A stretch of DNA of 64,000 nt from Candidatus Thiodiazotropha sp. CDECU1 (GTDB lineage Bacteria; Pseudomonadota; Gammaproteobacteria; Chromatiales; Chromatiaceae). Under the pieces are notes generated by a model. The model was not told the DNA's origin. It did not search any database and worked only from the letters and a program-made list of their open reading frames with translations. The position numbers were made by a program, and so were the translations under genes. Positions 1-64,000 of this stretch are shown here, piece after piece. The stretch is taken from the NCBI RefSeq assembly GCF_963455295.1, contig NZ_OY734020.1:434001-498000 (forward strand), written 5' to 3'. Each line of letters opens with the position of its first letter. The stretch's first letter is position 1.

Positions 1-209
1 GGGGGCCTGGAATCACTCGCAGACGCTTCATCCGGTTGATCAGCGGGTTGGGTCGGATGCATTTGCAGCGACCTGATCCACTGGAGTGTGCCAACGAGAA
101 GCTCTAACGCCAGGAGATACGATCAAGCAAGTGATGTAGTACTGCATTGAATTGAGTGAACCTGATACTATACGCACCTCTTTCAATTCATAAACATAGC
201 GAAACATCG

Positions 210-1592
210 ATGAGAAGTGGGCGGGGCAACGACGCCGGTTTAAATGCGGTTGAACGACAGGCGGCCTACTCTCTATCCGGACTATTTTCCCTACGAATGC
301 TGGGTCTATTCCTGATCCTGCCGGTGTTCGCCCTGTATGCAGAAGAACTCCCCGAGGTTACCCCGCTATTGGTGGGGATTGCCATCGGTATATATGGCCT
401 GACCCAGGCGCTGCTGCAGATCCCATTCGGTATGCTGTCCGACCGCATCGGGCGTAAACCGGTGTTGATCGGGGGGTTGCTGGTCTTCGCCATCGGCAGT
501 GGAGTGGCGGCCAGCTCGGAGACCATCTACGGCATCATCGCCGGGCGTGCACTCCAGGGCAGCGGCGCCATCGCTGCGGTGATCATGGCATTGGCCGCGG
601 ATCTCAGCCGTGAGCAGCAGCGGTTGCGCATGATGGCTTTCATCGGCATCAGTATCGGTGCCGCCTTTGCCCTGGCACTGATCCTGGGGCCCATTCTCAA
701 TACCTGGATCGGCGTCCCCGGTATATTCTGGCTGACCATGGTTTTGGCCCTGCTGGGGGTCGGCATCGTAATCTTTGTCGTACCGACGCCGAAAGAGAGC
801 CACTTTCATCGGGATGCAGAAGCGGTCCCCGCCCAGTTCGGGCAGGTGTTGTCAGATCCGGAGCTGCTGCGACTCGATTTCGGTATCCTCACCCTGCACA
901 TGTGTCTGACGGCGATGTTTCTCACCTATCCGTTGGCACTGCGCGATCTGGGTATGGATAGTGAGAGCCACTGGCTGGTCTATCTGCCAGTGATGCTGAT
1001 GTCCATGCTGGCAATGGTGCCCTTTGTCATCCTCGCCGAGAGCCGACGCCGCATGCGGCCGGTATTTATCTCCGCCATCGCGGCGTTGATGCTAGCCTCA
1101 ACGGTGCTCTACGGTTTCAGCCACTCATTGCTTGTAATGGTGGTCTCGCTGTTTGTTTTTTTTACTGCCTTCAACCTGTTGGAGGCGACCCTGCCCAGCC
1201 TGATAGCGAAGGCGGCGCCGGGGGAGCGCAAGGGAACGGCAATGGGTGTCTACTCCAGTTCCCAGTTTATCGGCGCCTTTCTCGGTGGTGCCTTGGGTGG
1301 CTGGTTCCATACCCATTTTGGGCTCGAAGGAACATTCCTGCTCTGTGGGGGTATGACCTTGGCCTGGTTGCTGATCGCCTGGGGGATGCCGACCCCCAAC
1401 TACCTGAGCAACTACCTGCTGCCGGTGGGCAGGCTGGATGAGCAGGAGATAGGAAGGTTGGCGGAGAAGCTGATGGCGATTGAGGGAGTCGATGATGCGG
1501 TCATCATCGCTGAGGACGGAGTGGCCTACCTGAAGGTGGATCTGGGGATTGTGGATAAAGATCGCCTCGAGGAATATGCCGTTCAGGGATAA
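210..1592 (+). CDS. MFS transporter with C-terminal YAM-type domain (YajR-like)
   Basis: Major facilitator family proton-driven efflux permease of the inner membrane; the substrate is unknown. About twelve hydrophobic segments span residues 20-390. The MFS signature region GMLSDRIGRKPVL is visible after the second segment. The last ~65 residues form a small soluble alpha/beta tail (EGVDDAVIIAEDGVAYLKVD) like the YAM domain of E. coli YajR. With the ATG at 210 the protein is 460 aa, close to YajR (454 aa); a GTG at 156 in the same frame would add 18 poorly hydrophobic residues. An MFS gene just before ssb is a recurrent gammaproteobacterial arrangement (uvrA-MFS-ssb in Pseudomonas). Family call is firm, substrate is not. 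Confidence 0.9.
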   Translation: MRSGRGNDAGLNAVERQAAYSLSGLFSLRMLGLFLILPVFALYAEELPEVTPLLVGIAIGIYGLTQALLQIPFGMLSDRIGRKPVLIGGLLVFAIGSGVAASSETIYGIIAGRALQGSGAIAAVIMALAADLSREQQRLRMMAFIGISIGAAFALALILGPILNTWIGVPGIFWLTMVLALLGVGIVIFVVPTPKESHFHRDAEAVPAQFGQVLSDPELLRLDFGILTLHMCLTAMFLTYPLALRDLGMDSESHWLVYLPVMLMSMLAMVPFVILAESRRRMRPVFISAIAALMLASTVLYGFSHSLLVMVVSLFVFFTAFNLLEATLPSLIAKAAPGERKGTAMGVYSSSQFIGAFLGGALGGWFHTHFGLEGTFLLCGGMTLAWLLIAWGMPTPNYLSNYLLPVGRLDEQEIGRLAEKLMAIEGVDDAVIIAEDGVAYLKVDLGIVDKDRLEEYAVQG

Positions 1593-1667
1593 GGATGATA
1601 GACTGGCCGACTTGAGATGAAAAAAGGCCCCAAGGAAGGGATCGCAACAGCACTGGAGAGATATCAG

Positions 1668-2117
1668 ATGGCTCGAGGAATCAATAAAGTAATCCTGATC
1701 GGTAATCTGGGTAAGGACCCGGAGACACGCTATATGCCCAGTGGCGGCGCTGTCACCAATGTGACCCTGGCGACTTCGGAGAGCTGGAAGGATAAGAATA
1801 GCGGCGAACAGCAGGAGCGTACCGAGTGGCACCGGGTGGTGTTTTTCAATCGTCTCGGTGAAATTGCCGGGGAGTATCTGAAAAAGGGCTCCAAGGTCTA
1901 TGTGGAGGGGAGTCTGCGTACCCGCAAATGGCAGGGTCAGGATGGGCAGGATCGCTACACAACCGAGATTGTGGCCAGCGAGATGCAGATGTTGGATAGC
2001 CGGGGTGGCAGTGCCTCGTTTGGTGAGTCTCAATCCCAGGCTGCTCCCAGGCCGCAACAGTCAGCTGCGCCTACATCCGTGCCTGACAATGATTTTGATG
2101 ATGATATACCCTTCTGA
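1668..2117 (+). CDS. ssb: Single-stranded DNA-binding protein
   Basis: Binds and protects single-stranded DNA in replication, repair and recombination. The 149-aa protein opens with [19 protein letters not shown], the classical SSB OB-fold start. It has the TEWHRVV strand near residue 55 and ends with the acidic tip DDDIPF that recruits partner proteins. The region between about residues 110 and 140 is Gln/Ser/Pro-rich linker. The start at 1668 is chosen because GGAGAG lies 8 nt upstream and it gives the canonical N-terminus; an in-frame ATG at 1617 is ignored. It follows the MFS gene by 75 bp, so co-transcription is possible. Confidence 0.97.
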
Positions 2118-2161
2118 CAATCGTCAGGCAGCTGTGCTCTGGTGAATTCTCTCTAAGCCCC

Positions 2162-2179
2162 TGTAATCAGGCCCTAAGC
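2162..2179 (+). repeat. Weak copy of a short intergenic repeat
   Basis: TAATCAGGCCCTAA here resembles the core TTAACAGGCCCTAA found at 22163-22195 and 47028-47048. It lies between the convergent ssb and GGDEF-EAL genes. It is the most diverged copy and may be chance. Confidence 0.35.
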
Positions 2180-2185
2180 GCGTGC

Positions 2186-5074
2186 CTACTCTTCCGCGGT
2201 GGGCTCGCTCGGTTGGTGGGTGGGATTGAGCTTGTCAGTGTCGTCGATGGGCCGTTGTGATTGCTCTCTCTCCAGGAGGCGGGTTAATTCTTCCGCGGGT
2301 ATGGGAGTCGAGAAAAGATACCCTTGTGCCAAGTCGCAACCATGCTGTGCCAGGTGGGTTAACTGAGCTTCGGTTTCCACGCCTTCGGCGACAACGGCAA
2401 GTCCCAAGCCATGAGCCATGGCGATTGTCGCATTGACCAGTTCTCGGTCGGCGGGATCGGCAGTAATGTCCCTGACGAAGCTGCGGTCGATCTTCAGGAT
2501 GTCAAAGGGATAACTGCGCAGGTTGCTGAGTGAGGAATAACCGGTACCGAAATCGTCCATGGCGAGGGTGATTCCCAGTGCATTCAACTCTGACAGGGTG
2601 TCGTCAATATAGCTGTGGCCACTCATCAACACACCTTCGGTAATCTCCAGTTCAATCGAATCGCTTGGAACCCCTGTCTGCTCCATCGCCCCTTTGATAT
2701 GTTGCAAAAGATTTGGATCCCTGAACTGACGGGGTGAGATATTGATGGCCACTCTGAAAGGCCTGTTCAACAACTTCAGCCATTGAGCCGTCTTGCTCAG
2801 CGCCTCCTGAATCACAAACTGGCCGATGGATACGATCTGCCCGGTTTGTTCGGTGATGGGAATGAACTCGTCCGGGTTTATTTTTCCCAGTACCTTGCTG
2901 TTCCAGCGCAGAAGCGCCTCGGTTGCGACTATCTTGCGGCTGGTAATATCCAGAATAGGTTGATAATCGAGTCGAAATTCACCCCGTTCCAAAGCGCCAT
3001 GCAGTTGTTCTTCGAGCTGCAGACGGCGGGAAACCCCCTTGTTCATCGCACGGGTGAAGTAATTGAAAGTGTTACGGCCCTGTTCTTTTGACTGGTACAT
3101 GGCGGTATCCGCATTGCGAAGCAGTTCCGCGGGATTGTCCCCGTCGTTGGGGTAGATAGCGATGCCGATACTGGCGGTGAGTATTAATTCGCGCCCGTCG
3201 AGCAGGAAGGCTTTTCTGAAACAGTTGAGCAGCTTTTCCGCAACCGGATGGACCTCTTTTTCACCGTTTATGCTGCCAAGCAGAATAATAAATTCGTCGC
3301 CACCCAACCGGCTGACCGTATCATCGATTCGCACTGCATTTTTTAGTCGCTTGGCTGCCTCTACCAGTAGTTTGTCGCCGACTTCGTGACTAATAGAGTC
3401 ATTGATCTTCTTGAAATCATCCAGGTCAAGAAATATCACGGCAGCCTTGTGTTTGTTGCGTTGCGCTTCTTTAATGATTTGCGAGAGTCGATCGAGGGTA
3501 AGAAAACGGTTTGGCAGGTCTGTCAGGCTGTCGTAGTTGGCTTGATGAATGATTTTTTCTCCCTGCTGTTTTTGCAGGGTGATATCCTCTTTCACGGCCA
3601 GGTAGTGGCTGGTGTTCCCTGAGTCATCCACGACAGGGGCTATATAGGCGCGTTCCCAGAAGAGTTGGCCATTCTTTTTTCGATTTTGCAGTTCACCCTG
3701 CCAGGATTCGCCCGAAGTGATTGCATTCCACAGGTCGGTGAAAAGAGCTGGAGGTGTGTTTTCCGATTTAAGAATCCTTGGATTCTTACCTATGACTTCC
3801 GAAGCCTGATAACCGGTCGCTATTTCAAAGGCTTTGTTGACATATTCGATTTCTCCGTCTGTGTCGGTCATGACCACTGAGACCGGGCTTTGTTCTACAG
3901 CCTGCAACAGAGTACGGATGCGTTTTTCTGCCCTCTTTCGTTCGCTGATATCGCGAAAATTGACCACCGTGCCTACGATCTTGCCCTGTCGGTAAATGGG
4001 GTTGCTGGAGTATTCCACTGGCAAGGGACTGCCATCCTTGCGCCAGAAAACCTCATCGTCCACAGTTTCCAGGGCCCCGCCTTTCAAGACTTGCAGCATA
4101 CGGCATTCCGAGGCTGGATAGTGCGACCCATCACTGCGGGAGTGATGGATCAGCGAATGATTCTCTCGTCCGATCAGTTCATCGGGGTTATAACCCAGAA
4201 TGCGTGAAGCGGCTGGATTGACAAAGGTGGTGAGACCGTGGGTATCAACGCCGTAGATCCCCTCAACAGTGGTATCCAAAAGCAGTTGTAACTGATCTTC
4301 AGCCTGCTTGCGGTTCTCAATCGCCTTTCCGACCCTGGCCAGGGTGATATACAGCAGATAGCCTGACAGGCTTAGCGCCAGAAAGACAATTGGGATGCGA
4401 AATGTATTGTGCAGACCTTCTGCTTGTTTAAGATCCAGGGTCAGCGTAGTGATTCTGTTTTGACTGACATAAAGAATACTGGCTGCATTTTCCTGAGTGC
4501 GCTGCAGGACTGTATTGATGGTCTTTATCAGGTTGTCGATGCGGATTTGCAGGCCTGCAGACTGGGCGGGGCTTTCGTTGATTCTTTGCTTGATCAACTG
4601 ATGCAACAGCTGCACCTGGTTATCCAATTCGTGTATGGCTGGGCTGAGCTCGAGCACTTCAAGCACATAGCCTTCCATTGCTGGTTTTTCATAGGAAGCG
4701 ACCAGGTTCATGATATTGTGTCCTGGAATGTTGGTCGCTATCTCGTCCTCAAATACACCGCCGTTGTGTAGCACTTCAAGCCCTTTTGTGATCGTCAGCA
4801 GGTTGTAATCAAAGCGTTTTTTTACGATCTCAAGTTCGAGCTCGTTATGCAGTGTACTTAGTTTGTAGATGGAAGCCTTGGCCGAAAAAAGCCGTTGATA
4901 GATTGATAATCCGATCTCCTGTCGTGCCTTCTGGTTAATCAGTCTTGCCTCAATATGGGCGCTTTTTTCACGCAGCCCGATATTTACCACAACCAATATG
5001 GCTACGATGGTCAGGATGGATAGCGCCAAGCCGATGATTTGTCGCTGTATGGGATGTTCAGTTAAGTGAGGCAT
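2186..5074 (-). CDS. Membrane PAS-PAS-GGDEF-EAL c-di-GMP enzyme
   Basis: Predicted to make and/or degrade cyclic di-GMP at the inner membrane. The 962-aa protein has a membrane segment at about 12-33, a ~190-residue helical periplasmic region, a second membrane segment at about 225-248, two PAS domains (about 260-385 and 390-505), a GGDEF domain (about 520-680) with intact RLGGDEF, and an EAL domain (about 695-940) with EALLRW, DDFGTGYSSL and KIDRSFV. Both catalytic signatures look complete, so the net activity cannot be predicted. It starts 12 bp after the stop of the solute-binding-protein gene at 5087-5857, so the two are almost certainly one operon, and the periplasmic helical region may read the state of that binding protein. 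Confidence 0.93.
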   Translation of the reverse strand: MPHLTEHPIQRQIIGLALSILTIVAILVVVNIGLREKSAHIEARLINQKARQEIGLSIYQRLFSAKASIYKLSTLHNELELEIVKKRFDYNLLTITKGLEVLHNGGVFEDEIATNIPGHNIMNLVASYEKPAMEGYVLEVLELSPAIHELDNQVQLLHQLIKQRINESPAQSAGLQIRIDNLIKTINTVLQRTQENAASILYVSQNRITTLTLDLKQAEGLHNTFRIPIVFLALSLSGYLLYITLARVGKAIENRKQAEDQLQLLLDTTVEGIYGVDTHGLTTFVNPAASRILGYNPDELIGRENHSLIHHSRSDGSHYPASECRMLQVLKGGALETVDDEVFWRKDGSPLPVEYSSNPIYRQGKIVGTVVNFRDISERKRAEKRIRTLLQAVEQSPVSVVMTDTDGEIEYVNKAFEIATGYQASEVIGKNPRILKSENTPPALFTDLWNAITSGESWQGELQNRKKNGQLFWERAYIAPVVDDSGNTSHYLAVKEDITLQKQQGEKIIHQANYDSLTDLPNRFLTLDRLSQIIKEAQRNKHKAAVIFLDLDDFKKINDSISHEVGDKLLVEAAKRLKNAVRIDDTVSRLGGDEFIILLGSINGEKEVHPVAEKLLNCFRKAFLLDGRELILTASIGIAIYPNDGDNPAELLRNADTAMYQSKEQGRNTFNYFTRAMNKGVSRRLQLEEQLHGALERGEFRLDYQPILDITSRKIVATEALLRWNSKVLGKINPDEFIPITEQTGQIVSIGQFVIQEALSKTAQWLKLLNRPFRVAINISPRQFRDPNLLQHIKGAMEQTGVPSDSIELEITEGVLMSGHSYIDDTLSELNALGITLAMDDFGTGYSSLSNLRSYPFDILKIDRSFVRDITADPADRELVNATIAMAHGLGLAVVAEGVETEAQLTHLAQHGCDLAQGYLFSTPIPAEELTRLLEREQSQRPIDDTDKLNPTHQPSEPTAEE

Positions 5075-5086
5075 TCCAATATATTT

Positions 5087-5857
5087 CTAATCGACCTGGT
5101 AGAGACCATAACTGTCAAATATGCGCTTTCCATTATCGGAAGCGGCAAAATCCATAAACTTTTTCGCGATTTCAGGATACTTGGCAGTGCTCAACAAACC
5201 CAACATCAGCCTCTTTTTTTTGGCGTACTGTGCATCGATTGGGAGGGAATCAATGAGCTTTGAATTTTCCGGCCAGGTGGCTGTGGCATGCCAGTTGATG
5301 ACGAGATCAGCCTCGCCGTCTTTCAAAACTTCAATCAGGCGTTTAGAGTCTGTGGTCAGTTCTTTTACATTTAGCATGACATCCTCGAAGATCCCTGCTG
5401 AGGTGAGAATCCTTTTTGTCTCCTTTCCTATACTGCCGCTGTCGGGATTGCCTATGACGATATAGTGATTGGGGCTTTTCATGGCATCCAGGTTCTGCTG
5501 AAACCCTTTGGGATTGCCTTCTCGGACCATCATGGCCGCCTTGTTGTAGCCGACATGAACCGATTTGCTGATCAGTCCTTCGGCTTTGGCCTGCCTGATA
5601 TAGGATTCAGAACCTGGCAGATAGAGGTCACCCTGACGGTTGAATCTGATTGATCTGAGCAGGTTGCCAGAGCCGCCTTTTATGATAGAGATCTTGATGC
5701 CTTCCCGTTTTTCGAGAATTGCAGCGATCACGGAGATCGGTTTTATCATGGTGATGCCACAGTAGACGAGCAGCTCTTTCTTGGGGACGGGTTGTTGGGG
5801 GGCGAAGACGAGCCGATTGAGGAAATAGACAGTCAGACTCAATAGTCCGAAAATCAT
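5087..5857 (-). CDS. Membrane-anchored extracytoplasmic solute-binding protein
   Basis: Type II periplasmic-binding-protein fold of the ModA/PstS-like kind (ELLVYCGITMIKP..., GDLYLPGSESYI, ADLVINWHATATW), 256 aa. One N-terminal hydrophobic helix (about 2-17) lacks a clear cleavage site, so it probably stays tethered to the inner membrane. No ABC permease or ATPase is nearby. Instead it is the first gene of a two-gene operon with a GGDEF-EAL protein, which suggests a sensing rather than transport role, with an oxyanion as a plausible ligand by family analogy only. No in-frame ATG, GTG or TTG occurs just upstream of 5857, and the Shine-Dalgarno sequence is weak. The upstream gap to 6172 holds only a terminator and AT-rich sequence. 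Confidence 0.82.
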   Translation of the reverse strand: MIFGLLSLTVYFLNRLVFAPQQPVPKKELLVYCGITMIKPISVIAAILEKREGIKISIIKGGSGNLLRSIRFNRQGDLYLPGSESYIRQAKAEGLISKSVHVGYNKAAMMVREGNPKGFQQNLDAMKSPNHYIVIGNPDSGSIGKETKRILTSAGIFEDVMLNVKELTTDSKRLIEVLKDGEADLVINWHATATWPENSKLIDSLPIDAQYAKKKRLMLGLLSTAKYPEIAKKFMDFAASDNGKRIFDSYGLYQVD

Positions 5858-6097
5858 TAAAATGATCAGGGTCTTTTTTTTAATGAGTGTAATGATAATT
5901 GGATCCCTATCTGAGAAGTGTTTCCTGTTGATATGGTGGGTGTTGCTTGGTTATTTGTAATAATTAACCTAGTGTATGGATGCTTTAGATCCTGCATTCG
6001 TAACTACTGACAAGTATAGTAATCCAAGACTGAAACAAGCCAGTAAAACTGATACATTCTTTGCTGTTTTAGGTTGGAAATGACGCTGCAGTCTGTA

Positions 6098-6131
6098 AAA
6101 AAAAAGGCGGACACTAAGTCCGCCTTTTTCT
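6098..6131 (-). terminator. Rho-independent terminator after the sulfur globule gene
   Basis: AAAGGCGGAC, a short loop ACTAA, then GTCCGCCTTT form a perfect GC stem flanked by an A-run on one side and a T-run on the other. It therefore works on both strands, but lies 42 bp past the stop of the minus-strand gene at 6173-6505 and is the obvious terminator for that abundant transcript. Confidence 0.85.
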
Positions 6132-6172
6132 TTTGGGTCCGTTGTCACGGACCCTCAAGCAATCACGCTGAA

Positions 6173-6505
6173 TTACTTGGCTTCAGGAGCTGCTGCCTGA
6201 GGAGCAACAGGAGCACCGTAAGGGGCTACAGGCGCGCCATAAGGAGCACCGTAAGGAGCGCCGTAAGGGGCGTAACCGTAGTAAGGACGGTTGTAGTAGT
6301 TGTTGTAACCACGACCATAACCGTTGCCAGCGCCACGGGCGTTACCGCTCATGTTGAAAGAGAAGTCGCCAGAACCGTCACCATTGCCGAACATGTCGTT
6401 GTTGTTGCCCCAACCATTGTTCCAAGGGTTGCCCCACCATGCAGAAGCAGAAGCGGAAGCGGCGATCAGAGCAGCAGCGGCTGCGATTTTTACGATTTTG
6501 GACAT
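6173..6505 (-). CDS. Sulfur globule envelope protein (Sgp family)
   Basis: Structural protein of the monolayer coat around periplasmic sulfur globules. The 110-aa precursor has a signal peptide ending at about residue 22 (AASASASA before WWGNPW). The mature part is rich in Gly, Asn, Tyr and Pro, with [24 protein letters not shown] and a C-terminal run of YGAPYGAP-type repeats. This matches remembered Allochromatium vinosum SgpA/SgpB in composition, order and length. GAGGA lies 7 nt before the ATG, and a strong terminator follows, consistent with a high-expression single gene. It implies that the organism stores zero-valent sulfur while oxidising sulfide or thiosulfate. Confidence rests on composition and signature order, not an alignment. 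Confidence 0.85.
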
Positions 6506-6680
6506 GAGTCATTCCTCAGTGTTAAATTTTTTGAAAAGTGTCAGAAGTAAGATACTGCGTTACTATGGTGCAAAAGAATATTAGTAATTACTTAAATATT
6601 CAATAACTAATTATCTATCGTTTAATTAGCCTCGATAGTAATTGGCTATATAGGGGTGGTTTTGCCGGTTGTGTCAGAGT

Positions 6681-7880
6681 TCAGCCGGGGCGCCCATCAA
6701 CACGTGGGCGAAGCAGAATCGGTAGATAGGTAATGACAAAGAGTAGATAGCAGATCGACCAGATGGCGCCTGAGAGTGCGATGCAGACCTGATAACTGAT
6801 GAGACCAGTGATGGGTAACACTACCCGAATGACCACTGCGATATTGATCAAGACGAAAGCGGTGAGCATGGATCTGTTGGGTTCAATGTCACGACCGGTA
6901 TGTCCTAGGGCGACCCTGGCCATCATGCCCAGGGTGAAGATACCGATGGCCCCCACGGTGAGTGCGTGGGTGGCGAGCATGGGCGGATAAATTTCGAGCA
7001 GGGCCAGGGCTTTTAGAAGAAAGCCAGCCACAAGCCAGCATAGTCCGCTATACAGCACCCATAAGATAGGTCGCCGCCAAACTGCGGGGTGGTGCCAGTC
7101 CATGAGACGCCAGGCCTGGGTGAAGGCAACCCCAAGCGCCAGGGGAGCGATCAACCAGCTTTGAGGCATCAGCAGTTCAGCTATGATCCAGAGAATGAAC
7201 AGAGCATAGACGAACTGTTCCCGATGTTTGTTGAAGCGGGGTGTCGCCCCCTTCACCGCCTTTTCAGTGAAGAAGGGTAAGACCCTGCCGCCGACGAAGA
7301 TCAGCAGCAGCAGGATCAAATTGAGCATGAGAGAGATTCCCCCCTGCCCGGTTGAGGCAAAGCCTAATATCTGAAGATGGTAGAGCAGATTGGCAATTGC
7401 CATGGCACCCAATAGCGGAAGGAAGAGACGGTTGATACGGTTCTCCGCATTTATCAGCGCTGGAGTGAGGGCAAGGATCAATGCAGGAATGAACAACCAG
7501 TCGGCCAGAGATATCAGCCAGACGGGCATGGACGGGACGAAGGGAAACAGTCTGCCAACAAGCCATAACAGAGCCAGCAGTGCCAGGGGCTTGCCGGTAG
7601 GTGTCTCGATACCGGTCCAGTTGCGCACCGCTGTCAGGAGAAAACCGGCGATGATGGCCATGCTGAAGCCAAACAGCATCTCGTGGCTGTGCCAATCGAT
7701 GAGTGAGTAATAGGCGGAGGGCGGCCGGCCAGTCTGCCAGGATCCGATCCACAGCAGCATGAGCACCAGTCCAGAGAGTCCAGCCAGGGCGAAAAAGGGA
7801 CGAAAACCCAATCCGAAAGGCCTCCATCCTGCTGGAGGGGTGGATGGTGCAGGGCGTTCGCCGAGGGGGACCACTCCCAT
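6681..7880 (-). CDS. nnrS: NnrS family haem-copper membrane protein
   Basis: Polytopic inner-membrane protein of the NnrS family, which in denitrifiers is induced with nitrite/NO reductases and lowers nitric-oxide stress. The 399-aa sequence has about twelve hydrophobic segments. The conserved N-terminal motif is WRPFGLGFRPFF, followed by DWHSHEMLFGF, and a later GAIGIFTLGMMARVALGHTGR segment; the histidines in these are candidate metal ligands. A DNR/FNR-type box sits 61 bp upstream of the start, fitting anaerobic or NO-responsive control. The gene stands alone between the sulfur globule gene and lon. Confidence 0.92.
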   Translation of the reverse strand: MGVVPLGERPAPSTPPAGWRPFGLGFRPFFALAGLSGLVLMLLWIGSWQTGRPPSAYYSLIDWHSHEMLFGFSMAIIAGFLLTAVRNWTGIETPTGKPLALLALLWLVGRLFPFVPSMPVWLISLADWLFIPALILALTPALINAENRINRLFLPLLGAMAIANLLYHLQILGFASTGQGGISLMLNLILLLLIFVGGRVLPFFTEKAVKGATPRFNKHREQFVYALFILWIIAELLMPQSWLIAPLALGVAFTQAWRLMDWHHPAVWRRPILWVLYSGLCWLVAGFLLKALALLEIYPPMLATHALTVGAIGIFTLGMMARVALGHTGRDIEPNRSMLTAFVLINIAVVIRVVLPITGLISYQVCIALSGAIWSICYLLFVITYLPILLRPRVDGRPG

Positions 7881-7940
7881 ATCAAAACCTTTTTGAATCG
7901 AATCTCTGGCGAACCCTAGTCCACTGACCCACTTGCCTCC

Positions 7941-7954
7941 TTGATGTGCGTCAA
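7941..7954 (-). promoter_or_regulatory. DNR/FNR-type operator upstream of nnrS
   Basis: TTGATGTGCGTCAA matches the DNR-type consensus TTGAT-N4-GTCAA exactly and the FNR consensus TTGAT-N4-ATCAA with one change. Its centre is about 67 bp before the nnrS start. An activator bound at -41.5 would place the transcript start about 25 nt before the ATG. The regulator is not in this window. Confidence 0.7.
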
Positions 7955-7967
7955 GCTGATGGTGCGA

Positions 7968-10355
7968 CTATTTGCCGCGAAACAGCAGGGGCACTACATC
8001 CTCGAATATAGAGGCGAAGTGGACCTTGAGTCCTTTGCGGATATGCTCAGGTACCTCTTCGTAGTCGCTGCGATTATCTTCCGGCAATATCAACTCCCTG
8101 ATCCCGGCACGTCGGGCGGCAATTACCTTCTCGCGGATACCTCCCACCGGGAAGACCTGACCGGTCAGGGTCAACTCGCCGGTCATGGCGATATTCCGCA
8201 CCGGTTTTTTCCTCGCCAGGGAGAGTAGTGCCGAGGCCATGGTGATGCCCGCGGAGGGACCATCTTTCGGTGTGGCGCCCGCAGGCACATGCAGATGGAT
8301 GAATGCCTTGCTGAAAAAGTCCTGATCGGCAGCAAACTCATCCGCATGGCTTACGATATAGCCATAGGCGATCTCTGCGGACTCGCGCATCACATCCCCC
8401 AACTGGCCGGTGAGTTTGAAACCCCGGTTGAATTCGTGGGTGGCGACCGCCTCGATGTTGAGGGTAGCGCCGCCCATCGCGGTCCAGGCCAGGCCAGTTA
8501 CCACCCCGGCGCCGCTCAGATTGCGTTCATCCTTGAATACGGGACCGCCCAGATAGTCCTTGAGGCCATCCTTGGTCACCTCAATCGGTTTCTTCGCCCC
8601 CTCGAGGATTTTCACCACCGCCTTGCGTACTATCTTGCCGATCTGTTTCTCCAGGCGGCGGACACCGGCATCCCGGGCATAGCCTTCGATAATGGCTCGC
8701 AGGACACTGCTGTTGAGTTTCAGGTCACTGCGTTTCAATCCCGCCCGTTGCAGTTGTCGCGGCAAAAGATATTTTCGCGCGATCTGCAGTTTTTCGCTGG
8801 CGATGTAGCCCGACAGGGCAATCGTCTCCATGCGGTCGAGCAGGGGTCTTGGAATAGTATCGAGCTGATTCGCGGTACAGATGAAGAGTACCTTCGAGAG
8901 GTCGAAACGCAGATCCAGATAGTGGTCGAGGAAATCACTGTTTTGCTCGGGATCGAGCACTTCCAACAATGCGGAGGCGGGGTCCCCATGATAGGAGGCA
9001 CCGATCTTGTCGATCTCATCGAGCATGATCACCGGGTTTTGGGTTCCCGCATCTTTCATCGCCTGCAGAAACTTGCCCGGCATGGCGCCGATATAGGTGC
9101 GCCGGTGTCCCTTGATCTCAGCCTCATCGCGAATGCCGCCCACGGAGAAACGGTAGAATTTACGTCCGAGGGCCTCCGCAATGGAGTGGCCGATGGAGGT
9201 CTTGCCGACGCCGGGTGGGCCCACCAGCAGGATGATGGAACCCGCGATCTCTCCCTTCATGATACCGAGGGCGAGGAATTCAAGGATGCGTTCCTTGACA
9301 TCGTCCAGGCCGTAGTGGTCCTTATCCAGGGACTTGCGGGCGAACTGCAGGTCGAGCTTGTCCTCCGAGTGGCTGCCCCAGGGCAGCAGGGTGATCCAAT
9401 CCAGATAGTTGCGGGTTACCGAGTATTCCGGTGAGCCGGGTTCCAGCACCGCGAGTTTGTCCATCTCCTCTTCGACCCTTGCCTGGGCCTGCTCGGTCAG
9501 GGTCAGTTTTTCGAGCCTTTCACGGAACTTGTCCAACTCGGCGGTTCGGTCGTCCTTCTCTATCCCCAGTTCCTGTTGAATCGCCTTCAACTGCTCGCGC
9601 AGCAGAAACTCCCGTTGCTGCTTCTCCATGCGCTGTTCCACCGTTTTACGGATCGAGGCCTGGGCCTTGACCACCTCCAGTTCGCGATGCAGCAGTTCCA
9701 ACACCTTTTCCATGCGGGGCAGGAGTTCGACGCTCTCGAGAACCCCCTGAAGTTGGAATTTATCCGAGGTGGTGAGGCTGGCGGCGAAGTCGGTCAAGTG
9801 GGATGGGTCATCCGGACCAAAGCGGTCGAGGAACATCCGCAGCTCTTCCGCATAGAGGGGGTTGAGAGGCAACAGCTCCTTGATGGTATTGATGATTGCG
9901 ACTGCATAGGGTTTGATCTCCTTGCTGTCACTGGCCGGCTCGGGCAGATACTCGATCTGGGCGGTGAAGGGGGTTTGCGGGTGCACGATTTCATCGATAC
10001 GGAAACGTTGCAGACACTCCACCAGCACCTGTAAGCGGTTTTCCGAGCGCTGTACGCGATGCACGCGGCAGACTGTGCCGATGCTCTTGAAGCTGTCGGG
10101 TGTGGAGCTTTCGGCGGTTTCCGCATCGGACAGAACCACCCCAAGCAGGTTGTGGGGGGAGCTCATCACCGCGTCCATGGTCTTCTCCCAATGGGCCTGA
10201 TCCATCAGCAGTGGTACCGCCTGACCGGGAAAGAAGGGCCTGGCCGAGACAGGCAACAGGTGGATCAGGTTGGGCAGGACCTCGTTGGATCGCGCCAGGG
10301 TGTTACCGCTTATGACCTCGACAATCTCTTCTTGGTTATTCTCGTCTTCCTGCAT
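7968..10355 (-). CDS. lon: ATP-dependent Lon protease
   Basis: Cytosolic AAA+ serine protease for misfolded and regulatory proteins; 795 aa, the usual Lon length. The N-terminal substrate-binding domain begins LPNLIHLLPVSARPFFPGQ, a coiled-coil region follows (about 180-300), then the Walker A GPPGVGKTS and Walker B VIMLDEIDK of the AAA module. The C-terminal protease domain has PKDGPSAGITM with catalytic Ser at about 701 and the paired Lys at about 743 (GGIREKVIAA). The acidic start MQEDENNQEEIVEVISGNTLA is longer than in E. coli Lon and suggests the second Lon paralogue found in some gammaproteobacteria. GGTAGC precedes the ATG. Stand-alone transcription from the 10.4 kb gap is likely. Confidence 0.95.
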   Translation of the reverse strand: MQEDENNQEEIVEVISGNTLARSNEVLPNLIHLLPVSARPFFPGQAVPLLMDQAHWEKTMDAVMSSPHNLLGVVLSDAETAESSTPDSFKSIGTVCRVHRVQRSENRLQVLVECLQRFRIDEIVHPQTPFTAQIEYLPEPASDSKEIKPYAVAIINTIKELLPLNPLYAEELRMFLDRFGPDDPSHLTDFAASLTTSDKFQLQGVLESVELLPRMEKVLELLHRELEVVKAQASIRKTVEQRMEKQQREFLLREQLKAIQQELGIEKDDRTAELDKFRERLEKLTLTEQAQARVEEEMDKLAVLEPGSPEYSVTRNYLDWITLLPWGSHSEDKLDLQFARKSLDKDHYGLDDVKERILEFLALGIMKGEIAGSIILLVGPPGVGKTSIGHSIAEALGRKFYRFSVGGIRDEAEIKGHRRTYIGAMPGKFLQAMKDAGTQNPVIMLDEIDKIGASYHGDPASALLEVLDPEQNSDFLDHYLDLRFDLSKVLFICTANQLDTIPRPLLDRMETIALSGYIASEKLQIARKYLLPRQLQRAGLKRSDLKLNSSVLRAIIEGYARDAGVRRLEKQIGKIVRKAVVKILEGAKKPIEVTKDGLKDYLGGPVFKDERNLSGAGVVTGLAWTAMGGATLNIEAVATHEFNRGFKLTGQLGDVMRESAEIAYGYIVSHADEFAADQDFFSKAFIHLHVPAGATPKDGPSAGITMASALLSLARKKPVRNIAMTGELTLTGQVFPVGGIREKVIAARRAGIRELILPEDNRSDYEEVPEHIRKGLKVHFASIFEDVVPLLFRGK

Positions 10356-10695
10356 GCCGCTACCTTTTTTCTTTAGTTACCCATGGATGGCAATTTACAT
10401 CAGAACAGAAGTTTAGTTGTAAATAATCGTGGATTTCGCAAAGCGCTCCTAGGGCCTGTTACTCATCAGTCAGGAGAGGATCTCTGCGCTGCAAGCTGAT
10501 CAAGTATCAAATATGGGGTCGGTTTACTGAGTTGCAAGTTTAATAGCAAAATCGATCTTGATAGGTAACGAGTATCAATACAGCTGGTAGGGGATTGGTG
10601 GTGGCATGCAGTGTAGCTGCTTGACTCGCGGAGAGGATACCTGGCCGTGATATAGTTGAACCAATCCATCCTAAATCGAATTGAAAAGCCAATAG
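10356..10695. other. Intergenic region between divergent lon and methyltransferase genes
   Basis: This 340-bp stretch must hold the promoters of both divergent genes, but no convincing -35/-10 or heat-shock consensus was found. It contains a reversed copy of the short repeat at 10451-10468. No coding signal was seen. Confidence 0.5.
10451..10468 (-). repeat. Reverse copy of the AACAGGCCCTA intergenic repeat
   Basis: Read on the minus strand this is TGATGAGTAACAGGCCCT, close to the ATTAGTGTTAACAGGCCCTA element at 22163-22195 with a two-base deletion. It lies in the lon-methyltransferase gap. Confidence 0.5.
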
Positions 10696-11385
10696 ATGAA
10701 CACCGAAGACCAGATTAAAGAGCGTTATCAGGGTGACCAGGGTCGTGAATATCACGGCAAGAAACGGGAAATTCCGGAAAATGCATTTCCATGGGTGACC
10801 CAACTCAGGTATGAAAAGATCGCGCCGCAGGTAAAACCGACAGATGTGGTAATGGAGTATGGCGTCGGTTTCGGTTGGAATATCGCCAGGCTGAATTGCC
10901 AAAAGCGTCTGGGATACGATCTGGCACAGCATCTGGCGCCTCTGCTCGACAAGCAGGGTATAGAGTTTGTACCAGATACCTCGATGCTTTTGGATCACTC
11001 GGTGGATGTGATGGTTTGCCATCATGTGCTGGAACATGTGCCGGCACCGATCGAGGTGTTGACGGAGATTCGCCGCTTGCTCAAAAAGGATGGCAGGCTG
11101 TTACTGTTCGTGCCTTACGAAAAAGAGGTGCGTTATCAGAAGTATGACCCTCTGGAGCCCAATCACCATCTGTATGCCTGGAATGTGCAAACCTTGGGTA
11201 ATCTGGTTAGTGATTGTGGTTTTGATATTGTCTCTGGCGGTGTGCGCCGGTTTGGTTATGACCGCTTTGCGGCTAACTGGGCGGATAGGTTGGGATTGGG
11301 AGAATCCGGTTTTCGTTTCATCAGGAGAGTTGTGCATAGTTTAAAATCGGCCAAGGAAGTCTCCATCATGGCCAGGCCACTGTAA
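10696..11385 (+). CDS. Class I SAM-dependent methyltransferase (Methyltransf_11 type)
   Basis: Predicted SAM-binding methyltransferase of 229 aa; substrate unknown. Motif I is VVMEYGVGFGWNIA (about residues 51-64), the acidic residue after strand 2 is in GYDLAQ, and the post-core motif is VCHHVLEHVPAP followed by LLKKDGRLLLFVPYE, the pattern of UbiE/small-molecule and glycan methyltransferases. The protein lacks a signal peptide and is cytosolic. It stands alone, divergent from lon and convergent with the HD-domain gene, so context adds nothing to the substrate question. Confidence 0.85.
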   Translation: MNTEDQIKERYQGDQGREYHGKKREIPENAFPWVTQLRYEKIAPQVKPTDVVMEYGVGFGWNIARLNCQKRLGYDLAQHLAPLLDKQGIEFVPDTSMLLDHSVDVMVCHHVLEHVPAPIEVLTEIRRLLKKDGRLLLFVPYEKEVRYQKYDPLEPNHHLYAWNVQTLGNLVSDCGFDIVSGGVRRFGYDRFAANWADRLGLGESGFRFIRRVVHSLKSAKEVSIMARPL

Positions 11386-11455
11386 TACCTTTTCCTGATT
11401 ACCCACCATGTTCAGCCATCGGAAGTAGATCATCAGGACCGTGGTAGATTCTGAA

Positions 11456-11509
11456 GAGTTTTGAGTTTTGAGTTTTGAGTTTTGAGTTTTGAGTTTTTAG
11501 TTTTTAGTT
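11456..11509. repeat. Tandem heptamer repeat (TTTTGAG)n
   Basis: About seven head-to-tail copies of TTTTGAG; the last units mutate to TTTTTAG. The block spans the intergenic region and the last codons of the HD-domain gene, supplying its stop codon. It is a simple-sequence tract that could slip in length during replication. Confidence 0.9.
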
Positions 11510-12360
11510 GACTTATTCCCGACGAACGGGCCTAGGTAAAACTGGTTATGTTCCACAGCAAAGACATGTGAATGTAGATTGGCAATCCACTGTTTGCCTT
11601 CCTGGGTCAGTTGAAGATAACGCAGGGCGTCTTTCAGATAAGGTTGCGCCTTGTTCCAGAAAAAAACCGGATAATCTTCCGCAAGATCGGCGGCACTGGT
11701 ATAGCCTAGGTTCTGGGCGGTGCCGGTTTCCACGAGTTCGTAGTACAACCCGGTCAAGCGCCGCATATGATCAGGGTCGCCAAGCTGACCGATGAGATCG
11801 GCTGCACGAACCAGGCCGGCCTCGGTATCCGTCTCCTGATGATCAGCCGAATCCGGCACGGGAAATCGGGTCAGCTCAATGGCCCGTGACAGACGTTCGG
11901 TGTCGATATAGGGGACCTCTTTGCCACGGCTCTTGGCGAACAGGATGCCACGATCCACATGATAGGGTGTAAGAAAGGCGTCGGAGGCGCCACGGGGCGG
12001 AGTGATACTGTTTCCTTCGGCATCGATGACAAATTCTGTATCTGTATCACCGGGGCAAACCCCGCGTACATAACCGATGTCGTGCAATAGACAAGCACCC
12101 ATGAAATGTAACCAGTCGTTGGGGCTGACCCGTTTAATCATGTGACGCCCGCGAAGGATAGCCTCGCCAACCAGGGTAACCTGCACCGTATGGTGTACAT
12201 CGTGATAAAGGGCGTCACTGTTTGCTATCAGCTCCAAAATCATGCGTGATGCGTAGTTCAGTGCCTTGGGGTATAAGGGCTCCTGAGGACCATAGAGGCT
12301 AAGATAGGTTTCCTCTATATGGTTGCCTAAGGTATCGATGAGTAGTGTGGTGAGATTCAT
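11497..12360 (-). CDS. HD-domain phosphohydrolase
   Basis: Predicted metal-dependent phosphohydrolase of the HD superfamily, 287 aa. The metal ligand series is visible: His in YHDVHHTVQV (about residues 52-61), the HD pair in ACLLHDIGY (about 92-94), further His/Asp in TPYHVDRG, and Asp in RAADLIGQLGD. The substrate could be a nucleotide or cyclic nucleotide, but no HD-GYP signature is present. The protein's last residues (KSTKN) are encoded by the heptamer repeat, so its C-terminus would change if the repeat count changed. The ATG at 12360 is the only good start. Confidence 0.82.
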   Translation of the reverse strand: MNLTTLLIDTLGNHIEETYLSLYGPQEPLYPKALNYASRMILELIANSDALYHDVHHTVQVTLVGEAILRGRHMIKRVSPNDWLHFMGACLLHDIGYVRGVCPGDTDTEFVIDAEGNSITPPRGASDAFLTPYHVDRGILFAKSRGKEVPYIDTERLSRAIELTRFPVPDSADHQETDTEAGLVRAADLIGQLGDPDHMRRLTGLYYELVETGTAQNLGYTSAADLAEDYPVFFWNKAQPYLKDALRYLQLTQEGKQWIANLHSHVFAVEHNQFYLGPFVGNKSTKN

Positions 12361-12476
12361 TGTACTTCCATGTCTTGATTGCTCTTGCAGAGGGCGGTCT
12401 TATACGGAGTATAGAGCATACCGAATTGATCAGGGAACGGGAATTCCACACTGAGCTACGCGCCATATGGGAATGG

Positions 12477-13007
12477 TTATCTGCACTCACCAATAGAATT
12501 CTCTGCACAGATACGGCCGTCAGTCCAGGTTGCGCCGTCGAACTTCGCTTTTATCAGAATGGCTCCGACCAGATTGGCGCCGCGTAGATCCGCACCACTC
12601 AAGTCAGCATCAAAAAGGCTGGCGCCGCTCAGATTGGCGAACATCAGGTTGGCATTCTGTAGATTGACGCCGTGCATATGAGCGAATTCCAAGTTACTCA
12701 ACATGAGATTGGTATCCTTGAGATTGGCCAGTTGAAAAATCGATCGGGAGAAGTTTGCGCGCTCGAAATTAGATCTGTCGAGACGGGCGGAGGCAAGAGA
12801 GGATTCGTGCATATCCACACCTGGCGCTTGCACATCGATCAGAATTGCCCAGGAACACTGTGCTTCGGGTGTCAGCTGACAGACGCTGTTGACATACGCG
12901 GTCTCGGTGATCTTGTCTGTCCAGGCGCCTGCTTCTACTAGCCAAAGACAGGAGACGAGAAAGAGACAAGCCAAGGATAAGAGATTGGGCTGTTTTGTCT
13001 GGTGCAT
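12477..13007 (-). CDS. Secreted pentapeptide-repeat protein
   Basis: Predicted exported protein of 176 aa. A signal peptide covers about residues 1-27 (LLSLACLFLVSCLWLVEAGA). A short cysteine-containing segment follows (VCQLTPEAQCSW), then about sixteen A(D/N)LXX-type pentapeptides such as FERANFSRS, LQNANLMFANLSGASLFDADLSGADL that would form a right-handed quadrilateral helix. The start at 13007 is preferred because AGGGAG lies 8 nt upstream and it gives a clean signal peptide; an upstream ATG at 13079 would add 24 residues. Function unknown; such folds often act as rigid scaffolds. Confidence 0.85.
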   Translation of the reverse strand: MHQTKQPNLLSLACLFLVSCLWLVEAGAWTDKITETAYVNSVCQLTPEAQCSWAILIDVQAPGVDMHESSLASARLDRSNFERANFSRSIFQLANLKDTNLMLSNLEFAHMHGVNLQNANLMFANLSGASLFDADLSGADLRGANLVGAILIKAKFDGATWTDGRICAENSIGECR

Positions 13008-13192
13008 GGTTACGCTCCCTGATTGATTGTCAGATATCGCGTATCTACTGCAGGGTCGCGATAGTATCGACCGATACATCTTGGTTTGATCGATTAACCT
13101 ATTTTGTGGATGAGATCAGGTTTGTGTTTGACTTAAGACAATTAGCATTTGCTACTGCAGCAACACCTGAAAATGGTAGGAAATCGGCTGAT

Positions 13193-13987
13193 TCAGCCTG
13201 AGTGGTGGAGGTTGGCCAGCTTTACGAACTCGGCGACAGAGAGTTGCTCCGCCCGGCTGCCTGGGTCGATATCCGCTGCCCTAATGGTATCTGCCGGTAG
13301 GATCTTGCTGAGGCTGTTGCGCAGGGTCTTGCGTCTTTGGGAGAAGGCCTGGCTGACCAGTTTGCTGAATAGGGGCCAATCATCGACTCGATAGGCTGAG
13401 GGTTTACTGGGCCGCAAGCGCACGAAAGCGGACTCGACCTTGGGTGGCGGATTGAAGGCGCCGGGGCCGATGTTGAACAGGGAGTTGACCTCGGCCCTGG
13501 CCTGCAACATCACGGACAATCGGCCATAGGTCTTGCTTCCCGGTGCCGCGGCCATGCGATCCACCACCTCTTTCTGTAGCATGAAGTGCATATCGAGGAT
13601 CTGGTCGGATTGGTCCAGGAGATGAAACAGCAATGGGGTGGATATATTGTAGGGCAGGTTGCCGACTACTCTGAGGGGACGGCCCGCTTCCGCCAACTGA
13701 GAAAAATCAAACTTCAAGGCGTCGCTGTTGTGGATCTGTAATTTACCCAGGGATGCACAACGCTGCGCCAGCGGAGTGATAAGATCCCGATCCAGCTCGA
13801 TGGCGTGCATCTGACCCACCAAAGTCAATAGCTCGGTGGTGATGGCCCCCTGGCCAGGGCCGATCTCAACCAGGTTCTCCCCCGGCTGAGGTGCGATGGC
13901 CTGGACTATCCGTTGGATGATGCCGGGATCATGAAGGAAGTTCTGGCCAAACCTTTTCCTGGCCCTGTGCGGTGCGGGGTTAACCAT
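13193..13987 (-). CDS. rsmA: 16S rRNA dimethyladenosine transferase
   Basis: Dimethylates the two adjacent adenines in the 3' hairpin of 16S rRNA (KsgA/RsmA), a late 30S assembly step. The 264-aa protein starts RKRFGQNFLHDPGII, the family hallmark. SAM motif I is LVEIGPGQGAIT (about 39-50), the acidic motif is AIELDRDL, and the catalytic NLPYNIS motif IV is at about 112-118. The C-terminal helical domain carries PKVESAFVRL. The usual neighbours pdxA, apaG and apaH are absent here. Length and motifs are complete. Confidence 0.97.
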   Translation of the reverse strand: MVNPAPHRARKRFGQNFLHDPGIIQRIVQAIAPQPGENLVEIGPGQGAITTELLTLVGQMHAIELDRDLITPLAQRCASLGKLQIHNSDALKFDFSQLAEAGRPLRVVGNLPYNISTPLLFHLLDQSDQILDMHFMLQKEVVDRMAAAPGSKTYGRLSVMLQARAEVNSLFNIGPGAFNPPPKVESAFVRLRPSKPSAYRVDDWPLFSKLVSQAFSQRRKTLRNSLSKILPADTIRAADIDPGSRAEQLSVAEFVKLANLHHSG

Positions 13988-14193
13988 GCTGAAAGCAATA
14001 AAATCAATGCGTTGGAAAATAGTGGTCTGGGATTATCCACTAAAACCAGGCGGTTAGGAAATCGGAAGAGAGAATTGAAGTCGTGACGAAAATCGCATCG
14101 ATCATATCTTAAAGATATTTCATACTGGAAATGGTTGCTTTTGAGGAGAGTCCCGAAGAGATGTTACAAAAATTGTCGTGTGGTCTGCGTTGA

Positions 14194-14462
14194 AGATCGT
14201 GGTCCCACGCCCGCAAGCTCGATCTACCAATACAGTTCGATACCGAGGTCAGGCGAATAGCGCGTCAAAACGACAAATGGCATATTGAAACCTCGAAAGA
14301 TACTTTCGAGGCCGATCATGTGGTGGTGGCCACCGGGCGTGAAAAGATCCCGTACATTCCGGACTGGCCAGGCTGTTCGCCATGTTACCGCTGCCGATAC
14401 TTGATGTCGCACTGGCACTGACCCAGCGGCTGGTTGATCGGCGTCGCGATCCTATGTACTAA
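14194..14462 (+). pseudogene. Relic of a flavin-containing monooxygenase fused to another gene tail
   Basis: Translation without a start codon gives KLDLPIQFDTEVRRIAR ... ADHVVVATGREKIPYIPDWPG up to about 14373, an unmistakable piece of an FAD/NADPH monooxygenase (VVVATG then P-x-IPDWPG). The frame then changes and a separate open stretch (LPLPILDVALALTQRL, ending at a TAA at 14460) looks like the C-terminus of a different protein. No ATG, no Rossmann N-terminus and no remaining domains are present. Most simply, a deletion fused two neighbouring genes and the remnant decayed. The surrounding 13988-14538 has no other coding signal. Confidence 0.65.
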
Positions 14463-14470
14463 GATTCAGG

Positions 14471-14492
14471 AATTAGTGTTAACAGTCCCTAA
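14471..14492 (+). repeat. Copy of the ATTAGTGTTAACAG intergenic repeat
   Basis: ATTAGTGTTAACAGTCCCTAA is identical to the 22163-22195 element except for one base in GGCCC, and is followed by CGGGAC that can pair with GTCCC. It lies directly after the relic gene and 47 bp before the next start codon. Confidence 0.6.
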
Positions 14493-14538
14493 CGGGACAG
14501 TGGGTTTCGTTGAACAAACATGAAGTGGAATCAGAACT

Positions 14539-16365
14539 ATGGCTATTAAGAAAATTGCCTTTGTCGCCATGCCCTTCGGCATCAAAGAGACCGGCTGCAG
14601 CGACAAAACGGCTGCGCCGAGCAAAGTCGATTTCGATGCCCTGTGGAATCACGCCTACTATCCTGCGCTGGAACAGGAAGGTTACCTGCCCGTTCGGGCT
14701 GATATGCAAGAGGGTTCGCTGATAATCCGCGATATGGTTGCACAACTGATACTTGCCGACCTTGTTGTGGCTGACATATCGATTCCGAATGCGAATGTCT
14801 ATTACGAGACGGGGCTGCGTCACGGGGGCAGTATCCGTGGATGCCTGCTTTTCAGTGCTAACTGGGCCGATCCTGTATTTGATCTGGCGCAGATACGAAG
14901 AAGTCACTATACCTTGGATACGGATACACCATCAGAGCAGGACTACCAGCAAATTCAACAGGAGATCATGCAAGGTTTGCGTGGCCTGAATGTTTCGAGT
15001 AATCCCGTTCGGGAATTGATTGATCGAAATCTTATGCTTCAGGGTGAAAGTGCGCACTTGAACGAAGTGCGGGACGAAGTCATTCGGTTCCAGACAGATG
15101 TCAGGGCCTGCAAAATCAAGACAAACGCCCAGGAGGCCAAACAGGCCGCTTTAAGGATATTGAGCAGGTATGACCTGGCTAAACTGCCTGACTATTCGAT
15201 TCGAGAGCTGTTTGAGCTTGTACGGGATGTTTTGGGTTGGCAATCGCTGCGTGATTTCTATATGCAGTTGAACAGCAAGCAGCGAAAGACGCCTTTCTTC
15301 CAGGAACAGATAGCCCTTGCCGAGAGTAAAACCGGCGATGTGGATCAAGCGATTGCTGAAATCGAATCCCTGATCGATGAGTATGGAAACAGCGGTGAAC
15401 GCTGTCGCCTGCTGGGCGGATTCTATAAGCAGCGCTATTTTGATTTGGACAATGCGCGTAAGAAAAGGCTGGCGCTGCAGGCTTCGATTAAACACTACGA
15501 AACGGGGTTGAAACTCGATCTCAACGACTATGGCTGTGCACGCAACCTGTTGGTCTTGTATCCATTGGCCGATAAGGGTGCTTATGAAAAAGCCGCTTCA
15601 GACATGGCCGCTCACATTTTACAGGTTTGTGATCACAAGCAACTGCTCAACACTGGCGATAACTGGGTCGACGCTGCCCGCCTGCTTGTGGCATTTCACC
15701 AGGCTGATTTGAGCCGGGCCAGGGAACTTGCCGATGCTGTTGCCCTGCAAGAATTGGCTAACTGGGAAATCGCGTTATGTATCGAGTTTCTTGAAATTCT
15801 GGTTGAACAGATGCCGGAAACATCCCAGGGTGATTTTCATCGGCTGATCGATGACTTCAAGTCCGATATCAGCATCGAGCAAAAAGACCTTGTCCAGGGC
15901 CTCAAGGCCTCCTTGATGGAAACAGGCGTGGATTATAGAAAATACCAAATTATCAAGGCCCGCGCGGCAATGGAGGGGGAGGAGGTGGTTTCGGTTGTTG
16001 CATCAGGGCGCGAGACGGTCAATATCGCCAACAAGGGTGATTACGTGGTTGAAAATCAGACCGGGGCAAAAGAGCGCTACATTGTGTCCGGCACAAAATT
16101 CGAGCAACGCTACACGCAGGAGACTCAGCTCGACGGCGGTTGGAGCACATATATGCCGCAAGGTAGGGTCAAGGGTATCGCGGTGGATCGAGGCATTCTC
16201 AATCTCTTCGATCAACAGGGGTCATTCTATATCACGGCCCCATGGGGTGAGGCCCAGTACGTTGAGGAAGGTGATATGTTCGTTACCACCTTGCCGCTAC
16301 AGGATGATATGGAGATATATCGGATCGCACGTAAAGAGTTTTCGGAGACCTACGAATCTATTTGA
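14539..16365 (+). CDS. Deoxyribohydrolase-fold / TPR protein with PGDYG-like tail
   Basis: Cytosolic 608-aa protein of three parts. Residues about 3-150 (KIAFVAMPFG, YYPALEQEGYLPVRADMQEGS, ILADLVVADISIPNANVYYETGLRHG) match the nucleoside-2-deoxyribosyltransferase/TIR-like fold, where the E of YYETGLRH is the expected catalytic acid. Residues about 220-470 are helical repeats of TPR type, resembling the TRAFs-binding region of ASK/MAP3K5-like proteins. Residues about 495-600 (GDYVVENQTGAKERYIVSG, then a beta-rich segment) resemble the PGDYG domain. From family knowledge, this N-terminal fold plus TPRs is a proposed nucleotide-processing signalling or defence effector architecture; a role in phage defence here is inference. 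It is monocistronic, with no toxin-antitoxin partner visible. Confidence 0.75.
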   Translation: MAIKKIAFVAMPFGIKETGCSDKTAAPSKVDFDALWNHAYYPALEQEGYLPVRADMQEGSLIIRDMVAQLILADLVVADISIPNANVYYETGLRHGGSIRGCLLFSANWADPVFDLAQIRRSHYTLDTDTPSEQDYQQIQQEIMQGLRGLNVSSNPVRELIDRNLMLQGESAHLNEVRDEVIRFQTDVRACKIKTNAQEAKQAALRILSRYDLAKLPDYSIRELFELVRDVLGWQSLRDFYMQLNSKQRKTPFFQEQIALAESKTGDVDQAIAEIESLIDEYGNSGERCRLLGGFYKQRYFDLDNARKKRLALQASIKHYETGLKLDLNDYGCARNLLVLYPLADKGAYEKAASDMAAHILQVCDHKQLLNTGDNWVDAARLLVAFHQADLSRARELADAVALQELANWEIALCIEFLEILVEQMPETSQGDFHRLIDDFKSDISIEQKDLVQGLKASLMETGVDYRKYQIIKARAAMEGEEVVSVVASGRETVNIANKGDYVVENQTGAKERYIVSGTKFEQRYTQETQLDGGWSTYMPQGRVKGIAVDRGILNLFDQQGSFYITAPWGEAQYVEEGDMFVTTLPLQDDMEIYRIARKEFSETYESI

Positions 16366-16559
16366 ATAATGCCTGGAGAATCATGGCCGGCAGCTATCGT
16401 TTGAGATCCCTGCTGCCTGACTTGGTAACAGGCTCCATATGAGTTGAAATTTGGCTGTGTGGAATGTTGAATGAATAGGGATTCGAGAGGCTGATTGACT
16501 TAGTTCGGAGGGGCGTTTAACCTTAGCTGCCCCTTCGTCGTATCAGGAAATACCCTGAC

Positions 16560-17210
16560 GTGGTTACAAGCGCGAGAACACGAATTGCGGCTTGGCTCCG
16601 TAGTATGAAAAGCCGTGGTTTTATTGGCCCACGCTATCAGGGGCTTAGTGGTAAATTGCGTTTACTGGTTCAGGGCTTCCTTATTCATACTGAGATTGTG
16701 TCGTTCGCTGATGCAGCATGGTGGAAAGAGACAGTGTCTGTCCCCGATGGATGCGAGTTGATCCACCTAGACAGCTTCGAAGCGTCAATCCCCTATCTCC
16801 CTGCGCTCAATGAAGCCTATGGCCGGGACCTGTCGAGCGAATGGAAGCGCTATTTCGGCTGGGGACAGACCTGCGCATTACTCACCGTCAAGGATGAGGT
16901 TGCTGCGTTCGGTTGGCTGCAAAGTGGTGATGTCGGCGCTAAATGTTACTATTTACAACTACAACCTGGCGAGTTCCGGGCTGTGCGCGAAGGTGTGTTG
17001 CCTGGGTTTCGGGGGCAAGGGCTCTATCCTGTACGTCACCAGTTGCTGCTAAGCTCTCTTTTCGCGCGCGGCGCCTCACGTGTCTATATCGATGCATATG
17101 AGGATAATGTACCATCCTGGAAGGGGCACAAACGAGCCGGATATCGTGAATTTGGGCGGATACGCGTATTCACTCCACTTGGCCTGGTCGAGTATGCCCG
17201 GTGGATATAA
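16560..17210 (+). CDS. GNAT-fold N-acetyltransferase
   Basis: Predicted acyl-CoA-dependent acetyltransferase of 216 aa. The GNAT core is in the second half: REGVLPGFRGQGLYPVRHQLL carries the V/I-x-P-x-x-R-G-Q-G acetyl-CoA loop (about residues 143-160) and YIDAYEDNVPSWKGHKRAGYREFG is the N-x-x-S-x-x-x-x-x-K-x-G-F motif. The start is uncertain: GTG at 16560 or ATG at 16605, neither with a strong Shine-Dalgarno sequence. It is followed after 36 bp by a FemAB-like acyltransferase and a deacetylase-like gene, which together suggest modification of a cell-surface glycan or cell-wall component. Confidence 0.8.
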   Translation: MVTSARTRIAAWLRSMKSRGFIGPRYQGLSGKLRLLVQGFLIHTEIVSFADAAWWKETVSVPDGCELIHLDSFEASIPYLPALNEAYGRDLSSEWKRYFGWGQTCALLTVKDEVAAFGWLQSGDVGAKCYYLQLQPGEFRAVREGVLPGFRGQGLYPVRHQLLLSSLFARGASRVYIDAYEDNVPSWKGHKRAGYREFGRIRVFTPLGLVEYARWI

Positions 17211-17246
17211 CATGTCCAATGAATACAATCAGACCCGATAGACATT

Positions 17247-18281
17247 ATGCAACGCCTACATTTAACTTACACACCTTATCGAATGGAGATGTCGGAATAC
17301 GATGAGGTAGCCCGGCGATTCGAAGAGTTTTCATCCAAAACACTATTTCATGAACGGCCCTGGCTCGAGTATCTTGAGGCCACTGGTAAAGGTAAACCAG
17401 AGGTGCTTGCGCTGCGCGATGAGGCTGGCGATACCCCTGCATACCACATCTGGCTGACCAGGCGAATCGGGCCTGTTAAGGTCATGGGTAGCCCGCTTCC
17501 TGGCTGGACCACGAATTTCATGGGGCCATTGATGGGTGCCGACACCGACCTCGATTCGGTGCTTGTCAGTCTAAAGCGGTATATGTGGCGTAACGGTTAC
17601 CTCTATGCTGAGCTGAAAAACCAGGCGCTCGATGAAAACAAAATGCTCGCCCACGGATTTCAACCCGTGCGGGATGTTACGGCTGTGTTGCAGATTGCGC
17701 CTACTGAAGAAGAGACCTGGAGCAAGTTGAAAAGCACCGCGCGCAATCGTGTTCGCAAGGCCCAGAAGTCTCTCGTAGCTGAAGCCACAACAGACATGGA
17801 TATGATTGATGAGTACTACGAGTTGATCGTCGAGCGATATCGTGAGCAGGGTATGAGCTTTCCATTCTCAGTCGAGAGGCTGAAGACCCTTGCGCGTTGT
17901 CTCTTGCCTCACGGTCGGTTGCTGCTGGTCAAGGTAATCCATGAAGGAGAACTCGCTGCGGCGGGCCTGTTTCCCCATGATGAGCGCACAATCTACTACT
18001 TCGGGGGCGCATCCAAGCGCAGCCTGACCAAATTGTGTCCCAACGAGCTCATGCACTGGACCGCCATAAGCCATGCCGTTGAACAGGGAATAGGCAGTTA
18101 TGATCTTTGTGGGACCAGTCAGTTCAAACGCAAATTCGGCGCAACCAACGAAGAAGTGATCACTTGGTGTTATTCACCAGTTCCAGGACTGTTGTTGGCA
18201 CGCACCGCGCTGATTCGTCTCCACTGGGCGCGCTTGCGATTGCTGCACCGGTTGAAAAGTTGGATGGGCGGAAAAAAATGA
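17247..18281 (+). CDS. FemAB/GNAT-6-type acyltransferase
   Basis: Predicted member of the FemAB-related double-GNAT superfamily (344 aa), which transfers aminoacyl or acyl groups onto wall precursors or exopolysaccharide. The pattern WLTRRIGPVKVMGSPLPGW, the K-rich TARNRVRKAQKS helix near residue 160, AAAGLFPHDERTIYYFGGAS and the closing YDLCGTSQFKRKFG block are typical of FemAB-like proteins in PEP-CTERM/EPS loci. No signal peptide is present. Its TGA overlaps the ATG of the next gene (ATGA), so translation of the two is coupled. Confidence 0.8.
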   Translation: MQRLHLTYTPYRMEMSEYDEVARRFEEFSSKTLFHERPWLEYLEATGKGKPEVLALRDEAGDTPAYHIWLTRRIGPVKVMGSPLPGWTTNFMGPLMGADTDLDSVLVSLKRYMWRNGYLYAELKNQALDENKMLAHGFQPVRDVTAVLQIAPTEEETWSKLKSTARNRVRKAQKSLVAEATTDMDMIDEYYELIVERYREQGMSFPFSVERLKTLARCLLPHGRLLLVKVIHEGELAAAGLFPHDERTIYYFGGASKRSLTKLCPNELMHWTAISHAVEQGIGSYDLCGTSQFKRKFGATNEEVITWCYSPVPGLLLARTALIRLHWARLRLLHRLKSWMGGKK

Positions 18282-19246
18282 GGTTTCCCGGGGGAGCCAA
18301 ATTTGCATTCACAGTCTTCGATGATACCGATGTTTCCACAGTGGCGAATGTTGCGCCGGTTTATGATTTGCTCGATGAATTGGGATTTCGTACCACCAAG
18401 TCGGTGTGGATGCTGCGGGGTGACACCGAAGGATCCAACTTCGCGCGTTCTGAGACCATGCAGGATAAGCACTATCGGGAGTTCGTGTTAGACCTCCACA
18501 AGCGTGGATTTGAGATTGCATTCCATGGGGCGGCAATGGAATCCTCGCGGCGTGAGGATGTCATGGCGGCCCTGAAATCATTTGCACAGGAGTTCGGTTC
18601 CCCACCAAATGCACATGCCAATCATGCTGAAAATCGCGATAACCTCTATTGGGGCGGGGAGCGGTTCTCTTCATTGCCTCTGCGCATGTTGGCGTGGATG
18701 ATATCGAAACTGCGTTCAGACAATGATCCCGCTTTCTCAGGCAATCACCCGGACTCCCCCTACTTCTGGGGGGATCTCTGTCAGCAACAGGTTAAGTACG
18801 TGCGTAACTTCTGTCTGGATAACATTAACCTGCTGAATGTGAATCCCTCGATGCCCTACCACAATCCCCGCAAGCCATACGTCAACTACTGGTTTTCAGC
18901 CCTTGATGCGCCAAACGTCACCAGTTTTAATCATTTGTTGACGCAATCAGCGGTGGATCGGTTGGAGGAACAAGGTGGGGTATGCATCGTTGCTACACAT
19001 TTTGGCAAGTTTTTTGTCCGCGATGGGGTGGTCGATCCTTCAACTCAGTCCATTCTGGAGTACATCTCAGGTAAGAATGGTTGGTACGTGCCGGTGTCGG
19101 AACTGCTCGATTATATGCAGAGCCAGGCTCAGGGGAATGGCCTGCTCAGTGCAACAGAACTACTTCTATTGGAGTTGCGCTGGCTGATATACCGTTTGCG
19201 AGCCAGTGGACGTGACGAGCGTCCCGACTGGGTGGTCAGGGATTGA
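18278..19246 (+). CDS. Polysaccharide deacetylase-like protein
   Basis: 322-aa protein whose N-terminal strand FAFTVFDDTDVSTVANV fits the NodB-type deacetylase fold with its DD metal motif. FEIAFHGAAMESSRRED supplies the expected HG...H-like second region and VCIVATHFGKFF a late conserved His. The classical H-x-x-x-H motif appears altered (HGAAMESS), so activity on N-acetyl sugars is uncertain. The start at 18278 is used because it overlaps the upstream stop as ATGA and begins at the domain boundary; an upstream in-frame ATG at 18107 lies wholly inside the previous gene. Last gene of the operon. Confidence 0.75.
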   Translation: MRFPGGAKFAFTVFDDTDVSTVANVAPVYDLLDELGFRTTKSVWMLRGDTEGSNFARSETMQDKHYREFVLDLHKRGFEIAFHGAAMESSRREDVMAALKSFAQEFGSPPNAHANHAENRDNLYWGGERFSSLPLRMLAWMISKLRSDNDPAFSGNHPDSPYFWGDLCQQQVKYVRNFCLDNINLLNVNPSMPYHNPRKPYVNYWFSALDAPNVTSFNHLLTQSAVDRLEEQGGVCIVATHFGKFFVRDGVVDPSTQSILEYISGKNGWYVPVSELLDYMQSQAQGNGLLSATELLLLELRWLIYRLRASGRDERPDWVVRD

Positions 19247-19296
19247 GGCTATTGATACAGGTATGGATGATTAGTTTGTCTGCTGTTTTTTTGATT

Positions 19297-19455
19297 GGCT
19301 GGAACGGTTTATTCACATAAATGGGTAGTGATTGAACGATTCGTTCAATGTTTCTGAGTCTAGGATCCAGGGCAGACTCAGCAACGATTCATTCCCTTTC
19401 GAAGTAGGTCAAATTACACCAAAGTAGGTAGTACGTGTAACACTCTGTATTCCCC
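19297..19455 (+). promoter_or_regulatory. Enhancer-type activator site block of the dodecahaem cytochrome gene
   Basis: Two palindromic sites, TGGAACGGTTTATTCAC (19300-19316) and TTGAACGATTCGTTCAA (19332-19348, perfect except the centre), lie 32 bp apart centre to centre, three helical turns. Further down, CTTTCGAAGTAG (19396-19407) and TGTAAC (19436-19441) are conserved. The same block, in the same order and orientation relative to its gene, lies at 48972-48823 upstream of the cytochrome c/DUF302/TlpA operon; the spacing differs by only one 10-bp step. It ends about 80 bp before a sigma-54 type promoter, so it is best read as upstream activator sites. Confidence 0.8.
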
Positions 19456-19535
19456 TACAATTTGTCATCCAATACAACTATAAAATTGTTCCTTCGCTTG
19501 GATTTTCTAGCTCTCGACCCCTTATGAATTTGTCT

Positions 19536-19551
19536 TGGTATGGATCTTGCC
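19536..19551 (+). promoter_or_regulatory. Sigma-54 (RpoN) promoter
   Basis: TGGTATGGATCTTGCC has the invariant GG at -24 and GC at -12 separated by ten bases, and matches TGGCACG-N4-TTGC at most positions. Its -12 element lies 210 bp after the centre of the perfect palindrome and predicts a transcript start near 19562, giving a leader of about 124 nt. The equivalent site at 48729-48744 is TGGTATAGTTCTTGCA. Confidence 0.75.
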
Positions 19552-19685
19552 ATTATTACCATGCATTGCGTGTGTTTATCAGTGGGGAGTGATCACAAAC
19601 AAGAGGTTGAATGGGTGTGAAATCCCTTTTCGCCGCTTCCGTCGGTCGGAAGCATCTTTTCTTATTCTTTTGGGAGCTAAAAAAA

Positions 19686-22037
19686 ATGAAACGCCTAGCA
19701 TTACTTGCAGTAGTGGCGTTAGTCGGATGGGGTAGTGGAGGTTCTACTTTCGTCCCTATCGCTGAAGCCGAAGGCAAAGCCTGTCTGGCTTGTCACGATG
19801 GCGTTGAACGCTTTAGTGACGGCGTCATGCAGGAAGATATTGAAAAGATGGGCGCCGAACACGGCGATCCCGCGGGTTGCGTGGTCTGTCACGGTGGTAA
19901 CCCAGCCGAAGAGAAGGACAAGATGAAGGCCCATATGGGCTCTCCTTCCGACCTTGCCAAGAAGGGTGGTCCCAAGAACTTCCTCCCCGATCCCGGCGCA
20001 ATGCCGGTAAACGACCAGGCCTGTGGTCAGTGCCACTCCGGTTACTACGATCGTATGAACAAGTCCCTGATGAATACCGAGGCCGGTAAGCTGCAGGGTA
20101 ACATGTGGTCCTGGGGCTATCAGAAAGACATGAAGGTTGTCTGGGGCAACTACGACGTGATGGACGAAGATGGTCCTGTACCTCTGGTGGGTACCAAGGC
20201 CTACAAGAAGTACATGAAGGACTTCGTCAAGAAACATCCGGACCAGATGCCCAAACGTCTGAAACAGCTGCCTCAGGTGGATCTGGCCAAGTTGACCGAC
20301 AATCCCAATCATGCGGGTCTTACCTACTCCCGTCATGACTGTCAGCGCTGTCACGTTGGCGTTACCGGTCGCGACAAGCGTGGTGACTATCGTGGTTCCG
20401 GTTGTTCCGCCTGTCACGTGCCTTACTCCAATGATGGTTTCTACGAAGGCGGCGATCCCACCATCAAGAAGGACGAAGCGGGTCACATACTGACTCACCG
20501 CATGCAGGGCACCCGTAAGAGCAAGGTCAAGGTTGGCGAGGTTGAATACTCCGGTATCCCGGTTGAAACCTGTGTCTCCTGTCACAACCGCGGTAAGCGT
20601 GTCGGCGTGAGCTATCAGGGCATCATGGAACAGCCTTACGGCTCTCCTTTCAATGCAAAGGGTAAGAAACAGCCGAAGATGCACACCAAGCGTTACCTGT
20701 TCATCAAGGAAGACCTGCATCATGAGATGAACTCCATTGCGGGTAACCCGAAAGGTGGGATGCTGTGTCAGGACTGCCATACCACCATCGACCTGCACGG
20801 TGACGGCAACATCGCCGGTACCACCCTGGCTCAGGTTGAGGTCGAGTGTGAAGACTGCCACGGTACCTTCAACACGCTACCCTGGGATCTGCCCCTGGGC
20901 CGTGGTGAAGAGTTCGGTGAGATGAAGGACGGTATGCCGACTGCCAACGCCAATCCTCGCGGTCTTGGCAAGAAGTGGCCGGAGTACATGAAAGACGCGA
21001 CCCAGTACGAACCTGAGGATGGTTTCCTGCTGACCGCTCGCGGCAACCCCCTGGGTAATGTGGTGAAGAAGGGCAAGGACGTTATCGTTCACTCCGCCAA
21101 CGGTCTGGACTTCAGGGTTCCACTGCTGAAGCAGATCGGCGACGAAGGCACCTTCAAATCAACCCTGGCCAAGGTTTCCATGTTCCTGATCCCTCAGCAT
21201 CAGAACAACATGGAGTGCTACGCTTGTCACGCCGACTGGGTTCCCCAGTGTTATGGCTGCCATGTCACTGTTGACTACTCCAAGGGCAATGAGGGTACCG
21301 ACTGGCTGGTCAACGCCAATAATCGTGATCCCAAGACCGGTCTGACCCCGGATGCGCCTCCTACCACCAACGGCATGAAGAGCCCGGGCAAAGTCATGGA
21401 GACCCGCTCCTATCTGCGTTGGGAGACTCCGGTACTCGGTATCAACGGTGAAGGCCGTGTCAGTCCGATGATGCCTGGTTGTCAGGTAACCACCACGGTT
21501 ATCGACAAAGACGGCAAGACCCTGGTCAATAACAAGATCTGGGAAACCCCTGAAGGCCCAGGTATCGACACCGCCGCCGTACAGCCTCATACCGCTGGCC
21601 GTAGCGCGCGTAGCTGTGAGTCCTGTCACGACAATCCCAAGGCATTGGGCTACGGTGTTGAAGGCGGCCGCTTCCTGCTGGGTGCTGACAAGGACTTCGT
21701 CCTGGATCTGAAGGACTCCGCTTCCGGTAAGATCATTCCTCAGAAGACCCAGGTTCAGATCCCCGGTATCCCCGGCCTGACCTACGACTGGTCTGCGATC
21801 GTTACTGAGGATGGCGAACAGCTGAGTTCCGTAGGTTCTCACTGGCCGCTGACAGGTCCTCTGCCTGATGAGAAGCGTGACGCCATCGAGAAGACCGGTG
21901 TCTGCCTCGGATGTCACGAAGAGCGTTTCAATCCTGACTTCTGGAACAAGGTATCCCAACCTGGCGTTATGGATAGCTTCGAACACCAGCAGTTCATGAA
22001 GAAAGCGCTGAAGGCTATTGCTGCTCAGAAGAAGTAA
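19686..22037 (+). CDS. Periplasmic dodecahaem c-type cytochrome
   Basis: Exported multihaem electron carrier or reductase, 783 aa. A signal peptide ends near residue 28 (IAEAEG). Twelve CXXCH motifs are present, from CLACH at residue 33 through CVVCH, CGQCH, CQRCH, CSACH, CVSCH, CQDCH, CEDCH, CYACH, CYGCH and CESCH to CLGCH at residue 740. One further cysteine, at about 599 (MMPGC), is not in a haem motif and no CXXCK motif occurs. I do not recognise it as a characterised multihaem enzyme (not NrfA, Hao, Otr or MtrA in pattern). GGGAG sits 9 nt before the ATG at 19686; the in-frame ATG at 19611 lacks this. A terminator follows at 22081. A sigma-54 promoter with enhancer sites precedes it. Confidence 0.88.
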   Translation: MKRLALLAVVALVGWGSGGSTFVPIAEAEGKACLACHDGVERFSDGVMQEDIEKMGAEHGDPAGCVVCHGGNPAEEKDKMKAHMGSPSDLAKKGGPKNFLPDPGAMPVNDQACGQCHSGYYDRMNKSLMNTEAGKLQGNMWSWGYQKDMKVVWGNYDVMDEDGPVPLVGTKAYKKYMKDFVKKHPDQMPKRLKQLPQVDLAKLTDNPNHAGLTYSRHDCQRCHVGVTGRDKRGDYRGSGCSACHVPYSNDGFYEGGDPTIKKDEAGHILTHRMQGTRKSKVKVGEVEYSGIPVETCVSCHNRGKRVGVSYQGIMEQPYGSPFNAKGKKQPKMHTKRYLFIKEDLHHEMNSIAGNPKGGMLCQDCHTTIDLHGDGNIAGTTLAQVEVECEDCHGTFNTLPWDLPLGRGEEFGEMKDGMPTANANPRGLGKKWPEYMKDATQYEPEDGFLLTARGNPLGNVVKKGKDVIVHSANGLDFRVPLLKQIGDEGTFKSTLAKVSMFLIPQHQNNMECYACHADWVPQCYGCHVTVDYSKGNEGTDWLVNANNRDPKTGLTPDAPPTTNGMKSPGKVMETRSYLRWETPVLGINGEGRVSPMMPGCQVTTTVIDKDGKTLVNNKIWETPEGPGIDTAAVQPHTAGRSARSCESCHDNPKALGYGVEGGRFLLGADKDFVLDLKDSASGKIIPQKTQVQIPGIPGLTYDWSAIVTEDGEQLSSVGSHWPLTGPLPDEKRDAIEKTGVCLGCHEERFNPDFWNKVSQPGVMDSFEHQQFMKKALKAIAAQKK

Positions 22038-22080
22038 GCTGCAGTAGCAGGCGGTAAAGAGGTGATTATCACCTGAATGG

Positions 22081-22115
22081 ATGGAGCCAGTCCTTTGGGC
22101 TGGCTCCATTTTTTC
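22081..22115 (+). terminator. Rho-independent terminator after the dodecahaem gene
   Basis: ATGGAGCCAG and CTGGCTCCAT form a perfect 10-bp stem with a nine-base loop, followed by a T-run. It lies 43 bp past the stop, so the next gene is probably expressed by leak-through or its own promoter. Confidence 0.9.
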
Positions 22116-22162
22116 ACCCCTTTTTTTAAATTTTATGACTGCCTTCGATTGCGGTATTGATC

Positions 22163-22195
22163 TAGGGCCTATCGGATTAGTGTTAACAGGCCCTA
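22163..22195 (+). repeat. Short intergenic inverted repeat (type copy)
   Basis: TAGGGCCT ... AGGCCCTA forms an 8-bp stem enclosing ATCGGATTAGTGTTAAC. It is the most complete copy of a dispersed element whose core ATTAGTGTTAACAGGCCCTA recurs at 14471 and 47028, with weaker copies at 2162 and 10451. It has no T-run and is separate from the upstream terminator. Confidence 0.65.
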
Positions 22196-22314
22196 AAGCA
22201 GTTGTCTGTTTTTAAGATATATTTTTTGCCTATATTTTATTGTTGAATAGATCTTGATTTACGACTCTATGCTTCAATGATGAAACTTTCAGAATTGTAA
22301 TCGGTAGGAATGTG

Positions 22315-23454
22315 ATGGTTAAAAGAGCGTTCAAATGGTTGTCGGGAACAGGCCCACGCAGCCTGGTGCTTGGTATCGGTATCGTTGCCGGTATTATTGG
22401 TTGGGGCGGTTTTAACACCTTCATGGAATATACCAATAGTTATGAATTCTGTACTTCCTGCCACGAAATGAGCGTGGTGAAGGGGGAGTATCAAGAGTCT
22501 GCCCACGCACACAATCCCTCTGGTGTCCCGGCTATCTGTTCAGACTGCCATGTGCCGAAACCCTGGGGTGCAAAACTGGTGCGTAAAATCATGGCGACCA
22601 AGGAGTTGTACCATTGGGCATTGGGAACCATCGATACGCCGGAGAAGTTTGAACAACATCGGATGCAACTTGCCAATAAAGTATGGGATACCATGGAGAA
22701 GAGTGACTCCCGCGAGTGCCGTAACTGCCATACGAACGAAACAATGCTGACTGACAAGCAGACTTCATTGGCGCAAAAGATGCACAAGAAGCTTATGAGT
22801 GGTGAACAGACCTGTATCAATTGTCACAAAGGGATTGCCCATAAATTACCTGTGGAGAGTCTTTATGCGAAGATGGAAGCCGAATATCAGACAGAAACCA
22901 ACAATTCCCAACTGGCTGACAAAGCGGTTGTGATCCTGCCTGAAGCGGAAATGACAGCTACTCCGGATGGCGAGGATCCTTTGGCAACACTGTATGGCGG
23001 TACGCCTTTGATGGTTGTCAAACAGGAGGGAGATTGGGTTCAAGTGACAAGTGAAGGTTGGGACAGGGAAGAGGGCAGTCAGATCTTTATAGATTTCAAT
23101 CGTGCTGTCGCGCTGGCGAAGATGAATTTCGATGGTATGGATCGAGTGGAGAAGATAGAGAGCAGGCTGGAGCCGGAGTATGAGTTGACCTGGAACCGTA
23201 TCAAGCTCACCGGATGGGTGCCCCGCGCTGCCGTTGGACCCAGTGAAGAGAGGTTCTGGGAGTATGTGACCGACCTGCATGAGGTGGATTGCAATCTGTG
23301 TCACAAAACCTATCCACGTGATAAGTGGATCATGTTCGATTGGCGCAATAATCTGAAGGAGATGCGCCGTTACACCAAACTGAGTCAGGAACAGTTGCAA
23401 TTGGTCAGTAACTGGGTGCTGCGCGGTGCGCGTAATGATGCGGAGGCGGATTGA
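22315..23454 (+). CDS. NapC/NirT-TorC-like pentahaem quinol dehydrogenase
   Basis: Predicted membrane-anchored quinol oxidase subunit that passes electrons from the quinone pool to periplasmic partners; 379 aa. One N-terminal helix (about 17-37) is followed by the NapC tetrahaem module with CTSCH (then EM as in NapC), CSDCH, CRNCH and CINCH. An SH3-like stretch (LYGGTPLMVVKQEGDWVQV) and a C-terminal fifth haem CNLCH follow, the layout of TorC rather than of plain NapC. The start at 22315 has AGGA 5 nt upstream. No terminal oxidoreductase of the TorA type is adjacent, so the dodecahaem protein just upstream is the likely electron acceptor. The next gene's ATG overlaps its stop. Confidence 0.88.
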   Translation: MVKRAFKWLSGTGPRSLVLGIGIVAGIIGWGGFNTFMEYTNSYEFCTSCHEMSVVKGEYQESAHAHNPSGVPAICSDCHVPKPWGAKLVRKIMATKELYHWALGTIDTPEKFEQHRMQLANKVWDTMEKSDSRECRNCHTNETMLTDKQTSLAQKMHKKLMSGEQTCINCHKGIAHKLPVESLYAKMEAEYQTETNNSQLADKAVVILPEAEMTATPDGEDPLATLYGGTPLMVVKQEGDWVQVTSEGWDREEGSQIFIDFNRAVALAKMNFDGMDRVEKIESRLEPEYELTWNRIKLTGWVPRAAVGPSEERFWEYVTDLHEVDCNLCHKTYPRDKWIMFDWRNNLKEMRRYTKLSQEQLQLVSNWVLRGARNDAEAD

Positions 23455-24035
23455 TGAAAAAGCCACTGGTTATGGCTGTTTTGATCTTGGCGTTTGGATA
23501 TTGCGTCGGTCCTGCCTTGGCAAAGGCGGCGGATGAAGGCGCGATGAAAGAACCGCAGATGCCCATGCCGATGCAGCGGGATCACCTGTTCGAAGAGCGA
23601 GCCGGAACCTGGAAGGCGACATGCGACGAGATGGAGGAGAACAAGGTCTACTGCCGCATGTTTCACATCGAACAGTTCGGTGAGTGGAAAGCCAAGAATT
23701 TTATCCAGGTGGGGCCAGCGTGGACACCGGATTCCATTGGCTTTGTGGTCGCCACCTACCAGGGATTCAAGGCGGGAACCACTGTCACTATCGGCATCGA
23801 TAAGCACAGCCGTCACAAGATCACGGCACCCAAGGGGAACAACCTGATGATCTCCCCTGAAATTGCCGCGAAGATCCTTGATGAGATGGAGAAGGGACAC
23901 AAAATTGTGGTCACTTTCAACTCTCACAGCGGGGTCCGCCACCTCACTCTGGCCGACTTGGGGCCATATAAAGAGCTACTGGCGAAAGTGAAAGGGCGAT
24001 TGGCGAAAAACAGCCAGGCGACAAGTGCTGAATAG
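23454..24035 (+). CDS. Periplasmic IalB-like protein
   Basis: Exported protein of 193 aa with a signal peptide ending near residue 24 (ALAKA). The core TWKATCDEMEENKVYCRMFHIEQ shows the W-x-x-x-C ... Y-C-x-M pattern of the invasion-associated locus B family, a periplasmic beta-sandwich of unclear biochemical role. GTTVTIGIDKH and ISPEIAAKILDEMEKG follow as in that family. Its ATG overlaps the TGA of the quinol dehydrogenase (TGATG), so it is translationally coupled to it. It probably serves as a partner or assembly factor of the redox system, which is inference from position only. Confidence 0.72.
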   Translation: MKKPLVMAVLILAFGYCVGPALAKAADEGAMKEPQMPMPMQRDHLFEERAGTWKATCDEMEENKVYCRMFHIEQFGEWKAKNFIQVGPAWTPDSIGFVVATYQGFKAGTTVTIGIDKHSRHKITAPKGNNLMISPEIAAKILDEMEKGHKIVVTFNSHSGVRHLTLADLGPYKELLAKVKGRLAKNSQATSAE

Positions 24036-24058
24036 GGAACAGTGGGTTTGGAGTGGTT

Positions 24059-24988
24059 ATGGCTAGATTGGTTATCGTAGTTATCGCGCTCTGTTTGGGG
24101 CTTATTACTCAGGTGGTTGCTGGTGATATGCCTGCCAAAGAGACGCCACAAACTGGTTTCCGCGTGGGTGTTACACAGCCGCCTATGTTTACCCTGGCTT
24201 CTGCCCTGGCATGGGGCAGCCCGGTGGAAGTCCTGTTGGTAGAGAGGGATGTGGATGCTCGCTGGCAGATACCCGATGATCTCACGGTCCTCTTCTGGAG
24301 TGGTGCGACGTTAGAGCCCGAGCTTGGGAAGCAGTTGGCGGAATCCGGCCAGGCATCAGTCTCCTTGATTGACGCTGCAGGGGTTCACCAGTTGGCCAAA
24401 CGAACCCCGGCAGACTGGAAAGGACCGAATGAAGATGACGATCCGCACATGGAGTCATTGGGAAAGGGATATGGCATGGTGCAAACCATTCGACCCGAAG
24501 GCCTGATAGACACAAAGTATTGGCTCGATCCGTTGAACGCAATGGCGGCCCTGGAAGCGATAACCATGGTTTTCCAGGGATTGGATCAACGCAACCACTG
24601 GGGCTACCAAAGTAATTCAGATCAGATTATCCAGGCCCTATGGGAGCTGGATATTCGGATTAACAAGCTGTTGCACGAAGCCAGTAGTCACCCGTTTGTG
24701 GTCTTGCAGGATGACTTTCAGTACCTTGAACAGCGCTATAAGCTGATAACAGTTCCAGCCGGCGGAAGCGCCCGGGACATCGTTGATAAGGCCAAGGCCC
24801 GGGGCGCAAAATGCGTGGTGGCGGCAGAACCTTTTGATCAGCATCTCCAATCCATATTGGATCAGGCTGGTTTGAACAGTGTTGTATTGGATCCCGCTGG
24901 TCAAGAGATGCCCAAAACCACGGGAGGCTACTTTCAGTGGTTTGGCAATCTGGTATCCAAACTGAATCACTGCGTGACTCGATCATAA
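24059..24988 (+). CDS. ZnuA-like (cluster A-I) periplasmic binding protein without metal ligands
   Basis: Exported 309-aa protein with the fold signature of zinc/manganese ABC solute-binding proteins: FRVGVTQPPMFTLASALAWG, VLFWSGATLEPEL, KYWLDPLNA, and the C-terminal VVAAEPFDQHLQSILDQAG block. The residues that bind metal in ZnuA are changed: the DPH-x-W histidine region reads DTKYWLDP and the FHDA histidine region reads LQDDF. No histidine-rich loop, ABC permease or ATPase is present. It is therefore probably not a zinc transporter component but a repurposed binding protein. GGAG precedes the ATG at 24059; its stop overlaps the next start (TAATG). Confidence 0.75.
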   Translation: MARLVIVVIALCLGLITQVVAGDMPAKETPQTGFRVGVTQPPMFTLASALAWGSPVEVLLVERDVDARWQIPDDLTVLFWSGATLEPELGKQLAESGQASVSLIDAAGVHQLAKRTPADWKGPNEDDDPHMESLGKGYGMVQTIRPEGLIDTKYWLDPLNAMAALEAITMVFQGLDQRNHWGYQSNSDQIIQALWELDIRINKLLHEASSHPFVVLQDDFQYLEQRYKLITVPAGGSARDIVDKAKARGAKCVVAAEPFDQHLQSILDQAGLNSVVLDPAGQEMPKTTGGYFQWFGNLVSKLNHCVTRS

Positions 24989-25896
24989 TGTCTTTGCTGT
25001 TGCGCATCCTGGCTCTGCTGGGGTGTCTCTGGTCATACCATCTTTCAGCCGCGCCATTGCCGGTGCTGGTGGATGGCAGCTGGCTCTCCCAGAACAAAAG
25101 TAAAGTTGTTGTTCTGGATGTCAGGACCCGGATCGAGTTCATGGGTGGCCACTGGCCGCAGGCACGTTGGGCCGGCTTTAAAGAACGTGATTGGCAGGTG
25201 GCTCGCTACGGCCTGCCCGGTTATCTGCCTGATGAGAAAAAACTGGCGGAGTTGCTGGGCAGCCTTGGATTGGAAGGCAAGGAGTCGGTGATTGTGATCG
25301 GCTCCGCCAGGCAACCCAGGCGGGTCGCTGAAGCGGCTCGTGTTGTGTGGAGCCTGATGATGGCCGGCTTTCAGCAGGTTGCACTTTTAGATGGTGGTAT
25401 TGAGTCGCTGTCCACTCACGACTTGGTCAAAGGCATGCCATCCGTGGTCCAAAAAGAGTGCACCATGAGATTCCAACCTGATCTGTTGGCCGACAGCAAT
25501 CATGTGGAAGATCTATTGGGTAATAACAGGCCAGTGATCGACCTACGGCCCAAGCCCTACTTTGAAGGCTACAAGCGAGACCCGCAGGTGCCAGAAGGCG
25601 GGACGATTTACGACGGAGTCGGGATTCCGCCTGAACGGTTACTGGATGGCGACACAGGGCGGTTCCTTCCCTCGGAGATCATCCAACAGGAGTTTGAGCG
25701 TTATGACATTCAAACCATGGGAGAACTTGCCACATTCAGCGATACCGGCGTCTGGGCTGCATTGGGTTGGTTCGTATTGCATCAGATGCTGCAAAACCCA
25801 AAAGCCCGGCTCTATGACGGTTCCCTGGTGGAGTGGATAGATTGGGGCGGGGAGATGCATGACAGCACCGATGATATGGGTGGTCCGATCGGTTAA
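24988..25896 (+). CDS. Two-domain rhodanese-like protein lacking the active-site Cys
   Basis: Exported 302-aa protein with two rhodanese modules. A signal peptide (about 1-22) is followed by module 1 with VVVLDVRTRIEFMGGHWPQA, and module 2 with VIDLRPKPYFEGY, a GGTIYDGVGIPPERL segment and the active-site loop FSDTGVWAALGWFVL. Thiosulfate sulfurtransferases of this kind normally have Y-C-N-T-G-x-W at this loop; here the catalytic cysteine position is serine. Sulfur transfer by the usual persulfide mechanism is thus unlikely; binding of a sulfur compound or a structural role is possible. It is coupled to the ZnuA-like gene by a TAATG overlap. Confidence 0.78.
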   Translation: MSLLLRILALLGCLWSYHLSAAPLPVLVDGSWLSQNKSKVVVLDVRTRIEFMGGHWPQARWAGFKERDWQVARYGLPGYLPDEKKLAELLGSLGLEGKESVIVIGSARQPRRVAEAARVVWSLMMAGFQQVALLDGGIESLSTHDLVKGMPSVVQKECTMRFQPDLLADSNHVEDLLGNNRPVIDLRPKPYFEGYKRDPQVPEGGTIYDGVGIPPERLLDGDTGRFLPSEIIQQEFERYDIQTMGELATFSDTGVWAALGWFVLHQMLQNPKARLYDGSLVEWIDWGGEMHDSTDDMGGPIG

Positions 25897-25988
25897 TGTC
25901 TGTTGTGTTTTCAGTTAAGTTTGTATGACTCAATTAACGTGCATAGGTAATATCAATGCAACACGATTACAGCTTGAGAGGGAAAGCC

Positions 25989-26744
25989 ATGAAACAACTG
26001 GTTATTGCAGTCATAGGACTGTTCCTTCTGCCCAGCCTGGCCATGGCGGCAGGGGCTCCTTTTGGTTGGCAGAGGGAGGTTACCTCCCTGGTTTCACAGC
26101 TGCAGTATGAAGAGGCGGGTGAAAAGCTGAAAGGGTACTGTATTGAAGAGAAAAGTGGCGAGCTCTGCCTTGTCCTGGCGTCGGCCTATTTTGAAGGGGA
26201 GGTTAAATTCGGCATTCAATCCAAAGACATCGTTGAGGCCTACAAATATACCAAACTCGCTTGTGATTTTGGCTCAGTGGAGGGGTGTGAAGCCTATAAA
26301 GGGGCGGTTGAGAAGGGGGAATTGCTACAGCTTGTGCTGTATGAGCCGGGTGTTAAGGATCGTGACAAACAGTTAAAAAAGGCAATTCAACTGGGGCTGG
26401 ATCCCAATGTGACAACCATGTTCAGCAGAACGCTCCTGCAAGAGGCTGTCAGTGAGGAAAAAATCGAAGCGGTCAGGCTGCTGCTGGAAAATGGCGTTGA
26501 TGTCAACTACAGGGTAAGTGAGGAGGATCTGACTCCTCTCATGTACGCCATCAACACCGGTAGTAATATGATGGTTAAGCTGTTGCTGGAATATGGCGCG
26601 GATCCCGAGCAGACGATGAAGGCGGCGGACTACCTTAAAATGGGCAAGCAGGAGGTCGACGCCTGTGATTTTGCCAATAAACTGGAGAACAGGGAGATGC
26701 TTGCCCTGCTGAAGTGTGGAGACATGGCTGCTGCTGCCGAGTAG
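25989..26744 (+). CDS. Secreted Sel1/ankyrin-repeat protein
   Basis: Exported 251-aa protein: signal peptide ending near residue 20 (LAMAAG), a Sel1-like helical region with paired cysteines (YCIEEKSGELC, KLACDFGSVEGCEAY), then ankyrin repeats (RTLLQEAVSEEKIEAVRLL, LTPLMYAINTGSNMMVKLL). Two late cysteines (ACDF, LLKCGD) may pair. The ATG at 25989 follows GAGAGGG by 6 nt and starts the signal peptide; an upstream ATG at 25956 does not. It is the last gene of the redox cluster, 92 bp after the rhodanese-like gene, and probably a periplasmic protein-interaction scaffold. Confidence 0.8.
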   Translation: MKQLVIAVIGLFLLPSLAMAAGAPFGWQREVTSLVSQLQYEEAGEKLKGYCIEEKSGELCLVLASAYFEGEVKFGIQSKDIVEAYKYTKLACDFGSVEGCEAYKGAVEKGELLQLVLYEPGVKDRDKQLKKAIQLGLDPNVTTMFSRTLLQEAVSEEKIEAVRLLLENGVDVNYRVSEEDLTPLMYAINTGSNMMVKLLLEYGADPEQTMKAADYLKMGKQEVDACDFANKLENREMLALLKCGDMAAAAE

Positions 26745-27056
26745 GCCGTAGTGAAACTTTTGATAAGCTGCTGTCACTGCATTGGCCAAGCTCGTAGGGT
26801 TAAGCCGGAGTAGTCATGACCAGTTATGATAGTTGTTGTTGGTTTATCCAGCGGTGACTGTTGAAAACAAACAGGCCGGTCTTCCAGGAATACCTGATCA
26901 AATAGAATGCCCGACATTCTGGCATGCGCTGTAATGGCGTGTAGCTTAAACTGTGAGAATCTCGGCTTGATCTGACAGTAAGTGTGAGATTATCAGGTCT
27001 GTTTTGCGACCATAGCTAACGTAAAGACTTTCTTACGGTCCTTATCAAAAGAAGAC
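26745..27056. other. Intergenic region between the redox cluster and the cassette array
   Basis: No open frame with coding character was seen. The stretch marks the change from the GC-rich core cluster to AT-rich cassette DNA. Short imperfect hairpins are present (for example GTAAAGACTTTCTTAC near 27020), none with a T-run. Confidence 0.4.
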
Positions 27057-27115
27057 ATTAACGCTTCAAACACCAGCGCAGCTTTACTGCGTCGGTGTGC
27101 TTTGACTTGTTAATT
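27057..27115 (-). other. attC-like recombination site (cassette 3' end)
   Basis: The outer arms ATTAAC and GTTAAT, next arms TTCAAA/TTTGA, then CACC/GGTG and GCGCAG/CTGCGT make an imperfect 58-bp palindrome with the bulged arms typical of attC. The core triplets AAC and GTT are present but the flanking R/Y pattern is imperfect. The minus-strand TPR gene ends inside it, as integron cassette genes often do. Confidence 0.55.
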
Positions 27116-27710
27116 TTTCTATTGCCGAAAGCTTTTCTTTAGCTTTAATACTTAAGCTCGATCTAGGTGCTAAACTTACTACTTTATTATAATCATTAGA
27201 TGCCTTTTCATACTTATTAATTTCTTCATACACGCCAGCTCTACCATAATATGCGAGAGCATAATTTTTATTGATACTAATTGCAGAGTTGAACTGATAT
27301 ATTGCTTCAGAGTAGTTTTTGCTTCGTTTAGCTATGGCGCCTAATCCTGCGTAAGCTTGATAGAGATTTGTATTTAACGATATTGCCTTCTCATAGCTAT
27401 TCTTTGCTAGAACAAGGTCATCTAGATAGTAATATGCTGTACCTAAACCATGGTAAGCCGCGAATTCATTTGGGCTTTGATAAATAATATCTCTATAGAC
27501 ATTTATAGCTTCAGAATAATTTTCCTCCTGAATTAGCATAGTAGCTTTACTCAAAAGATTGTTGTTCGCTTCTGAGAATGACTTTCCTTCATCTTGAGAC
27601 TGAAAGCCCCCTTCAACACCCTTAGTTGCAATGTGCTTATCATCATGCTCATTGCAAGCTTGGAGTGAGAATATGAATAAAAGTGTAAGGGTTAAGGTGT
27701 ATTTCTTCAT
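27084..27710 (-). CDS. TPR lipoprotein on an AT-rich cassette
   Basis: Predicted lipoprotein of 208 aa with lipobox LQAC at residues 16-19, then four to five tetratricopeptide repeats (NYSEAINVYRDIIYQSPNEFAAYHGLG, LAKNSYEKAISLNTN, NYSEAIYQFNSAISINKNYALAYYGRA). TPR proteins of this kind scaffold protein complexes; no specific partner is evident. Its base composition is much more AT-rich than the upstream cluster, and its stop lies inside the attC-like site, so it looks like an integron gene cassette. The IS1111-type element sits directly upstream of its start. Confidence 0.75.
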   Translation of the reverse strand: MKKYTLTLTLLFIFSLQACNEHDDKHIATKGVEGGFQSQDEGKSFSEANNNLLSKATMLIQEENYSEAINVYRDIIYQSPNEFAAYHGLGTAYYYLDDLVLAKNSYEKAISLNTNLYQAYAGLGAIAKRSKNYSEAIYQFNSAISINKNYALAYYGRAGVYEEINKYEKASNDYNKVVSLAPRSSLSIKAKEKLSAIEKLTSQSTPTQ

Positions 27711-27823
27711 AAATTTAACAGCTTTAATAACGAGACCCCGCGTCTCAATGGTATGGACTCCTCCACCTTAAGCTGAAATCTCGCTAAAGTGACAGGTCGA
27801 CCAAAACCAACGGAGCCCATACC

Positions 27824-28849
27824 ATGAAAAATATTACCACAATCACCATAGACCTCGCCAAAGACGTGTTCCAAGTTGCTGTTTTTAATAAGTATGGTAA
27901 GAAGTTGATCAATAAGAGCATGAATTCGAAGCGATTAGTACAACTGGTATTGCAACATCCAGAAGCTTGTATCTATATGGAAGCCTGCGGATCAGCTCAT
28001 TACTGGGGAAGACGTTTCACGCAATTAGGCTACAAGGCGCAGCTGATTCCACCCCATCTGGTTGCTAAATACCGTAGTGGCAACAAAAGTGACAAAAACG
28101 ATGCCGTAGCCATTTACGAAGCATCCAAGAATCCCAATATCTACTTTGTTACCATACGTACCTTGGAGCAACAGGATCTGGCAATTCAGCATAAACTACG
28201 CAGTGGCTATATCAAACAAAGGACACAGTTAGGTAACCGCATCAGAGGCTTTGCCATGGAATATGGGATTAACTTCTCCAAGGGTTTACATCGACTGCGC
28301 CAGCAGATTACTTCAGCTTTAGAAGATGCAGAAAACGAATTAACGACCGTCGCAAGGAGCGCTTTGTGGCATTTATACAACCAGTTATTGGTCCTGGATA
28401 AAATCATTGAGGAGACGACCAGCACACTTGTCAATCACGCAAAGAAAATTGATGCCTGTTTACGACTCGAAAAGATACCTGGTGTCGGTTGGCTGGTAGC
28501 AAGCATGCTCTATGCTCGCTTAGGTGATGGCAGTGCCTTCCGTCGAGGTCGAGATGCCAGTGCAAGTCTGGGCTTGGTTCCATCCCATTCCGGAAGTGGT
28601 GGAAAGAATAGGCTTGGAAAAATCACTAAGCGGGGTGACAAGTATCTTCGCTGTTTGCTCGTACATGGGGCACGTTCTACCCTGCATAGGGTGCAGGGTA
28701 AGGAAGATGGATTGAGTCGCTGGGTACGCCAACAACTTTCTACAAAACATGCAAATAATACGGCTGTGGCATTGGCCAATAAGATAGTCAGAATGGCCTG
28801 GTCTATTTTAATCAGCGGGGATGAATATAGGGCGCCTGTCGCGCAGTAG
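27824..28849 (+). CDS. IS110/IS1111 family DEDD transposase
   Basis: 341-aa recombinase of the IS110 family. The RuvC-like N-terminal half has the DEDD acids in [15 protein letters not shown] (Asp9), [11 protein letters not shown] (Glu) and [13 protein letters not shown] (Asp). The C-terminal Transposase_20 half has [23 protein letters not shown] and the conserved serine region [19 protein letters not shown] lies upstream of the ATG. It is full-length, unlike copy 2, and may supply activity to both elements. Confidence 0.93.
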
Positions 28850-29092
28850 CACCTCATTCATCTCAAAAGACACAGTTGTAGGCCGAGTTTAGGTAATGTA
28901 CTAACGGAAACTGACAAAATAGTCAGCCGGATAAAACCTGGGTATAACGACGGCTCTTGAAGCCACCGTCCCGATAAGGCATCTTGCAAACGGTGTATTG
29001 TACCGTTGAGGTCAGGGGTAGCTCCCCATAAACAAGACCGGATATACGTGAACCAAACTATTTCGTTTTTCCACAAAACACATTGCCAAACA
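28850..29092 (+). ncRNA. Candidate bridge RNA region of the IS1111-type element
   Basis: This non-coding 3' end is conserved with 32945-33189 of copy 2. Conserved pieces include AACCTGGGTATAACGACGG, a stem AACGGT...ACCGTT with altered loop, and GGTCAGGGGTAGCTCCCC that can fold into a hairpin. IS1111-group elements are known to carry their guide (bridge) RNA downstream of the transposase. Boundaries and strand are inferred. Confidence 0.5.
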
Positions 29093-29119
29093 GGAGGAGT
29101 CCATATACGTTATACATTT

Positions 29120-29431
29120 TTATTCATTGAACCACCCATTTTGCATTATTAGTGCTATTAACTGCAAAATTGCTGCAAGAATTATTAATAAGAAGCCTGA
29201 AATTAAGAGAGGAAGTTTCTGGGCTTTTTCAACGTGCTCAGTGGAGTTTTTCAATTGAATAAGAGCTCTATCGCTGTTTTTTTGGACAGAGCTATGTGCA
29301 TTGATATTAAATTCGTGAGCTTGAGCGACTATAGATAATGCCTTTAGGATACCTGTTACTCTAAGAGCTAGAATAGAAGAACCTGCAATACTGCATATTG
29401 CGGATATAATTTTTATCGATTCAATGTCCAT
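29120..29431 (-). CDS. Small two-helix membrane protein on a cassette
   Basis: 103-aa protein with two hydrophobic segments (about 8-28, IISAICSIAGSSILALRVTG, and about 78-97, LPLLISGFLLIILAAILQLI) flanking a polar helical region of about 45 residues. No recognisable domain. The ATG at 29431 has AGGAAAA just upstream and is preferred to the ATG at 29449. The stop codon abuts the right end of the IS1111-type element and the promoter side abuts an IS1182-type element, so this cassette is boxed in by insertions. Function unknown. Confidence 0.6.
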   Translation of the reverse strand: MDIESIKIISAICSIAGSSILALRVTGILKALSIVAQAHEFNINAHSSVQKNSDRALIQLKNSTEHVEKAQKLPLLISGFLLIILAAILQLIALIMQNGWFNE

Positions 29432-29452
29432 AATTTTCCTTTGATGCATAAC

Positions 29453-31186
29453 GAGCCTGTCGAAAAACCTGATTTCGGAAAATAGATTTCCCTATGATCA
29501 ATTTTTGACAAAGCTTTTTCATTGTTTTACTGATTAATCAACTTCTTTAATTGTTGCACCAAACTTTGTTTCATTCTCGATTCTAAGTCCATTCCCATCC
29601 ATACCGGTGGATCTTCAGGATATTGTGTAACATCATCATCAATTTCCATTGACCGTCAACTTTCCTTTTGCCTCTATAGCTGAACCGATTGATCCCAATG
29701 GCATCAGTGAGATGGCCAAACACCGGTTCAACCGTACCTAATCGTTGACTGTAGATATGGCGGCCTCTTGGGCTATCGATCTTACGCTTCATCCGTTCGA
29801 GGATTCCCGCCTTCTGTTCCTGCGTGATATCCAGTGTGACATTGATCTGCCTTGGTGTATGCTGGGCCTCGTTTCTCAGGCAGCGTTTCCTCAAGCCGCA
29901 GTTGTCGCAGTCTTGTTCGTAGCCCTGGAACTGCATGAACAGGTGATGGCCGATTCTTGCCCGACGGGCTTTTAGCCACATTGCCTTTCCGGCAGGACAC
30001 CGGCAAGTCTCGTTATTGCGGTCAACCTTAAACTCGCTCTGGCTGAACCGTTCCTTCTCTTTACGCTTGTTTCTCTCTTTCGATGCCTTGTGATCCTTGA
30101 ACCGGGGGTCGCGGGCGCGAAAGCCGGTGTCCGCCAGATAGCCGTCTATGCCTTCGGCTTCCAGGTATTCCAGGGTATCCCGGTTGTGGTATCCCGAGTC
30201 GGCAGTGATCTTGGTCTTTTGCAGTTTCCTCTCTTCTTTGGGGCTGCTCTCTTTGAAGGTCTCCCTGATCCCTTCTATTACGGGCTTGAGCAGACCATGT
30301 TCCTGGCCTTGCCCAAAGGCTTCGGCGTGCACGACCACCTGGTGTAGACTGTCGGCGGCGGCAACGCCGGTGTAGCCCTGGATAACCCCGTGGCTGGTCT
30401 TCATCTTGGCGCTTTCGTTGTCGGTGATGTTGCTTTTGACCCTCTTCCCGCTTGTGCCCTTGCGCTCGGGCTCGGTGTCCAGGTGCTGTTTGATCTTACG
30501 TGAGGCTGCTCGCAGCTTTTTGATCTGCTCTTGCTCTCGCTCGTAGATATCCGGTTGTTGTTCCGCTGTATCCTGCTCACGATGGCGTTGCAGCATGCGT
30601 CGCACCGCGCGATCGATCTTCTGTCGTTTCTTCTTCAGTTCAGCATGTGTGCCGCTCCAGCTCTTGGACGCGTTTGAGGGCAGCTTGCAGCCATCAACGG
30701 CGAACATCTCTTTACCGATCAGGCCTAACCGATCACACACCAATACGACTTGTCCAAACAGGTCGGCTATCGTATCAGGGGCGCGGGAGATGAAATCTGC
30801 TACTGTACTGTGGTCGGGTTGCAGGTCTGCCGACAGCGCCATGAACACGATATTCTCGCGACATAGGCGTTCGATCTGACGGCTGCTGGTAATGCCCTTG
30901 GAATAGGCAAGAATGATGATCTTTAACAGCAGTTTGGGATCATAGGCAGGCCGGCCTGTGCTGTCGTTTTGATACTGTTGGTCAAATGCGCTTATATCAA
31001 GCTCGTTATCGATCAGGTAGGAGAGGGAGTATTCGAAACTGCCCGGCAGGATTTGTTTCTCATAGGACACGGGCAGCATTTTCATCTGATCGTAGTTGTA
31101 ATCCTTATAACGTGCCATCTTCCTTTCTCCATGCACCGTTATTGTCTATGTGATTTTATCGGATTATGGGGTTTTCCGACAGCCTC
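29453..31186 (-). mobile_element. IS1182-type insertion sequence inserted in an attC core
   Basis: Inverted ends GAGCCTGTCGAAAAACC (plus strand, from 29453) and GAGGCTGTCGGAAAACC (minus strand, from 31186) match at 15 of 17 positions. The flanking AAC at 29450-29452 and 31187-31189 is a 3-bp direct repeat that corresponds to the GTT core triplet of an attC site. A single transposase gene fills the element, which looks complete. Confidence 0.82.
29583..31118 (-). CDS. IS1182 family DDE transposase
   Basis: 511-aa transposase. The N-terminal domain has RPAYDPKLLLKIIILAYSKGITSSRQIE and DHSTVADFISR; the catalytic core begins FAVDGCKLPSNASKSWSGT (first Asp), then TADSGYHN (second Asp), and ends with RLGTVEPVFGHLTDAIG (Glu). 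A zinc-ribbon-like C-x-x-C-x-x-R-x-x-C segment (DCDNCGLRKRC) lies between. AGGAAG lies directly before the ATG at 31118; the ATG at 31136 is less likely. Full length and without frameshifts. Confidence 0.92.
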   Translation of the reverse strand: MARYKDYNYDQMKMLPVSYEKQILPGSFEYSLSYLIDNELDISAFDQQYQNDSTGRPAYDPKLLLKIIILAYSKGITSSRQIERLCRENIVFMALSADLQPDHSTVADFISRAPDTIADLFGQVVLVCDRLGLIGKEMFAVDGCKLPSNASKSWSGTHAELKKKRQKIDRAVRRMLQRHREQDTAEQQPDIYEREQEQIKKLRAASRKIKQHLDTEPERKGTSGKRVKSNITDNESAKMKTSHGVIQGYTGVAAADSLHQVVVHAEAFGQGQEHGLLKPVIEGIRETFKESSPKEERKLQKTKITADSGYHNRDTLEYLEAEGIDGYLADTGFRARDPRFKDHKASKERNKRKEKERFSQSEFKVDRNNETCRCPAGKAMWLKARRARIGHHLFMQFQGYEQDCDNCGLRKRCLRNEAQHTPRQINVTLDITQEQKAGILERMKRKIDSPRGRHIYSQRLGTVEPVFGHLTDAIGINRFSYRGKRKVDGQWKLMMMLHNILKIHRYGWEWT

Positions 31187-31295
31187 AACGCTCGCAATAA
31201 CCGGACCGATGTAGCGGTGTTTAAGTTGTGCTAGGCTCTTTTAGCACAACTTAAACACCGCGGAATTGGGTCCGAGTTTATTGCCATTGTTAGGC
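31187..31295 (-). other. attC site of about 109 bp, interrupted at its R' core
   Basis: Read on the minus strand it opens with GCCTAAC immediately after the stop codon of the 31296-31790 gene, has outer arms GGCAATAA/TTATTGC and CGGACC/GGTCCG, a near-perfect 20-bp inner stem (GCGGTGTTTAAGTTGTGCTA and its complement, 31215-31262), and ends in GCGTT where the IS1182-type element begins. R'' and the bulged double stem are textbook for attC. Confidence 0.8.
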
Positions 31296-31790
31296 CTAGC
31301 AATTTCCATAGAATGTGTGTTCATCATTTTGATAAATTGATGAATAATTGATACTAAATTTCAGTCGAGAAATAGCCTCTTTAATATTCTCTCTACTCTC
31401 GGGATCATAAGTAATATCCAGCAACATAAGATCTTCGCCTGGGCCGTATACGTCATCGATAGATGGTAAAAAATGCTTACACTTGGCATCCCCTATTACA
31501 TCAATTCCAATACCAATAAGCGCATTTTTCATTAATCCATCACCTTGACTAGGAACTTGTTTTCCGTCCACTTCAATGGCAAAGCTTTTAATAATAGCTG
31601 GCCCAAGGCCATTACTTCGCATAGTAAATATTACTTCTTCTTCCGAAGTATGGTCACTATGAACGGAAATATTTGGCTTTACTGACAATCGAAAATGTTT
31701 GCGTTGTAAATAACCCTGCCATATCGATACTCCTACTGCTATTGATGCAATAATTACAGCAGATGAGGCAATTATATCGCTTGTATCCAT
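31296..31790 (-). CDS. Cassette-borne single-pass membrane protein
   Basis: 164-aa protein with one N-terminal membrane helix (about 6-24, IIASSAVIIASIAVGVSIW) and a soluble domain rich in beta strands (KPNISVHSDHTSEEEVIFTMRSNGLG, PAIIKSFAIEVDGK). No catalytic motif is visible. The TAG stop is directly followed by the attC R'' box GCCTAAC, and GTTAGGC lies 17 bp before its ATG, so this is a complete integron gene cassette. Lower GC than the flanking core genes. Function unknown. Confidence 0.75.
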   Translation of the reverse strand: MDTSDIIASSAVIIASIAVGVSIWQGYLQRKHFRLSVKPNISVHSDHTSEEEVIFTMRSNGLGPAIIKSFAIEVDGKQVPSQGDGLMKNALIGIGIDVIGDAKCKHFLPSIDDVYGPGEDLMLLDITYDPESRENIKEAISRLKFSINYSSIYQNDEHTFYGNC

Positions 31791-31814
31791 ATACTCTGAT
31801 TTCCTGGGCCTAAC

Positions 31815-33216
31815 AGCTTTATTAACGAGACCCCGCGTCTCAATGGTATGGACTCCTCCACCTTAAGTCGAAATCTCGTTAAAGTGACAGGTCGACCAAA
31901 ACCAACGGAGCCCATACCATGAAAAATACTACCACAATCACCATAGACCTCGCCAAAGATGTATTCCAAGTTGCTGTTTTTAATAAATTTGGTAAACAAT
32001 TAGTCAATAAGGACGTGAATTCAAAGCAGTTGGCGAAACTGGTTATGCAACATCCAGGAGCCTGCATTTACATGGAAGCCTGTGGGTCAGCCCATTATTG
32101 GGGGAGACGATTCACGCAATTAGGCTACAAGGCTCACTTGATTCCGCCCCATTTGGTTGCTAAATATCGTACCAGCAACAAGAGCGACAAAAACGATGCT
32201 GTGGCTATTTATGAAGCATCCAAAAATCCTCATGTTTACTTCGTTTCAATACGTACCCTGGAGCAACAGGATCTAGCAACGCAACATAAATTGCGAAGTG
32301 AGTATATCAAGCAAAGAACGTAGTTAGGTAACCGTATCCGTGGATTCGCAATGGAATATGGAGTTAACTTCTCACGTGGCATACATCGATTGCGCCATCA
32401 GATTCCTTCCGCCCTGGAAGATGCAGAGAATGAATTAACATTAGTTGCAAGAACATGCTTGTGGGATTTATACAACCAGTTGTTGGCCCTAGACAAAATC
32501 ATTGAGCAGGCGACGACCATTCTGGTTAGTCATGCCAAACAAATTGATGCTTGTGTGCGACTCGAAAAAATACCCGGTGTAAGCTGGCTAGTTGCGAGCA
32601 TGCTCTATGCACGATTAGGTAATGGTAGTGCCTTCCAGCGAGGCCGAGATGCCAGCGTGAGCCTGGGTTTGGTACCATCCCATTCCGGTAGTGGTGGAAA
32701 GAACCGATTAGGAAAAATCACTAAACGGGGTGACAAGTATCTTCGCTGTTTGCTGGTGCATGGCGCGCGGTCTACCCTGCATAGAGTACACGGCAAGAAG
32801 GATGGATTGAGTGCTTGGGTACGCCAGCAACTGTCCACAAAACATGCAAACAATACAGCTGTGGCATTGGCTAATAAGATAGTCAGGATGGCCTGGTCAT
32901 TTTTGATTACTGGCGATGAATATAGATCCCCTGTAGCTCAGTAGCATCATATTCATTTCAAATGCCACAGTTGTAAACCGAGTTTTGGCAGTGTATTAAC
33001 GGAAAGTGACAAATAGTCAGCCAGATAAAACCTGGGTATAACGACGGCTCTTGAAGCCACTGTCTCGATAAGGTATCTGGCAAACGGTGAATTAAGCCGT
33101 TAAGGTCAGGGGTAGCTCCCCATAATAAAGACCGGATATACGTGAACTAAAACTATTTCGTTATTTTCCTGAAAATACATTGCTGAACAGGAGGAGTCCA
33201 TATACGTTATACATTT
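31815..33216 (+). mobile_element. IS1111-type insertion sequence, copy 2, defective transposase
   Basis: Homologue of the element at 27720-29118, with the same subterminal repeats ATGGACTCCTCC (31848-31859) and GGAGGAGTCCAT (33190-33201) and a conserved 3' non-coding end (32945-33189). It differs at many synonymous sites, so it is a related insertion rather than a recent duplicate. Left flank GCCTAAC and right flank CGTTATAC look like the two halves of an attC site. Ends approximate. Confidence 0.83.
31919..32944 (+). pseudogene. IS110/IS1111 transposase interrupted by an amber codon
   Basis: Aligned with the intact copy, codon 135 is TAG (32321-32323) where the intact gene has CAG in the context [11 protein letters not shown]. 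The frame is otherwise open on both sides, giving products of 134 aa and, from a downstream ATG at 32351, 197 aa. The DEDD acids and the C-terminal serine region remain. Amber suppression could restore it; otherwise it depends on copy 1 in trans. Confidence 0.88.
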
Positions 33217-33225
33217 TTAGGCGAA

Positions 33226-33573
33226 TTATTCACCCATTGCCGCCTTTGCTTCCAGCCATTTAGCATGAGGCAATACGCTTGTTTTTGGATTCCCTGCCTC
33301 ATACACCGTAAGCGCATAAAGTTTGTTTGTTGCAGGATTCTTGAATTTCTCGACCACATCGGCAGGAATATCATCGCCAATTTTCCAGTGAGCCGTATAA
33401 CTTCCTTTGGGGTCGAGAACGTGAACTTCGACAACCTCCTGTTTGCTTATAAGACCATCCCGTTCCCATTCCTTAAACTGCTTTTCAGAAACTTGTTTTT
33501 CAAACGGATTACCATTCTCGTCTTGACCTTGAATGGTTACTTTTTTACCAAATAATGAATCCCATAATCCCAT
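33226..33573 (-). CDS. Cassette-borne hypothetical protein, 115 aa
   Basis: Soluble 115-aa protein starting MGLWDSLFGKKVTI, with a strand-rich N-terminal half and KWLEAKAAMGE at the end. GSYTAHWKIGDDIPADVVEKF is the best conserved-looking stretch. No recognised domain. It starts 24 bp after the stop of the gene at 33598-33981 with no attC between, so the two form a two-gene cassette and may act together. The initial MGLWDSLFGK resembles the amphipathic starts of small membrane-associated bacterial proteins. Confidence 0.65.
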   Translation of the reverse strand: MGLWDSLFGKKVTIQGQDENGNPFEKQVSEKQFKEWERDGLISKQEVVEVHVLDPKGSYTAHWKIGDDIPADVVEKFKNPATNKLYALTVYEAGNPKTSVLPHAKWLEAKAAMGE

Positions 33574-33597
33574 CTCCGTACCCTCTCAGTAATGATG

Positions 33598-33981
33598 TTA
33601 CTGGGCCAACATCTGCTGTATTCTGGCCTCGGCAGTTTCCGCGTTGTGGATAAAGTAATTTTCTGCGAAGGAATACGCATCCTGCCAATTTGGAAACACC
33701 TCGGCAAATGCCCCTATCATTTCTGTAAGTGTTTCGCGGCATTCTTTTGCGCCAACATTCCTTGCAACCGCCCCATCGACAACCATTGCCAATAACGTGT
33801 CTCTCAATACGTCTTCAAATTTCTTGTAAGCGTTCAGCCCCTTATCTTTTCCGAACAGAGTTTTCTTTCCTCTGTTTTTCTCATAATCCGCCATGGCCAT
33901 TACAAGTTTTTGCAGGGAATTGAATGTATGCGGGAATCTAGTTTGAAACGTACCCGCAAGATCCCAATCAGTTGTTGTCAT
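33598..33981 (-). CDS. Cassette-borne hypothetical helical protein, 127 aa
   Basis: Mostly helical 127-aa cytosolic protein with no recognised domain (FNSLQKLVMAMADYEKNR, YKKFEDVLRDTLLAMV, DAYSFAENYFIHNAETAEARI). AGGAAGCG precedes the ATG and GTTAGGC lies 20 bp further upstream, which fits a first gene in an integron cassette. Paired with the 115-aa gene that follows. A toxin-immunity or regulator pair is possible but nothing in the sequence proves it. Confidence 0.65.
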   Translation of the reverse strand: MTTTDWDLAGTFQTRFPHTFNSLQKLVMAMADYEKNRGKKTLFGKDKGLNAYKKFEDVLRDTLLAMVVDGAVARNVGAKECRETLTEMIGAFAEVFPNWQDAYSFAENYFIHNAETAEARIQQMLAQ

Positions 33982-34000
33982 TTCGCTTCCTCATTATTTT

Positions 34001-34067
34001 GCCTAACGTTGCCTTCAGCAGAGCAGGCGCGCTAGCGACTGCGTCCGCTGGAAGGCCTGGTTAGAGC
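34001..34067 (-). other. attC site, 67 bp, intact
   Basis: GCCTAACG at one end and GTTAGAGC at the other, with inner arms TTGCCTTC/GGAAGGCC, GCAG/CTGC-type pairing and a central GCGCGCTAGCG loop region. The stop codon of the upstream cassette gene lies inside the R'' box, as is usual. This is the cleanest attC in the window. Confidence 0.8.
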
Positions 34068-34453
34068 GGATTTTGATGATGAAAATTAACATATAACTCC
34101 TTCAGGTTGCTCGGTAACAACTCCCAGTATGATTCTGCTCTTTCTGATGTGACCTGCCAAAAAAGATTTTCAGTAAACGCTACATCGATACAATTTCTAA
34201 CTTCTTCATCTCCATTGTTAAATGATGCGCTCATATGCCTAAATAAACCTGCATATTTTTTTGGAGCAACACCCCTGCTCATTTCTTTATTCAGTGCATT
34301 TGCCAGACTCTCAAACCAAGAATAGGCAAACTCTAGATCAAGAGAATGCCAATTTCGAATGTGTTCACGATCGGCCTTTTCAGTAATGGCTGGATACTTC
34401 TCCCTAGTTTTGTAATAAAAATCCAATACCGGCATTTTTTTAAGCTCTAACAT
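34061..34453 (-). CDS. Cassette-borne small helical protein, 130 aa
   Basis: 130-aa cytosolic protein: AYSWFESLANALNKEM, EVRNCIDVAFTENLFWQV and the C-terminal ESYWELLPSNLKELYVNFHH are its distinctive parts. The last segment recalls small DUF7674-like/immunity-type proteins, but that is memory of a pattern and weak. The stop codon lies inside the attC R'' box. It is the most upstream cassette gene of the minus-strand array that can be supported. Confidence 0.65.
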   Translation of the reverse strand: MLELKKMPVLDFYYKTREKYPAITEKADREHIRNWHSLDLEFAYSWFESLANALNKEMSRGVAPKKYAGLFRHMSASFNNGDEEVRNCIDVAFTENLFWQVTSERAESYWELLPSNLKELYVNFHHQNPL

Positions 34454-35090
34454 TACATTACACAGAATCTTTACTATTACTAATAGTGCGGATGCGGCCT
34501 ATCATGCGATTGAACGAATCGGCCTAGCATCAGAATCAATCTGGTTGATATGGGCAGCCTGCTCGAGGCTTTGTAAAAGAAAGTAGATATGAACGGTTTT
34601 CCTACCATCGTCCCTGACCTCACTTTCTGATTGTTCTATAACTAGATGAATTGCCTGTAAATAATTGATACTTATGTTGACGCGAATGTACATAGTTAAG
34701 AGTATCGACGCTCTAATTAAGGCCTAGAACAAACAGGAAATCAAGCGGTTATCTGGATCTAAAGTCGAACGACACTTGGAAATGATAGGCTGCCAAAATC
34801 GTCACGTGGGCTCTGCGATTCTGGACTGGATTGATGCTATACGGATTCTCTAACGGAAGTCACCTGCAAGCACATGACCACCTTTGGATCGATTCTCGAT
34901 GTTGATGCCTGCCAGGCAGAGTTCTTGAGGTCTGCCATTCGTCCACGTTATTTAAAGTGCACTGCGCATGACGCTTGTGAAATGACTATGTCAGCTTTTC
35001 TTATTACCGTCGTCGTTACCTCATCGATGACTATGTCCGCTATTGGCCGGAGAGCGACCGTACCCCGGACTCAAACCGGCCAATATTTGG
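34454..35090. other. Gene-poor region between the cassette array and the tyrosine recombinase
   Basis: An integron's attI and divergent integrase would be expected here, reading toward higher coordinates, but no IntI-like frame exists. A 63-codon minus-strand frame at 34502-34693 (start MYIRVNISINYLQAIHLVIEQ-type helix) is a weak candidate gene. The rest shows no coding bias. A 13-base match to the ATTGAACGAATCG half of the regulatory palindrome occurs near 34508 without its other half. Confidence 0.4.
34502..34693 (-). CDS. Possible small ORF, 63 aa
   Basis: A 63-codon frame with plausible helical composition (YLQAIHLVIEQSESEVRDDGRK, IYFLLQSLEQAAHI). No Shine-Dalgarno sequence and no known family. 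It may be a cassette fragment. Confidence 0.3.
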   Translation of the reverse strand: MYIRVNISINYLQAIHLVIEQSESEVRDDGRKTVHIYFLLQSLEQAAHINQIDSDARPIRSIA

Positions 35091-35729
35091 TCAGATCTCT
35101 GTATGCTCCGCCATTTCAAGAGCATCATCCACTTCTACCCCAAGATATCTCACTGTACTTTCGAGCTTGGTATGGCCAAGCAGTAATTGAACGGCACGCA
35201 GATTCTTTGTCCGCTTGTATATAATGCTGGCTTTCGTGCGGCGAATCGAGTGCGTTCCATAGATAGACGGGTCGAGCCCTATCATAGCAACCAAAGCTTT
35301 GACAATCCGTGCGTACTGGCGCGTCGTGATATGAGCCTCGGGTCGTACCCGACTTGCGAATAGCCAGGTATCACCTCGCAAATTTGCAGTCGTTATCCAC
35401 TGCTGCACCGCAACACGGGTTTGGTCAGTGATTTCAAACCGAACCTGTTGTCCCGTTTTCTGCTGTAAAATTGATGCGCGTGACAGGACGTTCTCGCCAT
35501 GGACGACATCACTTGTCTTCAGCTTTACCAAGTCACATGCTCTGAGCTTACTGTCAATTGCCAGATTGAACAATGCGATATCGCGATACCTCTTTTTCAT
35601 CTTTAAGAGGATCCTAATTGACCAGATATCCTGTGGCTTTAGGGGCGGTTTTTGCCCGATGATCCTTCCTTTATTCCATGGGATGCGACGATTATTGGCA
35701 CATTCGATGTTCGCGGGTTGCTGCTTCAT
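35091..35729 (-). CDS. Short tyrosine recombinase (XerC/D-like)
   Basis: 212-aa site-specific recombinase with the catalytic set visible: Arg in SKLRACDLVKL, HSIRRTKAS (H-x-x-R), the LLGHTKLESTVRYLG block giving the second His and the nucleophile Tyr. The N-terminal arm is short (PWNKGRIIGQKPPLKPQDIW), as in a widespread ~200-aa gammaproteobacterial recombinase family found alone or on accessory DNA. It lacks the extra helix domain and length (about 320 aa) of integron integrases, so it is not IntI. Transcribed in the same direction as the cassettes. Confidence 0.88.
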   Translation of the reverse strand: MKQQPANIECANNRRIPWNKGRIIGQKPPLKPQDIWSIRILLKMKKRYRDIALFNLAIDSKLRACDLVKLKTSDVVHGENVLSRASILQQKTGQQVRFEITDQTRVAVQQWITTANLRGDTWLFASRVRPEAHITTRQYARIVKALVAMIGLDPSIYGTHSIRRTKASIIYKRTKNLRAVQLLLGHTKLESTVRYLGVEVDDALEMAEHTEI

Positions 35730-36083
35730 GATTCGATTCCTCCAATCAAGGGAAAGGAATCATTAGTATTGTCGATTTACGGTACGGTCACTTTCGCGAC
35801 CATTACAGTCTTTAAGACGAATCTTCAGTTCACCCATAAGGTGACATTCAACGCCTAGCTCAGACGAGGAGGCGCGTAACTTCCAACGATTGGCTGCTCA
35901 ATTATTTATCTTCGGCGGGTTTATACTAAGATTTGTTGTTCTCTCCTTAATAATCCCGTCACCCTTCCCTGTAGACACTGCAACTAGCTGCAAAGTCTTA
36001 AATAATTATGCGAGCAGAAGATTCTATAAAAACTGTCTGCATGTTTTCAGGCTGTTGGCGCAAGCCTTCAGCTGACCATTCGG
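35730..36083. other. Intergenic region upstream of the tyrosine recombinase
   Basis: No gene recognised in 354 bp. AT-rich, with the recombinase promoter presumably at the left side and the end of the merR-type gene at the right. No clear terminator or repeat. Confidence 0.4.
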
Positions 36084-36518
36084 TTACTGGGAAGAGTGCG
36101 TTCCTGATAAACATAGCGAGTGGTCGGACAAAATTTCAATTATTCGGCAATCTGCTACTTGGTTACCGGCACATTGGTTAATCATTCGTTTCAGTTCCAT
36201 CCTCATGCTCTGAAGCCGTTTTATTTTGGACTCCACCTCCTGCAGATGGCTACGTGCAATTTGATCGACTTCTTCACATGAGTGGGAAGGGTCATCACTT
36301 ATAGCAAGTATTTCGCGAATGCGATCGAGCGAAAAGCCAAGTTCACGACTATGGCGAACAAATCCCAACCGGTCCAGATGATTCTGATGGTAGATGCGCT
36401 GGTTTCCCTCACTTCTTTCCGGCTCCGGTAAGAGACCTATCTGTTCGTAGTATCGAATAGTCTGTACCTTGCAGTTGCCTGCCTCAGCCATCTGGCCGAT
36501 GGAGTATCGTCGATTCAT
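36084..36518 (-). CDS. MerR family heavy-metal regulator (ZntR/CadR-like)
   Basis: 144-aa dimeric metal sensor that twists its target promoter. The MerR helix-turn-helix opens YSIGQMAEAGNCKVQTIRYYEQIGLL; the dimerisation helix is about 82-115. Cys81 (DDPSHSC) and C-terminal Cys116, Cys124 and Cys136 are placed as in zinc, cadmium or lead responders rather than the CueR C-x7-C loop. It is divergent from the cation transporter at 36593 and shares a 74-bp promoter region that carries a MerR-type operator, so it most likely regulates that gene. Confidence 0.9.
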   Translation of the reverse strand: MNRRYSIGQMAEAGNCKVQTIRYYEQIGLLPEPERSEGNQRIYHQNHLDRLGFVRHSRELGFSLDRIREILAISDDPSHSCEEVDQIARSHLQEVESKIKRLQSMRMELKRMINQCAGNQVADCRIIEILSDHSLCLSGTHSSQ

Positions 36519-36531
36519 GTGGAAACTCCTC

Positions 36532-36562
36532 TTGAAGCTACAGTCACTGTAGGTATTAAGAT
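36532..36562 (+). promoter_or_regulatory. MerR-type promoter with 19-bp spacer and palindromic operator
   Basis: TTGAAG (36532-36537) and TAAGAT (36557-36562) are separated by 19 bp, the over-long spacer typical of MerR-regulated promoters. The operator CTACAGTCACTGTAG (36538-36552) is a perfect 7-1-7 palindrome within the spacer. It faces the cation transporter gene. Confidence 0.82.
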
Positions 36563-36592
36563 TATATCAGAGAGTAGAAAAGCTACCTAAAA

Positions 36593-37294
36593 ATGGGTGA
36601 AAAGATGACTGGGTGCGGCTGTGAAAGCAATCTGAAATTTGATGGTGTATCGCGTCAATATAAGGCTGTGTTATGGGTTGTTATTGCTATCAATGCAGTA
36701 ATGTTTCTAATAGAAATGGGTGCTAGTTTCACTGCAAAATCAATGGCTTTGAGGGCTGATGCGCTGGATTTCCTGGGTGATAGCCTTACCTACAGTATTA
36801 CTTTGCTTGCTATCGGTCACTCCTTGCACTGGCGTGCCTCAGCGGCGATGTTTAAAGGACTTACGCTGGCCGCCATGGGGGTGTGGGTTCTGGTCTCGAC
36901 GTTGCATAGAGTGTTTATACTCGGTATTCCCAACGAACTCGTTATGAGTTCTGTGGCTATAATCGCCTTCAGTGCCAATGTCTTCAGTGTGATTCTTTTG
37001 CAAAAATATCGTAATGGGGATGCAAACGTACGCTCCGTGTGGCTTTGTAGTCGCAATGACGCCATAGGAAATTTGGCGGTTTTGATTGCCGCAGGCGTCG
37101 TTTATGTCACTCAAAGTCAATGGCCGGATCATATTGTAGCCTTTTTAATGGCCGCACTGTTTCTGCACTCCGCATCGTTGATAATTCGGCAAGCTCTTGC
37201 GGAATTACGCTACACTCGAGCTGGTTACTCAGAGTCATCAGTCTGTGAACTCAGCGAACAAAAAATTGAATCCCCTATTAAACGCTCCTGTTAG
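36593..37294 (+). CDS. Cation diffusion-type transporter
   Basis: 233-aa inner-membrane protein with about six hydrophobic segments, similar to the membrane half of cation diffusion facilitators: the paired ALRADALDFLGDSLTYSI and VWLCSRNDAIGNLAVLIAAG segments carry the D-x-x-x-D-type metal sites, in variant form. The start has CGCE (Cys-rich) and the C-terminus ends in Cys, but the usual cytoplasmic dimer domain is missing, so it is shorter than a standard CDF (about 300 aa). Divergent MerR gene and operator suggest induction by Zn, Cd or Pb. The start could also be the ATG at 36605. Confidence 0.82.
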   Translation: MGEKMTGCGCESNLKFDGVSRQYKAVLWVVIAINAVMFLIEMGASFTAKSMALRADALDFLGDSLTYSITLLAIGHSLHWRASAAMFKGLTLAAMGVWVLVSTLHRVFILGIPNELVMSSVAIIAFSANVFSVILLQKYRNGDANVRSVWLCSRNDAIGNLAVLIAAGVVYVTQSQWPDHIVAFLMAALFLHSASLIIRQALAELRYTRAGYSESSVCELSEQKIESPIKRSC

Positions 37295-37365
37295 AACTGG
37301 CGTTAAGTCTTCAAGTTACCCATGAAAAGTAGACATCTCACTACAACCTAATAAGGAGTCTTGAG

Positions 37366-37689
37366 ATGACGAAAAACAAAAGACACAAGAATAAATACAA
37401 TCACTATACAGAGGACTTTCGGCGCGAAGCCGTCAGACGGTCAGAAGATCCGAATACCTCTGCTGTTGAGGTTGCCCGGGAACTGGGTATACATCCCGGT
37501 CAGATCTATAATTGGAGACGCCAATATAAACGTCTATCTGAGAAACAGTTTAATAACATGAACGGAGTCGATTATTCGAAACAGGAGAGTGAGGAAATCC
37601 GCAAATTAAAGCGCGAGATCGCCGATCTCAAGGAGGAGCGCGATTTCCTAAAAAAAGCAGCGGCGTACTTCTCGAATCAAAATCGGTGA
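37366..37689 (+). CDS. IS3 family transposase OrfA
   Basis: 107-aa DNA-binding protein: helix-turn-helix (SAVEVARELGIHPGQIYNWRRQY) followed by a leucine-zipper-like coiled coil (IRKLKREIADLKEERDFLKKAA). A run of seven A (37650-37656) within the zipper is a standard -1 frameshift site; the downstream OrfB frame is -1 relative to this gene, so an OrfAB fusion transposase can be made. Confidence 0.92.
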   Translation: MTKNKRHKNKYNHYTEDFRREAVRRSEDPNTSAVEVARELGIHPGQIYNWRRQYKRLSEKQFNNMNGVDYSKQESEEIRKLKREIADLKEERDFLKKAAAYFSNQNR

Positions 37690-38555
37690 AGTACGCCTAT
37701 GTAGAATCTCTGCGGGGCCAGCATGCGATACACAAGATGTGTGCATGGCTGGGTGTGAGTCGATCGGGCTACTACAAGTGGCGTAATCGCCAGCCGAGCG
37801 AGCAGGCATTACGTCGTGAGCAGGTGCGCCAGGCCGTGATTTTGGTATTTGAGCAGTTCAAAAAGCGCTATGGGGCGCCACGAATCAGGGTGGAGCTGAA
37901 TGAAGCAGGTATTCCCTGTAGCCTCAACCATGTCGCCAGATTGATGGCAGAATCCGGCCTAAAGGCCCGTAATGGCAAGCATTTTAAATTTTATCCATCA
38001 GGCAATGCCATCAATCATGTCAGCGACAATCTGCTTGGGCGAAACTTTAGTGCCAGCGCTCCGGATGAGAAATGGGTATCGGATATTACCTATATCAAGC
38101 TGGAGCGTGGCTTTGTTTATCTAGCGGTGGTCATGGACCTTTTCTCACGACAGATTATCGGCTGGGCACTGGACACGTCGATGACAACGGAATTGATCAT
38201 AGAGGCCTTTGAGATGGCAAAAGCACGCCGCAACGTAAAGCCTGGGCTCATCCTTCACTCAGACAGGGGTGTTCAGTATCGCTCATCTGAGTATCAAGGA
38301 AAGTTGTATGAACAAGGTATACGGCCTAGTATGAGTCGAAAAGGTAACTGCTGGGACAATGCTGCAGTCGAATCTTTCTTTGCGAGAATGAAGGTGGAGT
38401 CGATCTATGCAGAGAGATTTCTAACCAAGGATGATGCTTATGCATGCGTATTTGAATATATCGAACTGTTCTACAACAGTGTCCGACGGCACTCAACTAT
38501 CGATTATAAAAGCCCAAGGCAATTTGAAGAAGACTACTATGCTAAGTGTGCATAA
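37686..38555 (+). CDS. IS3 family transposase OrfB (DDE integrase)
   Basis: 289-aa catalytic part. HTH_21 region (RYGAPRIRVELNEAGIPCS), then the rve integrase core: WVSDITYIKLERGFVYLAVVMD (first Asp), HSDRGVQYRSSEY (second Asp), and NAAVESFFARMKVE (Glu), ending YNSVRRHSTIDYKSPRQFE. It begins with GTG overlapping the OrfA stop by four bases. Full-length. Confidence 0.93.
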   Translation: MKYAYVESLRGQHAIHKMCAWLGVSRSGYYKWRNRQPSEQALRREQVRQAVILVFEQFKKRYGAPRIRVELNEAGIPCSLNHVARLMAESGLKARNGKHFKFYPSGNAINHVSDNLLGRNFSASAPDEKWVSDITYIKLERGFVYLAVVMDLFSRQIIGWALDTSMTTELIIEAFEMAKARRNVKPGLILHSDRGVQYRSSEYQGKLYEQGIRPSMSRKGNCWDNAAVESFFARMKVESIYAERFLTKDDAYACVFEYIELFYNSVRRHSTIDYKSPRQFEEDYYAKCA

Positions 38556-38594
38556 TTTAATGTCTACTTTTTGTGGTTAGGATCAGTCTGCTTT

Positions 38595-39014
38595 TCACTC
38601 GGCATGGTTGTCACGAATCCTGTGATGGATCACACGCACTTTAGTCGCTGTTTTTGGATCGACTGGTAGTGATTCAGAGAAATGAGACCTCCGTGATTTA
38701 GTGTGTTTGCGATAGTAACGGCTTGTCGTCTGGATCAACAACTTTCCATTGACACCGAAGACCTTGATATGAAGATGGCCGGGAATTCGTCCGCGCCTTT
38801 GAAATGATTTGCGAATATCTCCGCTAACTCTCAATTCGGAGCCATCGGAGCGTACCTGTACATGGGCTATCCGTGCAACTCGGGAATCAATACGTTCAAC
38901 GCTTATTTTTCCGTCGTTGGCCATATTATCGGACAGGCCGGCACAGCCCGAGAGGAAAGAGGCAGCGGCCAACGCTACAAGACTTTTTTGGTTGAAAACA
39001 AATGGATTCTTCAT
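38595..39014 (-). CDS. Lipoprotein at the end of the metal-efflux operon
   Basis: 139-aa predicted lipoprotein: lipobox LSGC at residues 21-24 after SLVALAAASF, then a basic beta-rich domain (RIAHVQVRSDGSELRVSGDIRKSF, GHLHIKVFGVNGKLLIQT). The 4-bp overlap of its start with the stop of the RND pump gene shows it belongs to the czc operon. Many His/Arg/Lys and no Cys after the lipobox. Function unknown; perhaps a periplasmic accessory of the efflux system. The IS3 element lies just downstream. Confidence 0.75.
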   Translation of the reverse strand: MKNPFVFNQKSLVALAAASFLSGCAGLSDNMANDGKISVERIDSRVARIAHVQVRSDGSELRVSGDIRKSFQRRGRIPGHLHIKVFGVNGKLLIQTTSRYYRKHTKSRRSHFSESLPVDPKTATKVRVIHHRIRDNHAE

Positions 39015-42000
39015 GATGATTGCCTCTTTCTCGTTTGACCATTTTCCGGAGTTGATTGAGCCCCTTTGGAGAACACCTGGTATAAGGAAGGCAGGACAAA
39101 CAAAGTCAGCAGGGTACTGGATACCAATCCTCCAACCACTACAGTAGCCAGGGGACGCTGAACCTCGGATCCGACTCCAGTTGAAAGTAACATTGGAATC
39201 AATCCCAACGCTGCAATAGCAGCAGTCATTAGTACTGGGCGCAGACGAGATAAGGCACCACGGAAGACAGAATCAGATAATGGCATACCGCCTTCAACGT
39301 TCTGATTAATGGCGTTAACCATCACTACGCCATTGAGCACCGCAACTCCGAACAGGGCAATGAACCCGATAGAACCTGGAACCGAGAGATATTGCCCCGT
39401 CCCATAAAGAGCAGCGACACCACCTATCAATGCCAGTGGTACATTAAGCATGATCAATAATGCCTGACCCACGGAGTGGAAGGCAAAGTAGAGTAGGAGG
39501 AATATCAAGCCAAGAGATAAGGGTACGACGATCATTAATCGTTGTTGTGCACGCTCCTGGTTCTCGAACTGCCCACCAAAGACAACGGAGTATCCTGGCG
39601 GTAATTTGATCTCCCCGGCAATACGCTCGCGCAGTTCAGTGACTAGCCCTCCCATATCTCGACCATCCACGTTAGATTGAATTACTACTCGACGCTGAAC
39701 GTCATCTCGACGTATCTGTGGCGGGCCGGATTCAATGACTACATCGGCCACTTCACCAAGACGCACCCAGGCTCCTCCAGGAGCCTGTAGGACCAGCTCT
39801 TTCAGTGCCACGGTGTTCTTACGATATGACTCTCCCAGACGCACAGTGATGTCATAACGTTCATTACCCTGAATGACCTGACCAGCTTCAGTGCCGCCAA
39901 TTCCATCAGAAACCAAGTCCATTACCTGTGACACTGGAATACCGTACCGAGCCAACACCTCCCGCTTCGGTCGGACAGTCAACTGTGCCTCCCCTGTTAT
40001 TTGCTCCATCTCCACAGCACGGGTGCCTTGGACCGTCCTCGCAAGAGCTTCGATGGCTTTACCCTTTTCTACAAGTACATTTAGATTTGGGCCGAATAAT
40101 TTGATCGCCAGTTGGGCCTTGACGCCCGAGAGCAGCTCATCCACACGGGTAGCGATGGGTTGAGAGAAAGTAAAAAGTAGGCCCGGATGTATAGATAGTG
40201 CCTTTTCGAACTGTTTCTGTAATGCAAAACGATCCTTTGCACTGGTCCATTCACTAACCGGCATCAATCCCACAAAGATCTCAATGTTGGAGACTGGCTC
40301 TGGATCGCCACCCAGTTCTGGACGTCCTACTCGGCTGGAGGCATAGGTCACTTCTGGAAACGCCATGAGAATTTTTTCGAGCTGCGCGGCCACCCCTAAT
40401 GCAGTATTAAGGCTGGTAGACGGCGCCAGGGTGACTCGAATGTTAAGGGTACCTTCTTCCAGCTCTGGCACGAACTCAGTACCCAACCGTGGAAGAAGCA
40501 TCATGGCAGCAGCGAACATCGCCACAGCAACCAGTACAACTAACCATTTCACTTTGAGAGCAAAGCGCAAGGAATGCCGATAGAGCCACTCTAGTGGATG
40601 GAATATGGGGCTATTTCGATGTTTGACAGCACGCTGGAAGGCATAAGTGGATAGCGCAGGCATCACCACCAGCGCCACCACGAGTGAAGTCAACATAGCC
40701 AGTACTATGGAGATCGCCATAGGCTGAAACAGCTTGCCTTCCACACCTTCCAACGTGAACAGTGGGGCAAAGACCACGATGATGATGACTACCGCATAGA
40801 ACACCGGTCTGCCCACTTCCCGGGCAGCCTCCTGAATGCGCAATGGAATACCTCGCCGGTCTTGAGCCGCGTCATAGGGATCAGCGTCCCCCGGTGCCTG
40901 TTCCTCCTTTGCCGCTTCTTCATGGGTAGGGTCGGGGTGGGAAAGATGTTTGAAGATGTTTTCCATCATTACGACCGAACCGTCCACCATCATGCCGATG
41001 GCGATCGCCAGACCTCCCAGGGACATTAGATTGGCTGAGAGCCCCCAGTAGCTCATAGCCGTCAAAGCCAGGCCCACGGAGAGAGGGACGGATATCAACA
41101 CCAGAAGAGTGGCCCGAATATTCAAGAGAAACAGCAGTAACACGACCACGATGAGTACTAAGGCTTCGGTAAGCGCTCGGCTGACGGTTTCCACTGCCTG
41201 TTCCACCAGGTCAGCCTGGTCATAGAAGGGTTCGATGGTGACTCCATCCGGGAGCGCCTGTTGAATGGCCGGCATTCGTTCCTTGACTGAATCAATAGTC
41301 GTCTTTGTGTTGGCCCCTAACCGTTTGAGCACGATCCCGGCTACAACCTCACCTAAGGATTCCGGTTTTCCTTCGGAGTTGCGATGTGTCATGGTCACCG
41401 CTCCCTGGCGTATTTCACCGCCGAATACCACCTGACCGATATCGCGCACCTGTACTACCACGCCGTCTTCTTCCCTGAGAGGGATACTGGCGATGTCATG
41501 CAGGCCATCTTCACCAGCCCGCAACCACCCTACACCGCGAATCACCAGTTGTTCAGCGCCACGGTCGAGATACCAGCCACCGGCATTGCGATTGTTCTCT
41601 TCGATAGCCTCGGCGATCCCGTCGATCGTGATACCGTAGGCGAGCAGTCTGTCGGGATTGACCTGTACCTGGTATTGGCGTACTTCCCCACCATAGGAGA
41701 GTACGTCAGTGATTCCATCCACCGGCAGGAGCAACAGTTTAACCACCCAATCATTGAGGCTGCGCAAAGCGATAGCATCGTACTTTTCAGGATCGCTGGA
41801 GCGCAGGATATATTGATAGATCTGGCCCAAGCCAGACGTGTTCGGCCCCATCTCTGGCGTGCCGACGCCTTCAGGAATCTGCTCCCTAGCATCCTGTAGC
41901 CGTTCAAAGACAAGCTGACGGGCAAAGTAGATGTCAGTGCCTTCCTTAAACACAACGGTGATTACAGAAAGACCGGTCTTGGAGATGGAACGGACCTCTT

Positions 42001-42238
42001 CGACGTCGGGCAAGGCGTACATCACTGCCTCAATGGGATAGGTGATGAGTTGCTCCACTTCCTCAGCGGCTAATCCCTGTGCTTCGGTGTTGATCTGTAC
42101 CTGGATATTGGTGACATCGGGAAAGGCATCCAGATTGAGCCGGGGTATCAGGGCGACGGCAGCACCCAACGCAGCCAGCAAGCTAAGCACCACCAACAGA
42201 CGGTTGGCGACAGACCAGTCGATAAGTCGATTGAGCAT
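39011..42238 (-). CDS. czcA: Heavy-metal RND efflux pump, CzcA/CusA family
   Basis: Proton-driven inner-membrane pump of a tripartite metal exporter, 1075 aa with twelve membrane helices and two large periplasmic loops. It opens MLNRLIDWSVANRLLVVLSLL and the first loop begins LNLDAFPDVTNIQVQINTEAQG, the HME-RND hallmark. The TM4 segment reads GLAIAIGMMVDGSVVMMEN, keeping the proton-relay Asp of the divalent-cation types rather than the methionine relay of CusA, although the exact ion cannot be fixed. A ~45-residue acidic insertion (HPDPTHEEAAKEEQAPGD) follows TM4. Overlaps the next lipoprotein gene and follows czcB by 9 bp. Confidence 0.92.
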   Translation of the reverse strand: MLNRLIDWSVANRLLVVLSLLAALGAAVALIPRLNLDAFPDVTNIQVQINTEAQGLAAEEVEQLITYPIEAVMYALPDVEEVRSISKTGLSVITVVFKEGTDIYFARQLVFERLQDAREQIPEGVGTPEMGPNTSGLGQIYQYILRSSDPEKYDAIALRSLNDWVVKLLLLPVDGITDVLSYGGEVRQYQVQVNPDRLLAYGITIDGIAEAIEENNRNAGGWYLDRGAEQLVIRGVGWLRAGEDGLHDIASIPLREEDGVVVQVRDIGQVVFGGEIRQGAVTMTHRNSEGKPESLGEVVAGIVLKRLGANTKTTIDSVKERMPAIQQALPDGVTIEPFYDQADLVEQAVETVSRALTEALVLIVVVLLLFLLNIRATLLVLISVPLSVGLALTAMSYWGLSANLMSLGGLAIAIGMMVDGSVVMMENIFKHLSHPDPTHEEAAKEEQAPGDADPYDAAQDRRGIPLRIQEAAREVGRPVFYAVVIIIVVFAPLFTLEGVEGKLFQPMAISIVLAMLTSLVVALVVMPALSTYAFQRAVKHRNSPIFHPLEWLYRHSLRFALKVKWLVVLVAVAMFAAAMMLLPRLGTEFVPELEEGTLNIRVTLAPSTSLNTALGVAAQLEKILMAFPEVTYASSRVGRPELGGDPEPVSNIEIFVGLMPVSEWTSAKDRFALQKQFEKALSIHPGLLFTFSQPIATRVDELLSGVKAQLAIKLFGPNLNVLVEKGKAIEALARTVQGTRAVEMEQITGEAQLTVRPKREVLARYGIPVSQVMDLVSDGIGGTEAGQVIQGNERYDITVRLGESYRKNTVALKELVLQAPGGAWVRLGEVADVVIESGPPQIRRDDVQRRVVIQSNVDGRDMGGLVTELRERIAGEIKLPPGYSVVFGGQFENQERAQQRLMIVVPLSLGLIFLLLYFAFHSVGQALLIMLNVPLALIGGVAALYGTGQYLSVPGSIGFIALFGVAVLNGVVMVNAINQNVEGGMPLSDSVFRGALSRLRPVLMTAAIAALGLIPMLLSTGVGSEVQRPLATVVVGGLVSSTLLTLFVLPSLYQVFSKGAQSTPENGQTRKRQSS

Positions 42239-42247
42239 ACCGGCCTC

Positions 42248-43444
42248 CTAGTGGTTGTGAACGTCGAAACCGGACTTAGCTAGTTCCGATTGCACAAAGA
42301 AGGCCCCCTGAGTGACCACACGCGTACCGGGTGACAGTCCCACGATTACAGCCAGCCCCGGCAATTGCCGAACCACTTCGACCTCTTTTGGCTCGAATTC
42401 GCCTGGCTCCTCTTCCACAAAAACCTGCCAATCACCATCAGGACTGCGCAAGACCGCTTCCAGTGGCAGGGTGAGGGCGGTTTGCCCTGACGTACCGGTC
42501 TGAATTCTTACAGTCACGAATTGACCGGGATGAATTTTGTCTTCCGGATTTGGAATCTCCAGACGAACGGCCAAGGTGCGAGTTGTCTCATCCAGTGCGT
42601 GATGAATCTGGATGACTTTGCCATCGATCCATGCGTCTCCCACGAGCACCCGTGCGGACGCATCAATGTTGAGCTGGGAAACGAATTGAGGGTTAATACG
42701 GGCTTCGACCCAGAGACTGGATTCGTCAGTGAGCTCAAATAACAAATCCCCAGGGTCCACCATTTGGCCTGTAAGGAAATCGTCACGAATGACAGTGCCA
42801 TCCTGGGGTGACAGCAGCGTAAAACGACCATCTGCTTGGGTGATATTGCCTGTATGGATCAACTGATCAGTCTGTTTGGAGGTTAAGCCATAGGCCAGCA
42901 GTTTGGCTTGAGCCTGTTGAAAGGCCACTCGGGCTTCAAGATAGCGCCGCTCAGAGACAACTTTCTTCCCCAAATCTTTCACCCGTTGCCACTCTTTTGC
43001 GGCAACTAGCAGCTCCCCTTGTGCTTCGGCCATCGAGACGCTGGACAAGGTTACAAGCGGTTGCCCTACAGCGACAGGATCTCCGAGGCGAGCATGGCGC
43101 GTGACAACCTGAGCTTCGATACGAGGTGTAACCTGGCTGGAGGCATAGGCGTTGAGTCGGATCTCACCCGGTGCTTCTATCTCTGTAGGAACGGATCGCG
43201 CTGTTAAGGTGTCCACTACAATTCCGGCACTATGGCGTTGTTCATTATTAAGATGGACGCGGTTTTCCTCTTCATGTCCGTGCTCATCCTTATGTTCATC
43301 TTCGTGCCCGTGTTCATCCTTATGCTCACCTCTGTGTTCTTCTGTCACTTCTTCAGCGTGATCATGTTCTTCCGCAGCAGTAAGTGGATGGGTGTAAAAG
43401 AAGATCAGGGCCAGGAGACAAAGGCTCCAGTTTCGAATGTTCAT
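42248..43444 (-). CDS. czcB: Metal efflux membrane-fusion protein with His-rich N-terminus
   Basis: Periplasmic adaptor between CzcA and CzcC, 398 aa. After a signal peptide (about 1-24) comes a His/Glu-rich segment (about 25-62, repeated DEHGHE units) that can bind metal. The lipoyl/hairpin region (SSVSMAEAQGELLVAAKEWQRV) and beta-barrel (VRIQTGTSGQTALTLPLEAVL) follow as in CzcB/CusB. The methionine triplet of CusB is absent, favouring Zn/Cd/Co/Ni type export. The His-rich block lies at the same place as in other czcB proteins. Fits tightly between czcC and czcA. Confidence 0.9.
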   Translation of the reverse strand: MNIRNWSLCLLALIFFYTHPLTAAEEHDHAEEVTEEHRGEHKDEHGHEDEHKDEHGHEEENRVHLNNEQRHSAGIVVDTLTARSVPTEIEAPGEIRLNAYASSQVTPRIEAQVVTRHARLGDPVAVGQPLVTLSSVSMAEAQGELLVAAKEWQRVKDLGKKVVSERRYLEARVAFQQAQAKLLAYGLTSKQTDQLIHTGNITQADGRFTLLSPQDGTVIRDDFLTGQMVDPGDLLFELTDESSLWVEARINPQFVSQLNIDASARVLVGDAWIDGKVIQIHHALDETTRTLAVRLEIPNPEDKIHPGQFVTVRIQTGTSGQTALTLPLEAVLRSPDGDWQVFVEEEPGEFEPKEVEVVRQLPGLAVIVGLSPGTRVVTQGAFFVQSELAKSGFDVHNH

Positions 43445-43447
43445 TGT

Positions 43448-44713
43448 CTACTGCTCCTCTGACGTTTCATTCAGCCATTTATTCAAGTTTCCAGATGCGC
43501 TCAACCACTCAACCCAGGCGCTCCACAGATTGCCGTGAAGTTCAACTCCGGCGATTTGGGTGTCCAGTGTTTGTTGGATCTGTAGAAGGTAGTCAGTGGT
43601 GCTGATCTCACCGGCTTGCCACTGGGCTTCCAGCAATTCAATACGCTGTTGCAAACTGGGCTGCCCATGGGACAACCAGAAGGACCAGGCGCGAGCTACT
43701 AACTTGTAGCGCTCTTGGGCACCTTTCAACCTGGCCAGTACACTCAGGTAAGCCTGTTGAGCCTCCTGCTCTGCTTGCAGCGCTTCTGCCTGTGTGGCAT
43801 CAACGTTGCTTCGAAAACTGTTTCTGACTTGAAGTGGAATAGAGAACGAGAGTGCAACCAAGTTTTCTTGGTCTTCACGTCCAGCGGTCAAGCCGAATGT
43901 AGGGTCCGCCTTGCGTTCCTGGTCAGATGCACGAATTTTTTGCCGAGCTACCTGTGCCATCTGGTAAGCAGTTTGGACTTGTGGATGATTCCGAGCGAGA
44001 GTTGCTTCATCCTGGGTGCTGGGAAGAGTTGTAGGCAATTGGTCAGGAAACTTGATGCTGCTTTTCAACATCTGCCCACTAAGGCTGAAAAAATCGCTTC
44101 TCGCCTGGATGAGTTCAGAGCCATTTCCGGCATGTTGCATAACCGCTTCCGCCAGTGACAGGCGTGCCAACTCTAGCTCCGACTGAGGTATGTCACCTGC
44201 GGCATAACGTCGCTCTGCAAGTTTAGTGAAACGCTCCAATATCTTGGTGCGGTGTTTGGAAAACGTGGTGATCTCATGGTGTACGGCGATTCTCCCTACG
44301 GTGTCGAGAAGCTCGGAGGTTTTTGTCAACCGTAGGACGTCAACATGTGCTTGGGCTGATGCGAATTCTGCCCGAGCCACCTGTTCAAACGCACTCTGTT
44401 TGTCGTGCCAGTCGATGGTCTGACTGATACCGAGGGTGTAGATATTAATGTCAGTACGTTCAGCCTCCAGTTCCAACTCAGGATTGTTTAGCGGCAAACC
44501 AGCACCGGCAAGACGAGCCCGGGTCGCTTCCATTGCGGCCTTAGCTGCTTGTATCTCCGGGTTAATTTCAAGAGCACTGTTGACGATGTCAGCCAGTTGT
44601 TGAATATCCTCGCTATGTGATGACTCCGTCTTTGAGAGCGCCGATGGCGTCCAGGCAATCAGTGATAACAGGCAGGCTAACAGGCCTGCACGCATGCAGA
44701 TAGAAAACGGCAT
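43448..44713 (-). CDS. czcC: TolC-family outer-membrane efflux channel CzcC
   Basis: 421-aa outer-membrane factor. A signal peptide (about 1-27, ending ALSK) is followed by two OEP helical repeats: IVNSALEINPEIQAAKAAMEATRARLAGAGLPLNNPELELEAE is the classical first repeat start, and ATLARNHPQVQTAYQMAQVARQKI the second. Ends with the WVEWLSASGNLNKWLN segment. Stop and the next start are separated by three bases. Completes the czcCBA tripartite exporter. Confidence 0.9.
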   Translation of the reverse strand: MPFSICMRAGLLACLLSLIAWTPSALSKTESSHSEDIQQLADIVNSALEINPEIQAAKAAMEATRARLAGAGLPLNNPELELEAERTDINIYTLGISQTIDWHDKQSAFEQVARAEFASAQAHVDVLRLTKTSELLDTVGRIAVHHEITTFSKHRTKILERFTKLAERRYAAGDIPQSELELARLSLAEAVMQHAGNGSELIQARSDFFSLSGQMLKSSIKFPDQLPTTLPSTQDEATLARNHPQVQTAYQMAQVARQKIRASDQERKADPTFGLTAGREDQENLVALSFSIPLQVRNSFRSNVDATQAEALQAEQEAQQAYLSVLARLKGAQERYKLVARAWSFWLSHGQPSLQQRIELLEAQWQAGEISTTDYLLQIQQTLDTQIAGVELHGNLWSAWVEWLSASGNLNKWLNETSEEQ

Positions 44714-44813
44714 AATCTGAGTTCCGTTGTATCGTTAGAAACGATTGCCTGCTATGAACGCCGTCTGATATGTAGCTAGCAGGCGGTTAGGCAGGCACCA
44801 AATATGGTGGAAA

Positions 44814-45128
44814 TCAGGCTGCGATTGGAGGTCGGAGAACTGAGGGCGGAAAGAAGGAAACTAACGAAACAGAATAGGACGCAGGAACAATGCCTAGATC
44901 GGCTTCTAGGTTAAAAGTTTCAGTGCTGTTCAGACCGAGCAAATGGAGAACACCGTGGCAGCAGTGGTCACAACCAACCGCGTCATCGGTATCACTCTGA
45001 TTATTCACGTGTTCGCCAATAATGTGAATATGGTCTGACGCTAGATCGTTGTGCACATCAGCTGCCATCGCCATCCCATAACCGAGGATGGACACGACTA
45101 GCCATGTGACAAGGAAACGACGAAGCAT
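44814..45128 (-). CDS. CzcI-like periplasmic metal-binding peptide
   Basis: 104-aa exported protein: signal peptide ending near residue 22 (YGMAMAAD), then a short domain with HNDLASDHIHIIGEH and CDHCCHGVLHLLG, giving clustered His and Cys for metal binding. Small proteins like this (CzcI family) precede czcCBA in many proteobacteria and tune the response to metal. It is the first gene of the operon, with a promoter 32-60 bp upstream. Confidence 0.72.
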   Translation of the reverse strand: MLRRFLVTWLVVSILGYGMAMAADVHNDLASDHIHIIGEHVNNQSDTDDAVGCDHCCHGVLHLLGLNSTETFNLEADLGIVPASYSVSLVSFFPPSVLRPPIAA

Positions 45129-45159
45129 AGACAGTTATCAGTTAATGTAAAACATCCTC

Positions 45160-45188
45160 AATCTAGAGTGATCGACATATTAAGTCAA
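45160..45188 (-). promoter_or_regulatory. Sigma-70 type promoter of the czc operon
   Basis: On the minus strand TTGACT (45188-45183) and TAGATT (45165-45160) are separated by 17 bp. The transcript would start near 45153, 25 nt before the first gene's ATG. No recognisable CzcR or MerR operator was identified around it. Confidence 0.55.
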
Positions 45189-45363
45189 CTTATTGACCGA
45201 AGATAGGGAGTACAGAAGAATCTTGCTCCTAATGCATCATCAGTTTAGAAACAGTGAATCCATGCAGATTAAACTAAAGTTTTTCAATGGATTAGAATTT
45301 TTATTGGTGTCTACAACTGTGCACAAAAAACAGAGTGAAACGGATTGGTAGTCTTTTAGGTCG

Positions 45364-45582
45364 TTAGTGATCGCAACAATTACGATCGCCAATCTGGATA
45401 GGAGGACATTTCACCGTTCCGTAAGAACAAAATACACAACAATCTCCCTTCATGGGACGTAACAGTTTCTTGCAGTTTTCACATTCGTAAAACCATTGGC
45501 ATGCATCGGTCGGCATTATTTCGGTTTTCTGATAGCCGCAATGGGGGCAGGTGAGAGTGGATTCTAGGATGACCTGTTTCAT
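45364..45582 (-). CDS. GDCCVxC-domain cysteine-rich protein
   Basis: 72-aa cytosolic protein with CPHCGYQ, CENCKKLL, GDCCVFCSYGTVKCPP and a final CCDH: eleven cysteines that suggest zinc or other thiophilic-metal binding. It belongs to the GDCCVxC-domain family, members of which are often selenoproteins; here all positions are Cys. The start at 45582 is preferred because it gives the family's N-terminus MKQVILESTLTCP; longer frames upstream lack similarity. Located beside the metal-efflux operon, consistent with a metal or mercury-type stress role (inference). Confidence 0.8.
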   Translation of the reverse strand: MKQVILESTLTCPHCGYQKTEIMPTDACQWFYECENCKKLLRPMKGDCCVFCSYGTVKCPPIQIGDRNCCDH

Positions 45583-46001
45583 ATCGTATCTAGCAACTGT
45601 GTGCGAAAGTGGCAGCGCTACAATTATCCAGCTCTGTAACTCTCTGAGAAACGGGGGAGAATACAGCAAAGAGAAGGCTTCTGGGCGGACTGTCTGCACG
45701 CCATTTATTTCCTAGTGCATCGACTATCCATCTGAAAGCGGATTTAACTAGCTGATTAGAAGTCGGTTTATAGTGTTCATCATTAACGAAATTCGCAATT
45801 GCAAAATTTGGAGCGTCCGCTTTTTAGGTTTATTAATTTGGTCAATAGCTACCCCTACCTTCCGCTCTTGGCCGCCTCATGTCTATTGCATTGCACAATC
45901 AGAGGGGCTGCTTTTGAGAAAACCGCCATGAAAAACCCCTCCTTGGCGGGGTAATGCTGAGCAGTTCTGATCAGCGCCAGAGCGAAAATTGAAGAGTACG
46001 T
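45583..46001. other. Intergenic region between the GDCCVxC and GYD genes
   Basis: Holds the terminator at 45931-45952 for the GYD gene and the upstream region of the GDCCVxC gene. No coding signal otherwise; AT-rich from 45720 to 45850. Confidence 0.45.
45931..45952 (-). terminator. Rho-independent terminator after the GYD-domain gene
   Basis: Minus strand ACCCCGCCAAGGAGGGGT followed by a run of T: a compact stem CCCC/GGGG with internal GCC/AGG, 50 bp past the stop. Confidence 0.65.
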
Positions 46002-46289
46002 CTATAAGTTCTCGACAAGCTTTCTCATACCCTCCACTGAGTACGCCCGCATTGATTCCGTCCGGATATTGCCGAGGGAGCCTACCTTCAGTAGTGCCGC
46101 TGTAGCCGCTTCGTCGCTCCCCTCCAAGATCACGACCATGTCATAATGCCCGACAGTGTAGTAGACGCCCACAACTGTTAACCCCATTTGTTCTGCGAGT
46201 ACCTTGAAAGCTTCGTACCGATCCGGTGATTCTTTCACATTTCGGATTCCTTGGTCCGTAAAGTTCACAAGAGTGATATGCGTAGACAT
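46002..46289 (-). CDS. GYD-domain protein
   Basis: 95-aa small ferredoxin-like-fold protein with the family's signature order: ITLVNFTDQGIRNVKES near the start, VVGVYYTVGHYDMVVILEGSDEAA in the middle (H-Y-D in place of G-Y-D), and a hydrophobic end. GYD proteins are oligomeric proteins of unknown function. The start at 46289 follows a strong GAGGAGG; a longer in-frame version from 46376 would add a basic stretch without similarity. Single gene with its own terminator. Confidence 0.85.
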   Translation of the reverse strand: MSTHITLVNFTDQGIRNVKESPDRYEAFKVLAEQMGLTVVGVYYTVGHYDMVVILEGSDEAATAALLKVGSLGNIRTESMRAYSVEGMRKLVENL

Positions 46290-46858
46290 AATTTCATCCT
46301 CCTCTGTTGAAGAATACTGTTTTGACGATCGCCTGCTTATTGTTCTTGATCGATGACCCTCGTGCTTCTTGAGCATTCAATTATTCGACGTCTATAGAGA
46401 GTGGCAGAAGCCGATACATTGCGATGATGAGATATCTGACAAGACTCCTTGCCCAAAGGAGAGCATAGCTCACTGGAGAAAAGATACGAGGTAATCATTG
46501 TGTGAACCAATCAGGATCGATTTACTACTCGCGCATGATCAACCTTCCCGCCTATCGTCCTGATGGTGGCCAATTAGTCCGGTCTTGGCCGGAAGCCGAA
46601 GTAAGTCTATAGCCCATCTGACACTAACTGTCAGATCAAATCTGAATTTATACTCCTTAGCTGTCCCAATTCAGCGTTGTCTGACCTGATACCCCTTATC
46701 ATATTAAGAACCGACTGCTACAGTTAAGCAATCTGGCTGGATACTCTCCCTATTTACGCCTGTCGCTGATTTTCCCTGATATAACAGTGTCAATCTCCAC
46801 AACTCATGCGAACCTCGTTGACGGGCCGTTTCATTTATTGGCTAAGGCCCGACTTCCG
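46290..46858. other. Gene-poor region
   Basis: About 570 bp without a recognisable gene on either strand. No terminator, RNA structure or repeat stood out apart from the sequence around the small ORF to the right. Confidence 0.4.
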
Positions 46859-47026
46859 CTAACTGTCGCTCACCACGATATTACTAGCCGGCGCTATTAC
46901 ATCCATTCTACTGCCATCATCAAACTCAAGCGTCAACGGAACCGAATCGCCATTGTTGATGACCCTGGTGGTCGAGAAAGCACTCAGGCTCAAGCCCAAC
47001 AAAATTTCTTTCAACCTTTCTATCAT
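46859..47026 (-). CDS. Possible small exported ORF or relic, 55 aa
   Basis: A 55-codon frame beginning MIERLKEILLGLSLSAFS, then VINNGDSVPLTLEFDDGSRMDVIAPASNIVVSDS: a hydrophobic start followed by a beta-rich, protein-like stretch. No Shine-Dalgarno sequence is present, and the start codon touches the dispersed repeat at 47028-47048. It may be the 5' remnant of a larger decayed gene. Confidence 0.35.
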   Translation of the reverse strand: MIERLKEILLGLSLSAFSTTRVINNGDSVPLTLEFDDGSRMDVIAPASNIVVSDS

Positions 47027-47027
47027 T

Positions 47028-47048
47028 ATTAGTATTAACAGGCCCTGG
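47028..47048 (+). repeat. Copy of the ATTAGTRTTAACAGGCCCT intergenic repeat
   Basis: ATTAGTATTAACAGGCCCTGG differs from the 22163-22195 core at two or three positions. It lies about 80 bp downstream of the TlpA gene end. Confidence 0.6.
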
Positions 47049-47128
47049 TTACCTTAGACTTGAAGAAGTCTGCGACAGAGAGTGGAACAGTGCCCACTCA
47101 CACGATACCGAAGCATAGATAGAATATG

Positions 47129-47725
47129 TCAACCTGATGCTTCTTGGTCGACCCTTACATTCAAGCAGTCGTTCAATAACTCCAATACTGGTTTGCTTTC
47201 CCAATCCACACCGCCAATCAAAACACCTTTTACCAGTCCTTGTTGGTCGACAAACAGCGTCTGGGGCAGCGCGCCAATACGGTGGTCATGGGAGATCTTG
47301 CCGAAACGGTCGGCAGCGACCGGCAGATTGGTTATTTCATGGGTTCGATAGAAACGCTCCGCTTCCGATAATCCTTTTCCATCCCTAACCAAGGGCAGTA
47401 TCAGCAACCGGTCACTGGAGATGCGTCCCTGCAGCCGGTCAAGGGAGGGCATCTCCTCTCTGCATGGGGTACACCAGGTGGTCCAGAAATTGACAAGCAG
47501 GGCGCGTGGGCCGGGAAGAGAGGCCAAATCGATCTTTTCACCGCCATCGGTGGTAAACGCCTGCTTGGATACCGGTCTTGGGTCGGTGTAAGCGCGAAAA
47601 ATACCGCTACCGAAAGAGCGGCTTTCACAGGCTCCCGACGACACTGGCTCAGAGAGTGCGGCAATCGGAGATGCAATAAGCCAAAGCAGGATTGGTAGAA
47701 GGAGGCGAAGACTGGAAAGTGTCAC
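47129..47725 (-). CDS. TlpA/ResA-like periplasmic thioredoxin
   Basis: 198-aa exported thiol-disulfide oxidoreductase. A signal peptide (about 1-24) precedes a thioredoxin fold with the active site NFWTTWCTPCREEMPSL (WCTPC at about 83-87) and the cis-Pro region GALPQTLFVDQQG. An extra Cys near residue 33 precedes the fold. Proteins of this type reduce apocytochrome haem-binding cysteines or protect exported thiols. It is the third gene of the operon with a cytochrome c and a DUF302 protein; its start overlaps the DUF302 stop by four bases. Likely maturation factor for the cytochromes of this regulon. Confidence 0.88.
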   Translation of the reverse strand: MTLSSLRLLLPILLWLIASPIAALSEPVSSGACESRSFGSGIFRAYTDPRPVSKQAFTTDGGEKIDLASLPGPRALLVNFWTTWCTPCREEMPSLDRLQGRISSDRLLILPLVRDGKGLSEAERFYRTHEITNLPVAADRFGKISHDHRIGALPQTLFVDQQGLVKGVLIGGVDWESKPVLELLNDCLNVRVDQEASG

Positions 47726-48159
47726 TGGGCTGCTTTCTGAGCCAGCTCCGCCATTACCTGGTCCAACTCATCCAGCAGGCTACAGTTTTGCAAGCTATAA
47801 GTGTTGCGCAATGCGCTGGGTTTGCGATAGATCACTTGGGTACCCACGTCGTCCTGGAAAACGGCTATCTTCAGGGGCAGTTCCAGACCGGCGGCGGGGT
47901 CGTGCCACATGATGCGTGAATTGTGACTGGTTTTTCCGAAAGCGATAACCTGCTTTACGGAATCCTTGTCCCCATGGTCATACACCGAAAAGATCTTGAA
48001 ACGCATTTGCTCAAGCTGCATTTTTAAGCTTTCCAGGATCTCCGCTGCGGAGTTTTTGGCATTGATTGTTACCACACCGCTGTCGGCCGCAAACACAGGA
48101 GAGGAGATAAACATAATGAGTAATAGGGGTAATATGATTCGATTGCACAAGCGGGTCAT
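47722..48159 (-). CDS. DUF302-domain periplasmic protein
   Basis: 145-aa exported protein with a signal peptide ending near residue 25 (FAAD). The DUF302 core reads AAEILESLKMQLEQMRFKIFSVYDHG ... MWHDPAAGLELPLKIAVFQDDVGTQVIYRKP, where the P-L-K-I-x-V-x-x-D and Y-x-x-P elements are family-typical. Its biochemical role is unknown; it often sits beside cytochrome or sulfur-oxidation genes. Placed between a monohaem cytochrome c and a TlpA gene in a sigma-54 controlled operon. Confidence 0.85.
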   Translation of the reverse strand: MTRLCNRIILPLLLIMFISSPVFAADSGVVTINAKNSAAEILESLKMQLEQMRFKIFSVYDHGDKDSVKQVIAFGKTSHNSRIMWHDPAAGLELPLKIAVFQDDVGTQVIYRKPSALRNTYSLQNCSLLDELDQVMAELAQKAAQ

Positions 48160-48198
48160 GATTCACGATCTCCTTACTGCTGGAGCTGAAAATAACTT

Positions 48199-48621
48199 TT
48201 ATTTTAGAGACTTCAGGAATTCGATCACATTCTTCCGTTGTTTATCGCTCATAGCAGGCACACCAACAACGGGAAATGCCATTTTGTTACCGGGTACAAG
48301 CGCCTTTGGATCCTGCAAATAAGCATCGAGGGTGGTTTCATCCCAAACGATTGAATCCGCTTTGCTCAAATGGGCTTCGGAGTATTGATAACCTTCAACC
48401 GCACCGGCAGACCTGCCGTAGACACCCCACAGCGGGGGGCCGACTCTGTTCTGCTTGTCTTCGGTTATGTCATGGCATGCGAAACATTGCTTAATGGCAA
48501 CTTTCTTACCTCTTTTTACCATTTTTTTTATCGCCTTGGCTTCATCCATTGCCATAACGTCAACGCTAGCCATAGGAAAAGCGATTGCAGCAGCCAAGAC
48601 TACCAGAGCATACTTCTTCAT
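48199..48621 (-). CDS. Class I c-type cytochrome (monohaem)
   Basis: 140-aa periplasmic electron carrier. A signal peptide (about 1-24) is followed by the haem site KQCFACHDI (C-x-x-C-H) and the Met ligand in VPGNKMAFPVVGVP, with the closing helix DKQRKNVIEFLKSLK. The pattern GPPLWGVYGRSAGAVEGYQYS is that of mitochondrial-type cytochrome c2 soluble carriers. AGGAG precedes the ATG. First gene of the cytochrome c-DUF302-TlpA operon, about 100 nt downstream of the sigma-54 promoter, and a probable soluble partner of the dodecahaem system. Confidence 0.92.
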   Translation of the reverse strand: MKKYALVVLAAAIAFPMASVDVMAMDEAKAIKKMVKRGKKVAIKQCFACHDITEDKQNRVGPPLWGVYGRSAGAVEGYQYSEAHLSKADSIVWDETTLDAYLQDPKALVPGNKMAFPVVGVPAMSDKQRKNVIEFLKSLK

Positions 48622-48728
48622 GAAAAAACTCCTAAACCAGAAACTTGTAGTGATAGAGACGATGGTCCCTCGCGGGCAATTTACAAACCTCTTTTAGAGG
48701 GACATAGACTTTGATGACTAATTCAATT

Positions 48729-48744
48729 TGCAAGAACTATACCA
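48729..48744 (-). promoter_or_regulatory. Sigma-54 (RpoN) promoter
   Basis: On the minus strand TGGTATAGTTCTTGCA, with GG at -24, GC at -12 and ten bases between. It shares TGGTAT and CTTGC with the promoter at 19536-19551. The -12 element is about 199 bp from the perfect palindrome; the transcript would start near 48718, about 97 nt before the cytochrome ATG. Confidence 0.75.
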
Positions 48745-48822
48745 GAGCCAATCCAAAGCAGATGGAGAAGGATAAACGCCATCCGGGGGAGAGCTCCAAA
48801 GTGGTGTCAACTATCGAATAAT

Positions 48823-48972
48823 CGGGGATCATAGCGCGTTACAGGAGCTGCCTGCCTGGATGTTATTTGCTCTACTTCGAAAGATAACGATCCACTGCAG
48901 CGAGTCAGGTATCGAAAGTATTGAACGAATCGTTCAATTGGCTTCAGTTCGTGTGAACAGTCCGTTCCAGCC
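48823..48972 (-). promoter_or_regulatory. Enhancer-type activator site block of the cytochrome c operon
   Basis: Minus-strand copy of the block at 19297-19455: TGGAACGGACTGTTCAC (48969-48953), TTGAACGATTCGTTCAA (48937-48921), CTTTCGAAGTAG (48883-48872) and TGTAAC (48843-48838). The two palindromes are again 32 bp apart centre to centre, and the CTTTCG-TGTAAC distance is 40 bp in both. Only the gap between the second palindrome and CTTTCG differs (36 versus 46 bp). Confidence 0.8.
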
Positions 48973-49086
48973 ATTCAGGCAAACTGTAGGCATGGCATAT
49001 CTTTAAAAGGTATCATCCCTACCCATCTTGCGAGAGCACCCACCACGGGTGTTTCTGGCTCCAATTTCCTGATCAGGAGGCGTGGC

Positions 49087-49506
49087 GTGATATTGTTTAA
49101 AAAGCCATTGGATCAACGGCGCTGGATGTGGCTCATGATTGTCATTTCGGCGCTCCTTGACAGCATTGCTTTAGCGGCAAAGCCGCCTGTGTCCGAGCCC
49201 GGTGGAGAGCCTGTTGGACTCATGGGGGAGTGGTGTCGTGAGAAGAAGCGCAAGATCACCCAGTACACCGTAATGGATGGCAAGTTGTTCATCCGCGGTG
49301 GTCGCAGCGGGCAGACCCACGAGGCGGATCTCAGGTGCAATGATGCCTATACCGAGTGTGAGGCCAAAACTGTTCGTGGTTGGGGGACGCCGGTACGCGA
49401 AATCCTGCGCCTGGATGGGGACGAGATGAATCTCACCCGGATCTGGGGCGGAGCCTGGAAAGACAAAACCTACAACTTCACCTTTACCCGTTGTCCCAAG
49501 TGGTGA
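49087..49506 (+). CDS. Secreted hypothetical protein, 139 aa
   Basis: Predicted exported protein with an N-terminal hydrophobic segment (about 13-30) and a mature part with four cysteines (EWCREKKRK, LRCNDAYTEC, FTRCPKW), which could form two disulfides. GEWCREKKRKITQYTVMDGKLFIRGGR suggests a small beta-sandwich like lipocalin/META-type domains, but no family is recognised. GTG is the start, because AGGAGG is placed 6 nt upstream. It is divergent from the cytochrome operon across the 48.6-49.1 kb regulatory gap. Function unknown. Confidence 0.72.
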   Translation: MILFKKPLDQRRWMWLMIVISALLDSIALAAKPPVSEPGGEPVGLMGEWCREKKRKITQYTVMDGKLFIRGGRSGQTHEADLRCNDAYTECEAKTVRGWGTPVREILRLDGDEMNLTRIWGGAWKDKTYNFTFTRCPKW

Positions 49507-49689
49507 TCCTGTAACAATCGCCCTATCTACGGTATGTTAGAAGTAGCCTATTGGCTTAAAACCACTGCATAGACATGCACACCAAGCAATAGCAGTAGAT
49601 CTCATTTAAAAAAATATAGTATTACGGGCTATTGCCATTATGATTACAATGATTTTGGTCCCAGGATTTCCAACTTAGAGAAGACAACC

Positions 49690-50424
49690 ATGTACACGTT
49701 TAGGCAAATTTCATGGACTTTCTTAGTTCTGTTCACCCTTGCTGGTACGCAAGTTTGGTCTTACGGAACAAGCATGTCTGACAATAATCCGGGAGCTATC
49801 GCCCACACGGCTACCGTTATGGAAACCATGTCCAGTGCCGGCTATACTTATATTCGGGTTGAGGAAAAAGGTAAAACATTCTGGATTGCATTGCCTGAAA
49901 CCCAGGTTAGTGTTGGGGAAAAGGTCAGTTTTTACGAACAGATGCTAATGGAAAACTTCACTAGTAAATCACTCAATCGAACCTTTGATAGAATTCTTTT
50001 TGTCGAGGCAATTAACAGAGGAACAGATTTACCTACAAAGGCTAAAGCAAAACCATCACCAAATATAAAATCACCTGAACAACACGCTGAAGCACAAAAT
50101 CCAAAAGAATTAGCAGCCCCTGTCGGACGTTTTACTATCAAAGATATCTTTGAAAAGAAGGATGATCTGGTCGGCAAGGTAATTGAAGTAAAGGGAAAGA
50201 TATCAAAATTATCCAGTCAAATCATGGGTAGAGATTGGGTCCACATTGAAGATGGGACAGGAGCAAAGCAGGAAAATAACAATAAGATTATCTTTCGTAC
50301 AACTCAAGTTGGATTGGCTGTAGGTGACGAAGTTGTCGGGAAAGGTGTTTTATATGTCAATAAAGATTTTGGCTATGGCTACTTCTATCCGTTAATTATT
50401 GAGGATGCTGTTTTTAGTAAATGA
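49690..50424 (+). CDS. NrfJ-like periplasmic OB-fold protein
   Basis: 244-aa exported protein. The signal peptide is about 1-24. The first domain (ATVMETMSSAGYTYIRVEEKGKTFWIALPE, KSLNRTFDRILFV) matches the NrfJ-like proteins that accompany multihaem cytochrome genes in Shewanella and Geobacter. A charged linker (about 110-150) leads to a second OB-fold domain (LVGKVIEVKGKISKLSSQIMGRDWVHIEDGTG). Its AT-rich composition differs from its neighbours. A link to the cytochrome operon 1 kb upstream is suggestive only, as it reads away from it. Confidence 0.75.
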   Translation: MYTFRQISWTFLVLFTLAGTQVWSYGTSMSDNNPGAIAHTATVMETMSSAGYTYIRVEEKGKTFWIALPETQVSVGEKVSFYEQMLMENFTSKSLNRTFDRILFVEAINRGTDLPTKAKAKPSPNIKSPEQHAEAQNPKELAAPVGRFTIKDIFEKKDDLVGKVIEVKGKISKLSSQIMGRDWVHIEDGTGAKQENNNKIIFRTTQVGLAVGDEVVGKGVLYVNKDFGYGYFYPLIIEDAVFSK

Positions 50425-50936
50425 CTTTGAACAATGCATGCGGCACCCAATTAACTGGTTTCTGTTGTTCATTGTGTTCTATTCTGAATCGCTTCGGACA
50501 GAAGTCATCCTGACCGCGCTGGCCGAGGTACACTAGAGTATGCGCTGGATGGTGCCGGGAATCTGGTGGAGTTTTGGGATCAATCAACCACTAACAAGGT
50601 GGTACTGCAATAATTTAATTATTCTCATTGACTAAAATTAAAGATGAGAACGGACACAGTTTGTACCAGGTACTATCTTCACGCTGCGACCCTTATGTCA
50701 CCTGGCTGATAATGCAGCCTCAGGGACCCTGCCGCTTTGAACCATATGGCATGAATACTCGGCGGGGAAAATTATCAATAGCGTGGCGCGCCTTCGAGGC
50801 TGATGGATAACCGTTGCCCGCTATAAGCGGTTTTGTTGGTGTTTTGATTTCTATGCAAGTTGAACTTCGGCGTGTGATGATTGAGTGTTGACAGACTGGA
50901 AATTCCTTTTTTTACTGATCGCTATTTGGAAAATAG
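50425..50936. other. Intergenic region with an Rhs-type relic
   Basis: About 510 bp. Apart from the relic at 50519-50615, nothing coding is convincing; a 60-codon TTG-started frame at 50628-50810 has no Shine-Dalgarno support. Confidence 0.4.
50519..50615 (+). pseudogene. Fragment of an Rhs/YD-repeat protein
   Basis: Translation AGRGTLEYALDGAGNLVEFWD then QSTTNKVVLQ and a stop shows a YD-type repeat (L-x-Y-x-x-D-x-x-G-N-L). No start or other repeat is attached in the same frame. It is a truncated remnant of an Rhs-like polymorphic-toxin or wall-associated protein gene. Confidence 0.5.
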
Positions 50937-51980
50937 ATGTTATTTGTCGTGAATTTGCCCAGAGTGCGTCATTTGCTGATCACTGTCTTGGTATTGATGA
51001 GCGCATCCGTTGTGGCTTTTGCCGCGGAAATCGATAGCGTTACAACAAGAAATGTAGAGCTGGAAAACAGTCGTACAGCCATTAATCAAATCTTTAATCA
51101 ACGACTCAAGGAGGGTATTGACGAAGCAAATCGGAAACGCATAAGCATACATGCAGTGGGCGATCTTGAGCTCTACCGGGAAGGTGAGTATTGCGACGAG
51201 CAAGTGCTCTACAGGGAACTCAGAAAGGCTATCTTTAAATCCAACTCCGTGACATGGGGGCTTAAGGGTTACCATCTCGATATTCAGTTGCGAAGCCTGC
51301 TTGTCAGGAACAGCTACTCTCTGCCTCTGAATGACTCGATCTATCGCGATATCGACTATATCGAGGGCATCTCACTGAATTTGAAGCAGCTAAGTGATGT
51401 GGTGCATGTTGAAGGCAACCTCATCGGTGTCGACAAGCTCGGCCACTTTTTTGCTGAAGGATGGCGTTATTTCGAGTTGATGGAGTACGATAACAGGTCT
51501 CTGTCAGATGTGCTTGCCTGGGGTAGAGAGAAGGAGTCAGGTCTGTTTGGCTATAGCACTACCGGTATTTTTTCCTATGCTGACCTGGTCGCCAACTTCA
51601 ATGGTATGCGTTTCTGGAACAAGGTGCTGCTTAAGCACGACGATCCCTTGAAAGGCGTGATTGCCAATCTGTTGGAAAGGCCCTATGTCACTTGCGATAT
51701 CCAGATCATCGATTCATTTAAAGCCGGTGAGATCGTAAGGGCCTGGGAATTTAGCGTCGAGTTCGATATTGAGGATTTTATTGATGGAAGCTGGGATGAG
51801 GGGAATAACTGCAACAGCTACGCCGATCCGGTCATCGAGGAAAAGGTGGTTAAGCGAATTCATGATATTGACCAAAACTTTACCTGTCCCTATCAAAAGG
51901 AGGCGTGTACTCGGGCACGTGTCAAGTATGGTGAATTATCAAGAAACCTGCTGCACCCATTTTGTTTGAGGGCAAAGTAA
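50937..51980 (+). CDS. Exported conserved hypothetical protein
   Basis: 347-aa protein with a signal peptide (about 1-29, ending AFAAE). A conserved-looking core holds DKLGHFFAEGWRYFELM (about 166-182; His and Glu could bind metal) and GYSTTGIFSYADLVANFNGMRFW (about 203-225). Later cysteines (YVTCDIQ, NNCNSYADP, FTCPYQKEACTR, HPFCLRAK) may pair as disulfides. I recall uncharacterised homologues with the D-x-x-x-H-F-F and FSYADL-x-AN elements but no function. It is convergent with the SAM hydrolase gene. Confidence 0.75.
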   Translation: MLFVVNLPRVRHLLITVLVLMSASVVAFAAEIDSVTTRNVELENSRTAINQIFNQRLKEGIDEANRKRISIHAVGDLELYREGEYCDEQVLYRELRKAIFKSNSVTWGLKGYHLDIQLRSLLVRNSYSLPLNDSIYRDIDYIEGISLNLKQLSDVVHVEGNLIGVDKLGHFFAEGWRYFELMEYDNRSLSDVLAWGREKESGLFGYSTTGIFSYADLVANFNGMRFWNKVLLKHDDPLKGVIANLLERPYVTCDIQIIDSFKAGEIVRAWEFSVEFDIEDFIDGSWDEGNNCNSYADPVIEEKVVKRIHDIDQNFTCPYQKEACTRARVKYGELSRNLLHPFCLRAK

Positions 51981-52014
51981 TTGTGAATTTAATTAACTGC
52001 CAATGGAATTGTTC

Positions 52015-52764
52015 CTAAACCTCGACTGTCATGCCTAAGTCGAGGTTAAGAAGAGTTGCTATATTTCCGCGGTTGATAGCGAATTCCACCAAACCATTGG
52101 AGTTGCGGTACCAAAACGCCTGACCTGCAGGAACCTCAGAGAATGTCCGTGCATAACCTAATCTAGTCCCCTTGATGAAAAATAACTTGTCATCCCTGAC
52201 AGCTTCTGCGCTGATACCCGTCATCGCATTGCCGTAGTTATCGATATAGATAATTCGTCTATCATCGACTGGTAAATCATATCCAACTAATTGATCTAAA
52301 TTGAGGGGGCTTCCCTCAACATCTTTGCCGGCCGCTAGTTTGGCGGCTACGGGTGCAAATAGATCCCGTCCGTGAAAGGTATCGGAGAGCTCGTGGGGGC
52401 GCCAGTCGATGGTCTCGATTTCGCATCTTTCGTGACGGCGTAGAACAGGGATGAACAGGCCATTGTCAGGGCCGACAAACAGCTGCCTTTCACTCTTGAT
52501 CATGATGGGCCGTCTGTTTCCCCCTACACCTGGGTCTACTACAGATAAGACCAGAGTATGCAACGGCAGCTTGTCGCATAGGCAGGACAATAACAGTCCG
52601 GCAGATTGAGGATCGAACATCGGTGCATCCGCCATCAGTGTTACATGGGGTATCTCTGGAGCCTGGGTTGCGAGCACGGCTGCCATTTGGCCCTGGTAAG
52701 GACCGCTGGGGCCAAAGTCGGTATACATGGCAATCAGAGGGATTCGATGCTTATTCAAATGCAT
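52015..52764 (-). CDS. SAM hydrolase / SAM hydroxide adenosyltransferase (DUF62 family)
   Basis: 249-aa cytosolic enzyme that converts S-adenosylmethionine to adenosine and methionine using water. The family signature is complete: ALYTDFG-type start (IAMYTDFGPSGPYQGQM with the catalytic Asp), VVDPGVGG, FVGPDNGLF, DTFHGRDLFAPVAAKLA and YIDNYGNAMT. The start chosen (52764) fits the family; an ATG at 52806 adds 14 residues. In this family the paired D-R-H residues activate a hydroxide; the relevant His is in TFHGRD. The biological role is probably to limit SAM, by family analogy. No operon partner. Confidence 0.88.
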   Translation of the reverse strand: MHLNKHRIPLIAMYTDFGPSGPYQGQMAAVLATQAPEIPHVTLMADAPMFDPQSAGLLLSCLCDKLPLHTLVLSVVDPGVGGNRRPIMIKSERQLFVGPDNGLFIPVLRRHERCEIETIDWRPHELSDTFHGRDLFAPVAAKLAAGKDVEGSPLNLDQLVGYDLPVDDRRIIYIDNYGNAMTGISAEAVRDDKLFFIKGTRLGYARTFSEVPAGQAFWYRNSNGLVEFAINRGNIATLLNLDLGMTVEV

Positions 52765-53234
52765 TGAGTTAGGATACACCCAATGAGCATTCAGCAGACA
52801 GAACACGACTACCAGAGTAACCTGCCGTACTACTCCTCGAACGGTGTGTATTCGATCTGTCGTTCATTTCTGCAGCGTGCAACCAGTAAATAAAGAAGAG
52901 ACTTAGCAGCGATAGATCATAAGGAAATTCTCATAATTAGCCTCTAGTATAATTTTATTATACACACGACGTTATTGCTGGAAACTAGTCTATATCAGCT
53001 GTTGCTGCTAGTCTGAGGTTGAGGATAAGCACGCAAGGATGTGTTAGAACGTGTCGGCAGTAATGGTACAGACCTCTCTCTGGCTGCTCACCGGGTCTTT
53101 CAGATACTGTAGAGTAGGGCATGGATGGATCGAAGATCGCCACTTGTCCCTCAAGCGTAATGAATCAAGGCATAGGATTCGAGTGGTCCAAAACCAGTCG
53201 ATAATTGCGGGTAATAACTAACGAGGAGGGTTCC
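52765..53234. other. Intergenic region before the TRAP operon
   Basis: About 470 bp carrying the divergent promoters of the SAM hydrolase and TRAP genes. No sigma-54 GG-N10-GC site or other operator was recognised. A Shine-Dalgarno AGGAGG at 53223-53228 belongs to dctP. Confidence 0.45.
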
Positions 53235-54383
53235 ATGACTCAAAACCAAAAAAGTCAGGATCAAGAAACAGCGCCTGACAACACTACTGACATGCGCCGT
53301 CGCCAGTTTCTCAAAACCTCGGCAGCCGCCGGTGCACTGACCATTACCGGCGCACCATTTATCGGTAATGCGGTAGCTGCCAAAACCACAACCTGGAAGA
53401 TTCAAACCTCATGGCCCGGTGGAATAGGCCTGGAGGTGTTCAAGGACTGGTGTAACGGTATCGCTGAAAAAACCGGAGGTGAGCTGGCATTCAAACCCTT
53501 CGGCGCTAAGGATGTGGTTGGGGAGTTCCAACTATTTGATGCGGTGAAGAACGGGGTTCTCGATGCCATGAATCCCTTCACCCTCTACTGGGCCGGGCGC
53601 ATGCCATTGGCGGTTTTTCTTTCATCCTATCCTCTTGGGCTGCGCAATCCCCATGAGTGGGATACCTTCTATTATGGGCTCGGTGGCCTGGAGTTGGCGC
53701 GGGAAGCCTTTGGTAAGATGGGGCTCTATTTTGTCGGACCTATTCATCACGGCCCCAATATCATCCACTCCAAGGTGCCCATCCGCTCCATCGATGATTT
53801 TCGCGGACGCAAGATGCGCCTGCCCGGCGGCATGGTGGCGGAGGTATTCCAGGCGGCCGGTGCGAAGACTACCCTGCTGCCCGGCTCGGAGATCTTCCCG
53901 GCCTTGGAGAAGGGGACCATCGACGTGGCGGACTACGTGGGCCCGGCGATCAACCACGCCCTGGGTTTCCATCAGGTGACCAAGTACATCTCCATGGGAC
54001 CGCCGGGATTCATGTCCCTCTATCAGCCGGTGGATCTGATGGATCTCACCGTTTCGCAAAAGTCCTGGGATAAGCTGTCTGCGAATATGAAGCAGTTCGT
54101 GGAGATGGAGGTACACACCTACTCCGATCTGCATCATGCGGCGATTCAGGCGGCCGATCAGAAGGCTTGGAAGAAATTCGAGGAGGCCGGTACGGAAGTC
54201 ACCCGTCTTACCGAGGAAGACGTAGAGGCCTTCACGCTGCTCTCCGTACCCCTGTGGTACAAATGGGCGAATAAAGATGCCTATGCGGCCAAGGCCTTCA
54301 AGATCCAGTTGGAGTATATGATGTCGGGCTCCCTGGGTTATGTGGATAAGGAGATGATCAAAGGACAGTCTTTGAAAGCTTGA
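53235..54383 (+). CDS. dctP: TRAP transporter substrate-binding protein (Tat-exported)
   Basis: Periplasmic receptor of a tripartite ATP-independent importer for carboxylates (TakP-like by pattern; the substrate is not determinable). 382 aa with a twin-arginine signal near residues 21-50 (RRRQFLKTSAAAGA ... AVAA). The mature part begins TTWKIQTSWPGGIGLEVF and carries RKMRLPGGMVAEVFQAAG, which includes the conserved ligand-carboxylate arginine region, and ALEKGTIDVADYVGP. The ATG at 53235 has AGGAGG 6 nt upstream and sits well before the Tat motif; an in-frame ATG at 53205 is weaker. First gene of dctPQM. Confidence 0.9.
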   Translation: MTQNQKSQDQETAPDNTTDMRRRQFLKTSAAAGALTITGAPFIGNAVAAKTTTWKIQTSWPGGIGLEVFKDWCNGIAEKTGGELAFKPFGAKDVVGEFQLFDAVKNGVLDAMNPFTLYWAGRMPLAVFLSSYPLGLRNPHEWDTFYYGLGGLELAREAFGKMGLYFVGPIHHGPNIIHSKVPIRSIDDFRGRKMRLPGGMVAEVFQAAGAKTTLLPGSEIFPALEKGTIDVADYVGPAINHALGFHQVTKYISMGPPGFMSLYQPVDLMDLTVSQKSWDKLSANMKQFVEMEVHTYSDLHHAAIQAADQKAWKKFEEAGTEVTRLTEEDVEAFTLLSVPLWYKWANKDAYAAKAFKIQLEYMMSGSLGYVDKEMIKGQSLKA

Positions 54384-54399
54384 TCCAGTGATGAGCAGA

Positions 54400-54425
54400 C
54401 GGGGCCTGCCCAAGAGCAGGCCCCG
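54400..54425 (+). terminator. Hairpin between dctP and dctQ (partial terminator or processing site)
   Basis: CGGGGCCTGC and GCAGGCCCCG form a perfect 10-bp stem with a six-base loop. No T-run follows, so it probably stabilises the dctP message or attenuates transcription into dctQM, giving more binding protein than permease. Confidence 0.7.
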
Positions 54426-54493
54426 CACTACCCACTATCCTACGAAGAATAACTGCTGCGCCATGGGTGGGTGCAGTCGGGAGACCCGGTCCC

Positions 54494-55630
54494 ATGCCTG
54501 AGATCAGCTTTGTACTGCCACACTGGCTCTACTGGAGTGGTCTGATCCTGTTTCCTCTATTGGCCATGGTGCTGTTCCGCAAGGCAGCACTCAAGCAATC
54601 GACTAAACCTCTTTCCCTCTCACTCGGCTATTTTCTGCTCATCGTTGGCGGAATTTTCGGCGTGCACAGGCTCTATCTGAAAAGTTTTTGGGCGCTGGCC
54701 TTCATCTCCCTCTTCATCTCGCTGTTGGTGGTGAATGTGGAGGTGCGGAGTATGCGTGATGATCTTTCCGCTGCACAAAATGGGGTCAAGCTGGCGGAAT
54801 TCAGGGTGCAGCGTGGGCAAAAGGCGGTCGAGAAGGGGCGCCGAAACGCAGAACAACGTCTCAGTGATGCCAAGCAGAAGCTGACCGGGGCCAGATTATC
54901 ACTGGAAGAGGCACAACAGGGGAGTGAGAATTGGAGTGGCATAGCCCAAATCCTGGGTGGTGGTATGCTGCTTCTGCTGCTTATCGATCTGGTGTTGATG
55001 CCGAAACTGATCCGACAGCGCAACCAGATTGAAAAGTTAGAGCCGGATGAGGGCTTTCATTGTCCTGTTGTAGAAGAGGAGCATGAAGACCGGTTCGAAC
55101 CCCTTCTGATTAACCGGGTAATATCCCACATCAATGGTGTGGCTGGTGAGTTTGTCGCTTACTGGTCGGTGATTGCAGTATTCGTCTACTACTACGAAGT
55201 CATCGTCCGCTATGTCTTCAATTCACCCACCAACTGGGCTCACGAGAGCATGTTTCTGATGTTTGGCATGCAGTATCTCATTGCCGGTGGTTTTGTCTTG
55301 CGTGAAGGGGCGCATGTACGGGTGGATGTGATCTACAATCACTTCTCCAACCGTGCCAAAGCAATGGTGGATGTCGTAACATCCATCTTCTTTTTTATCT
55401 TTATGCTCACCCTGTTGATGACCGGTTGGACCTTTTTCTATGACTCCTATGAGGTGAATGAGGTGTCTATCTCCGAGTGGGGTATCCAATATTGGCCGAT
55501 CAAACTGGCGCTCTCAATTGGCGCGCTGCTGCTCTTGATTCAGGGCATCGCCCAGTTGATCAAAGACATATTGGTTGTGATCAAACCAGACACAGTGAGC
55601 TTGGATGCGGAAGTGAGGCCGGAAGGGTAG
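54494..55630 (+). CDS. dctQ: TM2-domain/DctQ fusion, TRAP small permease subunit
   Basis: Small integral subunit of a TRAP importer, here 378 aa instead of the usual 160-200. The N-terminal third has two to three helices with LSLGYFLLIVGGIFGVHRLYLKS, the G-x-x-G-x-H-R-x-Y-L motif of TM2-domain proteins. A charged coiled coil (about 95-150) and another helix follow. The DctQ domain proper starts at about 205 with four helices; its signature is YEVIVRYVFNSPTNWAHESMFLMFGMQYLI. Fusion of a TM2 module and coiled coil to DctQ is unusual. The ATG at 54494 is preferred over an in-frame GTG at 54467. Confidence 0.85.
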   Translation: MPEISFVLPHWLYWSGLILFPLLAMVLFRKAALKQSTKPLSLSLGYFLLIVGGIFGVHRLYLKSFWALAFISLFISLLVVNVEVRSMRDDLSAAQNGVKLAEFRVQRGQKAVEKGRRNAEQRLSDAKQKLTGARLSLEEAQQGSENWSGIAQILGGGMLLLLLIDLVLMPKLIRQRNQIEKLEPDEGFHCPVVEEEHEDRFEPLLINRVISHINGVAGEFVAYWSVIAVFVYYYEVIVRYVFNSPTNWAHESMFLMFGMQYLIAGGFVLREGAHVRVDVIYNHFSNRAKAMVDVVTSIFFFIFMLTLLMTGWTFFYDSYEVNEVSISEWGIQYWPIKLALSIGALLLLIQGIAQLIKDILVVIKPDTVSLDAEVRPEG

Positions 55631-55634
55631 CGCC

Positions 55635-56999
55635 ATGGGACTGGAAATCGATATCTTATGGTTGACCGTCCTTATGTTCGGTTCTTTGTTGGTGCTGCTG
55701 ATGGCAGGATTACCCCTGGCCTTTGTCACCGGCGGCCTGGCTTGTGTTTTCTTGTTCCTGTTCGGCGATGCCGCGATGCTGAACATCTTGCCGTCACGCA
55801 TCTTCCCCCTGATGACCAACTACCAGTTGTCGGCGATCCCGTTGTTCATCTTCATGGCCTCGATGTTGGAGCGGGCGGGGATCATCGAAGAGCTCTACGA
55901 TATGGTCTACAAGATCCTCGGTGGCTTACGCGGCGGGCTGGCCATATCCACTATCATCGCCTCTACCCTGCTGGCCGCGATGTGCGGCGTCATCGGCGCC
56001 ACCGAAGTGACCATGGGCATGATCGCCCTCCCGGCCATGATACGTCGCCACTACCATCCGACCATCGCCTGTGGCTCCATCCTGGCTGGCGGGACCCTGG
56101 GGATTCTGATCCCCCCGTCGATCCTGGCCATCCTGTTTGCGGTAATAGCGCAGCAGTCGGTGGGCGAACTCTTCATCGGCGCGGTTATTCCCGGCCTGAT
56201 CCTTTCCAGTCTCTATATCATCTATGTGGCGACCGCCACTACCATAAAACCGTCATGGGGGCCGCCGCTGCCGAAAGAGGAGCGGGTGACGACCCGGGAA
56301 AAGATTCGCCTGCTGGGTAACATGTTCGCCCCCCTGGTATTGGTGGCCTTGGTGCTGGGCATCATCTTCGCCGGCATCGCAACCCCGGTGGAGGCTGCGG
56401 GGGTTGGTACCTTCGGCGCCCTGGTGGTGGCCGCCATGCATCGACGTCTCAGCATCGAGAACATCCGTTCCGCTGCCATCACCACCCTGCGGGTTACCGG
56501 GATGGTGCTCTGGATCATCTTCGGTGCCACCCTGTTTGTCGGCTTCTACGTGGTCAACGGCGGGCAGGAATTCGTCAATGAAACTATAGCCGGTACCGGT
56601 CTGGGGCCCTATGGGGTGTTGATATTGATGATGGTGATCCTGGTCATCCTGGGCATGTTTCTCGACTGGGTCGGCATCCTGTTGCTGGCGGTACCGATAT
56701 TCATTCCACTGATGAAGACCATGAGCTTCGATGGCGTCTTCGGTCTGCCGGGAGTCAGTCCGCAGGAGTTACCCCTATGGTTCGGTGTGGTCTATATGGT
56801 CAACATGCAGATGTCATTTATCAGTCCGCCCTTCGGCTATGCCCTCTTCTATCTGAAGAGCGTCGCCCCCCCCGAGGTGACCATGGGGCAGATCTATCGA
56901 TCCTCGCTACCCTTCCTCTTTCTGCAGGCTGTCGGCCTGGCGATCTGTATTATTTTTCCGGAAGTCGTCCTATGGCTGCCGAGGCAGGTTTATGGTTGA
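55635..56999 (+). CDS. dctM: TRAP transporter large permease subunit
   Basis: 454-aa inner-membrane permease with about twelve helices and the DctM order LLMAGLPLAFVTGG, AMCGVIGATEVTMG, GGTLGILIPPSILAILFAVIAQQSVGELF and FLDWVGILLLAVPIFIPLM. The ion- and substrate-moving subunit of the TRAP system. It starts 4 bp after the dctQ stop with GGAAGGG upstream. Normal in length. Confidence 0.95.
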   Translation: MGLEIDILWLTVLMFGSLLVLLMAGLPLAFVTGGLACVFLFLFGDAAMLNILPSRIFPLMTNYQLSAIPLFIFMASMLERAGIIEELYDMVYKILGGLRGGLAISTIIASTLLAAMCGVIGATEVTMGMIALPAMIRRHYHPTIACGSILAGGTLGILIPPSILAILFAVIAQQSVGELFIGAVIPGLILSSLYIIYVATATTIKPSWGPPLPKEERVTTREKIRLLGNMFAPLVLVALVLGIIFAGIATPVEAAGVGTFGALVVAAMHRRLSIENIRSAAITTLRVTGMVLWIIFGATLFVGFYVVNGGQEFVNETIAGTGLGPYGVLILMMVILVILGMFLDWVGILLLAVPIFIPLMKTMSFDGVFGLPGVSPQELPLWFGVVYMVNMQMSFISPPFGYALFYLKSVAPPEVTMGQIYRSSLPFLFLQAVGLAICIIFPEVVLWLPRQVYG

Positions 57000-57137
57000 T
57001 GCTTTGTCCAGCTGTGAAGAAGGCTATGCTTCTGTGCTTTGTTAGTGCTGGGTAGTTACTAAGTACGTCAATGGACAGATGCTGAAGCAGACTGTAATGT
57101 AATGCGAATTCAAGGAATATATTCAGCAGGGAGTGCC

Positions 57138-58004
57138 ATGATCGACCCTACCTTTATCCTAAAAGACTATGACGAAGCCACCTACCTGAAACTCAATCCG
57201 GATGTGAGTGCGGCTGTCGATAATCGATCATTCGCATCCGGCTTGGAGCATTGTTTGATCTATGGGATATATGAGGATCGTCCCGGGCTTCCGCGATCCA
57301 TGCGCGAGCATATGCGAAGCCATCCTCATGATTCGATGTCGCCACCTAGCTATTTACGCACCAGGGTGCATGGGGATGAGAGCCTGCAAGATTTTGAAAA
57401 TGCAGGTAAGTTATTGTCTTATGATCTTTTTTCATTTTTTTATTCACATGCCGAGAAAGCCGGGGGTAATCGCGTATTTGACTTTGGCTGCGGTTGTGGC
57501 CGAGTTGTCAGATATCTCTCCAAGCTGTTCTCGCAAAATCAATTTTACGCCAGCGATATTGACCATGAGGCGATCGCATGGTGCCGGGATAAGCTATCGG
57601 ATATATGTGATTTCACTGCTAACAATAGCTTTCCACCACTTCCGTTCGATAGTAACTATTTTGATTTCATCTACTCGATCTCGGTGTTTACCCATCTCCC
57701 GGAGGAGATGCATCTCGTTTGGCTGGAGGAGTTAAGGCGAGTAACCAAGAGGAATGGTTATCTGCTCCTTACAACCCATAGCGAGCAGCTTGCGCCAAAA
57801 GAGATTCAACCAAGGCTAAACGAGCATGGTTTCTACTATTCGGTTGCCGGTGGAACAGATGGCTTGCCCGATTTTTATCAGACCAGTTTTCACACTGAAC
57901 AATATATTCGGAGTACTTGGGGAAGGTATTTAGAAATAGTCAAAATCGTTAAAAAAGGCATAATGAATCATCAGGATCTAGTGATATGCAGGAACTCCCT
58001 TTGA
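57138..58004 (+). CDS. Class I SAM-dependent methyltransferase with N-terminal glycan-locus motif
   Basis: 288-aa protein. The first ~45 residues (FILKDYDEATYLKLNPDVSAAVDNRSFASGLEHCLIYGIYEDR) match a motif seen at the ends of glycosyltransferases and surface-glycan enzymes (Y-L-x-x-N-P-D-V, then G-x-x-H-x-x-x-x-G-x-x-E-x-R). The SAM-binding domain begins NRVFDFGCGCGRVVRYLSKLF and has YASDIDHEAI, FDFIYSISVFTHLPEEMH and RVTKRNGYLLLTTHS. Probably methylates a polysaccharide or its precursor. The ATG at 57138 has CAGGGAG 5 nt upstream; an ATG at 57102 is less likely. Confidence 0.85.
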   Translation: MIDPTFILKDYDEATYLKLNPDVSAAVDNRSFASGLEHCLIYGIYEDRPGLPRSMREHMRSHPHDSMSPPSYLRTRVHGDESLQDFENAGKLLSYDLFSFFYSHAEKAGGNRVFDFGCGCGRVVRYLSKLFSQNQFYASDIDHEAIAWCRDKLSDICDFTANNSFPPLPFDSNYFDFIYSISVFTHLPEEMHLVWLEELRRVTKRNGYLLLTTHSEQLAPKEIQPRLNEHGFYYSVAGGTDGLPDFYQTSFHTEQYIRSTWGRYLEIVKIVKKGIMNHQDLVICRNSL

Positions 58005-58120
58005 TCCTGGGGTGGCAACGCAGAGTATCAAGTGACAGTTTAATCACTGCTGTATCTGGGTGGTTCGGCCTCTTCCTGTCCCATCAAACATAATCCTAGC
58101 TAACGTATGTGAGCCAAACG

Positions 58121-58147
58121 GATGGGAACAATCTTCCTGTTCCCATC
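58121..58147. other. Perfect intergenic hairpin
   Basis: GATGGGAACA, loop ATCTTCC, TGTTCCCATC: a 10-bp perfect stem in the 280-bp gap after the methyltransferase gene. No T-run follows, so it is a weak terminator or an mRNA-processing element. Confidence 0.5.
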
Positions 58148-58284
58148 TGCTGCAACTCCTGCGCCTATCTCTATGATCTAGATGTGCATAATCAGCGGAG
58201 CCGTATGACTTTACTGCAGCCGAGGCTGTGATTGTGGGGGTTGCTCTAAAGTTTTAGCTCCCCTATCCGTTAACATCATAATTA

Positions 58285-60936
58285 ATGGGGGATTTTTCCA
58301 ATCCACAGCCCAATTTTATCCTGGGGAAAGCAGTTTTGCCTCGAATTTTGCTGATCGAACTATCTGCCACGATTCGGCACATTGAAAAAAATCTCCTAAT
58401 CAAATCGGGTTATGAGGTGGTGGCGGATTTCGATTTCAATTCTGCGCTGCACCGTTTCAAGCCGGGTTCGGATGATGGGGGTGCCTTTGACGCGGTCGTC
58501 CTGGGTTGGCCGGATCAAACCATCCCGGGGGCGGACGAGCTCTATACATTACTCGAGAGTAAAACCTATCAATCCCTGCCTGTGCTTATCCTCGCCCATG
58601 AAGCGGATGCGGCTGTCACAGCCCGCTTGAAGAGCAGGTCCAATTCGTCGTTTCTACTCTGGGAGGAGTATTGGAGCAGTACAGACCTACTCGCTAAACT
58701 GCTTGTCGATGCGAATGAGAGAAAACGTAAACAAACAGTTATCAAACCTATCGTGCAGCCGATCCGGGTACTTTTTGTCGACGACTCACGCACGGTGCGG
58801 GTGAAGTATCAACGACTTTTGATGGCAAATGGTTATGAAGCGGAGACTGCCGGTACCGTGGGAGAGGGTTACCAGAAGGCCCTTGAATCTCAGTTCGATA
58901 TTGCCATTATCGATTACTTCATGCCGGATGCCACAGGTGACGTATTATGTCAGCGTTTACGTGATAATGTGACAACGACAGGTATTACCACTGCCATCAT
59001 AACCGGTACCTATCTCGATAAAGCCATTCAACAATCTCTTGAAGCCGGCGCTGTCGAATGCATGTTCAAGAATGAAAGTGATGATCTGTTTCTGACTCGC
59101 ATAGACGCCATGAGCCGGCATATCCGCGCGCATAAATCGATCGAAAAAGAGCGTGAACGCCTCAGTGGTATCCTCAGGTCTGTTGGTGAAGGGGTGTATG
59201 GTGTGAATTCCGAGGGTGCCATATCGTTCGTCAATCCTGCCTGCAGAAGTATCCTGGGGTATGAGGCTGATGAACGCTTGATTGGCGAATCGGCGCTGGA
59301 GCTTTTTCATCACACTGATGCAGAAGGTTGTCCCGTCGATGCAACGGGCTGTTTTTTGCAACAGAGCTATGCAGGTGGGGTGCCTGTCAAAGCGCGGGAG
59401 ACCCTGTTTTGGCATAAGTCCGGTAATTCGATACCAGTGGAGTGCACCGTATACCCGCTGACGATAGAAGATAAGCGCGAGGGTTCAGTGGTTGCATTCC
59501 GCGATATCTCTGAACGGAAGTTACTGGAAGAAGAGTTACGTTGGCAAGCAAGCCACGATGCACTGACCAAGCTCTACAATCGGCGTTACTTCGAGGAGCA
59601 GCTGACCCATGAGGTTGAGCGACTGAAGCGTAGCAATGAGATCAGTGCGCTCCTGTATATAGATCTAGATCGCTTTAAATACATCAATGACACCGCTGGT
59701 CATGCGGCGGGTGATCGATTATTGGTGGAGATCTCTCAACAACTGAAACAGCGTCTGCGACAAACCGATCTACTCGCGCGTTTGGGAGGAGACGAATTCG
59801 CCATCATACTGTGCAATGCGTGCAAGAATAGTGTTGGCAAGGTGGCCGATGAATATCGAGAGATGCTCGATAACTATATGTTCATCTACAATGGGAAGCA
59901 GTACAAAGTAAATGTGACCATCGGGATTGCCCTGATCGACAAGGAATCCGAATCAGCCAGTGAAATACTCGCCAACGCTGATATCGCCTGCCATATCGCG
60001 AAAGGCGAAGGTCGCAACCGCACTCATCTGTTTATCTCCGAGAGCGACAGTAAAAAGGCGATGGATCTAGATCTGGGCTGGTCCTCGCGTCTGCATAATG
60101 CATTGGTGGAGAATCACTTGGTTCTACACTACCAACCTATCGTCCCCATAGCCCATATTCCCCCTGAGATGTTGTTGGAAAACGAAGGACCGATCTACGA
60201 TCGACTGCTACCCTTTATTCCCCAGGAAGAACAGATCAATGAACTGTTGCTGCGCCTGGATGATCCGGTGTGGGGGGTCGTCTTTCCGGGTGCGTTCCTG
60301 CCTACGGCGGAACGCTTCAACATGATGGATAAAATTGATTACTGGGTGGTTAACGCCGCATTGAAGAAGCTGGGGCTGTTGCAGAAGAGCGGCTATTTGG
60401 GTGTGTTTACCATCAATCTATCTGGTCAAACAATCACCAACGAACAACTAATCAGCGATATTGAGGAACTGGTCGTAAAGTCTGAGATCGACCCCAGCAA
60501 AGTGATTTTCGAGATCACTGAGACCTCGGCGGTATCCAATCTGGTCTCCGCCAATGAAATGATCACGCGTTTGAAGGCCCTTGGTTGTCGCTTCGCTTTG
60601 GATGATTTCGGCAGCGGGTTCTCGTCGTTTTCCCATTTGAAAAATCTACCGGTGGACTTCATCAAGATCGATGGTCTGTTCGTCAGGGGTGTTGCAATGG
60701 ACCCCAGCGATCGGGCTATCGTCCACTCCATCAACGATATCGCCCACTCCTTGGGCAAGTACACCATTGCGGAATATGTGGAGGACGCTGCGATACTGAG
60801 ATTTTTATTTGAATCCGGTGTCGACTATGTACAGGGACACTTCCTCTCAAAACCCATGGACGTCGCCGAAATCGACCAGGGAAGCAATCAAAAAAAAAGT
60901 CTGAGTAACGAGAAAAAGCTGATAATAAAGCGCTGA
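58285..60936 (+). CDS. REC-REC-PAS-GGDEF-EAL response regulator
   Basis: Cytosolic 883-aa c-di-GMP enzyme driven by phosphorylation. The first receiver (about 17-140) is degenerate (LIELSATIR replaces the DD pair; LGWP at the phospho-Asp position). The second (about 160-285) is intact (VLFVDDSRTVR, then IAIIDYFMP). A PAS domain (about 295-410) leads to a GGDEF domain (about 420-590) with RLGGDEF. The EAL domain (about 605-860) has a ~45-residue insertion before its first motif, which reads NELLLRL instead of EALLRW; DDFGSGFSSF, KIDGLFV and EITE remain. Weak Shine-Dalgarno sequence. No sensor kinase adjacent. Confidence 0.9.
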   Translation: MGDFSNPQPNFILGKAVLPRILLIELSATIRHIEKNLLIKSGYEVVADFDFNSALHRFKPGSDDGGAFDAVVLGWPDQTIPGADELYTLLESKTYQSLPVLILAHEADAAVTARLKSRSNSSFLLWEEYWSSTDLLAKLLVDANERKRKQTVIKPIVQPIRVLFVDDSRTVRVKYQRLLMANGYEAETAGTVGEGYQKALESQFDIAIIDYFMPDATGDVLCQRLRDNVTTTGITTAIITGTYLDKAIQQSLEAGAVECMFKNESDDLFLTRIDAMSRHIRAHKSIEKERERLSGILRSVGEGVYGVNSEGAISFVNPACRSILGYEADERLIGESALELFHHTDAEGCPVDATGCFLQQSYAGGVPVKARETLFWHKSGNSIPVECTVYPLTIEDKREGSVVAFRDISERKLLEEELRWQASHDALTKLYNRRYFEEQLTHEVERLKRSNEISALLYIDLDRFKYINDTAGHAAGDRLLVEISQQLKQRLRQTDLLARLGGDEFAIILCNACKNSVGKVADEYREMLDNYMFIYNGKQYKVNVTIGIALIDKESESASEILANADIACHIAKGEGRNRTHLFISESDSKKAMDLDLGWSSRLHNALVENHLVLHYQPIVPIAHIPPEMLLENEGPIYDRLLPFIPQEEQINELLLRLDDPVWGVVFPGAFLPTAERFNMMDKIDYWVVNAALKKLGLLQKSGYLGVFTINLSGQTITNEQLISDIEELVVKSEIDPSKVIFEITETSAVSNLVSANEMITRLKALGCRFALDDFGSGFSSFSHLKNLPVDFIKIDGLFVRGVAMDPSDRAIVHSINDIAHSLGKYTIAEYVEDAAILRFLFESGVDYVQGHFLSKPMDVAEIDQGSNQKKSLSNEKKLIIKR

Positions 60937-61170
60937 ATGGCTGTTAATTGCCATGCCACTCAAAAGAGAGGCAATCGAGTGATTTATGCTCCAGGTCACG
61001 CTTTTCGATCCCCCCACCTGGCCTGAACCGTTATCATTGAATGATATCAATACCAGACTTAATGATCCTGAAGCATTGATGCCGGCGCACTAGATCATGA
61101 CACCCTGTGGCTAACGTCGATCCGATGCGGAGTGTCCATCAAGGGCGGCATAAGGACGGAGGAGTGTGTG

Positions 61171-63633
61171 ATGCAGATCCATCTTGCATGGTTCGTGACA
61201 GTTGCGTTATATCCCGTCGTGATAATGATAAGCGGTTGTGGTGGCGGTGGAGGCAGTGATGACACAGACTCATCCACCCGGCTTGAAGTGGATGTGGGAG
61301 AGGCTCAAACACTTACCCTGCCGGATAGACTGATTCCCAATCCCAGCGTGCTGATCGATGGGGCGCCAGCCTCGGATCAGGTCTCCTTTGCCTGGCGACA
61401 GGTTGCCGGGCCGGATGCGGCGGCAATCACAGACTCCTCCATTGCATCACCCGAGATCGCTTTCCCTGCCATCGGTAGTTATGAGCTCCTGCTTGAGGTG
61501 AGTGATCAGGACCTGGTTGGCAGGGATAGGTTGTGGGTAACCGTGAATCCCATGGCCGCAGGGGCGTCAGGACTCAGTGCAATACCGGCCAACAGTAGTC
61601 AGTGCGTCGCGCCTGCGGATGCCGGTATCGCAACCGCGATACAGCTATCCACACCCTATCCATCGCTGCCCAACTTGAGTTCCCTTGTGGGGCTGTACCA
61701 GATAGCTGGCGACAATTCTATGTGGTACGCGCTGCAACAGACCGGTCAGGTGGTTCGTTTCGCCAATGACCCGGCTGTTGAGAGTGTGGAGAGCTATATC
61801 GATATCAGCGATCGGGTGGATTATGGGGGTGAGAAGGGGCTGCTTGGCATGGCCTTCCATCCCGACTTTACCAGCAACGGTTTTGTCTATCTCTCCTATA
61901 CGGCCTCCCCCGGAGGTGACCTGGAATCGCGTATCTCACGCTTCACCCTGGATAGTGCCAGCCAAACCCTCGATCCCACCACAGAGCAGATCATCCTGGT
62001 GGTGGACCAGCCCTACAGTAATCACAACGGCGGGCAGATCAGCTTTGGCCCGGACGGTATGCTGTATATCGGTCTGGGTGATGGCGGTTCGGGTGGCGAT
62101 CCCCTGGGGCATGGTCAGAATACGGCGACCCTGCTGGGATCGATGCTGCGTATCGATGTTGGTGATGGCCTGGGTAGTTACGCCATCCCTTCCGACAATC
62201 CCTTCGTTTCAGGGGGTGGCGCGGCAGAGGTCTATGCCTATGGCTTGCGCAATCCCTGGCGTTGGAGCTTCGATCGCCAGACAGGGGATCTCTGGCTGGG
62301 GGATGTGGGTCAGAACGCCTACGAGGAGGTGGATATAATCCGCCGTGGCGGTAACTATGGCTGGAACCTGATGGAGGCCAGCCACTGCTATCCTGCTAGT
62401 GCAAATTGCGATGCAACAGGACTCACGCTGCCGGTGGCGGAGTATGACCATAGTCAGGGTATTTCGGTGACCGGCGGTCATGTCTATCGAGGCAGTGAGT
62501 TGTCTCAGTTGGTGGGGCGCTATCTCTACAGCGATTACGGCTCCGGAATGATCTGGGGATTGGTGGATGACGGCGCCGGTGGCTATAGCGCCGAGGAACT
62601 CCTGGATACCGATCTCAATATCGTCTCTTTTGCAGAGGACCAGCCGGGGGAACTGTATGTGCTCCACCTGGGGGGCAGCATCCACAAACTGACAGCTGAG
62701 ACGACGGGTGGCGGGGGAGCGGTACCCACAATGCTTTCCTCCTGGGGCTGTTTCCAATCCGGTGATGTTGAAAGCTTTTCCGACAACGTCATCCCCTACA
62801 ACATAAATGCGCTGTTATGGACAGACTTCGCTGACAAGGAGCGCTTCATGGCGATACCCGATGGCAGCACCATCTCCGTCGATGCCGAAGGACGCTTTGT
62901 ATTTCCTTCCGGAAGCGTTCTAGGCAAACATTTTCGTCTCAATGGCGAGCTGATCGAGACCCGTCTGCTGATGCGTCACGCCAATAGCGGCTGGCGAGGC
63001 TACAGCTATGAGTGGAACGAGAGCCTGACCGATGCGGTCCTGCTCGATGCTGCCAAGGACAAGACCATTGGCAACCAGACCTGGCACTACCCGAGTCCCG
63101 CGGAGTGTATGCTTTGCCATACTGGCATCGCCGGAGTTGCACTGGGGCCTGAACTGGGTCAGCTGAATCGCGACTTTCCCTATAGCGCACAAAACGCAAA
63201 CCAGTTGATAACCTACGAGGCGATCGATCTGTTGGCCGATTCGCTCAATGATCTGCAGAAGTCGACCGTCTTCTACGCCATCGATGACACCGTCTACTCA
63301 GCGGAGCGTCGCGCACGCAGCTATCTCCACAGCAACTGTGCCATGTGCCACCAGCCCAATGGTACGGGTGGTGGCAACCTCGATCTGCGCATGGGTGCTG
63401 ACCTGACCGCTACCGGTCTCTGCAACCAGGCGCCGCTGGCAGGCGACCTTGGGTTGATCAACCCGGTCCTGCTGAAGCCGGGTGATCCGGACAATTCGAT
63501 CCTGCTGCTGCGTATGCAGAGCCTGGACAGTCTGCGCATGCCGCCACTGGGTAGCAGTGAGATCGATACCCAGGCGCTGGCAGTTGTGCGGGAGTGGATT
63601 GCAGGGCTTGAGGATTGCGATGGTCCTTATTGA
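61171..63633 (+). CDS. Sugar-dehydrogenase-like lipoprotein with dihaem C-terminal domain
   Basis: 820-aa predicted lipoprotein: lipobox ISGC near residue 23 followed by a Gly/Ser/Asp linker, then a PKD/Ig-like domain (about 40-130, FAWRQVAGPDAAAI). The six-bladed soluble glucose/sorbosone-dehydrogenase-type beta-propeller covers about 160-520 (GLLGMAFHPDFTSNGFVYLSYT, GQISFGPDGMLYIGLGDGG, YGLRNPWRWSFDRQTGDLWLGDVGQNAYEEV). The last part has two haem sites, CMLCH (about 645) and CAMCH (about 720). The product probably oxidises an aldose or aldehyde with PQQ and passes electrons to its own haems; PQQ use is inferred. GGAGGAG lies 6 nt before the ATG. Confidence 0.82.
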   Translation: MQIHLAWFVTVALYPVVIMISGCGGGGGSDDTDSSTRLEVDVGEAQTLTLPDRLIPNPSVLIDGAPASDQVSFAWRQVAGPDAAAITDSSIASPEIAFPAIGSYELLLEVSDQDLVGRDRLWVTVNPMAAGASGLSAIPANSSQCVAPADAGIATAIQLSTPYPSLPNLSSLVGLYQIAGDNSMWYALQQTGQVVRFANDPAVESVESYIDISDRVDYGGEKGLLGMAFHPDFTSNGFVYLSYTASPGGDLESRISRFTLDSASQTLDPTTEQIILVVDQPYSNHNGGQISFGPDGMLYIGLGDGGSGGDPLGHGQNTATLLGSMLRIDVGDGLGSYAIPSDNPFVSGGGAAEVYAYGLRNPWRWSFDRQTGDLWLGDVGQNAYEEVDIIRRGGNYGWNLMEASHCYPASANCDATGLTLPVAEYDHSQGISVTGGHVYRGSELSQLVGRYLYSDYGSGMIWGLVDDGAGGYSAEELLDTDLNIVSFAEDQPGELYVLHLGGSIHKLTAETTGGGGAVPTMLSSWGCFQSGDVESFSDNVIPYNINALLWTDFADKERFMAIPDGSTISVDAEGRFVFPSGSVLGKHFRLNGELIETRLLMRHANSGWRGYSYEWNESLTDAVLLDAAKDKTIGNQTWHYPSPAECMLCHTGIAGVALGPELGQLNRDFPYSAQNANQLITYEAIDLLADSLNDLQKSTVFYAIDDTVYSAERRARSYLHSNCAMCHQPNGTGGGNLDLRMGADLTATGLCNQAPLAGDLGLINPVLLKPGDPDNSILLLRMQSLDSLRMPPLGSSEIDTQALAVVREWIAGLEDCDGPY

Positions 63634-64000
63634 TCAGGCGCCTGTGAAATAGTGGCTGTTCACTGCCATATGGGAAAAGATACTGGCGATGTAGCCCAGG
63701 GCAATCGCAGGTGTCCATCGCAAATGGCTGAAAAAGGTATACTTCCCTCGCGCCTGTCCCATAAGGGCAACACCTGCGGCAGAGCCGATTGATAGCAATG
63801 AACCGCCGACACCTGCGGTCAGGGTGACAAGCAGCCATTGACCCATAGACATGTCAGGATTCATGGTGAGGACCGCGAACATAACCGGGATGTTATCGAC
63901 AATGGCGGAGAGAACGCCGATAGCCACATTGGCGCTGGTGGCGCCCCATCCTGTGTACATCAGCTCTGATGCCATGCTCAGATAGCCCAGAAAACCCAGG
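63634..64000 (-). CDS. NhaD-type Na+/H+ antiporter, C-terminal part (runs off the window)
   Basis: The frame is open through the right edge, so only the last ~121 residues are visible. FLGYLSMASELMYTGWGATSANVAIGVLSAIVDNIPVMFAVLTMNPDMSMGQWL carries the NhaD/ArsB-NhaD superfamily region (S-A-I-V-D-N-I-P), and GGSLLSIGSAAGVALMGQARGKYTF the second. NhaD exchanges sodium for protons, a common trait of marine and alkaline-environment gammaproteobacteria. Confidence 0.88.
   Translation of the reverse strand, partial: LGFLGYLSMASELMYTGWGATSANVAIGVLSAIVDNIPVMFAVLTMNPDMSMGQWLLVTLTAGVGGSLLSIGSAAGVALMGQARGKYTFFSHLRWTPAIALGYIASIFSHMAVNSHYFTGA

Follow-up and report, generated by a model that had tools for sequence, protein, structure and literature searches.

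The two strong sites at the glnA enhancer are spaced 32 bp apart. NtrC occupies tandem upstream sites there, the DNA loops to the sigma-54 promoter and activation involves an ATP-driven ring, as described in the accessible text of PMC7408454. The regulator NmpR of Myxococcus xanthus (NmpRSTU) binds GCGCA-N5-TGCGC, with 14–15 nt between the sites in five of seven bound promoters (available sections of PMC11841059). In Geobacter sulfurreducens, the RpoN regulon extends sigma-54 control to electron-transfer c-type cytochromes, according to the accessible part of PMC2725144.

The window, the whole stretch of 64,000 nucleotides analysed here, contains two cytochrome operons (A and B), each preceded by a block of similar elements. 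Our analysis suggests, with a probability of about 0.88, that a histidine kinase–response regulator (HK–RR) pair activates both operons through sigma-54 via the palindromes in these blocks. The assignment is based on anatomy, rarity, conservation, linkage and co-occurrence with the regulator. The organism belongs to Candidatus Thiodiazotropha, symbionts of lucinid clams.

When the coordinates are re-read on the strand of the target genes, all elements of both blocks are found where the initial annotation placed them. Block A (plus strand) consists of a distal imperfect palindrome TGGAACGGTTTATTCAC (19300–19316), a predicted activator dimer site; a proximal perfect palindrome TTGAACGATTCGTTCAA (19332–19348); CTTTCGAAGTAG (19396–19407) and TGTAAC (19436–19441), both shared with block B; and a sigma-54 type −24/−12 site TGGTATGGATCTTGCC (19536–19551) matching 7/8 scored positions. 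Block B (minus strand) has the distal imperfect palindrome TGGAACGGACTGTTCAC (48953–48969), an exact copy of TTGAACGATTCGTTCAA (48921–48937), lineage-specific copies of CTTTCGAAGTAG (48872–48883) and TGTAAC (48838–48843), and the −24/−12 site TGGTATAGTTCTTGCA (48729–48744; 8/8). The score is a simple count over eight positions devised for the present analysis. In both blocks the imperfect palindrome is 17 bp long, the perfect palindrome TTGAACGAWTCGTTCAA lies 32 bp further on, and the distance from CTTTCGAAGTAG to TGTAAC is 40. The GG-N10-GC promoter, described as lying about 200 bp below the palindrome, is present 204 bp (block A) and 193 bp (block B) below the start of the perfect palindrome. 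The distal palindrome of block A is kept, at a spacing of 31–32, in nine other aligned A blocks.

The first target, A1, is a multihaem cytochrome c with 12 CxxCH motifs (dodecahaem; 19686–22037, plus strand), in an open reading frame from 19611. Translation probably starts at the ATG at 19686 and not at 19611, because homologues in six of eight loci align only from residue 26 (in L048 and L049 the alignment begins at residues 2 and 4) and a ribosome-site-like stretch, GGGAG, stands ahead of 19686. A1 has no relative in the PDB by sequence at E up to 0.001. It is followed on the plus strand by A2, a NapC/TorC-like cytochrome with 5 CxxCH (22312–23454), and by genes for a 194 aa protein, a ZnuA-like binding protein, a rhodanese-domain protein and an ankyrin-repeat protein (23451–26744); the order of these four is kept in six relatives (L046–L050 and L052). 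Operon B, on the minus strand, encodes a monohaem cytochrome c (B1; 48199–48621), a DUF302 protein (B2; 47722–48159) and a TlpA-like thioredoxin-fold protein (B3; 47129–47725). Each run is assumed to be one transcript. The interval between the operons (26745–47128) spans about 20 kb and contains an IS110 transposase and an IS3-like gene, together with a CzcA-type RND metal efflux set and a CDF-like transporter whose score is below its cut-off; it is 0.7 kb in G002 and about 6 kb of other sequence in G019. G006 has an A1 match with one in-frame TAA (L087). In G008, A1 is without a match and the B genes are missing from a 20-kb stretch; A-type palindromes and a −24/−12 element are kept there (L055, about 9630–9890) upstream of a homologue of the gene at 49690 of the window.

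The perfect palindrome is rare. Within the window, four matches are found at up to three mismatches, two of them exact, versus 0.17 expected. The 4.46-Mb genome holds three exact copies (blocks A and B and a third, site C), and among 369 sampled genomes of the class the exact palindrome occurs in this genome only. Searched with a degenerate tandem pattern of 12 fixed plus 4 two-way positions, the genome yields A and B only, and the reversed control one match; the pattern misses site C through one base. With three exact copies and a tandem pattern confined to A and B, a dispersed repeat with many copies at unrelated intergenic sites is ruled out. The initial annotation had proposed a scan for a few copies upstream of redox genes and near the gene of an enhancer-binding protein (EBP), and the three exact copies are so placed: two precede the cytochrome operons, and the third lies 157 bp beyond the stop codon of a gene for an NtrC-family RR. 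A relaxed genome scan (14 fixed positions, up to three mismatches) returned 252 matches where the reversed control had 150; the first places are listed, and the scan is too noisy for adding targets.

The RR gene next to site C encodes 458 aa (G000:C1:3549693–3551069, minus strand) and lies about 3.1 Mb from the window in contig coordinates, in line with the expectation that the regulator would be found outside it. The protein has receiver, sigma-54 AAA+ and Fis-type HTH domains. Directly upstream is the gene of an 852 aa HK with a PF21623 sensor domain and two PAS domains; its residues 68–284 resemble PDB 2p7j and 3lid. Given the sensor and PAS domains, the cue may be redox or a ligand. The genome contains one match for rpoN. 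In an alignment of 20 RRs (our own and 19 chosen from 80 loci), GAFTGA and the helix SRPRLRR are present in all 20, while the Walker A string GESGTGKE is absent from one (L154). Identity of SRPRLRR throughout is expected if the DNA code is common to all. The RR is not NtrC itself (NR(I)), since TIGR01818 scores 414 bits, below its cut-off of 558.6; of 110 families, none of the 25 listed reaches its cut-off. The regulator family also occurs in records of named Sedimenticola strains.

Another EBP might bind the palindromes, with the RR beside site C as a bystander. PF00158 matches number 30 in the genome, of which 23 are strong (E below 1e-47), and one EBP gene is about 6 kb beyond the end of the window (G000:C1:503883), far closer to block B. 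Its recognition helix, DRVSLWRKL, is different, and a role for this EBP as the regulator is not supported. We consider the bystander explanation improbable, as the linkage of RR and palindrome recurs in distant lineages and the pattern of presence and absence fits the RR, the one protein among the 23 strong EBPs for which the phyletic pattern was compared.

The linkage in distant lineages is the strongest evidence for the HK–RR pair, because the 80 RR loci were gathered using the RR protein alone. Near the RR, 20 palindrome matches with up to two mismatches were found in 17 of these loci, and none with the reversed pattern. The flank examined holds no such match in the remaining 63, many of which are other operon types, whose start may be outside that flank. 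In L108, L131, L139, L161 and L170, the RR and a multihaem cytochrome gene stand on either side of the palindromes, and in L112 these are found in the RR neighbourhood, upstream of a cytochrome. At L131, L139, L161 (with L105) and L170, the palindromes stand where the RR gene ends or shortly after, ahead of a cytochrome 54–57% identical to A1; L105 and L161, whose site sequences are identical, probably represent a single organism. The gene order in G093 (called the same species) is HK, RR, a 265-aa ORF, two palindromes 32 bp apart, a −24/−12-like element (6/8), a gene for a 12-haem cytochrome (61% identity to A1) and a NapC-like gene. L096 (G056) has a palindrome before an A1 relative (88% identity over a 421-residue part), with no RR within the 3-kb stretch. 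In the stretches retrieved around the RRs of G002, G008, G009, G011, G013 and G016 (L066–L071), there is no match with up to two mismatches.

Palindrome and regulator also occur together across genomes. RR homologues (E up to 1e-140) are present in 51 of 210 genomes of the family, a search that scored seven candidates per genome and at that depth defines absence. Exact TTGAAYGAWTCRTTCAA is found in 21 of the 210; all 21 are RR-positive, and none of the 159 genomes lacking the RR has it (hypergeometric 2.8e-15, a value that ignores relatedness between genomes that are not independent). In the genus, exact TTGAAYGAWTCRTTCAA is present in 16 of 17 RR-positive and in none of five RR-negative genomes. 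The exception is G012, whose RR match contains an internal stop and which lacks an exact site. At up to two mismatches, a match is present in 17 of the 22 genomes, which are exactly the RR-positive ones, several of these matches being isolated or intragenic. Eighteen of the 21 palindrome genomes have the pair and a promoter-like element (17 at 6/8 or more, G229 at 5/8); for G014, the partner palindrome is visible in L064. G048, G215 and G216 have isolated palindromes only, so three of the 21 co-occurring genomes are without the block.

The arrangement of pair and promoter was scored over 37 sites with at most one mismatch from 96 chosen sources; L106–L111, which repeat genus loci, were left out of this count, and short loci of some searches also fall outside the scan. 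A partner palindrome (up to six mismatches) is found at 30–34 or 40–42 bp in 35 of the 37. L148 has none, and in L060 the partner position is beyond the contig end. In the direction of the target, a −24/−12 element scores at least 6/8 at 33 sites and at least 7/8 at 26, against a background per 260-bp strand window of 0.046 and 0.009, respectively. The sigma-54-type site is located 78–80, 104–157 or 170–251 bp downstream of the palindrome. Twelve spacings, hand-picked as one per lineage, cluster at multiples of 10.5 bp (Rayleigh R 0.81, simulated p 1.35e-4). Ten further loci with at most one mismatch were scored apart: L064 is the same site as L060, and the other nine are isolated palindromes, lacking any element that scores 6 or higher and any partner with fewer than five mismatches. 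In three genomes of another genus (L102, L103 and L104, position 1501), an isolated TTGAATGAWTCATTCAA stands at the start of a conserved ORF without a partner or sigma-54 element. A blind scan for pair plus promoter was positive in 10 of 74 RR loci (mismatch sum up to 7) and 7 of 17 further upstream stretches (up to 8), with none in either reversed control; it found nothing in 64 RR loci and 10 upstream stretches. Among the seven, L223 was already a known positive, and the two matches in L215 are overlapping and weak. The reading of the initial annotation, an NtrC-family enhancer acting with sigma-54, gains support from the recurrence of this layout with sigma-54-type sites in relatives.

Perfect 17-bp palindromes are typical of other regulator families too, and the sites could on that ground be operators of a repressor or a sigma-70 regulator, next to which the GG-N10-GC matches would be incidental. 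We regard this as less probable still than a bystander RR: the strong sigma-54-type site lies downstream of 33 of the 37 palindromes at a background of 0.046 per window, an operator in blocks A and B would sit about 200 bp above its promoter, and the linked regulator has GAFTGA.

Other parts of the original description are rejected as general features. CTTTCGAAGTAG and TGTAAC, wrongly put forward as parts of the block, are lineage-specific, and most other aligned species do not retain them in the orthologous A and B promoters. Exact CTTTCGAAGTAG is found in none of 12 other A and B spacers tested; TGTAAC is also present in the A spacers of G019 and G006 and is absent from four other A and six other B spacers. 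The claimed ten-base difference in length between the blocks holds in this genome (10 to 11) but is not a fixed feature, as the promoter distances differ by 5 in G002, G016, G011 and G013 and by 9 and 10 in G006 and G019, respectively. Across 17 aligned A and B promoters, the two palindromes and the −24/−12 element are conserved and the spacers are not. The conserved core is therefore the two palindromes and the −24/−12 site. Spacer similarity between A and B is high in G000 and G006 (z versus shuffles 8.6 and 7.4), lower in G019 (3.0) and absent (z below 0) in G002, G016, G011 and G013, which makes copying or conversion in one lineage likely; CTTTCGAAGTAG and TGTAAC probably reflect one promoter copied from the other. 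That the likeness of A and B is only a functionless relic of such a duplication, as the spacers of G000 and G006 might be taken to indicate, is very improbable and largely contradicted by the species with unlike spacers, which still keep both palindromes and the −24/−12 element at both promoters.

Site C (G000:C1:3549519–3549535), read in the direction of the RR gene, has a partner palindrome 34 bp off and CGGCACAAAAAGTGCT 170 bp on (6/8). Below it, a 41-aa ORF sits in a predicted unit of about 200 nt (G000:C1:3549133–3549348, minus strand; L003 1115–1330), which may be a small RNA or a small protein. The unit has a strong terminator-like hairpin and folds better than shuffles (z −3.58). It gave no Rfam match up to E 0.1, and in a three-sequence consensus fold 3 of 58 pairs are changed on both sides, with the covariation term against the fold. 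The 41-aa ORF shows no third-position excess (substitutions by codon position 13/7/11 and 15/8/9). LuxO, which drives small RNAs, would be a parallel for an enhancer-driven RNA beside a regulator.

A second class of targets is found in seven Thiodiazotropha genomes whose RR is 65–68% identical to our own. The palindromes lie just before a HEAT-repeat gene in the six loci that reach that far. This gene heads a run with radical SAM, FAD oxidoreductase, HK and RR genes (three annotated loci), and a divergent bd-like oxidase gene is present in five of the six loci, the sixth stopping at the contig end. Five of the seven genomes (G001, G003, G007, G010 and G012) have [NiFe] hydrogenase genes after the RR; G014 and G017 do not. 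At five further loci, by title four Betaproteobacteria or Burkholderiales and one Gammaproteobacteria, a pair lies between a bd-like gene and an FAD/HK/RR run with sigma-54-type sites on both sides (L154, L160, L171 and L182 near 4700–4930; L169 near 2980–3040). Such a two-sided pair is a possible two-way enhancer for the bd-like oxidase module.

What we infer is that the RR is phosphorylated, binds the sites and activates in a sigma-54-dependent manner, and that the signal is of a redox kind; the individual steps are taken from NtrC-type systems (PMC7408454 and PMC11841059, in their accessible parts). The HK would phosphorylate the RR. One RR dimer would bind each palindrome, placing two dimers about three helical turns apart, and the paired dimers would help the AAA+ domains to form a ring. 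Through a DNA loop, the activated ring would reach sigma-54 RNA polymerase at the −24/−12 site about 200 bp downstream. This would switch on the dodecahaem/NapC-like operon together with the cytochrome c/DUF302/TlpA operon, and the third enhancer–promoter beside the regulator gene would drive the unit of about 200 nt.

On balance we lean towards a wider interpretation. An undescribed HK–RR–sigma-54 switch would use a palindrome pair of its own, spaced by three or four turns, to select electron-transfer modules in Gamma- and Betaproteobacteria. These would be dodecahaem/NapC-like cytochromes, or bd-like oxidase/radical-SAM/FAD genes, which in one Thiodiazotropha clade are accompanied by [NiFe] hydrogenase genes adjoining the RR at five of seven loci. 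In the lucinid-clam symbionts the cytochromes would have split off as a trans regulon, leaving an enhancer by the regulator that drives a short structured RNA or small peptide. The palindrome string, with either centre, does not occur in the open-access literature searched, which leaves most subscription papers outside, and PF21623 does not occur in the same search; no regulon of this HK–RR/palindrome type is among the literature matches listed, which is no proof of absence.

For the multihaem electron-transfer genes of chemosynthetic clam symbionts, the analysis provides a candidate for the regulator, a DNA code and a short list of targets. It looks as if targets and regulator came apart yet kept the enhancer, which makes the pairing of site and regulator directly testable. 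Regulation is hard to study in clam symbionts; records of named Sedimenticola strains contain the same regulator family, and a test could be made there.

The features of an NtrC-type regulon found here are the activator domains, the adjoining HK, paired dyads on one helix face, the −24/−12 site and rpoN. The system resembles NtrC at glnA, as far as the accessible account of the latter goes, in its two-component NtrC-type activator, tandem sites and sigma-54 promoter, whereas palindrome, sensor and targets differ. With NmpR it shares an NtrC-like response regulator, two dyad sites per promoter and a sigma-54 element, and the link of the NmpR regulon to respiration (oxygen utilization) is a likeness to the present redox targets (PMC11841059, available sections). 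The site here, however, is TTGAACGAWTCGTTCAA at about three or four turns, and the targets differ; membership in the NmpR regulon is rejected, as the palindromes differ by inspection from the GCGCA-N5-TGCGC given in that text. The RpoN regulon of G. sulfurreducens likewise combines sigma-54 with c-type cytochromes, though the accessible part of that report names no comparable activator-site pair (PMC2725144). The NtrC-type sigma-54 regulon is a known kind of system and, judged by its sequence features, this regulon is a further case.
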